From Candidatus Gottesmanbacteria bacterium GW2011_GWC1_43_10 (GTDB lineage: Bacteria > Patescibacteriota > Microgenomatia > UBA10105): 43,799 bases of DNA. The number at the start of each line of letters is the position of its first letter. Within the stretch, counting starts at the first letter, position 1. Positions 1 through 43,799 of this stretch are shown piece after piece. The stretch spans positions 1 through 43,799 of the forward strand of contig LCEX01000011.1 in NCBI GenBank assembly GCA_000995415.1, in the 5' to 3' direction. The notes under the pieces are model-generated. The model did no database searches and was not told the DNA's origin. It saw only the letters and a program-made list of their open reading frames with translations. The position numbers and the translations under genes are program-made.

Positions 1-270
1 AAGTGTACTAAAGCTATGTGACCAAATTTCCCACAGTACACCAATCGTCATGGCATACTCGGCCGACCAGACTATATTCCATAAAATCATCCCCACAACT
101 ATGTATACCCCATACAATTCATTGGTCGTACCAACAAAAGCGGCCGCGATAAATGAAAACACCAACATCTGCAGTGCCGAGTTCCAAAATACATCCACCC
201 AAGTCTCCATGCTATGACGAAAGTGATACCAACTATGTAAAATCGCTGTTTTAATCCGCTTTATGCTCAT
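1..270 (-). CDS. ABC-2 type transporter permease, truncated by window edge
   Basis: Minus-strand frame from ATG at 270 gives MSIKRIKTAILHSWYHFRHSMETWVDVFWNSALQMLVFSFIAAAFVG..., hydrophobic and overlapping the end of the ABC ATPase gene. Confidence 0.7.
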   Translation of the reverse strand, partial: MSIKRIKTAILHSWYHFRHSMETWVDVFWNSALQMLVFSFIAAAFVGTTNELYGVYIVVGMILWNIVWSAEYAMTIGVLWEIWSHSFSTL

Positions 271-1186
271 AAGTTCCCCCGGCAATTGCCAAAAATACAT
301 CTTCTAAATTTGGCTTTTTGATATCAACTTCTGTGATCCATATACCCTTTTCCCCTAGTCCAAACAGTACTTTGGGAATATCTTGTTCTAATACCTCGAT
401 AGACACCACATGGTCCCGCGGGAACGAGTGAATATAATCTTTTTCAGTCAGGTATTTGTCAACAATTTCTTGTTTTGCATCAAAGGTCACTATCAAACGC
501 GCCGTGCCTATCTTTTTTGTGAGTTCTAAAGGTGTATCTTCTGCAACAATTCTACCCTTGTCCATGATCATTACCCGATCGCACAATTCCTCCACCTCGG
601 CCATATTATGGCTCGTGTAAAGTATGGCGACATTTTCTTTCTGCCTGAGAGTTCGAATAAGTTCCACCACCTTTTGAGCGATTTCCGGATCCAAACTGGC
701 AGTTGGTTCATCCATCAAAATGAGTCGGGGTTTATTGAGTAGAGCTTTTACCAAAACTACTCGGGTTTTCTGTCCTGACGAAAGATGCCAATATAATTTA
801 TCAACCAAATCGCGAACTTCCAATAAATCAAGGAGTTCATCAATCCGCTTATTAGGATCACGAATATCATATAACCCTGCCATTATGGTCAAATTTTGCC
901 GCACCGTGATCCGACTCTGCAAATGTGAGTAGGCTGAAGCAAAGTTTATCTTTGACAAAATTTCCTCTCGATGTTGGGTAAATTCTTTTCCAAAATATGA
1001 GACGGTTCCACTCGTTTGGGTCATGATACCCAACAGCATCTGGATCGTGGTCGTCTTCCCCGCCCCATTGGGACCCAACAGCCCCACGATCTCCCCTTCA
1101 CGGACTGTGAAGGAAATATTATTGACGGCTTTGAAGTCACCAAAAATCTTAGCCAAATTTTCAACTTCCAAAATAGGTTTATCCAT
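251..1186 (-). CDS. ABC transporter ATP-binding protein
   Basis: Walker A GPNGAGKTT, signature LSSGQKTRV, Walker B LILMDEPTASLDP. Confidence 0.95.
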   Translation of the reverse strand: MDKPILEVENLAKIFGDFKAVNNISFTVREGEIVGLLGPNGAGKTTTIQMLLGIMTQTSGTVSYFGKEFTQHREEILSKINFASAYSHLQSRITVRQNLTIMAGLYDIRDPNKRIDELLDLLEVRDLVDKLYWHLSSGQKTRVVLVKALLNKPRLILMDEPTASLDPEIAQKVVELIRTLRQKENVAILYTSHNMAEVEELCDRVMIMDKGRIVAEDTPLELTKKIGTARLIVTFDAKQEIVDKYLTEKDYIHSFPRDHVVSIEVLEQDIPKVLFGLGEKGIWITEVDIKKPNLEDVFLAIAGGTYEHKAD

Positions 1187-1239
1187 GTGGCTATTATACG
1201 CCTGAAGCTTAAACTTGAGAAGAAACTGTTTTTGGCGAA

Positions 1240-2412
1240 CTATTTTTGGCGGGTGTGATATTTTTCCTCTACAAAATCCCGCATTTTCTTTTTAAAGACT
1301 TGTGTCGAGAATTTTTGAGCTTGTTTAATACAAGTTTCCGGATCAAATCGAAATCTCTCAAATTCCTTTACTACTTTTACTACTTCTTCTACTTCAGGTT
1401 TATTGAAAAATAAACCTGTTCTACCTTCAATTATTGTTTCCGTCACTCCCCCTTGCCTTAGCGCAATCACCCCCACACCATAACTCATTGCCTCAACCGG
1501 CACCATGCCGAAATCTTCTTCCAAAGCGCAAAAGATCAGGGCTTTGGCACCTTTATACAATTTAGCGAGTTGTTCATCTGACACCGATCCCAAAAATTCA
1601 ATCGTCGGACCGGAAATTGCCCGCAATTTCCCTTCTTCTCTTCCGGTTCCGACAATCTTTAATGGTAATTTAAGTTCGTTACACGCCGCAATCGCCAGAT
1701 CAACTCTCTTGGCATACGTGAGTCTCCCCACCGATAAGTAATAACTCTTATTAATAACGCCCCCTAACCCCCTCTTACCAAGAGGGGGAATGATCCCTCC
1801 CTTCGTAAGGGAGGGTTGGGGTGAGTTAGTTTCAATTTTCACTGGTGGATATATAACAGTACTCTCCCTTCTATAGAATTTCTTGATTCGCTCCCGCGTC
1901 GTTTCCGAATTGGCTACCAACTCATCAACCCTTTGAGCTGTGGCAAAATCATACGACCGTAAAAACGGATTAATAACTACACCATAAGCTTTTGCAAATG
2001 GTGACTGTGCCACAGATCCAGTGGGATAACCATATAAATTTCTGGGTGGATGGTGGATGTAGGAAACATGCAGAGTCTCGGGCCTCGTAACCACTCCTCG
2101 ACACATATACCACCCCGACGAAGAAATCACCACGTCAAAACCACGCAAATCAAAACTTTCCCAAATCAAAGGCGTCAAAAATCTAAGTGGCGAGTGGTAT
2201 TTTTTGACGAACCAATTATGCTGCACCCAACTGGTCCGTATATCCATCGACTTGAATAATTCGACTTTACCCTCCGGGGCTTTAGCGAAGGAGGGCCAAT
2301 CCACAAACGCCGTATAAAGCGGCGCCTCAGGATACATCTCATGTAAAACTTCCACCACCCTCTCCGCTCCCCCATATTCTCTTAAGTAATCATGAACTAA
2401 AGCTATTTTCAT
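1240..2412 (-). CDS. Glycosyltransferase, GT4-like
   Basis: MKIALVHDYLREYGGAERVVEVLHEMYP N-terminus and C-terminal EEDFGMVPVEAMSYGVGVIALRQGGVTETI motif; contains in-frame palindromic insertions. Confidence 0.9.
   Translation of the reverse strand: MKIALVHDYLREYGGAERVVEVLHEMYPEAPLYTAFVDWPSFAKAPEGKVELFKSMDIRTSWVQHNWFVKKYHSPLRFLTPLIWESFDLRGFDVVISSSGWYMCRGVVTRPETLHVSYIHHPPRNLYGYPTGSVAQSPFAKAYGVVINPFLRSYDFATAQRVDELVANSETTRERIKKFYRRESTVIYPPVKIETNSPQPSLTKGGIIPPLGKRGLGGVINKSYYLSVGRLTYAKRVDLAIAACNELKLPLKIVGTGREEGKLRAISGPTIEFLGSVSDEQLAKLYKGAKALIFCALEEDFGMVPVEAMSYGVGVIALRQGGVTETIIEGRTGLFFNKPEVEEVVKVVKEFERFRFDPETCIKQAQKFSTQVFKKKMRDFVEEKYHTRQK
1759..1830. repeat. REP-like palindromic repeat inside glycosyltransferase CDS
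   Basis: ccccctaaccccctcttaccaagagggggaatgatccctcccttcgtaagggagggttggggtgagtta; same family at 2418-2487, 2862-2948, 3134-3208, 3473-3512, 3725-3821. Confidence 0.85.
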
Positions 2413-2473
2413 AAAATTCCTCCCCTTAGATTAAGGGTGCCCAATTTTTCCCTCCCCTTAGATTAAGGGGAGG

Positions 2474-2839
2474 TTAGGAGGGGTTACGAAGATTCAATAA
2501 AATTGTTTCCAATACTCCCTCCAAATTACGTAATACATCATTATTCCAAAATCTAATTAATTTTACTCCATTGTTTTGTAAATATCTTGTTCTGGCTATA
2601 TCTTTCTGTTTATTGATAGTTTAGTTATGCTGTCCACCGTCAACCTCAATCGCAAGTCTTAATCGTGGAGAATAAAAATCAACAATATATGCTCCAATAC
2701 TATATTGTCTGAAAAACTTGACTCCTTCGAGTTGTTTATTACGCAGTTGCATCCACAGTAATCGCTCAAGATCCGTTTGATTTTTTCGTAACTCTCGACA
2801 ATGTAATCTAACAGTCGGATCGTTAACCAAGTATTTCAT
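2474..2839 (-). pseudogene. DUF559/Vsr-like endonuclease-domain protein interrupted by an in-frame TAA
   Basis: ORF ends ...AIEVDGGQHN*, but the same frame continues TINKQKDIARTRYLQNNGVKLIRFWNNDVLRNLEGVLETILLNLRNPS*, completing the expected domain. Confidence 0.75.
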
Positions 2840-2861
2840 AGCATTTTCCTGATCCCAGTAA

Positions 2862-2948
2862 TAACCCCACCCCGCCTCCCCTTAATTTAAGGGGAGGAGT
2901 ATCATGCCCCCTCCCTTAAGTTAAGGGAGGGATAAGGGTGGGTTATGA
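2862..2948. repeat. REP-like double palindrome
   Basis: cctccccttaatttaaggggagg followed by ccctcccttaagttaagggaggg. Confidence 0.85.
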
Positions 2949-2949
2949 A

Positions 2950-3114
2950 CTACTTCGCATAACTTTCCAAATATCCACAATTTTTACAATTGTATGTATG
3001 TGTTTGTTTTCTTTCCTTTGCCAGAACAACTTTGTTTACCCATGAAAGAATTCCGTCAGCATAACCTACCAAAACTCCCTCTTCCATTTCTCCTTTACAT
3101 TTTGGGCACTTCAT
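2950..3114 (-). CDS. Small zinc-ribbon protein, 54 aa (paralogue 1; below ORF track size limit)
   Basis: MKCPKCKGEMEEGVLVGYADGILSWVNKVVLAKERKQTHTYNCKNCGYLESYAK; two CxxC knuckles. Confidence 0.8.
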   Translation of the reverse strand: MKCPKCKGEMEEGVLVGYADGILSWVNKVVLAKERKQTHTYNCKNCGYLESYAK

Positions 3115-3211
3115 AAAAAATCACCTCACTTTCCTAACTCCCATAACCCCTCTTACGAAGAGGGGAACATTCCCTCTCTTAAATTAAGAGAAGGATAGGG
3201 TGGGTTATGAA

Positions 3212-3451
3212 CTACTTCGCATAACTTTCCAGATAACCACAACCACAACAACGAAAAGCAATAATCGGCAAATTTTCGGAACCGGAAGCCTGGATTCCCA
3301 AATTACTAAAATCCCACCACGATTTTTTCTTTCCAAGTCCCCCTCCCCCTCGTATCCACTTAGTTCTTTTTGTAAACACATCCAACACCCGATCAGAACT
3401 ATCATTTACAAACCCTTCTTCCATTTCTCCACCGCATTTTGCGCACTTCAT
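3212..3451 (-). CDS. Small zinc-ribbon protein (paralogue 2)
   Basis: MKCAKCGGEMEEGFVNDSS...FRCCGCGYLESYAK. Confidence 0.75.
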   Translation of the reverse strand: MKCAKCGGEMEEGFVNDSSDRVLDVFTKRTKWIRGGGGLGKKKSWWDFSNLGIQASGSENLPIIAFRCCGCGYLESYAK

Positions 3452-3512
3452 AAAATTCACCTCCTCGTTCATAACTCCTCCTGACCTCCTCTTGTCTTAA
3501 GAGGGGGAATTT

Positions 3513-3704
3513 TTACTTTGCATAACTTTCCAAATATCCACAACTCTTACATCTATAACTAAGAATGTTTTTTTCATTTTCTATTTTTCGAAATAACATT
3601 CCTTTTATTCCTGTTCCAAACTTTTGAGTTGACAAAACATTAAGATGACCACGATCAAAAATGACACCTTCCTCCATCTCTCCTTTACATTTTGGACATT
3701 TCAT
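3513..3704 (-). CDS. Small zinc-ribbon protein (paralogue 3)
   Basis: MKCPKCKGEMEEGVIFDRGH...YRCKSCGYLESYAK. Confidence 0.8.
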   Translation of the reverse strand: MKCPKCKGEMEEGVIFDRGHLNVLSTQKFGTGIKGMLFRKIENEKNILSYRCKSCGYLESYAK

Positions 3705-3724
3705 AAAATTCACCTCCTCGTTCA

Positions 3725-3821
3725 TAACTCCTCCTGACCTCCTCTTGTCTCAAGAGGAGGAATTCCCTCTCTTAAATTAAGAGAGGGTTGGCCTGCCTGC
3801 CGGCAGGCAGGGGTGAGTTAT
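3725..3821. repeat. REP-like repeat with embedded cctgcctgccggcaggcagg palindrome
   Basis: Direct reading; nested palindromes. Confidence 0.8.
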
Positions 3822-4784
3822 TTAAAACAGCTCCATCTGCCTTTCATCTTTCTTTTTAATAGGTTTCGTTTCTCCTGGGACTTCTTTTTGCATCATTTTC
3901 CCCATCCGTTTAAGTAATGTCTTAAATCCTAAGTTCCCAAACAATTCTATAACTTCTTGGGTCAATAAGTCCTTAGCTAACTGGGCTTTTTCCGGCACAA
4001 ATTTGATAGGCGCATCTGTGACAACTGTGGCTAACTTGTGCGAGAGCATAGCGTTATCCCGGTCTTTTTCCAACTTTTCTCGGACACTTGGGTTTACTAC
4101 TTGATCCAAGTGTTGATACAGTTTTTCAACACTTCCAAATTGATTGAGTAGTGCTACAGCTGTCTTTGGCCCAATACCGGCAACGCCCGGATAATTGTCT
4201 GATGCATCCCCCATCAAGGCTTTCAAATCCGGAATGAGTTTTGGGACGACTCCCATCCGCTCTTGGGCTTCTTTTTCGCCAAACAATTTGGATTCAGTTA
4301 AACCCTTAACCGGCATAAATAATTTGACTTGGTGATTAACCAACTGTAACAAATCACGATCACCCGTAACAATCACAGTATCATCTATTTTCTTACTGCG
4401 AACTGCTGACTGCGAACTGCCTACCTGCTTGGCAATACTGCCAAGCAAGTCATCTGCCTCAAACCCATCTTGCTCAAAAATCGGCATTTTCATAGCAGTA
4501 ACCACCCGGTGCACGATATCCACCTGCGATACCAGGGCATCTTCCATTTTTGGCCGATGGGCCTGATATTCTTTAAACAGAGTCTTACGAAATGTTGGCT
4601 TCGCTCGGTCAAAAGCCACAGCCAGATGTGTCGGTTTAAGCTCCTCAATAACTCTCAAGAGAATGGCTACAAATCCATACACCGCATTGGTCGGTTGCCC
4701 ATCGGGGGTGGTAAGTGAGGGCGGCAAAGCATGAAACGCCCGGTGCAAAATCGCATTCCCGTCTATTAGAACCAATTTATTCAT
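3822..4784 (-). CDS. 5'-3' exonuclease (PolA N-terminal-type FEN domain, stand-alone)
   Basis: LVLIDGNAILHRAFHALP, DGFEADDLLGSIA, VTGDRDLLQLV, GDASDNYPGVAGIGPKTA. Confidence 0.93.
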   Translation of the reverse strand: MNKLVLIDGNAILHRAFHALPPSLTTPDGQPTNAVYGFVAILLRVIEELKPTHLAVAFDRAKPTFRKTLFKEYQAHRPKMEDALVSQVDIVHRVVTAMKMPIFEQDGFEADDLLGSIAKQVGSSQSAVRSKKIDDTVIVTGDRDLLQLVNHQVKLFMPVKGLTESKLFGEKEAQERMGVVPKLIPDLKALMGDASDNYPGVAGIGPKTAVALLNQFGSVEKLYQHLDQVVNPSVREKLEKDRDNAMLSHKLATVVTDAPIKFVPEKAQLAKDLLTQEVIELFGNLGFKTLLKRMGKMMQKEVPGETKPIKKKDERQMELF

Positions 4785-4808
4785 GAATATATTGTACCAT
4801 GAGGAAAC

Positions 4809-7800
4809 TTAGGAATTAGCCGGAGAGGAAACGTAAGCGGGGCGGGTCCTGCCCATCAGTTTTTCAAATTCATCGCCTTCCAAAGTTTCTTTTTTGACAA
4901 GTTCGGCAGCTACATCATCCAATCTTTTGCGTAATCTTTTAAGTACTGCATAAGCGGTTTTGTAGCCGGCATCGATAAGTTTCTTGACTTCACCATCAAT
5001 TTTGGCCATCATTTCCGGAGAAATTTGCGGCGTCTCATAATAGGATTTCCCCCACTCGGTCACATCCATTTGCGGCCCGAAATTGATGGGACCTATATCA
5101 CTCATCCCAAATTCCACCACCATTTGCCGGGCGATATTGGTAGCTTTATCAATGTCACTTGAAGCGCCGGTTGTCAGTTCATGAAAAACCAGATCCTCGG
5201 CTGCCCGGCCGCCCAACATCGAAGCAATCTGATTAACGAGCCTGGTTCTGGTTTCATGTACGCGGTCTTTGGCTGGAGGAATGAGCGTAAACCCGAGTGC
5301 CATACCACGGGAAACGATACTGATCCGATGCACCGGATCCATATACGGCAAATCATAGGTGACGATCGCATGTCCGGCTTCATGATAAGCAGTCATTTTG
5401 CGATCCATATCAGACTGCAGTCGTTTTTTCTCAGGACCGAGTTTCACTTTGGTGGCGGCTTCTTCCAAATCTGCCATGGAGATAGCCCGTTTGTCAGCTC
5501 TGGCTGCTCCTATAGCTGCCTCATTAAGCATATTTTCCAGATCTGCTCCGCTAAATCCGACCGTGCGTTTGGCAACCTTGTCCCAATCGACATCTTTTTC
5601 AAACGGTTTGCCTTTCATGTGGATACCCAGAATGGCTTTTCTCCCTTCAATATCCGGCATGTCCAAAATCACCCTTCGGTCAAACCTACCCGGGCGAAGT
5701 AACGCCGGATCAAGTAAGTCTCCGCGGTTGGTGGCGGCAATCACCACCACTTGCTCATTTGGTGCAAACCCATCCATTTCCACTAAAATCTGGTTTAGGG
5801 TCTGTTCCCGCTCATCATGTCCGCCCATCACTCCGACACTGCGCATCCGGCCGATAGCATCAATTTCATCGATGAAAATGATCGCCGGCGCGTTTTTCTT
5901 GGCGGTCAAGAAGAGATCTCTGGCGCGTGAAGCTCCCACGCCCACGAGCATTTCCATAAATTCGCTACCTGCGATAGAGAAAAAGGGCACATTGGCTTCC
6001 CCGGCTACAGCGCGGGCTAAAAGAGTATTATGGTTTATGAATCCGTTACCCAAGAAACTATGTGTTTGTGGAACAGTAAAGTCATATACACGTTCATACC
6101 CCGCCTCTACCCCTACCACTCTTGAAAAAAATAGTTTTGCCTCAAGTAAACTCCGCAAATATTCAAGATGTGGAATCTCCATGCTATGAGAACTGGCGTA
6201 TTCAACATACTCGGTGAGTGTTTGTCGCGAAACTCGCATCCGGCGGCGGACTTTATCTATAGTTTTAGAAAGTTTCTCTCCACTTAACTTCTTTACTGAT
6301 AACGCTCGCCAGGATTCTTCAACCAATTGAGCAATACCAGGAATGACATCGACATTTGTATTAACTCGAGTCATCTTAAGCAGATATTTCTCAACTAATT
6401 CTTGTTTACGCTTTAATCTAAACCCTACGGTTTTACCGAAAGCCACCAACGCAGATCCGGTCATAGTTATCCGATATACGCTCCGCTGGTATCCATTTTC
6501 TCTTTTGCCTTTTATATTTAGAGCTGCAACTATGCCTAAATTTAGAAGCATCATGTGTACCTGTCGTGCCATTTTTTTACTTACTGTCGTATATTCAAAT
6601 TCTGCTCGGGTTTTACCGATTGCAGCGTCAGTATCAAACAACCCTTGAAGAAATGAGGTTTGGACCGATTTTGGAGCTTGAAGAATTGTAGGTGGTATAA
6701 TTTTGTCAAAAGAGAGCAAATAAGACATCCCCATCTGATATAAGTATCTTTTAAAATCCCAGCTTGCAACTAAATACGATTGACCGTTGGTAGTGATAGC
6801 GCTACTTTTGAATCGTTTCGTCACGTAAGACTTAAAAAAACTAATGATCTCCTCATCTATGCCAGTCAAACCGATCCTACTGGAATGGCTTAAGTTTCCA
6901 TCCCCTGTAAGAATTCCCATCAGATAGGCCGTATCCTGATCAACCAACTCAAGATTTCCAAAACTATTTCTCCCAAACTGAATCGCAACTTGATCGCCAG
7001 GCAAAATATCCTCCAGCTTTCGGAATTTCAAAACTCCATCACTTGTCATTACGACGACCGGATGTTCTGGTGTACCGTCGAGAGAGAATCCTTGTGCAAG
7101 CTGGATTTTGATAGTTTTCTGTTCCCCTAAGTCATACCAATGAGAGGCAAATCTCTCCTCCGAAAGAGTATCGTCAACATTGAAACTTGCAAGACCTGCA
7201 CCATGTACCTTATGTGACTGGGGATCTACGTAGTAGTAACGAGGTACTTCATGGATCTCCATAAGTCCTTTGTTTGTCCACACCATCGTATCACCAGTAA
7301 CACATTTTCCTGTCCCAGCAGGCCCAACTAAAATTACACCTTTGGGAGTCCGGGCTCCAAGTGCCCGATATTTACCCGGGTGTTTCAAAAAGTCGACGAC
7401 TTCCTCAAGTTCCCGCTTGGCTTCATTGACTCCGGCGACATCAGCGAAGGTGATCCGCGGATGGTCTTTGTTAAACAGTTTTGCCCGGGACTGGCCGAAA
7501 GAGAAAATATTATCCTGAGCGCCTCTGGCTTGGCGGATGAGAAACAAAAAGAAAACGATAGTTAAAACGAGCGGCAAAACATTGGACAAAAGTGATACCC
7601 AAACTTGACCTAAGGACGTATCTTTGATTTTGACTTCTACTTGCGCCGGGTCGATTTTGGCCGACTCAAAAATTTTATAAATTGAGTCTTGGGGCTCTTT
7701 GCGGGAAGTCGCCTCTTCCCCATCTTTGTAACTAACCTTTAGCTTGACTTCTTCGACTTCGATTTTGGATACTTTGCCGTCTTTGACTTCGGTTAGGATC

Positions 7801-7988
7801 GTGGACAAAGGTTTCTCCTCCAACACCCGCGGCGATTGCACCACTGACATCAAAAAGGAAAATGCCAGAAATCCGATAAATAAGATGAGGAAGATGTTTT
7901 TCAAATTCAGGTTGAGCCGAAACTCCACCTTTTTGACTTTCCGGCCATTTTTGCCATTACCATTCATTTGTTCCATAGAAGTCTCCAA
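4809..7988 (-). CDS. ftsH: ATP-dependent zinc metalloprotease FtsH, with internal intein
   Basis: AAA Walker A GPAGTGK split by intein; [16 protein letters not shown] zinc-binding site. Confidence 0.95.
6027..7304 (-). other. Intein with LAGLIDADG endonuclease domain, 426 aa, in FtsH
   Basis: [17 protein letters not shown] (block A), [10 protein letters not shown] (block B), [10 protein letters not shown] and [10 protein letters not shown] (dodecapeptides), [24 protein letters not shown] (blocks F/G). Confidence 0.93.
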
Positions 7989-8150
7989 CAGACAAAAAGT
8001 ATACCACAGAAGACTCGCTTGTGAAAGTGAAAGAGGAAAAATTTTATGTCATTACCGCTCCTTGATCGGAATCGAAGGCAAGCTTCGCGGTAATTGATAG
8101 GTTATGGTAATATAAATAATAGTAACGCATTTCGTACTTCAAGCTATATT

Positions 8151-8609
8151 ATGAGCGAAACAGTTGAAGGAGTTCTGAAATCATTGGTAGAATTGGAAGA
8201 TCAGTACCCCGCTGATGATTATTTGTTTGACAAGTTAACTAATATTAGAAATCTCATAAGAGGTGAACTCCCGCCTGGAACAGAAATAGAATTCTATAAG
8301 CATAGAAGTGGAAACCCTATCAAACCTCTTAGTATAGATACTAAAGACGTATTATTTGAAACTTTACAACCTGCGCCTTTTGCCACTCGTATTAAACCTG
8401 AAAAATTCTTAGGTTCAAGTGGACTAGGTACCAGAACCACTACTATATATAAAACAACAGCACCGGACATTTTAATTATAAAAACAGAAGTCTATCATCC
8501 AAAATTTGATGAAACATTAGAGCAATATGCAATATATTACGACCAACCAGGTAGTAATAGTATTCTTAATAGAAGAAATTTGAGTCTAGGAGGCTATGAG
8601 TTAATATAA
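8151..8609 (+). CDS. Hypothetical protein
   Basis: ORF from MSETVEGVLKSLVELEDQ; stop 3 nt from convergent TrpRS stop. Confidence 0.6.
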   Translation: MSETVEGVLKSLVELEDQYPADDYLFDKLTNIRNLIRGELPPGTEIEFYKHRSGNPIKPLSIDTKDVLFETLQPAPFATRIKPEKFLGSSGLGTRTTTIYKTTAPDILIIKTEVYHPKFDETLEQYAIYYDQPGSNSILNRRNLSLGGYELI

Positions 8610-8611
8610 AT

Positions 8612-10702
8612 TTATCTCACCTTTGCTCCCACCGGCAACCCTTCGGCGGTCACAAACACCGGTTTTTTTGCTCCATGAACGCCAAATGGCAATTCATCAC
8701 CGCCCGCTTCGCCGCGAGGCGAGTCAACCGCTAGGATCATTCCTTGAGATTCTTCGTTCATCATTTTTCGGGGCAAAAGATTGAAAACGAACAAAAACTT
8801 CTTATCATTAAAGTCGAGAGCTGTATATCCAAACGGTCTGACACCGGTAAAAATGGTCCGTAAACCCATGGCGCCAAAGTCAACCGTGAGTTTAATCAGT
8901 TTTTCGCTTTTAGGGACATCGATTGCCTCTTTGACCAACCCCACTCGCATTTCGACTCTGGCAAAATCGTCAATGGTGATGACGTTGTTCCCGATCCCCG
9001 TCATCTTGGCTTGTCCAGAGCCTGTCCCGAACTCGATTCGGGAATCCTTTCTTGTTCCGGATTCTGGATGCGCCTGCGGCTTACCAGAATGACTAGAAGA
9101 ATAACTAAAAAACGAGTAACTGTTCGTCAACCCAACTGCCTCGCGCACTTCATTCATCGTTTTTACTGCTTCACTGCGGACCCGCGCTGCTCCTGTTTCT
9201 AAAATTTGCCTCACCTTACTCGGACTATTTTTGAGTTCTTGATAATGCTTTCGCGCCGGCGCAAACGTCTTCATGAGTGACTCAAATAAGTATTCTTTAA
9301 CTTCCACGTCTGACACTTTTCCTTCTTGATATAGTTTTTTTAATTGCTCAACCTTACTTGCCCCTCGTAGTTCCGACGAAGTCGAAGACGAATTGGGATC
9401 GCCGAAATGATCTAAGTAAGTAAACACCATATTCCCCTCTATGTGGCCCGGATCTGTAGCCCGAATCCGCGTCGGATCGGTGTAGGTGGAATTGACTTGT
9501 TTGCGAATCACTTCTTCACTTTCAAAAATAGAAATAATATTTCCTAACGATTTGCTCATTTTGCGCTTACCGTCAGTCCCCAGAATCACCGCCACCTCCT
9601 CTGGAATATGCGGTTCAGGCAGTTTGAAAACTTTTTTATTAAACGTTTTATTAAAGCGTTCGGCAATATCACGGGTGATTTCCACATGCTGTTTTTGGTC
9701 CTTGCCCACCGGTACAAGATCTGGTTTGTAAATCAAAATGTCTGCTGCCATAAGGATGGGATATGAAAATAAGCCTACGTTGATTTCCTCATCCATTGCA
9801 TCTCCTGTCTTGAGCGCCTGCCCTGAGCTTTGTCGAAGGGTAGTCGAAGGATTGGCGAGTTTATCTTTATAAGCGTGAGCCCGTTTGATCAACCCCAAAG
9901 GAGTCACGTTATTTAAGATCGACTGAAGCTCAGTATGCATCGGTATGTCTGACTGACGGAAGAAAGTGATGTTTGGCAAATCGGCTCCAACATCACCCAT
10001 GAGAAGCGCGAGTTCATTGAGAACCAATGTCTCTACATTGTGTTCCAACTGTTTTTTATTTTGCACCGTCGTCAGAGCATGTAAATCTGCGACCATCAAA
10101 AAACATTCGTTTGTCTTGGAAAGCGTCGCAAACTGCCGGACCGCTCCTAAATAATTGCCAATATGGAGTGATCCTTCCCCACTGGGAGTGATACCCGACA
10201 AAATTCGCTGTTTGCCAGATTTGAGCATCTCTCTTGATTTTTCAAAATAGGTAAAATCTCCTACCTTACCACCATTTACTTTCACCATATCTTTCGCATC
10301 CATGACCATTCCTAATGTTTTAATCCCAGGTGTCCCGTATGCTTTCCCGACATTTAATACTTTACTATCCACAAAATAAGGGGTATCAAGTCCTACGTAA
10401 GGAACTAACCCTACGTCCGTTCCTAAGAAAACTAGTTCTTCTTTAGTTGCAAAAATAAGCTGTTTAACCCCTGCTAATTCTCTCAGTTTCTTCTCATCTA
10501 TTTGAGTATCTCCACGTTTGGTTACAGCTATCAATCCCTTCTCTGTTTTATAAACGATCGTTGCCATTGCATGTTCTAAAGTGTCTTTATGGAATGCCGT
10601 ATGGTCAGTAATAGTCATCGGTAAATCTTCAGGCAATGGAATAAACCGATATGTAACTCCGGCAGCTTTTAATGTATGTTCAACTCTGTCTTGTATATTC
10701 AT
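8612..10702 (-). CDS. trpS: Tryptophanyl-tRNA synthetase fused to N-terminal YbaK/ProX-like domain and C-terminal EMAPII/Trbp111-like tRNA-binding domain
   Basis: SGITPSGEGSLHIGNYLGAVRQF and KMSKSLGN signatures; YbaK-like N-terminus; C-terminal VEMRVGLVKEAIDVPKSEKLIKLTVDFG...FVFNLLPRKMMNEESQGMILA. Confidence 0.9.
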   Translation of the reverse strand: MNIQDRVEHTLKAAGVTYRFIPLPEDLPMTITDHTAFHKDTLEHAMATIVYKTEKGLIAVTKRGDTQIDEKKLRELAGVKQLIFATKEELVFLGTDVGLVPYVGLDTPYFVDSKVLNVGKAYGTPGIKTLGMVMDAKDMVKVNGGKVGDFTYFEKSREMLKSGKQRILSGITPSGEGSLHIGNYLGAVRQFATLSKTNECFLMVADLHALTTVQNKKQLEHNVETLVLNELALLMGDVGADLPNITFFRQSDIPMHTELQSILNNVTPLGLIKRAHAYKDKLANPSTTLRQSSGQALKTGDAMDEEINVGLFSYPILMAADILIYKPDLVPVGKDQKQHVEITRDIAERFNKTFNKKVFKLPEPHIPEEVAVILGTDGKRKMSKSLGNIISIFESEEVIRKQVNSTYTDPTRIRATDPGHIEGNMVFTYLDHFGDPNSSSTSSELRGASKVEQLKKLYQEGKVSDVEVKEYLFESLMKTFAPARKHYQELKNSPSKVRQILETGAARVRSEAVKTMNEVREAVGLTNSYSFFSYSSSHSGKPQAHPESGTRKDSRIEFGTGSGQAKMTGIGNNVITIDDFARVEMRVGLVKEAIDVPKSEKLIKLTVDFGAMGLRTIFTGVRPFGYTALDFNDKKFLFVFNLLPRKMMNEESQGMILAVDSPRGEAGGDELPFGVHGAKKPVFVTAEGLPVGAKVR

Positions 10703-10711
10703 AATTCCTCC

Positions 10712-11410
10712 TCATTGTACCTCATAATATTTCTTTAATACAGCCAAGGCTAAAATTTCCAACGTGTTATACATTGGTATGATATGTTGTTTTGGAAAGA
10801 TTAGTGGTATTTCCGTACATCCTTCAATGATTCCTTCAGCATCTTGTTTCAGTAATTTATGAGCAATCTGTTTAACTGTGATCAAATTTTTCTCCTTATT
10901 TCTTCCAGCAACTATATCGAGAATAATTTTTCCCAACTTCTCAGTATCCTCACTATTTGGAGTAATTAACTCAATTCCATATTGCTTAAGTGTTTTTTCA
11001 TACATTTTTGACCGAATAGTTGTGGGAGTAGCCAAAATACCAACCTTTTTTATTTTCTTACCTTTTAGGTACTTTGGTAACTCAACAAGCAAAGATACAA
11101 ACGGTTTGTCAGTAACCTTTTGCAAGTCACCCAATAATAGATGACCTGTATTACAAGCCATGCAGAAAAAACCAATTGGCAACTTATTCATTTCCTTAAC
11201 TCGATGAATAAGCATGTTAAGTGCTGTCAGTTTTTTCTTTTCATTGTTTATAAAATCAGGAACAGGTATTGAAGCTAGATAAATTTCAGGAAAATCCTCG
11301 TTTTTTTCTGCTGCATATTTTTTCTGAGCATGATAAGTAAGCAGTCGATAAAATTCCTCTGACGCTTCAGGTCCCATACCTCCAATAATGCCTATCGCTT
11401 TATTTTTCAT
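10712..11410 (-). CDS. Aspartate/glutamate racemase family protein
   Basis: MKNKAIGIIGGMGPEASEEFYRLL, CNTGH, EGCTEIPLI. Confidence 0.88.
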   Translation of the reverse strand: MKNKAIGIIGGMGPEASEEFYRLLTYHAQKKYAAEKNEDFPEIYLASIPVPDFINNEKKKLTALNMLIHRVKEMNKLPIGFFCMACNTGHLLLGDLQKVTDKPFVSLLVELPKYLKGKKIKKVGILATPTTIRSKMYEKTLKQYGIELITPNSEDTEKLGKIILDIVAGRNKEKNLITVKQIAHKLLKQDAEGIIEGCTEIPLIFPKQHIIPMYNTLEILALAVLKKYYEVQ

Positions 11411-11422
11411 ATTTTCTCCACA

Positions 11423-11830
11423 AAAAAAGCCCTTGGAAATTTTCCCACTAAAGGGAAAATTTCCAAGGGCCCTCTTGTTAATTATCAACTCTCAATTATC
11501 AATTAACAATTACGACCGTGCCACCTTGGTTCGTTGCCTTACAACCCTTCGACTATCCTTCAATTACATTCAAGACAAGCGCTCAGGGTAATAAAAATCC
11601 CGCACAATGCGGGAGATGTAAGGAAACCTTATTCTTACATGCTCCGCTCTTTGTCCTCCGTAGTCTCGTACGAAGGAGGATTCGCGACACATGGTGTCTT
11701 ATTTTAACGGTTAGACTTCCGTAGCATACTTTTGCTCCCCATGCCCTTCCGAAGCTGTAGTGAAGGAGGGCGACCCGGTTCCAACCTTCCGAATCACTGG
11801 GTTTATTTAACTTGTTCTAGTATATCAGAC
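11423..11830 (-). promoter_or_regulatory. T-box-like leader with terminator upstream of racemase-trpS operon
   Basis: Minus strand GAACCAAGGTGGCACGGTCG matches the T-box sequence, followed by CCCTTGGAAATTTTCCC-TTTAGT-GGGAAAATTTCCAAGGG-CTTTTTTT terminator before ATG at 11410. Confidence 0.7.
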
Positions 11831-11843
11831 ATGTCAACTTCGA

Positions 11844-12206
11844 TCACTCAATTGCTCTTTGTTTTTGTAACAATCTTTGTGGAAACGCATAATCACCATT
11901 TGTCCTCCACCAATTAAATGTTTCTAGTTGCGCGTCAACCATCGCAGTTGCATCAAACACTCGGAGACGATCTGCCAATTCTTGGGGATCAGTTTGCAAA
12001 AAGTCTGGAATATTTGGCATTTCGGTGCAAATTTGTACTACGCGGTCATTTCCCAATAACAAACTTAAATACCTAGCTAGTTCGCTCCGGTAAGGTATCT
12101 CGTTAATGCGATGAGGTTTAGCGAGTTCCAGGAGTAATTCGACCTGCCAATTAGGTCGCGCTTGACTCTCATAAATCTCTAATCCCACCATATATCCCTC
12201 CAACAA
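11844..12206 (-). CDS. Hypothetical protein, about 120 aa
   Basis: ORF preceded by promoter and attenuator-like leader. Confidence 0.6.
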   Translation of the reverse strand: MLEGYMVGLEIYESQARPNWQVELLLELAKPHRINEIPYRSELARYLSLLLGNDRVVQICTEMPNIPDFLQTDPQELADRLRVFDATAMVDAQLETFNWWRTNGDYAFPQRLLQKQRAIE

Positions 12207-12379
12207 AAAATCCTCCCTTTTCTGGGAGGATCTGCTTTTTTTACCTGACTTTGCCTTTATCTCTGCTTTCCTCCCAGCATTTACTCTCTTCGAATCGGAA
12301 GAGTCATGGGAAGGAAAATTGAAACGTTATTATTTAACATGATAAAAAGTATCATATTTGATTCAAATCAGCTTGTCAA
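12207..12379 (-). promoter_or_regulatory. Sigma70-like promoter plus attenuator leader
   Basis: TTGACA-N17-TATGAT (12379-12351); TCCTCCC-AGAAAA-GGGAGGA-TTTTTT terminator; upstream CTGGGAGGA can pair with TCCTCCCAG instead. Confidence 0.65.
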
Positions 12380-12401
12380 GACAACTAATTCACTCTGGAA
12401 T

Positions 12402-12782
12402 TTAACTCTTTGGCACAACTAAGGTTAATCCGTTTATGAATTGAAAATGCTTCCTGTTCAATGTAACCAATCTTTCATCCGTCAATAAGGCGGTGGCGGC
12501 GATGAAAGAATCTATTATTCCTATTCCATACGAGTGGTAAAATCTTTCAAAGATTTCACTAGCTAAAAAAGAAATTTCTTCATCTATCTCAACCACTTCT
12601 CCAGCTAATGAATTAAGCTGTTTTTTTACTTTATGTAATTCGGTTTTAGATCGCACGCCTTTTATTATCTCCAGGACAGTCAGCCGGCTTACTTTGATGT
12701 CTTCATTTAAACTCTGGAGAAATGATTTTGTTTCGTTTCGCCCCCGCAATATCTGAACTAACACATCTGTATCAACGATCAT
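12402..12782 (-). CDS. PIN-domain toxin, VapC-like
   Basis: MIVDTDVLVQILRGR, conserved acidic residues, GIGIIDSFIAATAL. Confidence 0.85.
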   Translation of the reverse strand: MIVDTDVLVQILRGRNETKSFLQSLNEDIKVSRLTVLEIIKGVRSKTELHKVKKQLNSLAGEVVEIDEEISFLASEIFERFYHSYGIGIIDSFIAATALLTDERLVTLNRKHFQFINGLTLVVPKS

Positions 12783-13032
12783 AACTTCTGCGTTCCTCTT
12801 TCCTTCTCCATTCATTTACGATATCAACAGAAGATTTACTCTCGGGCCACCTGTCTTTCCAGATCCCAAATGCCGCCCAGCTGATCTTTTTTTTCTTCCC
12901 TTTTTTCTCAAAAGGTACTATTTTTGCTACTTTAATGTTGTTTTTCATCACGATATATTCTTGACCTGCAAACACTTTATCTATAAGTGATGCAAAGTTT
13001 TGTCTGGCTTGGGACACATTAATTGTATTCAT
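12772..13032 (-). CDS. Antitoxin, Phd/YefM-like
   Basis: MNTINVSQARQNFASLIDKVFAGQEYIVMKNNIKVAKIVPF; overlaps PIN toxin. Confidence 0.85.
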   Translation of the reverse strand: MNTINVSQARQNFASLIDKVFAGQEYIVMKNNIKVAKIVPFEKKGKKKKISWAAFGIWKDRWPESKSSVDIVNEWRRKEERRSYDR

Positions 13033-13071
13033 ATATACATGATTGTACAACTTTGTACAAATGCTGTCAAA

Positions 13072-13353
13072 TCATTTTAATTTTTTCAGAAGCTGCTTTA
13101 TCTCTTTGAGTTGGGCTTCCACAGATCGTATCTTTGCCAAAATTGAAGAATCCTCGCTTTCATCTAAAAAATAGCCGACCGGCTGGTCAGTACTTTTGGC
13201 AATCCTTTCCAGTACGGATAGCGGCGGATCAACTCGCTCGGATTCATACGCCGAGATGGATTTATCACTCACGCCAATTGTCTGAGCTAAATCCTCCTGG
13301 GTAATACGTTTCAGCTTTCTGGCTTGTTTTATTTTTCGGCCAATTTTTATCAT
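13072..13353 (-). CDS. XRE-family helix-turn-helix regulator
   Basis: IGRKIKQARKLKRITQEDLAQTIGVSDKSISAYESERVDPPLSVLERIA. Confidence 0.9.
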   Translation of the reverse strand: MIKIGRKIKQARKLKRITQEDLAQTIGVSDKSISAYESERVDPPLSVLERIAKSTDQPVGYFLDESEDSSILAKIRSVEAQLKEIKQLLKKLK

Positions 13354-13404
13354 CGTAAACTCCCTATTGACAAGGCCACTCTACTGTGGTTAGATTTTTA
13401 TATA

Positions 13405-13764
13405 ATGAAACGGGATAAGATCCTGATCATCATTTCTGATCGGACTCTACGGCAATTATACCATGAACTCTTTGTCCACGAAGAATTAGAAGTCACCATG
13501 GCCGAAAGCATCGGCGAAGCCCTGGTCCTTCTGACACTGCATAAGTATTCAAGCATCATTCTCTATGAAGACGATGAGATCGAAACTAAGACATTTTTAC
13601 GTCTCAAGCACAGACGGCGCCAATGGTTTCAGATCCCCCTCCTGATTCTGACTCCAGAACCAAACGTTTTTGCGACATCGGTCACCAAAAAGGATATTTT
13701 GTTTAATTCCCTCTACATTCACCCTAGTGAAATAGTCGAAATCATCAAGACCCTTCTCATATAG
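13405..13764 (+). CDS. Receiver-like domain protein
   Basis: MKRDKILIIISDRTLRQLYHELFVHEELEVTMAESIGEAL; REC-like fold pattern. Confidence 0.55.
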   Translation: MKRDKILIIISDRTLRQLYHELFVHEELEVTMAESIGEALVLLTLHKYSSIILYEDDEIETKTFLRLKHRRRQWFQIPLLILTPEPNVFATSVTKKDILFNSLYIHPSEIVEIIKTLLI

Positions 13765-13778
13765 CGTATACTATCCTC

Positions 13779-14423
13779 ATGAGACGCATAAAATCATTAC
13801 CTCTGTCTCTTAGGCCCCGGGAAAAACTCCTCAAATCCGGCACCGCTGCGTTAACCACAGAAGAACTCATCTCCACCATCCTGGTTACGGGCACGAGAAA
13901 TCAAGATGTCGGGAAAATTGCCTCCCAAATTGCTGCCCGACTTCGTAAACAGCAACCAATTACTAAGGAAACATTACTAGTGCTGGGGATCGGACCAGCC
14001 AAAACCGCACAAGTCTTGGCTGTTTTGGAACTGGACAAAAGATTGGATAAGGAAAATAAAGTACTAAAAATCACCAAAGCCGAACATGTCTACACCCTAG
14101 CACAGGATATCATTTCCGCTACCAAAGAATCGCTTCTGTGTTTTTACCTAAATGCCCGGGGCGAACTCCTGAAAAAGGAAACGGTAGCAGTTGGTTCGCT
14201 CAATCGGGTAAATCTTTTACCGCGAGAAATCTTTAGCGTGATCAAAGATATGCCTGTGGCTTCAATCATTTTGGTCCACAATCACCCATCTGGCGATCTC
14301 GAACCCTCCAGAAATGATTTGCTTTTTACCAAGCGGGTCAAACAGGCGGGTGATATTTTGGGGGTGAATTTACTCGATCATTTAATCGTCTCTCTTGCCG
14401 GGTGGAAGCGGATCAAGATTTAG
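13779..14423 (+). CDS. radC: RadC/JAB-domain protein
   Basis: LRPREKLLKSG..., ILVHNHPSGDLEPSRND. Confidence 0.93.
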   Translation: MRRIKSLPLSLRPREKLLKSGTAALTTEELISTILVTGTRNQDVGKIASQIAARLRKQQPITKETLLVLGIGPAKTAQVLAVLELDKRLDKENKVLKITKAEHVYTLAQDIISATKESLLCFYLNARGELLKKETVAVGSLNRVNLLPREIFSVIKDMPVASIILVHNHPSGDLEPSRNDLLFTKRVKQAGDILGVNLLDHLIVSLAGWKRIKI

Positions 14424-14657
14424 TTGAAGTAAATGAATTTTCTCTTCTCTACTCCAGCCTTTGATTTCGAGTTCGCGCTTCAGGGCCGCTGACCTAGAAT
14501 CTGCCTTTTCCAGATAAATTATCTTCAACGGTTTATGGCTTCTGGTGTATGCGCCACCTTTACCGTTTTTGTGGTCCAGAAATCGCTTTTGGGGATCAGG
14601 AGAAATTCCGGTATAGAGACTATTATCTTCACAAAGGAGAACATATACATACCACAT
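14382..14657 (-). CDS. GIY-YIG domain protein
   Basis: MWYVYVLLCEDNSLYTGISPDPQKRFLDHKNGKGGAYTRSHKP. Confidence 0.88.
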   Translation of the reverse strand: MWYVYVLLCEDNSLYTGISPDPQKRFLDHKNGKGGAYTRSHKPLKIIYLEKADSRSAALKRELEIKGWSREEKIHLLQLNLDPLPPGKRDD

Positions 14658-14704
14658 GGCGCTATTATCCCGATATTGTGTACAAAGTACAACATCGGGA
14701 CCAA

Positions 14705-14870
14705 CCTCATGAGGCTGAAATTGGGGTCATCAAATTCGCTCCGCTCATTCCGACCCCATGAGGACGAAAGGAAAAGTGCTAAAAAAAATACGCTCTCAAA
14801 AAGAGAGCGCACTTTTCCTTTAATGTCCTCAGTTGCGAGATTTACGGGAAATCAGAACCTATTTTCTTTT
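14705..14870. repeat. Double-hairpin element locus A plus conserved tail
   Basis: GGGGTC...GACCCC / ATGAGGAC-GA-AAGGAAAAGTGC...GCACTTTTCCTTTAAT-GTCCTC then AGTTGCGAGATTTACGGGAAATCAGAACCTATTTTCT. Confidence 0.75.
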
Positions 14871-15974
14871 ATAACGAGTTAACTTTCCGCCTACCTTTAT
14901 GAGGGTAGCTGCTGTAAATAGTGCAAAAAAAGGATACAGTGGTGCCAAATACTTCAACCCTCCTTCTGTAAGGAAGATGATATAAGTCATAAATATCACC
15001 ACATAACCATAAAATAACTTGTATAAATGTTTTTTTTCTAATATAAATATACTGGCAAAAGCAGTTATGACCGTGATTGGCATAAGGATAGACCACTCTT
15101 CAGTCCAAAAAACATAACCACCCCCTTCCGTCCACCAGATCTTCTCTCTTCCAAAGAAGATACCATTTAAAATATTTCCTACCACAATTGGATTACCCAT
15201 TCGCCAGCGGATTACCCACCATTGGTATTGGAAAAAAGCAACAAGATCTTGCTGTCGATTGATGAAGAATTCAAAAAATGAAGCAATATAGACCAGAAAA
15301 ATGATCGGCAAGGTCAGTATAAATGTCCAAAAATGTTGCCGCCGGTATCTCCATTGGTAGAGAACTAGACATAATAAAATCACGGCAAAGAAGGGGAAAA
15401 ATTTGGTGGCAATACTTATGCCAAAAAAAACAGAGGAGAGCACATACCACTTCATTGAGCGTGCAGTTGTAAATAAGTACAAACCAATCAAAAAAAATGT
15501 TGCCATCGGCAAATCAAGCAGAGGCATACTCATTGCATGTAAAAAGTAGGGATCAATCACAAGAAGAACCAGGGCAAGTATGCCAATATCAAAACGTTTC
15601 AGCAAAAGTATGCCAAATTTATAGGTGATCCACAGGTATAAAAGAGCGTAGGCAATATAAATGACTACCTGATTGTTAAAAAGGTATATTGAAAGTCCAA
15701 GTAAATATTTTCCCAGAGGGGGATTTTCGAAATTTACTCGTGAGACTTCTCCGCCCGTAAAATAATAATGACCAGCAAAGGAATAAAGATCGTAGTCTGA
15801 TACGATGTATTTCGAACCTTCACCTTCTACATACTGCGAGTGTAAATACTGATCAGCATAATAATCAAAATCATAAGGTTTTATATAGCGCTCCCGATGA
15901 CGATAGAGTTGGAAAAAAAACAGGATAATCATCAATAGAAAAAGGAGAACATGTATCCACTGCTGTTGTTTCAT
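14859..15974 (-). CDS. Polytopic membrane glycosyltransferase (GT39/ArnT-like)
   Basis: Multiple TM segments; ENPPLGKYLLGLSIYLF motif. Confidence 0.75.
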   Translation of the reverse strand: MKQQQWIHVLLFLLMIILFFFQLYRHRERYIKPYDFDYYADQYLHSQYVEGEGSKYIVSDYDLYSFAGHYYFTGGEVSRVNFENPPLGKYLLGLSIYLFNNQVVIYIAYALLYLWITYKFGILLLKRFDIGILALVLLVIDPYFLHAMSMPLLDLPMATFFLIGLYLFTTARSMKWYVLSSVFFGISIATKFFPFFAVILLCLVLYQWRYRRQHFWTFILTLPIIFLVYIASFFEFFINRQQDLVAFFQYQWWVIRWRMGNPIVVGNILNGIFFGREKIWWTEGGGYVFWTEEWSILMPITVITAFASIFILEKKHLYKLFYGYVVIFMTYIIFLTEGGLKYLAPLYPFFALFTAATLIKVGGKLTRYKRK

Positions 15975-16090
15975 GCGCTAGTAAAACTCATTGTATTCAA
16001 AAAGCTCATTTGATATAGTTCAGGATGATAAATCACAACTGACGAGAAATAATATAGCATATTTATGATATTTATAGAGAACATCTAAAA

Positions 16091-17581
16091 GTGAAATTTG
16101 TATCCACTTCTTCCAAAAAATTGGCTCGGTTACGATTGAAGTTGATCTCGTATTTCAAAAAAAATACACGCTTCTCTATTTTTATCTTCGTCACTATTTT
16201 CATCGCGGTTTTTTTTCGATTCTACGACTACCTTACTCGTATTTATATCTATGCCGATAGTTCACTTTTTGTTCAGGTAGCCTACTTTGCCTACAAAAAT
16301 TTTAAACTTCCCCAGATCGGACCTTTTGCGCAAGGGCCATTTTTTACGGGTCCATGGTGGTTATGGATACTTCAAACGGTATTTATCGTACCGTTGGGAT
16401 TACTCACTCCGTGGTATTTCATGTCGCTTCTATCATTGATTTTTATAATTCTTATTTTCTTTGCAGGAAAAGAAATCGGAGGCCGAGAAATGGGTGCGCT
16501 TGCGGCACTGTTTGCCTCTCTTTCAACAGCCCAAATTGATAATTCATTTACTACATGGAATGCAGCTGCTGATCCTTTTTTAGGATTACTCGTTATTTTG
16601 TGGGTATTAAAATATAGAAAAGAAAGAAAATCCATTTATTTTTTCCTCGCGGGTTTTTGCCTTAGCTTGGCAATTTCCATTCATTTTCAATCAGCATTTA
16701 TAGCCCCGCTTGTGGGTATAGCAATCGTCACACTCAAACCAAAAATAAAAGACGTGTTGGCTCTAGTAATTGGCATTTCGATCCCACTACTTCCTTTTTT
16801 ATATTTTGATGTTCGTTTTCATTGGTTTGAGACTCGAAGAATCCTTGATTATTTACTGATTGGACAACAAAGAATCTATATTCCGAACCGTTGGCTTACG
16901 TATGCCGGAGTATATTGGCCGACAAACTGGGCCTGGATTATTGGGGGCAATATTTGGGTAGTATATCTACTCATTGGTTTTACCACCATCCTAAGTATCG
17001 TCAGATTGATACAGTATAAGAAATATGTGAATTACTACATCGTTGCTTTTTCATTTGTGTTATCACTTGTGATGTTGAGATATTATCGAGGTGAACGACA
17101 ATTCTACTATACCAATTATGCTCATGCATTTGTGCTTCTTATCACTGCATGGACGATTAAAGAGCTTTATGCATATAAAAAAATTCTCGGCGCTGGTTTT
17201 GCAGGAATTATCATTGTCTTTTCTTTTCAAGCGTCTCTTAGAAATTTCGCACCACGAGTCATCACTTACCAACAAGTCAATCAGTTAGTTTCTGAAGTGT
17301 ATACGAAATACCCCCAAGCAAACTTTGATATTTATGAGTGTCCGTTTGTGGCGAGTATGATCAGTACTGCTGTCTCGTACAAAATCTATTATGATGGTCG
17401 CAATACCCCCGATGGCATAAAAATTGGCGTTTGCAATGATAATTTTAAGTTATCCTGGCGTGAAGTGACTGATCGAGAGATTGACTTCCAGTATGGTTAT
17501 AAAAATAAATCGACACCTCACACTTATGAAGATATGACCGAATGGTGGAAGAAAAATCCTCCCGGTGCATCCCTTTATTAG
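16091..17581 (+). CDS. Polytopic membrane protein, GT39-like
   Basis: Many TM helices; YADSSLFVQVAYFAYKNFKLPQIGPFAQGPFFTGPWWLW. Confidence 0.65.
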   Translation: MKFVSTSSKKLARLRLKLISYFKKNTRFSIFIFVTIFIAVFFRFYDYLTRIYIYADSSLFVQVAYFAYKNFKLPQIGPFAQGPFFTGPWWLWILQTVFIVPLGLLTPWYFMSLLSLIFIILIFFAGKEIGGREMGALAALFASLSTAQIDNSFTTWNAAADPFLGLLVILWVLKYRKERKSIYFFLAGFCLSLAISIHFQSAFIAPLVGIAIVTLKPKIKDVLALVIGISIPLLPFLYFDVRFHWFETRRILDYLLIGQQRIYIPNRWLTYAGVYWPTNWAWIIGGNIWVVYLLIGFTTILSIVRLIQYKKYVNYYIVAFSFVLSLVMLRYYRGERQFYYTNYAHAFVLLITAWTIKELYAYKKILGAGFAGIIIVFSFQASLRNFAPRVITYQQVNQLVSEVYTKYPQANFDIYECPFVASMISTAVSYKIYYDGRNTPDGIKIGVCNDNFKLSWREVTDREIDFQYGYKNKSTPHTYEDMTEWWKKNPPGASLY

Positions 17582-17617
17582 TCAAGTTAAACGAAAAAGA
17601 CACTACCTAATTTTTAG

Positions 17618-17682
17618 TCGCGGGGGTCAAAGATATTATGCTTCGCATCATCCTGATGATACGAAATCAGAACGTATTTTCT
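17618..17682. repeat. Dispersed repeat copy B, interrupted by a small palindrome
   Basis: tcgcgggggtc...[cgcatcatcctgatgat]acgaaatcagaacgtattttct. Confidence 0.6.
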
Positions 17683-17818
17683 TACTCACCCTGCTTCAAT
17701 TTTAAGCTAATACTTATCGATAAACTCGTTAATTGCTTTACCGATACCCGTAAAAATAGACCTGATGATTTTTTTAAGTATTTCATATAGTTTCTGGATT
17801 TGTCTCAGTAACATCATT

Positions 17819-18802
17819 TCACAGGAAACTCCTCACTATTTGGATCATAACTATACCTACATATCCACTCAGGAGTATAAATCCTTCCCTTTTGGATATG
17901 GTGTGTTTCGTCAGAATAAAAACAAACAAGAGAAAACTCATGAGAATAAGAGCTGGTAAATCAAAGTTGAGCCATTCATCAGAAATGACGACTGGAGCAA
18001 GCATTGCTGATATTCCCAGTGTCACAAGCATGGTAAAAATATTTGAACCAAGGGTTTCGGATACGGCTATCTCTCCCATACCCTTTTTCGTGGCATTGTA
18101 CGCTGCGACGATGTTGGGTATTGAAGGGCCAAGCGCACCGAGAGTCAAACCGATAACCAATTCATTGATCCGAAACTGTTGAGCAAGATTTATGAGTTGT
18201 CCTCCAAACACCTGAGCACCACCTAAGAGAAACAAGAGTCCTAATCCGAAAGAAAACCAACCGGGCTTGAGTTTGCCGAAGTCAAAACCAATCAGATCAA
18301 GCTCGATAAGCACTTCTTGAACATGAGCGCTCTTTTGTGCAGGAGTTCTTTGTTTTTCGTATAAAAGTACATTGATAGTATAGGGAATAAAGAGGAGAAA
18401 GAACGCAAATCCCTCAAGTCTCGTGATCTGCCCTCCCGTGCTGACCGCAAACACGAGAATGGGAACTACGATAGAAAACACGCCATCACGTAAAATGGTC
18501 GTCACACTAACCTTGAGAGGTTTAACTAGGGCAGACAAACCAGTCATGAGACCAATGTTGCAGATAATTGATCCTAAGACCACTCCCAAGCTGATTGCCG
18601 GAAAACCACTGAGTGTCGCATACATGGCAACAAGAATCTCCGGTAAACTCACTGCTGCAGAAACTAAAATAAGGCCCACTGAGGAACCAGACACGCCCAA
18701 TTTGCGGGCTATAGGTATAAGAGAGTCTGTAAGCCAATCAGAACCTTTACCGATTGTTAAGATACTTCCAGCGATCAAAAAAAATGAAATTAAACCTTCC
18801 AT
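17819..18802 (-). CDS. Sodium/calcium exchanger family protein
   Basis: Two homologous halves: GVSGSSVGLILVSAAVSLPEILVA and RINELVIGLTLGALGPSIPNIVAA. Confidence 0.88.
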   Translation of the reverse strand: MEGLISFFLIAGSILTIGKGSDWLTDSLIPIARKLGVSGSSVGLILVSAAVSLPEILVAMYATLSGFPAISLGVVLGSIICNIGLMTGLSALVKPLKVSVTTILRDGVFSIVVPILVFAVSTGGQITRLEGFAFFLLFIPYTINVLLYEKQRTPAQKSAHVQEVLIELDLIGFDFGKLKPGWFSFGLGLLFLLGGAQVFGGQLINLAQQFRINELVIGLTLGALGPSIPNIVAAYNATKKGMGEIAVSETLGSNIFTMLVTLGISAMLAPVVISDEWLNFDLPALILMSFLLFVFILTKHTISKREGFILLSGYVGIVMIQIVRSFL

Positions 18803-18831
18803 CCGTGACTGTCATTATAGCATCCGAATAG

Positions 18832-18872
18832 TTTAATGTCCTCAGTTGCGAGGGTTACACGAAATCAGAACT
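18832..18872. repeat. Dispersed repeat copy C
   Basis: tttaatgtcctcagttgcgagggttacacgaaatcagaac. Confidence 0.75.
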
Positions 18873-18876
18873 TGGT

Positions 18877-20001
18877 TTATTCAAAAAGAGCAACATAGTC
18901 AGCAAACGAAAATACACGGTTTCTCTTGTGACCAGTCAGCTCCTTAAGTATTCCTACATCGACAAATTTAGATACTAAAGCGAGAGCGTTTGGATTTTTG
19001 ATATTAAGTATCTGTTCCACATCTCTTACTCGAACCATAGGCGTTTTAAACAAATAATTATAAAGCGTCATTCCTTTCTCAGTAGAGCGCCCGAGTTTCG
19101 CAAGTCGCTTAATACCATATTCACGTAGTACTATGATTTTTCTAGCAGTTTCAACTGCTCTTTCAGATGTTTCAGTAACGCCTTGTAGGAAAAATTCAAG
19201 CCATCCTTCTACATCATCCTTTTCACGAAACAAATTTAGACGGTCATAATAAGTCTGGCGATTTCTTTTGAAAAAATCTGAGAGATAAAGTAGGGGTTTG
19301 CGTAATATTTTTTGTTGACAAAGATAAAATGTGATAAGAAGACGGCCTACTCGACCATTTCCATCTAGAAATGGATGAATAGTCTCAAACTGAGCGTGTA
19401 GAAGACCCGTTTTAATAAGAATAGGTATTGATCCCGATTTGTACATATACTCTTCAAGGTTTCCCATAAGGTTCATGATTTTATTTGCAGGAGGCGGCAC
19501 AAAAGTTGCTGTTTCAATCGTTGGTCCACTAATCCAATTTTGTGAAGTTCGAAATTCTCCTGGGTTTTTTACTTCTCCTCTGACACCCTGAAGAAGCATT
19601 TTATGAATTTCTTTAAGCAATCGCAGAGAAAGAGGAAGTTCTTTGAGTCGTTCTAGACCATAGTTCATCGCAGTTATGTAATTGATAATTTCATTAACAT
19701 CTTTATGCACCTCTCCTTCCCCAATATTTGCTTCCTTTTTTAGAACGTCAATAAAAGTCGCTTGAGTTCCCTCAATTTGGCTTGAAATAGTCGCTTCCTT
19801 ACGCACATACATGAAAATGAAGAAATCAACATTAGGCAGAATATCAGCAACGCCATCGAGCCTTCCTAAGGCTAAATCAGCTCGAGATAGTAAATTTAGA
19901 AGTTTTCCCTCCGATTTTATTTCAAAAGGAAGCGAGTTGGGAACAAATGCTCGATAACGAGCATCTCCCTGAAGCTGATTTAAGTATTTTCCGCTTCTCA
20001 T
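18877..20001 (-). CDS. Fic-family protein
   Basis: HPFLDGNGRVGRLLI Fic motif. Confidence 0.95.
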   Translation of the reverse strand: MRSGKYLNQLQGDARYRAFVPNSLPFEIKSEGKLLNLLSRADLALGRLDGVADILPNVDFFIFMYVRKEATISSQIEGTQATFIDVLKKEANIGEGEVHKDVNEIINYITAMNYGLERLKELPLSLRLLKEIHKMLLQGVRGEVKNPGEFRTSQNWISGPTIETATFVPPPANKIMNLMGNLEEYMYKSGSIPILIKTGLLHAQFETIHPFLDGNGRVGRLLITFYLCQQKILRKPLLYLSDFFKRNRQTYYDRLNLFREKDDVEGWLEFFLQGVTETSERAVETARKIIVLREYGIKRLAKLGRSTEKGMTLYNYLFKTPMVRVRDVEQILNIKNPNALALVSKFVDVGILKELTGHKRNRVFSFADYVALFE

Positions 20002-20153
20002 ATTGCGTAGATAAAATTAGCTATATCTATGTTTATTAGTATAAAACGTAGATAACGTGTTGTCAATCTACAACATTCGTAGGTATAAGTTCCCTTATCT
20101 ACGACCAGGCATAATTACTAAAATAGCGCCTTGTGAGGCTCCAAATATAATTG

Positions 20154-20191
20154 GTTGCGGGGGTTACACGAAATCAGAACCTATTTTCTTT
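20154..20191. repeat. Dispersed repeat copy D
   Basis: gttgcgggggttacacgaaatcagaacctattttct. Confidence 0.8.
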
Positions 20192-20218
20192 ATGAACTTA
20201 ATATGAGAATTGCTAATG

Positions 20219-20794
20219 TTATCTTGAATATAATTGGTGTAATGCGTTTGCCAATTGGTCTTCCGAAATACCCTGAATGTTAACAGATATGTACCCAATT
20301 TGTTTTTCAACGTATTTACTACTAAATAAAGATTTCCTAACATACTGTCCAGGTGAGAGACGTATGCAAAACAAATGTGATGGATTGTCATTAGTACAAA
20401 TTAGTTCAACTCTGTAATGAGCTCTAAATTCCATTGTAGAATTTCCTTCTCGATCATAACGTGCTACTTTTTCACCTAATTCCCAGCGGTAAGCAACGTT
20501 GTCAACATCGCCTCCTTCGAGTCCTTCGTAAAAATCATGAGACAGTCCATCATCAACATAATAAGATTTTCCCAAAACTGCGCCTAAATCCCCCAATACT
20601 TTACGAACCATGGGAGAAAGGTCTTCATAAGCTTTTCTTTTTTTTGCTTCGATAGCTCTTTTTGCATCAATAATCGGTTTGAGTCGTTTTTGCTCCTCTT
20701 CTCTCCGTAAATCTGATTGTCTTTGTTCTTCGAGTACCGTTCTAGCTCGTTCTGCGTCTTGCTGTGCTTTAAGAGTCTCAAAAATATTAGGCAT
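20219..20794 (-). CDS. Hypothetical protein with charged N-terminal region
   Basis: Long ORF, MPNIFETLKAQQDAERARTVLEEQRQ. Confidence 0.6.
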   Translation of the reverse strand: MPNIFETLKAQQDAERARTVLEEQRQSDLRREEEQKRLKPIIDAKRAIEAKKRKAYEDLSPMVRKVLGDLGAVLGKSYYVDDGLSHDFYEGLEGGDVDNVAYRWELGEKVARYDREGNSTMEFRAHYRVELICTNDNPSHLFCIRLSPGQYVRKSLFSSKYVEKQIGYISVNIQGISEDQLANALHQLYSR

Positions 20795-20885
20795 AATCTT
20801 TTAAAGATTGTTAAGTTCTGTGTTCATTGTATAATAGCGTGTCAAAATTGCTATACCAAAAAGCGCTTTACAGCGCTCTAATTTC

Positions 20886-21167
20886 TTAGGTTCTGATTTG
20901 TTCCCTTTCCCTTAACTTCAGATAATTAGCTAGTTGCTTTTTAAGCACTCTCATTCCCATACTTGTTTTCAAATATCTTTCTCTTGCTTCAGCGTCAGAT
21001 TTGAGTAAATATGCTTCGTAGTAAATAAGTTTAAATGGAGCGTACGGAGCTGTGGAAAAGTTTTTACCGGAATTATGTTCTAATACTCTTCTTTTTAGAT
21101 CAGAAGTTGAACCCTTGTAAAGCCAGTCAGGTTTCTTGAGAGATTGGAGTATATAAACGTAGTACAC
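20886..21167 (-). CDS. GIY-YIG domain protein
   Basis: MYYVYILQSLKKPDWLYKGSTSDLKRRVLEHNSG. Confidence 0.9.
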   Translation of the reverse strand: MYYVYILQSLKKPDWLYKGSTSDLKRRVLEHNSGKNFSTAPYAPFKLIYYEAYLLKSDAEARERYLKTSMGMRVLKKQLANYLKLREREQIRT

Positions 21168-21323
21168 GTCTTAATTGTATCCCTTGAGGGCATTATGTGT
21201 CATTTCGTGACACACCGCCCTCATGAGGCTGGAAGAAAAAGAGAATAAAAAAAGCTCTCCAAAGGAGAGCTCTCTTTTTCTTTAATAGCCTCAGTTGCGG
21301 GGGTTACACGAAATCAGAACCTA
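20887..21323 (-). mobile_element. Candidate GIY-YIG mobile unit bounded by 13-bp perfect inverted repeats
   Basis: TAGGTTCTGATTT at 20887-20899 and AAATCAGAACCTA at 21311-21323; contains GIY-YIG gene and double hairpin. Confidence 0.5.
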
Positions 21324-21329
21324 TTTTCT
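21184..21329. repeat. Double-hairpin element locus E plus conserved tail
   Basis: TTGAGGGCATTATGTGTCATTTCGTGACACACCGCCCTCATGAGGCTGG...TTTAATAGCCTCAGTTGCGGGGGTTACACGAAATCAGAACCTATTTTCT. Confidence 0.8.
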
Positions 21330-21442
21330 GCTTCAAAAACCACTATTTGTATACCAATAAATAGCGCCGGTGACATAATATTTTTTGTAAAAATGAACAG
21401 TTGAGCTTATACTATACATAGCAAGAAATAATTAGAATAAAA

Positions 21443-21910
21443 ATGAAAATAAACAACTTGAATGGTTCGAACATTGCATTTGTTATTGGAGCATTACTTA
21501 TTGCTTCGTCAACTCTAAATACAAACGGAAACAACGGACCCACCTTTGCCATGGGCAACATAATACTTTTTGGTTCAATTGCTTATACGGCAAGACGAAA
21601 ACATCATATTACCCCGTCCAAACTATGGCTAATCGCCGAAATTATCTCGATTGTCATTGTTTTATACTTCACCCTCTTAGGTGTTATAAGTGAAGGCTGG
21701 TACCAACATCCAATTTCTTTTTTAGTCGCACCACTGTGGGTTATCGTTGTCTATTGTATCGCACTATTCAAGAGTAAAAATGAAGACATGACTCATAAAA
21801 GTGGCAGTACTGACTATACCAACCTTGAAAAGCTAGCGGAACTTAGGGATAAGGGTATAATCACCGAAGAAGAGTTCATAGCCAAAAAGAAGAAAGTACT
21901 ACAGATATAA
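21443..21910 (+). CDS. Membrane protein with C-terminal SHOCT-like motif
   Basis: LEKLAELRDKGIITEEEFIAKKKKVL. Confidence 0.75.
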   Translation: MKINNLNGSNIAFVIGALLIASSTLNTNGNNGPTFAMGNIILFGSIAYTARRKHHITPSKLWLIAEIISIVIVLYFTLLGVISEGWYQHPISFLVAPLWVIVVYCIALFKSKNEDMTHKSGSTDYTNLEKLAELRDKGIITEEEFIAKKKKVLQI

Positions 21911-21919
21911 AAACTATGT

Positions 21920-22507
21920 ATGCTTAAAAATCGGCAGCAACAAATACTTCTTGTCGTCGTAATCCTCCTCTCATTTTTTTTAGGTCGAGTGAGCATGTAC
22001 CAGTCGACAAATAAAAAATCCGTCTCCGAAACCAAACCAAATGCACAGACGATTAAAGGGTCGGGCGAAAATCTTAGCGCTTTATCCGAAGAAGATGAAA
22101 CACGACAATTGGCTGAACGGTTTGAGCAGCTGCAAATTGATAAAAAAGCTACAGATGTTTTGTTATTATTTACTCCACCTCAAACTAAAAAGGAAGCCGA
22201 TGATTATTTATTCATACTGGGAATGGATTTATTTAACGAACCAAGTCCTAACCCAAGGTTATATCTTACTAACGGACTTCAATCTTGCATAAAGTCCTAC
22301 TCAATAAAATCCATTATAAAAAGCGAGAATAAATATATAGCCACTGCAGATGAGTCACGCTGTGTTTATGACAATTCAACGGGAAAACAATGGGAAGAAA
22401 AACAGACGATGATTATAGAGGTTGTAAGAGTAGGAGCGCGTCCAATGATCGATAGATACTACTCTGATGAAGGTGAACTAACAAAATACGCTGGATTTTA
22501 TTTATAA
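21920..22507 (+). CDS. Hypothetical membrane-anchored protein
   Basis: ORF with N-terminal hydrophobic segment. Confidence 0.55.
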   Translation: MLKNRQQQILLVVVILLSFFLGRVSMYQSTNKKSVSETKPNAQTIKGSGENLSALSEEDETRQLAERFEQLQIDKKATDVLLLFTPPQTKKEADDYLFILGMDLFNEPSPNPRLYLTNGLQSCIKSYSIKSIIKSENKYIATADESRCVYDNSTGKQWEEKQTMIIEVVRVGARPMIDRYYSDEGELTKYAGFYL

Positions 22508-22533
22508 TAAATAGAATAAAAGTATATAACCTT

Positions 22534-22953
22534 ATGCGGAAAATTATAGTTATAATTTTAGTAGGAATATTTTTTAGCTACATATTCGATTGGGGATTTT
22601 TAACTGGAAGAATTACAGAATATCCAATTTTATGTCCAAATGACTTCCATGAAGGAAATGGCTGTATGACTATTAGAATAACCGACTACTACCCTGATAA
22701 AAATACTCAAACAGTTAAAGCTAAATCTGATTTTGAAATTAAAACTTTAAAGAAGTGCAGTGTAATAAATCGAAGTAACTGGGAATGTAAGTATGATGAT
22801 GAGTCAGCTACTTTTGGTTTCAATAATGGTCAATATCACAGTACTACACTTTGGTCAAAAACACAGAACGCTGAAGACATGTTAAAAACAGATTTGGAGT
22901 ATATATACGTACCACGATGGAGATACCTACTTGAAGATTGGCATATAATTTAA
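22534..22953 (+). CDS. Hypothetical secreted/membrane protein
   Basis: N-terminal hydrophobic segment, several Cys. Confidence 0.5.
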   Translation: MRKIIVIILVGIFFSYIFDWGFLTGRITEYPILCPNDFHEGNGCMTIRITDYYPDKNTQTVKAKSDFEIKTLKKCSVINRSNWECKYDDESATFGFNNGQYHSTTLWSKTQNAEDMLKTDLEYIYVPRWRYLLEDWHII

Positions 22954-22958
22954 GCTGT

Positions 22959-23576
22959 TCAATAAGAACAAAATGGCTTAAGTCCACATAAGTTCATCGG
23001 TTTATAGCAATACTTGTATGCGTTTGTCAGCTTTTCAGTTTCGCAAGAATTGTACTCAATCATTTTTGAATTGTATTCGGTCATACAAGTAGTGTATTTA
23101 TTGATTTCATCCTGACAGCGTTGCTTATTTTCTGCTTTCCACTGTTCATACCAGTCAGATGAATTGTTTGTTTGAGGCTGTGTTATTACGGTTGGAGTGT
23201 CGTAGTTGCTGGAGTCATAGTTTGTGGCATTATTCTGCTCCCGATTATACTTTTGAAGTCCAGCTTCAATTAGTGCCATTTTTGCTGGATCATTGTCCAT
23301 TTCGAACGCCATAAGCTTAATCGTGGTAGTTGGGTCTGTAACATTATATTTTTTCATCATTTCATCTTGACCTTTCTTACCCGATAAAACATAAAGGTCC
23401 GCAGCCAACTTCAGTGCTTTCTGCGAGGGTTGTATTACCTGTGGTGAAGGACTCGGCGAAATAACAATTGGAGTTAGAGTTGGACTTGGAGGAAGCTTAT
23501 TTGCTGGTACGAGTAAGCCGGAAATAGTAATGAAAATGGCAGAGATAAAACTGGTAATTTTATTTAAAATGTTCAT
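22959..23576 (-). CDS. Hypothetical secreted protein with Cys-rich C-terminus
   Basis: N-terminal signal-like segment, Pro/Ser-rich linker. Confidence 0.55.
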   Translation of the reverse strand: MNILNKITSFISAIFITISGLLVPANKLPPSPTLTPIVISPSPSPQVIQPSQKALKLAADLYVLSGKKGQDEMMKKYNVTDPTTTIKLMAFEMDNDPAKMALIEAGLQKYNREQNNATNYDSSNYDTPTVITQPQTNNSSDWYEQWKAENKQRCQDEINKYTTCMTEYNSKMIEYNSCETEKLTNAYKYCYKPMNLCGLKPFCSY

Positions 23577-23646
23577 TTTAATATTTTGGCCTTAATTATA
23601 GCACTATACTTAGAACCTGTTTGAAAAGTTTTTTTATGTTTACGAT

Positions 23647-23750
23647 CCTGTCATCCTGAGGCTATACGGTGCCGAAGGATCTAGCCGCAGCGTAGTACTT
23701 ATTTACGCTTACGCTAGATTCTTCAGGGGCGGACACCTTCAGAATGACAA
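23647..23750. repeat. Dispersed imperfect palindrome
   Basis: tgtcatcctgagg...ccttcagaatgaca. Confidence 0.7.
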
Positions 23751-23825
23751 AGAGTGACTTTTAAAACACGTTCTTAGTAATTTTATAAAAATTCAGCTAT
23801 AATACGCACCAGAATTAATATTAAT

Positions 23826-24737
23826 ATGACTCCTGAAGAAATAGTTAATCAGTATTATTGGTGGGTTCTTAGTCGAATCAAAACAGAACTACTCACTTCT
23901 CCAACCGGAAAACCCATTCGCTACGAACTAAGCCATGTTGGTGCTGCTGGTGTTCCGAATAATCAGACCGAGGAAAATATATTACGCAAGTTGAATGAAT
24001 GGTCAGCTATAAAAATTGTAAATGAAATTCCCCGAACTTGGCAGACAAGCCATATGTCTATATTTGAGTTTGAAGTCCGAATACCGCTATTTAATCAAAT
24101 TTACGATAAATATCTAGCTTTAAGCAATCCAGAATCCAAGAAAAAAACATATGAAAAGTTACTAACTGACTTATCGATACCCACCTTAAAAACAATCCTT
24201 GAAATTTTGGAAGAAATAGAAAAATTGGCTGAAACGACACCCACGGGACAACCTTTCGCAGTTAATACAGCAGAGTATCGAAGTGACGGATACAATGAAA
24301 TTTCTCTAATCGAAAAGCTAGAGGAATGGGAAATTCTAACGACAGAAGGTCAGGATGACTACGGTCATCCAATAGTATTTGCAACACCGGATTCAATTCG
24401 TAACTTTAAAGCCGCACTTACAAATATATATCAAAGGAAAACATTAAAAAAACAGGAAGCAGAACAAGCAATTCATCCGACCGTCTATTTTTCACCTAGG
24501 ATGAACAATCCTACTGATTTCAAAGCATCTCGAAGTCAATTAAACAATAATAATGCAGATAGAGTTAACAATCTTGTGTGTGGCAATTTACGCATTGACC
24601 TTGAGCAGGGAACTATTTGTTATGGTAACAATAATCCAATAGAAATTTCTCCCAGCAATAACATAGTTAAGTTCTTAGTAATTCTTATGCGCGGAGGGAA
24701 AGCCATTGAGTATGTAGAAATAGCAAAGCAGACCTAG
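23826..24737 (+). pseudogene. Hypothetical protein, probably with internal deletion/frameshift near the 3' end
   Basis: ORF stops after EYVEIAKQT*; shifted frame continues ADLVAFLINKISIPQNEIKKMILSKPSFGYKLNCPDNSPKLH*. Confidence 0.5.
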
Positions 24738-24949
24738 TGGCATTTTTGATTAATAAGATTAGTATACCCCAAAATGAAATTAAAAAAATGATACTTTCTA
24801 AACCAAGCTTTGGCTACAAGCTTAATTGCCCTGACAACTCACCAAAACTTCACTAAAAAATCACTTAAATCCCCACAGAAATATCGTCGACCTACCGCTC
24901 TTTTAGCAAGATAATGAGAGCGGTTTATTTTTTGCCATTTATTAATATG

Positions 24950-25201
24950 ACGCTACAAAGATTAAACATAAATAACTATTATTCGACTTCGGACCTTGCG
25001 TTGGCAGCGGCGATTTCACTTTACTATCCCCTTGAGGTAGTTGACCGCACAAATCCTCATAAAGCTCAATTCCTATTTAAACGTGATGAACAGCTTAACC
25101 AATTTATAGAGTCTTATTGGAAGAGCGCAATCACCATTGAACCGAAAGCGTATTTCAATCAATTGCGCATTATTAAATCACGACTATACGAGGAGCGGTG
25201 A
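24950..25201 (+). CDS. Small protein of mobile element (DUF5659-like)
   Basis: MTLQRLNINNYYSTSDLALAAAISLYYPLEVVDRTNPHKAQFLFKRDEQL. Confidence 0.6.
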   Translation, partial: TLQRLNINNYYSTSDLALAAAISLYYPLEVVDRTNPHKAQFLFKRDEQLNQFIESYWKSAITIEPKAYFNQLRIIKSRLYEER

Positions 25202-25383
25202 AAATGCTGTCGGAAAAAGCCATATTGGAATATCAACAGTTATATAAAAAGGCCTTTGGGGTAGATATTTCTTATGAAGCGGCGCTGGACCAAGGCGAAC
25301 GGTTAGTTGCGTTAGTGAGAACAATTTTAAAGCCAATCCCAGTAAAAAGGATTGAATCCGCAACGAAGGAGGTGAACACATAA
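25198..25383 (+). CDS. Small hypothetical protein of mobile element
   Basis: Overlapping start with previous gene, 61 aa. Confidence 0.6.
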   Translation: MKMLSEKAILEYQQLYKKAFGVDISYEAALDQGERLVALVRTILKPIPVKRIESATKEVNT

Positions 25384-25384
25384 T

Positions 25385-25765
25385 ATGCCAATAATCGTAA
25401 AAGTAACTGAAGCAGAGATACAAGAGCCGATACCGGAAGGATTGTATAAGGCTACGGTTATAGCGGTTGAAGAAAGCACTGGTAATTTCGGCGACTACTT
25501 GAAGTTTCGATTTGAAATAATCGACGGCGAGCAAAAGGGAGTCAGCCGGACACTGGTTGCATCAAAAAAGATAAAAGTGTCTTCCACAGGCAAGACATCC
25601 AAACTCTACGGCATCATAAAAGCGCTGACTAAGGTGGAGCCGGTGATGGATGATGATTTTGATGTAGAAAGCTTAAAAGGAAAAGCGTGTCAAATACTAG
25701 TGAAGAACGGCCCGACCAAAGACGGTATTACTTACCAAAATATAACAGACGTTATGCCGTTATAA
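25385..25765 (+). CDS. DUF669-like / putative ssDNA-binding protein
   Basis: IPEGLYKATVIAVEESTGNFGDYLKFRFEIIDGEQKG. Confidence 0.5.
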   Translation: MPIIVKVTEAEIQEPIPEGLYKATVIAVEESTGNFGDYLKFRFEIIDGEQKGVSRTLVASKKIKVSSTGKTSKLYGIIKALTKVEPVMDDDFDVESLKGKACQILVKNGPTKDGITYQNITDVMPL

Positions 25766-25865
25766 CGCAAAAGAGTTAGCCTGACCGCTAACCCCTGTCA
25801 GAGGGAGGAAGTTTTGAAGGAGACTCCTTCCTCTGGCAGGTCAAAGTATAACACAAAGTTCAAAT

Positions 25866-27347
25866 ATGACTGAAGCAATCACAAATAATCCCGTAACCAC
25901 GACACAAACTCCGAAGGGGTATGCGTTTAGTGCTTTATTAGAAGAAATTTTGACAGTTGTGTCGTTGCCGGAAGACTTGATCCGCTGCGTATTTGCGGTA
26001 GCTTTATCAATCAAGCTTAATCTTTCCCCCTCTCTCTGGTTTATGCTCGTAGGAGTCCCTAGTAGCGCCAAAACTGACATTGTATCTCTACTACGACCAC
26101 TAGACTTTGTTTATTTCCTCGACTCAATGACGCTTAACCCGTTTGCTTCCGGATACAAAGCAACTGGCAACAATAAGACCTACGATTTGCTGCCGGAACT
26201 GGATGGAAAATGTTTTGTTTGCAAAGATTACACCACGATATTTTCACTAAATGAAGAAACAACCAAAAAACTACTCGGTGAGTTAGTATCAATTTACGAC
26301 GGCGAGTTTAGTAAATTTTCACCTACCCGTGGCTATATCAGTTATAAAACCAGCTTTTCTCACCTTGGCTGCATTACACCGGCAGCGTTAAATCAACATC
26401 ACCGTTATTTAAATATTATCGGCCCGCGGTTTATTTTCTACCGGATACCGGCCTTAAGTGCAGAACGCAGACAGACAGGATTTACTATTGCCTGGAGTCC
26501 AGTTAATCGAAAAGTAGCGCTCAAAGATTTAGCAGAAAAGGTGAAATCCTTTTTTGATACACTTTTGGCTACTCAACCGGCTGTATTTGAAATAAATGAT
26601 GATAAATCCAAAAGCAGATTGGAGCAGTTATCCCTATTTATGGCTAAATCACGCGGGATTGTGATACTTCAGAAAAGCTCATTTACTGATGAGAGTGGTA
26701 AAGACGTTACCTATTATGATGTGGTCGATAAACAAATTGAGGAACCCTGGCGATCACTAGGTCAGCTTAAAAGCTTAGCAGTAGCCCTTGCTCTACTCGA
26801 TGGCCGAACTTCTGTATCTGATTATGACTTAAACATTTTGCAACACATTGTTAATTCAAGTATGCCGGCTGAGCGTGCAGATGCTCTTGAGTATTTCGTC
26901 GACCACTCCGATGTAACTGCGAAAGATATGTCAGATATAGTCGGTAAATCAGTCAGAACCTGTCAGAGACTCTTAAAAGAGTTAGAGAGCTTAGGAATAA
27001 TCACCGCTGAATCCGGTTGGAAAGTCGCAAAGCATTACAGTTTACATACTGATTTTAAGTTTATCCAACCAGTACCTATTAAATCCATAGACACTTCGGA
27101 GTTTATGTCGCACTTCATTCCAAAAAAACCGGTTACTGAGTTTAGCGATGATGAGTTAGAAGGCGTGCCTGACCTTATAAAAACAGATTTAGAACAGTAT
27201 CCTACCATGACGGATATGCTTAAACAGAAATACTTAAATCTGGCAAATGAAATTGGAAACGAATCAAAGAAGCGCGGACTACACACTGAAGCACTATCTA
27301 TACAAGACCAGTTATGGATTGGTAAAAATGTCCAAGATAGTAGTTAG
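25866..27347 (+). CDS. P-loop ATPase / helicase-primase-like replication protein
   Basis: LVGVPSSAKTDIV nucleotide-binding motif; C-terminal winged-helix-like segment. Confidence 0.5.
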   Translation: MTEAITNNPVTTTQTPKGYAFSALLEEILTVVSLPEDLIRCVFAVALSIKLNLSPSLWFMLVGVPSSAKTDIVSLLRPLDFVYFLDSMTLNPFASGYKATGNNKTYDLLPELDGKCFVCKDYTTIFSLNEETTKKLLGELVSIYDGEFSKFSPTRGYISYKTSFSHLGCITPAALNQHHRYLNIIGPRFIFYRIPALSAERRQTGFTIAWSPVNRKVALKDLAEKVKSFFDTLLATQPAVFEINDDKSKSRLEQLSLFMAKSRGIVILQKSSFTDESGKDVTYYDVVDKQIEEPWRSLGQLKSLAVALALLDGRTSVSDYDLNILQHIVNSSMPAERADALEYFVDHSDVTAKDMSDIVGKSVRTCQRLLKELESLGIITAESGWKVAKHYSLHTDFKFIQPVPIKSIDTSEFMSHFIPKKPVTEFSDDELEGVPDLIKTDLEQYPTMTDMLKQKYLNLANEIGNESKKRGLHTEALSIQDQLWIGKNVQDSS

Positions 27348-27357
27348 GAAGTAAATT

Positions 27358-27897
27358 ATGTCAACAGACGACCAAATTGCAGCAAACCAACAAAATTCAC
27401 AATTGTCTACTGGACCACAAACGCCGGAGGGTAAAGAAGTCAGTAAAATGAACGCGTTAAAACACGGACTGCTAAGTAAAGAAGTTTTACTTGAGGGTGA
27501 AAGTGAAGAATTGTTAATTGATTTTGGTAAACGTATCCGAGATGAATTAAAACCTATTGGTGAACTCGAATTGTTACTTATAGATAAAATCATTACTTAC
27601 TCCTGGCGTTTACGTCGCGTTATCAGTGTTGAGAAAGCCATGATGGAGTGGGAACGGGAAGATGAATTGGTTTCAATGTTTCCACTTAACGAAAAGCCAA
27701 ATAAACAAAAGGGTCGTAGAGCCATCCGCAATATGATCGTAAATGAGGATACAGAAAAGCTAACACGATATGAAGCATCGGTGGTGCGTAACTTTTATAA
27801 AGCTCTCCATGAGCTTACACGTATTCAGGCAGTACGCAGAGGAGAAAACCCGCCAGTTCCACTGGCTGTTGATATTGTTATGGATAAAGGTGAATAA
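27358..27897 (+). CDS. Terminase-small-subunit-like / DNA-binding protein
   Basis: NQQNSQLSTGPQTPEGKEVSKMNALKHGLLSK. Confidence 0.55.
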   Translation: MSTDDQIAANQQNSQLSTGPQTPEGKEVSKMNALKHGLLSKEVLLEGESEELLIDFGKRIRDELKPIGELELLLIDKIITYSWRLRRVISVEKAMMEWEREDELVSMFPLNEKPNKQKGRRAIRNMIVNEDTEKLTRYEASVVRNFYKALHELTRIQAVRRGENPPVPLAVDIVMDKGE

Positions 27898-27918
27898 ATT
27901 GGGTTCGTTTCGCAATAT

Positions 27919-28590
27919 ATGTTAACTTACCCGAAGCTAACCTTGTCCGAATCCTTAATAGTTTCGGCAGATTTTTTTAATATTTTTATGGCAAAACAGG
28001 AAGCAGATAGTTTGAAAAAAATTAGTATTTATTGGTTGCGACAGCAAAAATTACTTAAAAAAGATTGCTGGTTATCAAGAAACATTACCTGGACCAGTGG
28101 TTTTACCAGTAATAAATCCAGTATTACCATCTATACGTCACTGACGAACGAAGGTAACTACATTCAACTCGTCTATACCCAAACAGATAAAGAAGGAAAC
28201 AAACGGGATTTTGACTATAAAGTTCAGCTTGAGTCAACACCTTGTCACTATGGTGGGTATCGTTACTGGTTTATCTGTCCTCTTACGGTTAATGGCCGGT
28301 ATTGTGGTCGCCGCGCGGCAACGCTTTATAAAGCAGGTGACTATTTCGGTTGCCGGCATTGTTATAATCTGACTTACAATAGCAGAAATCTAAGTGGTAT
28401 TTCCAAGGTTGCCGGCCAAGTTATCAGCATGCCGGAGCTAGATGAACTAAAAGAAAATGTTAAACGAAAATACTATGCAGGGAATATGACCAGAAAATAT
28501 AAAAGGTTTCTAAAAAAAGAAGAGAAGAGCATGTTCCAGCTACAAACAATGGCGTTTGGTTTATATAAAGGACATGGCAGACGCTATTGA
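27919..28590 (+). CDS. Hypothetical protein with Cys pairs (putative zinc-binding)
   Basis: CPLTVNGRYCGRRAATLYKAGDYFGCRHCYNLTYNSRN. Confidence 0.6.
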   Translation: MLTYPKLTLSESLIVSADFFNIFMAKQEADSLKKISIYWLRQQKLLKKDCWLSRNITWTSGFTSNKSSITIYTSLTNEGNYIQLVYTQTDKEGNKRDFDYKVQLESTPCHYGGYRYWFICPLTVNGRYCGRRAATLYKAGDYFGCRHCYNLTYNSRNLSGISKVAGQVISMPELDELKENVKRKYYAGNMTRKYKRFLKKEEKSMFQLQTMAFGLYKGHGRRY

Positions 28591-28714
28591 TATATTTTAA
28601 GTAAAGTTGTTATACTAATTTTGCACTCAGAAAATTCGGTTGGGTTTTTTAATGCCCTCATTGGGACAGGACCTAACCGTTCTGAGTGCACCCAGTGGGG
28701 GCATTTTAAGAATT
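28587..28714 (+). promoter_or_regulatory. Promoter and predicted pseudoknot leader of recombinase gene
   Basis: TTGATA-N18-TATACT; TGCACTCAGAA/TTCTGAGTGCA, GGTTGGGT/ACCTAACC, loop AATGCCCTCATTGGG pairs with downstream CCCAGTGGGGGCATT. Confidence 0.7.
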
Positions 28715-30448
28715 ATGGATACAAAAGATATACAGATTAAATATATTGGTTATGCCCGTAAAAGTTCTGAGGATAATAAAGAACGACAGGCCGCCTCTCT
28801 ACCCGAGCAGCTTTATATTCTCGAGGGTATAAAGTCGCGACACAAACTCCGAATAGTAGAGACGCTTCAGGAATCACGCTCAGCGCACGAAAAAGGTAGA
28901 CCGATATTCGAGAACATGATTACTCGTATCGAAAGTGGTGAGGTTAACGCCATACTTACCTGGCATCCCAACCGTTTAGCACGCAATATGACTGACGGCG
29001 GGAAAATCATCGACATATTTGATACCGGAAAACTCCTTGAGCTTCGTACTCCATCTCGAACCTATCACAATACCCCAGAGGATAAGTTTATGCTTACGCT
29101 TGAGTTTGGATTATCAAAAAAAGATTCAGACGATAAAGCTATCGTGGTTAAACGCGGCATGGACAAAAAATGTCGTGATGGTTGGCGACCTGGAGTAGCG
29201 CCACAAGGCTACCTCAATGACAAAGCGACTGAAAGCGGATTCCGGCGAGTTTTAGTCGATCCAGAACGTCTACCGTTTATCAAAAAGATATTTGAACTGT
29301 TCAGAGGCGGTACTTCTGTAAATGAAATCAACCGGATTGCCAAAGATGAGTGGGGTTATCGAACACGACAAAAAAGACGTTGCGGCGGCGGCCCGTTATC
29401 TATCAGTATGATTTACAAAATCTTGGGTTGTGCATTTTACTGTGGTAAGTATGAGTATCCGGAAGGCAGCGGACAATGGTATGAAGGTAAACATGAGACG
29501 GCAATCAGTGAGCAGTTGTTTGAAGAAGTGCAGGTAATTCTCGGACATAGAAGTCAATATAAACTTAAACACCACGATTATGCGTATACCTCACTTATAA
29601 AGTGTGGCTTTTGTAAATCCTCTATCACCGCAGAGCAAAAGTGGCAGTGTATTTGCCGCACCTGCAAACTGAAATTCTCGCTTACTAAGAAAAACAAAGA
29701 GATTTGTCCGGGGTGTCAAACTCGAATCGACCACATGAAAAATCCTAAAATTCTACATTACGTTTACTATCGCTGTACTCGACGTAAAAATCCGTCATGT
29801 AGACAGCGTGGATTGCGAGTCGACCTATTGGAAAAGCAGGTTGATAGTGAACTTGCCACACTTGAGATACCGCTCGGCTTTGTTGAGTGGGCTATTAAGC
29901 AAATAAATGCCATGAATGAGGGTGAACGGGATTTTCGCGAAAACACTATTAAGTCTTTAACCAGCTCTCATTCCGATGCTCGAAAACGGTTAGACAACTT
30001 AATAAAACTTAAGATTTCGCCTCTGAATAGTGACGGCAGTCTTTTATCCGATGAGCAGTTCAAAGAACAGAAGCTGACCTTGGAAGCAGAAATAAAGGGA
30101 TTAGATAAACAGATGGGTAATGTTGACCAGCGAATGTTTCAAGTAGCCGAGGAAATAAATGAGAAGTTTACGTTTGCGGCTCAAGCACGGAAAAGATTTA
30201 CTACAGGCGACCTGCAAACTAAGCGGCAAATACTCGAACAGTTAGGATCGCACCTAACTTTACAGGACAAAATATTGCGTATTGATAGCCCAATCTCATT
30301 CTTGACCATTAAAAAGATGAAGAAAGAGTCTCCGGTGATAACAGAAATGCTCGCACCTAACAAACAGAACGTCCCAATAACAAAAATAGAGGCTTTTGAG
30401 GCCTCTATTCCTACTATGTTGCGGGGCCGGGAGTCGCGCCCGGCCTAG
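28715..30448 (+). CDS. Large serine recombinase
   Basis: IGYARKSSEDNKERQAASLPEQL catalytic region, recombinase domain, zinc ribbon, coiled coil; ATG at 28715 preferred over track start 28640. Confidence 0.92.
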   Translation: MDTKDIQIKYIGYARKSSEDNKERQAASLPEQLYILEGIKSRHKLRIVETLQESRSAHEKGRPIFENMITRIESGEVNAILTWHPNRLARNMTDGGKIIDIFDTGKLLELRTPSRTYHNTPEDKFMLTLEFGLSKKDSDDKAIVVKRGMDKKCRDGWRPGVAPQGYLNDKATESGFRRVLVDPERLPFIKKIFELFRGGTSVNEINRIAKDEWGYRTRQKRRCGGGPLSISMIYKILGCAFYCGKYEYPEGSGQWYEGKHETAISEQLFEEVQVILGHRSQYKLKHHDYAYTSLIKCGFCKSSITAEQKWQCICRTCKLKFSLTKKNKEICPGCQTRIDHMKNPKILHYVYYRCTRRKNPSCRQRGLRVDLLEKQVDSELATLEIPLGFVEWAIKQINAMNEGERDFRENTIKSLTSSHSDARKRLDNLIKLKISPLNSDGSLLSDEQFKEQKLTLEAEIKGLDKQMGNVDQRMFQVAEEINEKFTFAAQARKRFTTGDLQTKRQILEQLGSHLTLQDKILRIDSPISFLTIKKMKKESPVITEMLAPNKQNVPITKIEAFEASIPTMLRGRESRPA

Positions 30449-30488
30449 GAGATTATGAGCCTCCTGTGCAACTCTACACTACCCCGCG
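30419..30488 (-). tRNA. tRNA-fMet-like (CAT), degenerate D- and T-loops
   Basis: CGCGGGGTAGTGTAGAGTTGCACAGGAGGCTCATAATCTCCTAGGCCGGGCGCGACTCCCGGCCCCGCAA: C1xA72 initiator mismatch, loop CTCATAA; T-loop CGCGACT lacks TT. Confidence 0.6.
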
Positions 30489-30599
30489 GCGAATTTCATT
30501 ATAACAGAGCTGGAAGTCAGCTTCAACGTTTGGTAAAATACCATCGGATAATATCAATGGCTTGAGCTTAGGTTTAAACTAGACAAATAGGATATAACC

Positions 30600-30636
30600 G
30601 TCGCTTCGGAAAGGTTGTGCGAAGATCCGAAGCGAC
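30600..30636 (+). repeat. Perfect 11-bp stem hairpin
   Basis: GTCGCTTCGGA-N15-TCCGAAGCGAC. Confidence 0.7.
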
Positions 30637-30753
30637 ACTTTTGGAGGAAAATCGTTGGGAAAAAACCGTAGGTTTTGTCCCATGATAGCCAGCGTAGCTT
30701 CAGCCAAGGGCTGATCGGCCTTTGGCCGACAGTGGAAGGTAAAATATATCTAA

Positions 30754-30825
30754 GCCAGCGTAGCTCAGGGGTAGAGCAGTGTCTTCATAAGGCATGGGTC
30801 GGGGGTCCGAATCCCTCCGCTGGCA
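30754..30825 (+). tRNA. tRNA-Met (CAT)
   Basis: GCCAGCGTAGCTCAGGGGTAGAGCAGTGTCTTCATAAGGCATGGGTCGGGGGTCCGAATCCCTCCGCTGGCA; full cloverleaf. Confidence 0.9.
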
Positions 30826-30913
30826 CTGAGGTATTAAGAAAATGCAAAACTGCATTTTCTTTCACTCTCATGAGGCTGGTGGACAGTACGAAGTACTGAA
30901 CATAATAGCCTCA
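30826..30913. repeat. Double-hairpin element locus H
   Basis: CTGAGGTATTAAGAAAATGC-AAAACT-GCATTTTCTTTCACTCTCATGAGGCTGGTGGACAGTACGAAGTACTGAACATAATAGCCTCA. Confidence 0.65.
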
Positions 30914-31252
30914 AAAAAATACCTTCCACCACCTCTGCCAGTTGGGTAAAGTCGGTTCGACGGCAGCTTGCGGTTGGGAGCGGATAAGATCCTTGGGCAA
31001 AACTACCACCACTTCCCCCTCTTTTTGCAGATTTAGCTTTTCCCGCGCCTGTTTTTCGATAAATTCCGGCGACTCGACTTCCTGAAGCTTGGATTTTAAG
31101 GCTGCATTTTCCTCTAGCAGCCGATCACGCACTGCCTGCCGTTCAGAAACAATACTCCCCTTTTGCCATAAATTCCAGATCGAACGGGAAATATTGACGA
31201 TAAAAATGAGGCTAGCCAAGGTGATCACGAGCGTCAGAAATCGGGATGACAT
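30911..31252 (-). CDS. FtsB/DivIC-like septum formation initiator protein
   Basis: N-terminal TM, coiled coil, SPEFIEKQAREKLNLQKEGEVVVVLP. Confidence 0.85.
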   Translation of the reverse strand: MSSRFLTLVITLASLIFIVNISRSIWNLWQKGSIVSERQAVRDRLLEENAALKSKLQEVESPEFIEKQAREKLNLQKEGEVVVVLPKDLIRSQPQAAVEPTLPNWQRWWKVFF

Positions 31253-31359
31253 AAGTTATAAGATCGTGCCTATATTTACCAATTTACCTCCCTTTGCACG
31301 TTGTGGTAGAATGTGCAAGTTGACAAAGTTGCCTAATTAGTGATATTATAGGCCAAAAT

Positions 31360-32226
31360 ATGGCTTCAAACTTAGACTTGATTCAAGCACATACTCAATT
31401 TGTCGAGTTCCTTACCAGCCGCAAACGTGCTCGCGCCACCATTGTAGCATACGGTAAAGACATCGACCAACTCGTCGCCTTCCTGCGGGATATGGGTAAA
31501 AAGGAGATCGTCGAAATCACTCGAGACGAACTGACGGCATTTCTGACCAAACTGGGTAAAGACGGCTATACGCCCAAGTCAGTGTCGCGTAAAATCAACT
31601 CAATCAAGACTTTTTACCGTTTTTTGAAAACCCAAAACCAGATCCAGGCTGATCCGGCTACAGATATCTCCCACCCCAAATATGAGGTCAAGCCGCCGCG
31701 GATCCTGTCCAAAGTCGAATACCGAGCTCTCCGCGACGCTTGTCGCGAAGATGCCCGGATTTCAGCCATAGTTGAGTTGTTTTTGCAAACGGGAGTGCGA
31801 ATCGGGGAACTAGCCAATCTGCAACTGACTGACGTCAAAGATAGCGAACTCTTCATCGCCAGCCAAGAATCTCATGCCGCCCGCACAGTGCCACTCAATA
31901 AAGCGGCTAAGCTCGCTATTGACCGCTATCTCTCGTCCCGGCCCAAGACCCAAAACAAAACCCTGTTTGTGACCAAAACCGGCCGGCCGCTACTTATCAG
32001 AAATATAAGGACTGCCATCGACCGCTATTTTAAACTGGCGGGGATTGAAAATGCCAAGGTCAATGACCTCCGGCACACTTTCATCGCCCACCATCTCATG
32101 AGTGGCACGCCTTTGACAGTGATTTCCAAACTAGTCGGCCACAAAAGACTCTCAACCACAGAAAAGTACCTGGAATTTATCAAAGACAACAAAGTAGAAA
32201 AAAATGTCAGATTGGAAGAGCTATAA
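31360..32226 (+). CDS. Tyrosine recombinase, XerC/XerD-like
   Basis: TGVRIGELANLQLTDV, DLRHTFIAHHLMSGTPLTVISKLVGHKRLSTTEKYL. Confidence 0.93.
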   Translation: MASNLDLIQAHTQFVEFLTSRKRARATIVAYGKDIDQLVAFLRDMGKKEIVEITRDELTAFLTKLGKDGYTPKSVSRKINSIKTFYRFLKTQNQIQADPATDISHPKYEVKPPRILSKVEYRALRDACREDARISAIVELFLQTGVRIGELANLQLTDVKDSELFIASQESHAARTVPLNKAAKLAIDRYLSSRPKTQNKTLFVTKTGRPLLIRNIRTAIDRYFKLAGIENAKVNDLRHTFIAHHLMSGTPLTVISKLVGHKRLSTTEKYLEFIKDNKVEKNVRLEEL

Positions 32227-32259
32227 AAATCTAAAATTACCGGCCTACTAAAAGCATAT

Positions 32260-32709
32260 ATGAGCCAACCAAAAATAGTATTAAATACGAACGACCTGCT
32301 TCGAGAACACGGCGTACCTATTGGAGTTCTCCAAAGTAATAGACCAGAAATACCTGCGTGGGAACATAAATTTTATACCAGACCTGAAGATATACAAAGA
32401 ATTGCTGCTGAAAACGGGATAAAAAATTATAAAACAGTGCTTTGGGTCGGTCTAGATTCCACTCTTAATGTAGCGGTTGGATCCCAAATCAAAATCACAA
32501 CTCTTTATGACACAGATGAAGTTGTGATAGAACTAACAAGAGTAAATTTTCTCAAAGTTAGAGATTGGGCATTTCTTTATGGTCGTGAAGATGAGTTATA
32601 TATTGTTGATGCTGATAAATTTGGCTTGCCTGATTATGAATATGTAAAAGAAAGACTTGCTCATTTTGACGAATTCGAGAGACAACATAGGTATGGCACG
32701 GAACGGTAA
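32260..32709 (+). CDS. Hypothetical protein
   Basis: 149-aa ORF, no recognised motif. Confidence 0.55.
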   Translation: MSQPKIVLNTNDLLREHGVPIGVLQSNRPEIPAWEHKFYTRPEDIQRIAAENGIKNYKTVLWVGLDSTLNVAVGSQIKITTLYDTDEVVIELTRVNFLKVRDWAFLYGREDELYIVDADKFGLPDYEYVKERLAHFDEFERQHRYGTER

Positions 32710-32718
32710 AATAAAACT

Positions 32719-33384
32719 TCATTCAAACTCCGTCCGGTACTCGGGGTATTTTTTGAATAGTTCTTCCCGTTCTCCAGGTTTGAGATCGGGAATAAACGGC
32801 CGGAACTCGTTGATAAGTTCCGGGTGGTGTTTAAAAGCATAAAGTAATTTGTTGACATAGTTGTGAAGGTCCCGCGCATAAGAAATATTGACGATTTTGA
32901 AATTTTTGATCGCCGCTGCACCTGATCGGGCGACAAAATAGCCCAGTCCAAAAAGGGCCTCAAGATAGCTTGAGCCGTATGAGCCGGTATCCTCTATTTC
33001 ATCGAGCCCCAAGGAAAACTGATACCAGGTAAAAGGGGTGGTATAAATGATTTTGGTTAGTCTTCTAGTAGTGATGATGAAAATTGATTTGCGGAAAGTT
33101 TGGGCCATCCACCACATCCCCAAAATGAATATCAAACTGACTCCGATCACTAGGGGCAACTTGAGTAAACTCGCTTCTTGTAAAAACTGCTCGCCAAAAC
33201 CTACGAGGTAATAACCCAAGATGAATCCTACGAGAAGCACTGCGCTGAAAATGAGTAAACGCAGATTGTGGATGATGGGAGACTCGCGGGTGATAAATAG
33301 TATCCGCTCGCCGCTATTTTCTCCGGGAAATCTCAACTCCGTATATGGAAAAGCAAACTGTTTGACATCGCTCGCGTTTTTCAT
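32719..33384 (-). CDS. Membrane protein with bacterial PH-like domain
   Basis: Two TM segments then IFIITTRRLTKIIYTTPFTWYQFSLGLDEIEDTG. Confidence 0.65.
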   Translation of the reverse strand: MKNASDVKQFAFPYTELRFPGENSGERILFITRESPIIHNLRLLIFSAVLLVGFILGYYLVGFGEQFLQEASLLKLPLVIGVSLIFILGMWWMAQTFRKSIFIITTRRLTKIIYTTPFTWYQFSLGLDEIEDTGSYGSSYLEALFGLGYFVARSGAAAIKNFKIVNISYARDLHNYVNKLLYAFKHHPELINEFRPFIPDLKPGEREELFKKYPEYRTEFE

Positions 33385-33398
33385 GGGTTTTTTTCTTA

Positions 33399-33560
33399 GG
33401 GCTTGTAACAAAATAACTTATACAAGCTGCCTCGTCTTTTTGGTGAGCTTCTGCGTTACTGCTCAAGCTCAAGTATACATCGTATACTATCGCTCGCAGT
33501 ACCTTGAATCTCACGCAAAAATACTTCGTGATCTTGCACAACTTATTTTGTTACAAGCCC
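33399..33560. mobile_element. MITE-like full-length imperfect palindrome with 21-bp terminal inverted repeats
   Basis: GGGCTTGTAACAAAATAACTT ... AACTTATTTTGTTACAAGCCC (20/21 complementary), centre GTATACATCGTATAC. Confidence 0.85.
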
Positions 33561-34081
33561 TTTAGTATTTGCAGTTTATCTTCAATGATTTTGGCTTCTT
33601 CCCGACACCAGGGTGAAAAACTCTCCGGCGTCCCTTCGATTTCTTGCAAAAAAACCCGCCACGGCACCCATTTCCAGTCCTGGACTTCGTTCAGATTGGG
33701 CTTGGGATAAGCATAAGACCTTCCTACTAATATCGGGCAAATCTCATTTTCCATTATCCCATTTTGATCGGTAAACTGATAGCGGTAAGGAGCGACCTCC
33801 TCAATCGTGGTAGCTACCATTCCCAACTCTTCCTTGAGCCGGCGCTGGGCTGCTGCGACCGCAGTTTCATCAGGACGCGGATGACCGCAAACCGTGTTGG
33901 TCCAGATATCAGGAAAGGCTTTCTTCCAACGGGATCTTTGGGTGAGCATGACCTCCCAGGTTTGGTTGAAAAGGAAAAGCGAAAACCCGCGGTGCAACCG
34001 GGTGGTTGTCGTGTGAACTGCGTCTTTTTCCGCCCGGCCGATATCCTGATCGTTTTCATTGACTAAAACTACAAGTTCCAT
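33551..34081 (-). CDS. idi: Isopentenyl-diphosphate delta-isomerase type 1 (Nudix)
   Basis: MELVVLVNENDQDIGRAEKDAVHTTTTRLHRGFSLFLFN..., WTNTVCGHPRPDE, RRLKEELGM. Confidence 0.88.
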   Translation of the reverse strand: MELVVLVNENDQDIGRAEKDAVHTTTTRLHRGFSLFLFNQTWEVMLTQRSRWKKAFPDIWTNTVCGHPRPDETAVAAAQRRLKEELGMVATTIEEVAPYRYQFTDQNGIMENEICPILVGRSYAYPKPNLNEVQDWKWVPWRVFLQEIEGTPESFSPWCREEAKIIEDKLQILKGL

Positions 34082-34109
34082 AAAAAGTTGTGCTTTATAA
34101 AAATCCCGA

Positions 34110-34350
34110 AGTGCGCCCGGAATGATTCGAACCCTCAACACTTTGTGTACCTGCCCGCCGCGCTTTTTGTGCGTCCAGATGGATTCGAACCACCGACCAA
34201 CTGTGTATAAGACAGTCGCTCTACCGCTGAGCTATGGACGCGCTTTGGCAGGCGGGTAAGACAAATGCTCTACCGTTGTCAGCCAAAGGCTGATCTGGGC
34301 CAAAGGCCCATCGGCCGTTGGTTGAGGCCTTTGGGCGAAACTACGGGCGC
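34110..34350 (-). pseudogene. Interrupted tRNA gene (Val-UAC or Thr-UGU by junction choice), split in D-loop and anticodon loop
   Basis: GCGCCCGTAGTTT[palindrome]AACGGTAGAGCATTTGTCTTAC[insert with tRNA]ACACAAAGTGTTGAGGGTTCGAATCATTCCGGGCGCA. Confidence 0.65.
34170..34241 (-). tRNA. tRNA-Ile (TAT), by anticodon
   Basis: GCGTCCATAGCTCAGCGGTAGAGCGACTGTCTTATACACAGTTGGTCGGTGGTTCGAATCCATCTGGACGCA; complete cloverleaf, loop CTTATAC. Confidence 0.85.
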
Positions 34351-34424
34351 GCGAGAGTATTGTATCAAAGTATTACTAAGTAGTAAAAGTAGATTTTAGT
34401 AGAAAAAAGTAGGATTTAGGTATT

Positions 34425-34474
34425 TTGTCATTGCGAGGAGTCCCGATTCTATCGGGACGACGCGGCAATCTCAA
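34425..34474. repeat. Dispersed palindromic repeat
   Basis: ttttgtcattgcgaggagtcccgattctatcgggacgacgcggcaatctc. Confidence 0.6.
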
Positions 34475-34649
34475 AAAAAGCTTGTTTGGCAAAACCAGAT
34501 CATATCTTCCGGAGCCAGATCTTGTTTCATAGGATTCTGCAAGACTTCATCGATATACTCACAATGACGAATCCACTGGTAAGAATTGAATACACTCAAC
34601 ACTTGTTGTGCTTTTGGGTGGTAAAAGAGTACTATATCAACATAAACGT

Positions 34650-36290
34650 ATGAACAAGCGTTTTTTGGTGATTTTTAGCAGCATATTACTACTGGCTTTT
34701 TTTCTCCGAATGTATGCGCTCACCCAATACCCTACCGGTTTTCATATTGATGAAGTGACACTCGGTTGGAATGCCTATTCGATTTTGAAAACAGGCCGGG
34801 ATGAAACGGGAAGATTTTTACCTCTCTATTCTCGCTCTTTTGGCCTAGACAGGGCCCTGGGTAATTTTTTATTAACCGCGGTCTCAATCAATTTCTTAGG
34901 ATTATCTGAATTTGCCGTCCGTTTCCCCTTTGCTTTCTTTGGTGGCTTGACCCTAATTCTATGGTATGTATTTATCAAAAAGCTAATCATTTCCACTAAA
35001 ATCGCTCTTATTTCCACTCTGCTTCTCGCTATTTCACCCTGGCACATAGCATTGTCTCGCACTTCTTCAGAATCCACGGTTTCACTGTTTCTCATTTTAC
35101 TGGGACATATTTTCTTTTTATCTGCTTTGTCACAAAAAAAATTCTCCCACATGATCTTGAGTTGGGTGAGCCTAACGTTGAGTTTATTCTTTTATCATTC
35201 AGCAGTCGGATTTGTGGCCTTATCTGTCATCACCTTGGGTAGTTGGAGTTTTCTCAAAGCTACTACTCAAAAGGAGCGTCTGTGGAGTGGGTTAACACTT
35301 CTGTTTATTGGGGTTTTAACCTTTGTCTTTTTTATATTTGGCAAAGGTGGAGCAAATCGTTTTGATCAAGTTGCATTTTACCGCGATAGTACCGTAACTT
35401 ATGAACTTGATAAAATGCGTTTTGAGGAAGGATCCTTACAAGTACTTAGGGCTCGTATTTTTCATAACAAATTAATTGTCTATACCAAAGTTCTGATAAA
35501 AAATTATTTTGACTATTTTTCAGTAGACTTCTTGTTTGTAAACGGCGGCAAACCTCCACGTTATATGCCTCCGGCAATGGGACTCCTCTATCTTTTTGAA
35601 CTACCTCTACTTTTGATCGGTCTGTATGTGTTGGCCCGCAAATGGAACCAGGCTTGGGTACTCCTGTTTTTATTGTTACTTGTCAGCCCAGTTGTAGCAG
35701 CTCTTACTTCTGAATACACCCCAAATTTGCAACGTTCCTTTTTTATGGTGCCTTACTTAGAAGTAATCGTTAGTTTGGGTTTATGGCAAGTACTTACTGT
35801 TATTTCTAAAAAGAAACTGTGGTTATTTTCAAGTATGCTACTGCTTAGCTTACCCATTATTTATTATCTCCATCAATACTATATCCATATGCCCGTCCAT
35901 GATCCTCTGTATAGAAATGACGGAGCCAAAGAATTGGTGACCACCGTCATGTCACTTAAATCACAGTTTGATAAAATCATCATAACAAGAGATCCCGAAC
36001 CCCCCTACCATTATTTTTTCTTTTTTACTAAGTTGAGTCCTTTTGAATTCCAAGAGAAATATGTACCCCTCATCCACCAAGAAAAAGATTGGGCTTTTGA
36101 GGATATGACCATTTTTACCCAAAAAGAGTGTCCTACTGATATTGAAAATGCCTATCCAGGAAATGTTCTATTTGTAAACAGTGGTCAGTGTTTGTTTGAT
36201 AATAAAATGAAGTTGTTGTTTACTTCAGTCGGAACTATTACTCGCAAAGATGGATCGATTGTCTACCAGCTGTTAAAACGAAAAATTTAG
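34650..36290 (+). CDS. Membrane glycosyltransferase (PMT/GT39-like)
   Basis: TQYPTGFHIDEVTLGWNAYSILKTGRDETG, many TM helices. Confidence 0.85.
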   Translation: MNKRFLVIFSSILLLAFFLRMYALTQYPTGFHIDEVTLGWNAYSILKTGRDETGRFLPLYSRSFGLDRALGNFLLTAVSINFLGLSEFAVRFPFAFFGGLTLILWYVFIKKLIISTKIALISTLLLAISPWHIALSRTSSESTVSLFLILLGHIFFLSALSQKKFSHMILSWVSLTLSLFFYHSAVGFVALSVITLGSWSFLKATTQKERLWSGLTLLFIGVLTFVFFIFGKGGANRFDQVAFYRDSTVTYELDKMRFEEGSLQVLRARIFHNKLIVYTKVLIKNYFDYFSVDFLFVNGGKPPRYMPPAMGLLYLFELPLLLIGLYVLARKWNQAWVLLFLLLLVSPVVAALTSEYTPNLQRSFFMVPYLEVIVSLGLWQVLTVISKKKLWLFSSMLLLSLPIIYYLHQYYIHMPVHDPLYRNDGAKELVTTVMSLKSQFDKIIITRDPEPPYHYFFFFTKLSPFEFQEKYVPLIHQEKDWAFEDMTIFTQKECPTDIENAYPGNVLFVNSGQCLFDNKMKLLFTSVGTITRKDGSIVYQLLKRKI

Positions 36291-36298
36291 AAGATACA

Positions 36299-38665
36299 TT
36301 ACAGTCTCGCCCGTTGGGCGATTTCGGCTTCGACCAGTTCCCGCGGCCGGCCGTATTTGAGGCGTGAGAGTTGGATGATGGCTTGGGCGACTTTGGGATT
36401 GGAAGCTTTTAGTTCCGCTTCCACATCCCGCGTCATATCTAGACTAAACGGCGGCACCGGCTCATTTTTGACCACAGTTTTGACATAAGCATTGTACCGT
36501 TCGATATTGATGAGATCCGATTCATTAAATACCGGCTGGAATTCGTGCTGTAAATAGTTGGCATCGGTGACGCCGACGCGGAAAGTGACCAACGTCCCCA
36601 CGTTGCCAAAAATGGCATTTTTGACTTCCTCCTCCATCTGGCCGATGAACTGGTTGGCTACCGTCAGATTAAGACGGTATTTTCTGGCTTCGGATAAAAT
36701 TTGGGCAAAGTCAGGGGTGGCAAAATTTTGAAACTCATCCACATACATGAAAAAGTCGCGCCGTTTGTCCTCCGGCGTATCCTGCCGGCTCATGGCAGCG
36801 ATCAAAATCTTGGGGACTAGAATCAACCCCAGGAAATTGCTATTTTCCTCGCCAATTTTACCTTTGGCCAAATTAATTAAAAGAATTTTCCCTTCATCCA
36901 TGACTTTTCTGAAATCAAAAGAAGATTTACTTTGACCGATGATGTTACGCATCAATTTGTTGGTCACGAAACGACCAAATTTGGAAACGATATAGTCCAA
37001 AACTTCAGACTTGTGGAAATCAGCTGTTTGAGCAATCTGGTCAGTCCAGTAACGGCGGATGATCGGATCCTGGACTTTGGGCAAGAGTTGCTGCACAAAT
37101 GAAGAATCGGTAAGCACCCGGACGATCTCGACAAAAGTATTTCCCGGTTCAGCCATCACCGTAAGCATCGCGTTGCGGACAGCATGCTCAAATCTGGGAC
37201 CGATGATACCAGTTTTCATCGGGTCGTATAGTTTGTACATGAGTCCGACGATCGAGGTAGCCACAAAGTGCTTCTGTTCTTCAGTTTTGGCTTCAAGCAT
37301 GTTGAGTCCCATTGGCCGTTCCGAATCTGAAGGGTCAAAATAAATCACATCCTCGGCCCGTTCGGGAGGAATCAGTGGCAAGAGTTTTTCGATAGTATCG
37401 TGAGGATCGATAAAACACACGCCCTCCCCCGCCTTGATATCTTGTAAAATCAGCGACTTCAGAAGTTCGGATTTGCCAACACCGGTTTTCCCAATCGTAT
37501 AAATATGCCGCCTCCGGTCATCGCGGCTGATATATACCGGCCGGGTTTGTCCCCGATAGCGAGAGTTACCTAAAAATAAACCGCTACTTGGCAGGAGAGC
37601 CGAGGCTGGGGCACGCTTAGCATTTTGCCAGTGGACATTGTGCGTCTCAACCGACTTATTGGGAAAATGAAAGACGGTCGCGAGCTCTTCGCTACTCAAA
37701 ATCGAAGTTTGCTTAAACCGCGGCAGCTCCAAGACCGGAAAGTAGCGGTAAATAAAATCGATCATAAACAAGCGCTTGAGGAGATATTTGGTTTTGGTAA
37801 AGTTGTTTTGGTCGGAGTTAAATTGGGAAAAAGCTCCCAGCAAATTATCAAGATGCATCTTGGCTGACTCTTTGGTTTGCGATGAAACCACCATCCGGAT
37901 AACTGTACGAAATCCCGGACGGCTGCATTTATTGCTGATTGACTCTAAGGTTTTGGGGTCGTAAGCGAACTTGGCCTTTTCCGGATCAGCTTCTTGCTTT
38001 TTGATATGAGAAACGAAACTTTGGCCCGATTTTTTCCATTTGCCGCCGGCTGGCGAAACTATCACTTGGACCGCTGCGCCCTCCCCCGGCTGCATTTTGG
38101 CTAGAACTGAAGTAATTGAAGATAATGGATCTGTCGGCAATTCCCGGAAAATCCGGATAGGAAAATAGTCTAGACTCTTTAACCGTACCGACGCAAAAGC
38201 CACTTGACCCTTTTCGGAAAAAATATTGTATTCATCGACTGTAATTATGTCAGCCCCGGGATAAGCTCCATAAATCAACTTCTCGACTAAATCGCGTAAT
38301 GAGCTGGGGGTCGAGACATAAAATGTGATATCTCCTGGGGTAGCCACGATCTCAAAACTGATATGCGGCTGCGGTTTGAGAAAACTGAACCAACCACTAG
38401 AATAAAGCGAAGCCAAAGAAGCAAACATCTGTTCTGCTGCATCAATTTTGACTTCATTATCCCGCGGCACCAAGACTTGCAAAAGGACGTATTCCAAAGA
38501 CCTTTCTTCCCGATCTTTGTACTTATACCAAAGTAGGATCAAAAAAAACACTCCGGCCAGTCCGGCCACAGCCAGGACCAGTACGATCGCGCTGATAGTA
38601 AACACCTGGACGCGATAAATTAAATCAGCTATGAGTTCAGTTCCTGGCATAGAAAAATAATTCAA
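36299..38665 (-). CDS. TraG/VirD4/HerA-like type IV ATPase
   Basis: IYTIGKTGVGKSELLKSLILQDI Walker A, MYVDEFQNFATPDFAQILSEARKYRLNLTVANQF. Confidence 0.88.
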   Translation of the reverse strand: MNYFSMPGTELIADLIYRVQVFTISAIVLVLAVAGLAGVFFLILLWYKYKDREERSLEYVLLQVLVPRDNEVKIDAAEQMFASLASLYSSGWFSFLKPQPHISFEIVATPGDITFYVSTPSSLRDLVEKLIYGAYPGADIITVDEYNIFSEKGQVAFASVRLKSLDYFPIRIFRELPTDPLSSITSVLAKMQPGEGAAVQVIVSPAGGKWKKSGQSFVSHIKKQEADPEKAKFAYDPKTLESISNKCSRPGFRTVIRMVVSSQTKESAKMHLDNLLGAFSQFNSDQNNFTKTKYLLKRLFMIDFIYRYFPVLELPRFKQTSILSSEELATVFHFPNKSVETHNVHWQNAKRAPASALLPSSGLFLGNSRYRGQTRPVYISRDDRRRHIYTIGKTGVGKSELLKSLILQDIKAGEGVCFIDPHDTIEKLLPLIPPERAEDVIYFDPSDSERPMGLNMLEAKTEEQKHFVATSIVGLMYKLYDPMKTGIIGPRFEHAVRNAMLTVMAEPGNTFVEIVRVLTDSSFVQQLLPKVQDPIIRRYWTDQIAQTADFHKSEVLDYIVSKFGRFVTNKLMRNIIGQSKSSFDFRKVMDEGKILLINLAKGKIGEENSNFLGLILVPKILIAAMSRQDTPEDKRRDFFMYVDEFQNFATPDFAQILSEARKYRLNLTVANQFIGQMEEEVKNAIFGNVGTLVTFRVGVTDANYLQHEFQPVFNESDLINIERYNAYVKTVVKNEPVPPFSLDMTRDVEAELKASNPKVAQAIIQLSRLKYGRPRELVEAEIAQRARL

Positions 38666-38772
38666 AATGTAAAGATCAAAATGGAAAATGACAATGCAAA
38701 AATTTAAAAATTAGTTTCTCATTTTTTTACATTTTTAACTGTCATTTTGATTTTTGCACTTTGCATTTTACA

Positions 38773-39243
38773 TTAATAACTTTGTCTGATTACCTTACCT
38801 CCAATGATTTTAATATGCAGATGCGCCTGTTTTAAACGCCTGATACACCACTCGGCCAACCATTTTAAACTGGTCATGATTTGTGCATGCAGACCGGTCA
38901 ATATCTGATCATCAGTCAGGGGTAGTTGCACCGTGGTGGCGGTGGTCACCGGTTGCGCCATCCCCAAGGCTTGCACTCCCATTTGTTGTAAGTCAGGTGG
39001 CAAATGGATCGTTTCGCTTGTCTTGGTTACTCCTGCCTGTACTAATTCCGGCGACACTTCAATATCAGTTACCACTTCTTCGATCCGCCCGGTCTCAGCT
39101 GTCTGCACTGGCTCCTGCTCTTTTGGTAGTCCACTTGCCATCTGCACCACCGGCTGATTTAACCCATGATTTTGGGGTTGATTATTTCCAACAGATGAAA
39201 TACCTAGTTGTGGATCAGGCAGATTAGGCATTGCTACTATCAT
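38773..39243 (-). CDS. Hypothetical protein
   Basis: ORF in operon-like arrangement. Confidence 0.6.
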   Translation of the reverse strand: MIVAMPNLPDPQLGISSVGNNQPQNHGLNQPVVQMASGLPKEQEPVQTAETGRIEEVVTDIEVSPELVQAGVTKTSETIHLPPDLQQMGVQALGMAQPVTTATTVQLPLTDDQILTGLHAQIMTSLKWLAEWCIRRLKQAHLHIKIIGGKVIRQSY

Positions 39244-39258
39244 ATCACAAGCCTTGTC

Positions 39259-41163
39259 TTAAGCTAAGATCACACTTCCGCAAGGAGCGCTCAACGAGCG
39301 TTGCCAGATTAGCCGACTTTTACGTTTTGGCCGGATTGGTGTTTGTCCAGTAACGATCCGGTTGGGTCGCTCAAATTGAAACTTGCGATGTAAACGTAAA
39401 TACAACCACCAAAAAATCCACCAATCTAAACTCGCGATTTTGGTTTTCCGCATGGGTTCAATCTGTAGTTTAAATTCGCCTAACCGCGTTTGGGACTCGC
39501 TCCTTGCTTGACCCCAAAAGAACTCTTGCCAATTGCTAGTCAGTCGCTGCCAAATTTGGATAAGTCCTTTTCTGAATCTTCCAACGAACCAGCTTTCAGA
39601 TTCTCTGGAGCTGCCTTGTTGTTTGAGCCATGACAATTGCCAGTTCGGACGTACTTCCCTTTCGGGCCTGACCTTTTTTCTTAATTCTTTCCGAAAATTT
39701 ATGCCTTGGTTTTTATCGGTAAACTTCTTGTACAAATACGCTAGCTTAATTTGAAATTGTTTTAAGAAATTTGTTTTTGTTTCTTGGCGTTTGAGCATAG
39801 ATTCGGGTTTAGTGGCGACTTTGATACGAACTATCTCAGTTCTGTGCAAAAAATAGGTAAATAAAGCTTGCAGTTTTTCCCGGCTGATGTGTAAAAACCC
39901 GGCGATTTTTTCGCGCCCGCGACTGATAGTTGATTTTAGAGGTTGAACTATTGTCTCAATCTTTGCTGGTATGCGTTTACTTAATTCTTTTGGCTGCATT
40001 TTTACCCAAGTAAAGATTTGCCTGACTTGCGTTTTTTTCTGCGTGAATATCTCTACTAACTGTTTTATGTAAGCTCGCCTCTTAGTTTCTGTTTTACTTC
40101 CAATAGTGGATTTAGCTACCGCAGGTTCAGTTCTCTTTATTGATGCAGGTTGGATCAAAAAAACTTGTTTAATTTTCACTTGCAGTTTTTCCCGCCAACT
40201 TAAGTTGGTTGGTTGGGAAAACCTGGCCTCAAGTTGTTTTTGCTGCCGGGTACGTTTGATTTTTTCCGTCATCCAGGCGCTTCCCGCCACCACCAGAGTT
40301 TGCCATAAATTGGGTTTGGACGGTGAAAACAGGGCTTTTTCGGCTACTGGCAACCGGAGTTTTATTTCTTTTCTTGGTTTTGACTCTGCTGATTTTACCA
40401 ATCTTAAATCACGGATAGCTGGAATTTTGTCTGATCCTTGATAGATCAACCGATTCGTGAAATTTACGTCAACAATTTTCTTTTGCCGCACATAATCTCG
40501 GCTTCTGTCCAAAAATCCGCCTTCCGTATTTAGATAAGCACCTTGAGTCTTCACTAACAACAATCCTTCACTGTCAGCTGCGTGATATTTATCGCTACCT
40601 GTATTCTTGCGTAAAACATCGCTGATTTCTTTTCTCGACAAGTCCCGGCCGGCGGCAGCTGCAATATCAAAACTCCGCATCACTACAATTCCATCACTTT
40701 TTACCTGCCAATCTTGCAGATACCGAAATGCACCGTCCTTACCGGCAGCCGTCACCAAATGCTTACTGCCTGCAAGGATCGCTTGTTCCAGTTTTTCTAA
40801 ACGGGCTAGTTCTGCCTCATCAGGGGCAACACCCAAACTTGGACCTAAACTGCGCACCCGCTCGACAAAAACTTCATGAAACATCCTACCATCGAGACTA
40901 CCTCCATCAGCTATTTGTAAACCCTTTTCGGTGATCCGATACCGTGTCTGGAAAGTCGACGTCCGTGATTTTTCTTTGATATGGGAGCGTACATCCTCAC
41001 CGATAGCTCGTCTCGCGATTTTTCGGAGTTCACCCCAACTCACGGTCGCAAGTGAAGTCTCGCTTTGGTTGACTTCTTCAAGTATTCGGTTCCGCGAAAC
41101 AGAGTTGTTCCAGCTATGTCCGCCGCCTCCACCCATATCTCCGATGCCTGGTATGACTTCCAT
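39259..41163 (-). CDS. Large hypothetical basic protein
   Basis: ATG at 41163 (MEVIPGIGDMGGGGGHSWNNS) directly after leader terminator. Confidence 0.7.
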   Translation of the reverse strand: MEVIPGIGDMGGGGGHSWNNSVSRNRILEEVNQSETSLATVSWGELRKIARRAIGEDVRSHIKEKSRTSTFQTRYRITEKGLQIADGGSLDGRMFHEVFVERVRSLGPSLGVAPDEAELARLEKLEQAILAGSKHLVTAAGKDGAFRYLQDWQVKSDGIVVMRSFDIAAAAGRDLSRKEISDVLRKNTGSDKYHAADSEGLLLVKTQGAYLNTEGGFLDRSRDYVRQKKIVDVNFTNRLIYQGSDKIPAIRDLRLVKSAESKPRKEIKLRLPVAEKALFSPSKPNLWQTLVVAGSAWMTEKIKRTRQQKQLEARFSQPTNLSWREKLQVKIKQVFLIQPASIKRTEPAVAKSTIGSKTETKRRAYIKQLVEIFTQKKTQVRQIFTWVKMQPKELSKRIPAKIETIVQPLKSTISRGREKIAGFLHISREKLQALFTYFLHRTEIVRIKVATKPESMLKRQETKTNFLKQFQIKLAYLYKKFTDKNQGINFRKELRKKVRPEREVRPNWQLSWLKQQGSSRESESWFVGRFRKGLIQIWQRLTSNWQEFFWGQARSESQTRLGEFKLQIEPMRKTKIASLDWWIFWWLYLRLHRKFQFERPNRIVTGQTPIRPKRKSRLIWQRSLSAPCGSVILA

Positions 41164-41191
41164 AAAAAAAACCTCCCGGGTCCCGAGAGGC
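41164..41191 (-). terminator. Rho-independent terminator abutting start codon
   Basis: GCCTCTCGGGACCCGGGAGGTTTTTTTT-ATG. Confidence 0.8.
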
Positions 41192-41289
41192 GAAGTTGGT
41201 TGGCAGTTGATAGTAAGTAGTTCGCAATTCAAATAGCAACCGCCCACTGCAAACTATCTACTGCAAACTAAGTTTTCCTGCTCGGGATA

Positions 41290-41500
41290 TATAATAAAAG
41301 CGAGTTCCTGACTCCCGCCATTTCGACGGATCACAGTTGCGGCACAGTCCTCGATTCGCACGAGGTTCCTCAACTTTTACTCAACAATGTTAATGAGTGC
41401 GAGCGTGTGGAAATTTTTGCAGCTCGCATCCGAGGAGGGACGATGCCTTAATGATCAACTAGAGCAACATCCCGATCGAGTTGCGGAGCAAGAAAATTTC
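41290..41500 (-). promoter_or_regulatory. Cobalamin riboswitch
   Basis: Minus strand GAGGAACCTCGTGCGAATCGAGGACTGTGCCGCAACTGTGATCCGTCGAAATGGCGGGAGTCAGGAACTCGC, including B12-box-like AGTCAGGAACTCGC. Confidence 0.88.
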
Positions 41501-41522
41501 TACTGCGAGCACTAATTTACTA

Positions 41523-42065
41523 TTAGTAGTCTACCCCTTTTTTGGCCAAAATTCCAGCATCATAAGGATGCTTAATTTTTTTCATTTCCGTCACTAAATC
41601 GGCAGCTTCCATAATTTCCGACTTTGCTTCACGACCAGTCAAAACCACAGTCACTTCTTCAGGTTTACTCGCAAGCAGAGCGAGCACTTCCTTGAGTTCA
41701 ACAAGTTTTCCTTCGATTGCTCCATTGATTTCATCGAGAATGACTAATGGCCATTTTTTACTCATAATCTCTTTTTTGGCAAGCTCGAAAGCGTTAATCG
41801 CGCTTGCCTTATGCTCCTCTTTTGACTTTTTATCTCCCATGATGCCGACAAAGCCGCTGCCTGCTGGGATAATGGTTATGTCCTTAATATATTTTTCAAC
41901 TGCTTTGTGTTCCCCGGTTTTCCATAGCTTAATAAATTGGATGACCAATACTTTCCCACCCCACCCAACTGTGCGAAGTGCCATGCCAAGTGCTGCTGTT
42001 GTTTTTCCCTTCCCGTCACCAGTGTAAACAATTATTAATCCTCGGTCTCGCATCGTATTATGCAA
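41523..42065 (-). CDS. cobO: Cob(I)yrinic acid a,c-diamide adenosyltransferase (CobO/BtuR-like)
   Basis: IVYTGDGKGKTTAALGMALRTVGWGGKVLVIQFIK, LDEINGAIEGKL, VVLTGREA. Confidence 0.93.
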   Translation of the reverse strand: MHNTMRDRGLIIVYTGDGKGKTTAALGMALRTVGWGGKVLVIQFIKLWKTGEHKAVEKYIKDITIIPAGSGFVGIMGDKKSKEEHKASAINAFELAKKEIMSKKWPLVILDEINGAIEGKLVELKEVLALLASKPEEVTVVLTGREAKSEIMEAADLVTEMKKIKHPYDAGILAKKGVDY

Positions 42066-42150
42066 GTACCACGGGTATCAAAAGTATCACTGGTATCACC
42101 AGCTTATCTATTCTCGTGATACTTGTGGTACTCGTGCTACTCGTCATACT

Positions 42151-43797
42151 TCAACACTCTGAGTATCCGCAGCCATAGCACTTTTTGCACCCTTCTTCGT
42201 GAGCTAGAAGCGCTTCACCGCATGACGGACACAAATCAAATTCAACCGGCTTGGCAAACAATGGTTGCTGTCCAGCAACTACCGCCGGTACTACCGGCTC
42301 TGTTTCAATTTGAGTTTCAGCATGACCATTTCCCACTACTCCATGACCATTGGTAGAAAGAGTTGCTTGGCCATTGGTTGATTTGATATGTTCACCCAAC
42401 ACTTTGCTTATTGCATCTGGCAACGATCTGACGCGCTTTTCCCCAAAACCCACATGCCGCGACCCGCCAATACCTCCCAGTTGATGTATCACTTGCTTGA
42501 CTCGCTCTTTTTCCGAAAGTGGTGAAGCCATACGTAAGACTAGTGAAATCAATCGCCCTATCCCATCGGCCATTGCTGCCACATCGCTCCCCGCTTTACC
42601 CACTGTCACAAAAACTTCAAATGGATTTTCCCGGCCTTCACCATTACTATTGACTGTCACATAGGCTTTTCCTACCGGAGTTTCAATTTTGTAGGTTGAT
42701 CCATGGACTACCATTGGCCGCGGTTTAATCTCCGGCTGGATAGGCGTCGGTGTCAAAGCCGTATGACCGTTGCCTGCCTGCGCAGGCAGGGTTTGAACAG
42801 TTTCTGCTTTCTTCTCAGTAATCCGCTCCAAGACTCCGGCTCGGGATCCATCCCGCATGTAAGTCACTCCTTTGCAACCTAAATCATAAGCCATCATGTA
42901 GAGTTTTTTTACATCTTCCACTGTATGAGCATTGGGTGCATTAACGGTTTTGGAAATTGAGGCATCGACATATTTTTGGATCACCGCCTGGACTTTGACA
43001 TGATCTTCTGGAGTCAAGTCATTGGCTGAAACAAAATAAGAAGGTCGCTCCTCCGGCTTTGGATTTCGCCCGTTTTTGGCCTTGAAATCGGCAAACCAAG
43101 CATCATACAAAGGATGGCGCAAAATATGCTCCCCCAATCTATCCCGACGAATAAATTCAAATTCATAGACAGGTTCAATTCCTGATGAAGTTCCGGATAA
43201 AAGCGAAGTCGAACCGGTGGGCGCTTGCATCAAAAGCACGCTATTTCTGATGCCCTGCTTTTTGATACCTGCTCTGATGTGCTCTGGTAATTGTTTAATG
43301 AAATATCCCTTTAAATACTTTTCGGCATTAAATTTGGGAAACGGTTTTTTATCACGAGCTGTTTCAACAGAAGCTTCAAATGCAGCGTCGCGAATAATTT
43401 TGTAGATTTTATCGCAAACAACGATGCTCTCTTCTGATCCGTAACGAATACCCATCTTAATCAATGCATCTCCCAAACCCATGGTACCCAAGCCGATCCG
43501 ACGCTCGCCATTTAATTGGGTTTCACGAATGCCTGGAAAAACATAGACATCTTGGTCAATAATGTTATCTTGGAAACGAACGGAGATTTTGGCGATTTTG
43601 GCAAGTAGTTTATAATCCATTTCGCCTTTTTCGTTGACCAAAGCGGCCAGATTGATGGATGATAAATTGCATACTCCCCAAGCCGGAAGGCCTTCTTCAC
43701 CACAATCAAGACTAACATAACCATTGGTAATCCACGTTAAAGTTTCTGGCTCATGAACGTCAAATACATCTTCTTCTTTTCCTGTGTCTTCAACGCG
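42151..43797 (-). CDS. nrdJ: Class II (B12-dependent) ribonucleotide reductase, C-terminal part, open at window edge
   Basis: CGEEGLPAWGVCNLSSINL, GLGTMGLGDALIKMGI, QAPTGSTSLLSGTSSGIEPVYEF, C-terminal zinc-ribbon CPSCGEALLAHEEGCKKCYGCGYSEC. Confidence 0.9.
   Translation of the reverse strand, partial: RVEDTGKEEDVFDVHEPETLTWITNGYVSLDCGEEGLPAWGVCNLSSINLAALVNEKGEMDYKLLAKIAKISVRFQDNIIDQDVYVFPGIRETQLNGERRIGLGTMGLGDALIKMGIRYGSEESIVVCDKIYKIIRDAAFEASVETARDKKPFPKFNAEKYLKGYFIKQLPEHIRAGIKKQGIRNSVLLMQAPTGSTSLLSGTSSGIEPVYEFEFIRRDRLGEHILRHPLYDAWFADFKAKNGRNPKPEERPSYFVSANDLTPEDHVKVQAVIQKYVDASISKTVNAPNAHTVEDVKKLYMMAYDLGCKGVTYMRDGSRAGVLERITEKKAETVQTLPAQAGNGHTALTPTPIQPEIKPRPMVVHGSTYKIETPVGKAYVTVNSNGEGRENPFEVFVTVGKAGSDVAAMADGIGRLISLVLRMASPLSEKERVKQVIHQLGGIGGSRHVGFGEKRVRSLPDAISKVLGEHIKSTNGQATLSTNGHGVVGNGHAETQIETEPVVPAVVAGQQPLFAKPVEFDLCPSCGEALLAHEEGCKKCYGCGYSEC
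43706..43797 (-). other. Putative C-terminal end of an intein in RNR (N-terminal part outside window)
   Basis: RVEDTGKEEDVFDVHEPETLTWITNGYVSLD immediately before CGEEGLPAWGVCNL. Confidence 0.5.
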
Positions 43798-43799
43798 TA

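What the first reader, a model, noticed from the sequence alone, without database searches (positions are those of the whole stretch)
34110..34350. A tRNA gene nested inside another tRNA gene
On the minus strand GCGCCCGTAGTTT...AACGGTAGAGCA TTTGT CTTAC...AC ACAAA GTGTTGAGGGTTCGAATCATTCCGGGCGCA reads as a well-formed tRNA (acceptor, D, anticodon and T stems all pair) if two inserts are removed: about 60 nt of palindrome in the D-loop and about 110 nt in the anticodon loop that contains an entire intact tRNA (34170-34241). The anticodon-loop insert carries complementary CCCGCC/GGCGGG arms on either side of the inner tRNA. Either the outer tRNA is dead, or there is unusual maturation, e.g. release of the inner tRNA by RNase P and 3' processing followed by joining of halves, as with split tRNAs of Nanoarchaeum. 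The second option is speculative.
Basis: partly seen in the sequence, partly recalled or inferred. Interest (0 to 1): 0.82.

Follow-up and report, generated by a model that had tools for sequence, protein, structure and literature searches.

The report
tRNA cassette inside its own kind
In a tiny uncultured bacterium a small mobile hairpin element carrying a complete isoleucine tRNA gene has landed inside the cell's older isoleucine tRNA gene and most likely taken over its job, and the same kind of tRNA-inside-matching-tRNA insertion recurs across many related bacteria for many different tRNAs.

Summary
In detail: an intact tRNA-Ile(UAU) lies in the anticodon loop of a second, interrupted tRNA, which also has a 60-nt palindrome in its D-loop. 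The insert is a 107-nt element E, CCCGCCTGCCAAAGC-tRNA-GGCGGGCAGG. Taken out exactly, it leaves an outer tRNA that is also Ile(UAU). This is not a one-off. Of 46 tRNA-bearing copies of E found, nearly all in Patescibacteria, 28 sit in a recognisable outer tRNA. The outer tRNA has the inner's anticodon and strand in 25 of these and never a clear mismatch. Insertions leave no target duplication and fall in the anticodon loop (21) or D-arm (7). Sister genomes give the direction. A congener has the same locus uninterrupted, and its tRNA matches the outer one; elsewhere in that family two congeners keep an identical inner tRNA while the outer has lost its 3' half. The best reading is a mobile, REPIN-like hairpin cassette that replaces a resident tRNA gene with a foreign cognate from within, using the old promoter; the outer copy is dead and decaying. 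The split-tRNA maturation idea is not supported here: no RtcB, T-stem mismatch, second insertion. How cognate targeting arises and which enzyme moves E are inferred, not shown.

The parts
34359..34387 (-). promoter-like site (TTTACT-17-TACAAT with TG) 8 nt upstream of the outer tRNA; would drive outer and inner alike
   Evidence: consensus match only; a TATAAT-like box lies at about the same place in un-nested G002, G018 and G425
34257..34350 (-). 5' half of the outer tRNA-Ile(UAU), up to anticodon base 35, interrupted by the D-loop insert
   Evidence: acceptor and anticodon stem pair with the 3' half
34278..34337 (-). 60-nt palindromic insert in the D-loop of the outer tRNA; a copy of a dispersed repeat unrelated to E
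   Evidence: five near-full copies at 93-96% identity elsewhere in this genome
34150..34256 (-). element E (107 nt): left arm, inner tRNA, short trailer, right arm; inserted between anticodon bases 35 and 36 without target-site duplication
   Evidence: ends defined by the exact-removal test on 46 elements and by the uninterrupted site in G425
34242..34256 (-). left arm CCCGCCTGCCAAAGC
   Evidence: identical in other genomes
34170..34241 (-). inner, intact tRNA-Ile(UAU); the only intact Ile(UAU) gene found in this genome
34150..34159 (-). right arm GGCGGGCAGG
34112..34149 (-). 3' half of the outer tRNA (one T-stem mismatch)
33551..34081 (-). isopentenyl-diphosphate isomerase (idi) just downstream; a tRNA-Ile(UAU) sits just upstream of idi also in G002 and G018 (un-nested), which marks the orthologous locus

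Best explanation
A small non-autonomous mobile element, a REPIN/MITE-like palindrome E whose cargo is a complete tRNA, inserted without target duplication into the anticodon loop of the resident tRNA-Ile(UAU) gene. The insertion destroyed the resident (outer) tRNA. The carried inner tRNA has the same anticodon and strand and no promoter inside E, so it is expressed from the resident gene's promoter and released by ordinary RNase P and 3' processing; it took over AUA decoding. The outer copy is a pseudogene that is now decaying. Repeated over time, this replaces tRNA genes by foreign cognates 'from within'. Shown: element ends, lack of target duplication, cognate and co-oriented pairing across many lineages, the uninterrupted site in a congener, near-identical inner tRNAs in different families, decay of the outer. 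Inferred: transcription from the old promoter, processing, the enzyme that moves E, and that the cognate rule comes from selection (an inner tRNA needs a promoter, and only a cognate landing is harmless).
For: Exact removal of E lets ARAGORN call an outer tRNA in 28 of 46 tRNA-bearing elements, 25 with the inner's anticodon and strand; shifting the cut lowers this to 4-20, elements without tRNA give 0 of 55, mismatched flanks 42 of 900. Sites: 21 anticodon loop, 7 D-arm. Uninterrupted site: G425, same genus as G197, syntenic locus, has an uninterrupted Ile(GAT) 94% identical to G197's outer tRNA. Mobile cargo: inner Ile(GAT) of G197 and of G009 (other family, other locus) are 95-97% identical, their outers 82-83%; inner Ile(TAT) of G407 and G001 (different families) 90%; the window's inner is 92% like the un-nested Ile(TAT) of G018 in another family. 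Decay: G353 and G406 share a 100% identical inner while the outer lost its 3' half and right arm; congeners G407, G359 and G086 keep an un-nested native gene resembling that relic. G001, syntenic with the window, shows the same decay. The inner is the only Ile(UAU) found here; no TilS above cut-off, and AUA is used (93 of 523 Ile codons).
Against: E occurs once in this genome, so mobility here is inferred from other genomes. No transposase was tied to E: Y1-type transposases are present, but no transposase between E arms was seen in held DNA. Syntenic Glu(CTC) nests in G316 and G362 share site and arms, yet their outers differ by compensated anticodon-stem changes: either two independent insertions at one site or an outer still under selection. 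28 of 46 outers still look structurally complete, which means young insertions or some constraint. No un-nested allele of high identity to the window's own outer was found (best 0.76).
Confidence: 0.84

Rival explanations
1. The outer tRNA is functional: the inner tRNA is released by RNase P and 3' processing, the outer halves are held together by the arms CCCGCC/GGCGGG and are joined, as in trans-spliced tRNAs of Nanoarchaeum; both tRNAs are made.
For: Many outers keep all stems; arms are complementary; compensated changes between syntenic Glu outers; a ThpR-type 2'-5' RNA ligase is encoded, a family known (my own knowledge) to join tRNA halves in vitro.
Against: No RtcB; the window's outer has a T-stem mismatch and a second, unrelated insert; outers lost their 3' half in G001, G353 and G406; the insertion splits the anticodon itself; the arms are those of dispersed hairpins also found outside tRNA genes.
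Confidence: 0.07
2. The inner tRNA arose by duplication of the outer gene in place (template switching or recombination at the hairpin), not by arrival of a foreign cassette.
For: In G239, L108, L140 and L218 inner and outer share nearly identical D- and anticodon arms; a strict cognate rule would follow automatically.
Against: Inner-outer identity is mostly 0.65-0.87, no higher than between cognates of different genomes; several inners match tRNAs of other families better than their own outer (G197/G009, window/G018, G407/G001).
Confidence: 0.08
3. Assembly or binning artefact.
For: All are metagenome-assembled genomes; a few hits sit in bins of other phyla (e.g. L121, L192), which may be contamination.
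Against: The same junctions occur in dozens of independent assemblies, several with syntenic flanks.
Confidence: 0.01

Closest known systems
REPINs / REP elements moved by RAYT (Y1) transposases (PMC3116915)
   Same: Two short inverted, imperfectly paired repeats around an interior, about 100 nt in all, dispersed, intergenic, non-autonomous; Y1 transposases in the genome.
   Different: Carries a complete tRNA; inserts into tRNA genes; no RAYT found beside it; no GTAG-type tag shown.
Genomic islands integrated in tRNA genes by tyrosine integrases (Islander, PMC4383910)
   Same: Target is a tRNA gene, often at the anticodon loop; the element brings sequence that makes good the loss.
   Different: Islands restore the target with a gene fragment and carry an integrase; here a 107-nt element brings a whole second tRNA and leaves both outer halves around it.
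Rickettsia palindromic elements and similar hairpins inserted in genes
   Same: Palindromic repeats invading genes (from my own knowledge; the paper search gave no tRNA-in-tRNA case in titles or abstracts).
   Different: Not known to carry a tRNA.
Split and trans-spliced tRNAs of Nanoarchaeum and Caldivirga
   Same: tRNA halves flanked by GC-rich complementary arms (own knowledge).
   Different: There the halves are joined and are the only copy; here an intact cognate lies between them and outers decay.

Membership tests
REPIN / REP-type non-autonomous mobile palindrome | paired inverted repeats at both ends, dispersed copies in intergenic DNA | tested here: met
   short and 100-nt copies of E without tRNA in many Patescibacteria; 62-65 arm hits in 374 genomes against 4-5 for the reversed control; not dispersed in the window's own genome
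REPIN / REP-type non-autonomous mobile palindrome | linked RAYT (Y1) transposase that moves it | tested here: inconclusive
   Y1 transposases present in the genome, no transposase found between E arms in held DNA
tRNA-targeting integrative island | encodes an integrase and restores the tRNA with an attP gene fragment | tested here: not met
   107 nt, too short for an integrase; carries a complete tRNA, outer stays split
split / trans-spliced tRNA | outer halves are the only source of that tRNA | tested here: not met
   an intact cognate lies inside wherever the outer could be called
split / trans-spliced tRNA | joining enzyme of the RtcB type | tested here: not met
   no RtcB in this 94% complete genome; ThpR present
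split / trans-spliced tRNA | joined mature product | not testable with these tools
   needs RNA data
self-splicing or BHB tRNA intron | group I/II core or bulge-helix-bulge with a splicing endonuclease | tested here: not met
   Rfam calls only the inner tRNA in the insert; the 107 nt are filled by arms and tRNA; the endonuclease itself was not searched

The most novel reading that the evidence does not exclude
The cassettes are true homing elements: a tRNA-bearing hairpin that recognises and enters the loop of its own cognate tRNA gene by sequence, so that tRNA genes of Patescibacteria are serially overwritten by a tRNA-specific selfish element; in some lineages (Glu nests) the outer tRNA may in addition still mature.
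Probability: 0.2. Interest if true: 0.93.

Novelty: new variant of a known kind. Interest (0 to 1): 0.77.

Why it matters
It shows a concrete route by which essential, single-copy tRNA genes can be replaced by foreign ones without a gap in function, and explains puzzling broken tRNA halves around intact tRNAs in Patescibacteria. It gives a mobile element that becomes essential on arrival. Annotation tools miss the outer gene. The cognate rule (25 of 28, no clear mismatch) makes the question of targeting against selection directly testable.

Tried and rejected
Reading the outer as Val(UAC): possible by one base of register, rejected because exact element ends give Ile(UAU) and the other nests are cognate. 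Double nesting in L146: a tandem partial duplication instead. Idea that E always lands in hairpin loops: flanks of non-tRNA copies pair no better than mismatched flanks overall (5.9 against 5.3 pairs), though some do. Type-1 interiors as decayed tRNAs: no tRNA-like match in them at permissive thresholds. E as a dispersed repeat in this genome: single copy. Ancient orthologous nest with a selected outer at the Ile(GAT) locus: rejected because congeners have the uninterrupted site. An autonomous E with a transposase between the arms: none seen in held DNA. Papers: no report of a tRNA nested in a tRNA. In one search the anticodon comparison had a formatting bug (all zeros); it was rerun correctly.

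Full report
What is there. On the minus strand of the window, 34350-34112, an intact tRNA-Ile(TAT) (34241-34170) lies inside the anticodon loop of a second tRNA. The two outer halves, 34350-34257 and 34149-34112, pair in acceptor (7/7), D (4/4 with two G-U) and anticodon stems (5/5), with one mismatch in the T-stem. The outer D-loop holds a further 60-nt palindrome (34337-34278), which is a copy of a dispersed repeat with five other near-full copies in the genome. ARAGORN in intron mode does not see the outer tRNA. A scan of about 1.1 Mb of the same genome for tRNA-like ends at long spacing found only this locus and one chance hit, against 21 ordinary tRNAs.

The insert is a defined element. 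Its ends are CCCGCCTGCCAAAGC and GGCGGGCAGG, 107 nt in all. The left arm occurs once in this genome, but more than 60 times in 374 genomes of the class against 4-5 for the reversed control. A scan of 84,980 species found 102 stretches with both arms 75-105 nt apart, mostly Patescibacteria of many lineages; some hits in other phyla are coding sequence or doubtful bins. Three forms exist: short hairpins of 30-40 nt, elements of about 100 nt with a non-tRNA interior (both mostly intergenic), and elements holding a whole tRNA.

The cognate rule. Of 101 distinct elements with usable flanks, 46 hold a tRNA. Cutting E out exactly lets ARAGORN call an outer tRNA in 28; 25 have the inner's anticodon and strand, two are called with a short loop (L116, L174) and one reads AAT against GAT (L165). 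Isoacceptors include Ile, Val, Thr, Arg, Glu, Ala, Leu and Pro. Moving the cut by one to three bases lowers the matching count to 4-20; elements without tRNA give 0 of 55 and mismatched flanks 42 of 900. So E inserts without a target-site duplication. The sites are the anticodon loop (21) and the D-arm (7), none in the acceptor or T-arm. The orientation of E varies, but inner and outer tRNA always run the same way. By this rule the window's outer tRNA is Ile(UAU): CTTA^TAC.

Direction of the event. At the Ile(GAT)-Val(TAC) locus of family f7, flanked by the same genes in several genera, G197 has a nest, while its congener G425 has an uninterrupted Ile(GAT) 94% identical to G197's outer tRNA, with 83% identical upstream DNA. 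The outer is thus the resident gene and the inner the newcomer. The inner of G197 is 95-97% identical to the inner of G009, a member of another family at another locus, whereas their outers are 82-83% identical. In genus g78, G407, G359 and G086 keep a native un-nested gene; G353 and G406 have a relic of it (5' half only, with a D-loop hairpin), the left arm, and an inner tRNA that is 100% identical between them, while the 3' half and right arm are gone. That is replacement followed by decay.

The window's own locus. tRNA-Ile(UAU) directly upstream of idi is also found un-nested in G002 (same family) and G018 (other family); G001 and G015 share other flanking genes with the window and carry nests at the same anticodon position, that of G001 decayed. 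The window's inner tRNA is 92% identical to the un-nested gene of G018. It is the only intact Ile(UAU) found (whole-genome covariance search; ARAGORN on most of the genome). No TilS passed its cut-off and AUA is used, so the inner tRNA is probably essential. The inner lies directly behind the left arm, so it has no promoter of its own; a promoter-like site lies just upstream of the outer gene, and un-nested relatives have a similar box at about that place.

Mechanism. Shown: a mobile unit with fixed ends, precise insertion, cognate and co-oriented landing, foreign inner tRNAs, decaying outers. Inferred: the inner tRNA is transcribed from the resident promoter and freed by RNase P and 3' processing, so a landing in a cognate gene in the same direction is harmless and becomes irreversible, a landing in another tRNA gene is harmful, and a landing elsewhere is silent and lost. 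This selection alone could give the cognate rule; active recognition is not excluded. Y1 (IS200/RAYT-type) transposases are present and fit insertion without duplication, but no link to E was found.

Against the split-tRNA idea. There is no RtcB, though a ThpR-type ligase is present. Outers lose their 3' half in three genomes. One point remains open: the syntenic Glu(CTC) nests of G316 and G362 have the same site and arms, yet their outers differ by compensated anticodon-stem pairs. Independent insertions into two diverged residents explain this, but a functional outer there is not excluded.

Novelty. Paper searches found no tRNA nested in a tRNA; the library is open-access only. The closest known kinds are REPINs (PMC3116915) and tRNA-targeting islands (PMC4383910); the element meets the structural test of the first and fails the test of the second. 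It is best filed as a new variant: a REPIN-like element whose cargo is a tRNA and whose home is that tRNA's gene.

Noticed in passing
window 4809-7988 (-): FtsH protease ORF of 1059 aa interrupted by an intein (about residues 224-655; intein N- and C-terminal models match).
   Followed up: no
window 41282-41393 (-): Cobalamin riboswitch (44.5 bits) just upstream of a 662-aa ORF (39259-41247) with no NCBIfam match.
   Followed up: no
window 8612-10702 (-): Tryptophanyl-tRNA synthetase fused to a C-terminal MetG-type tRNA-binding domain, plus an extra N-terminal part.
   Followed up: no
window 30418-30488 (-) and 30754-30826 (+): Initiator-like tRNA-Met (CGCGGGG...) below Rfam's cut-off and an elongator tRNA-Met, about 270 bp apart on opposite strands, between a serine recombinase and a XerC/D-like recombinase.
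   Followed up: no
L278 (G375), about 8358: Outer tRNA-Glu carries the tRNA-bearing E at position 10 and, in addition, a different short hairpin in its anticodon loop; both look precise.
   Followed up: partly
L124, L145, L157, L180, L274, L282, L331 and window 34278-34337: Unrelated palindromes often sit in the D- or T-loops of outer tRNAs, as if hairpin loops or tRNA loops attract them.
   Followed up: partly
L239 and L248 (G273, G117): Short E hairpin without tRNA in the D-arm of truncated Leu tRNA genes next to an intact Leu tRNA.
   Followed up: no
L286 (G002), L293 (G004), L297 (G010): Un-nested tRNA-Ile(UAU) genes with an unusual T-loop (GGATCGTCACC instead of GGTTCGAATCC).
   Followed up: no
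own genome G000: No tRNA found for Phe, Gln, Lys(UUU), Glu(UUC), Gly(GCC/UCC), Leu(UAA), Pro(UGG) in a 94% complete assembly; either gaps or further interrupted genes.
   Followed up: partly
L118 1337-1458 (-): LOOT RNA (RF03000, 79 bits) on a contig that also carries a type-1 copy of E.
   Followed up: no
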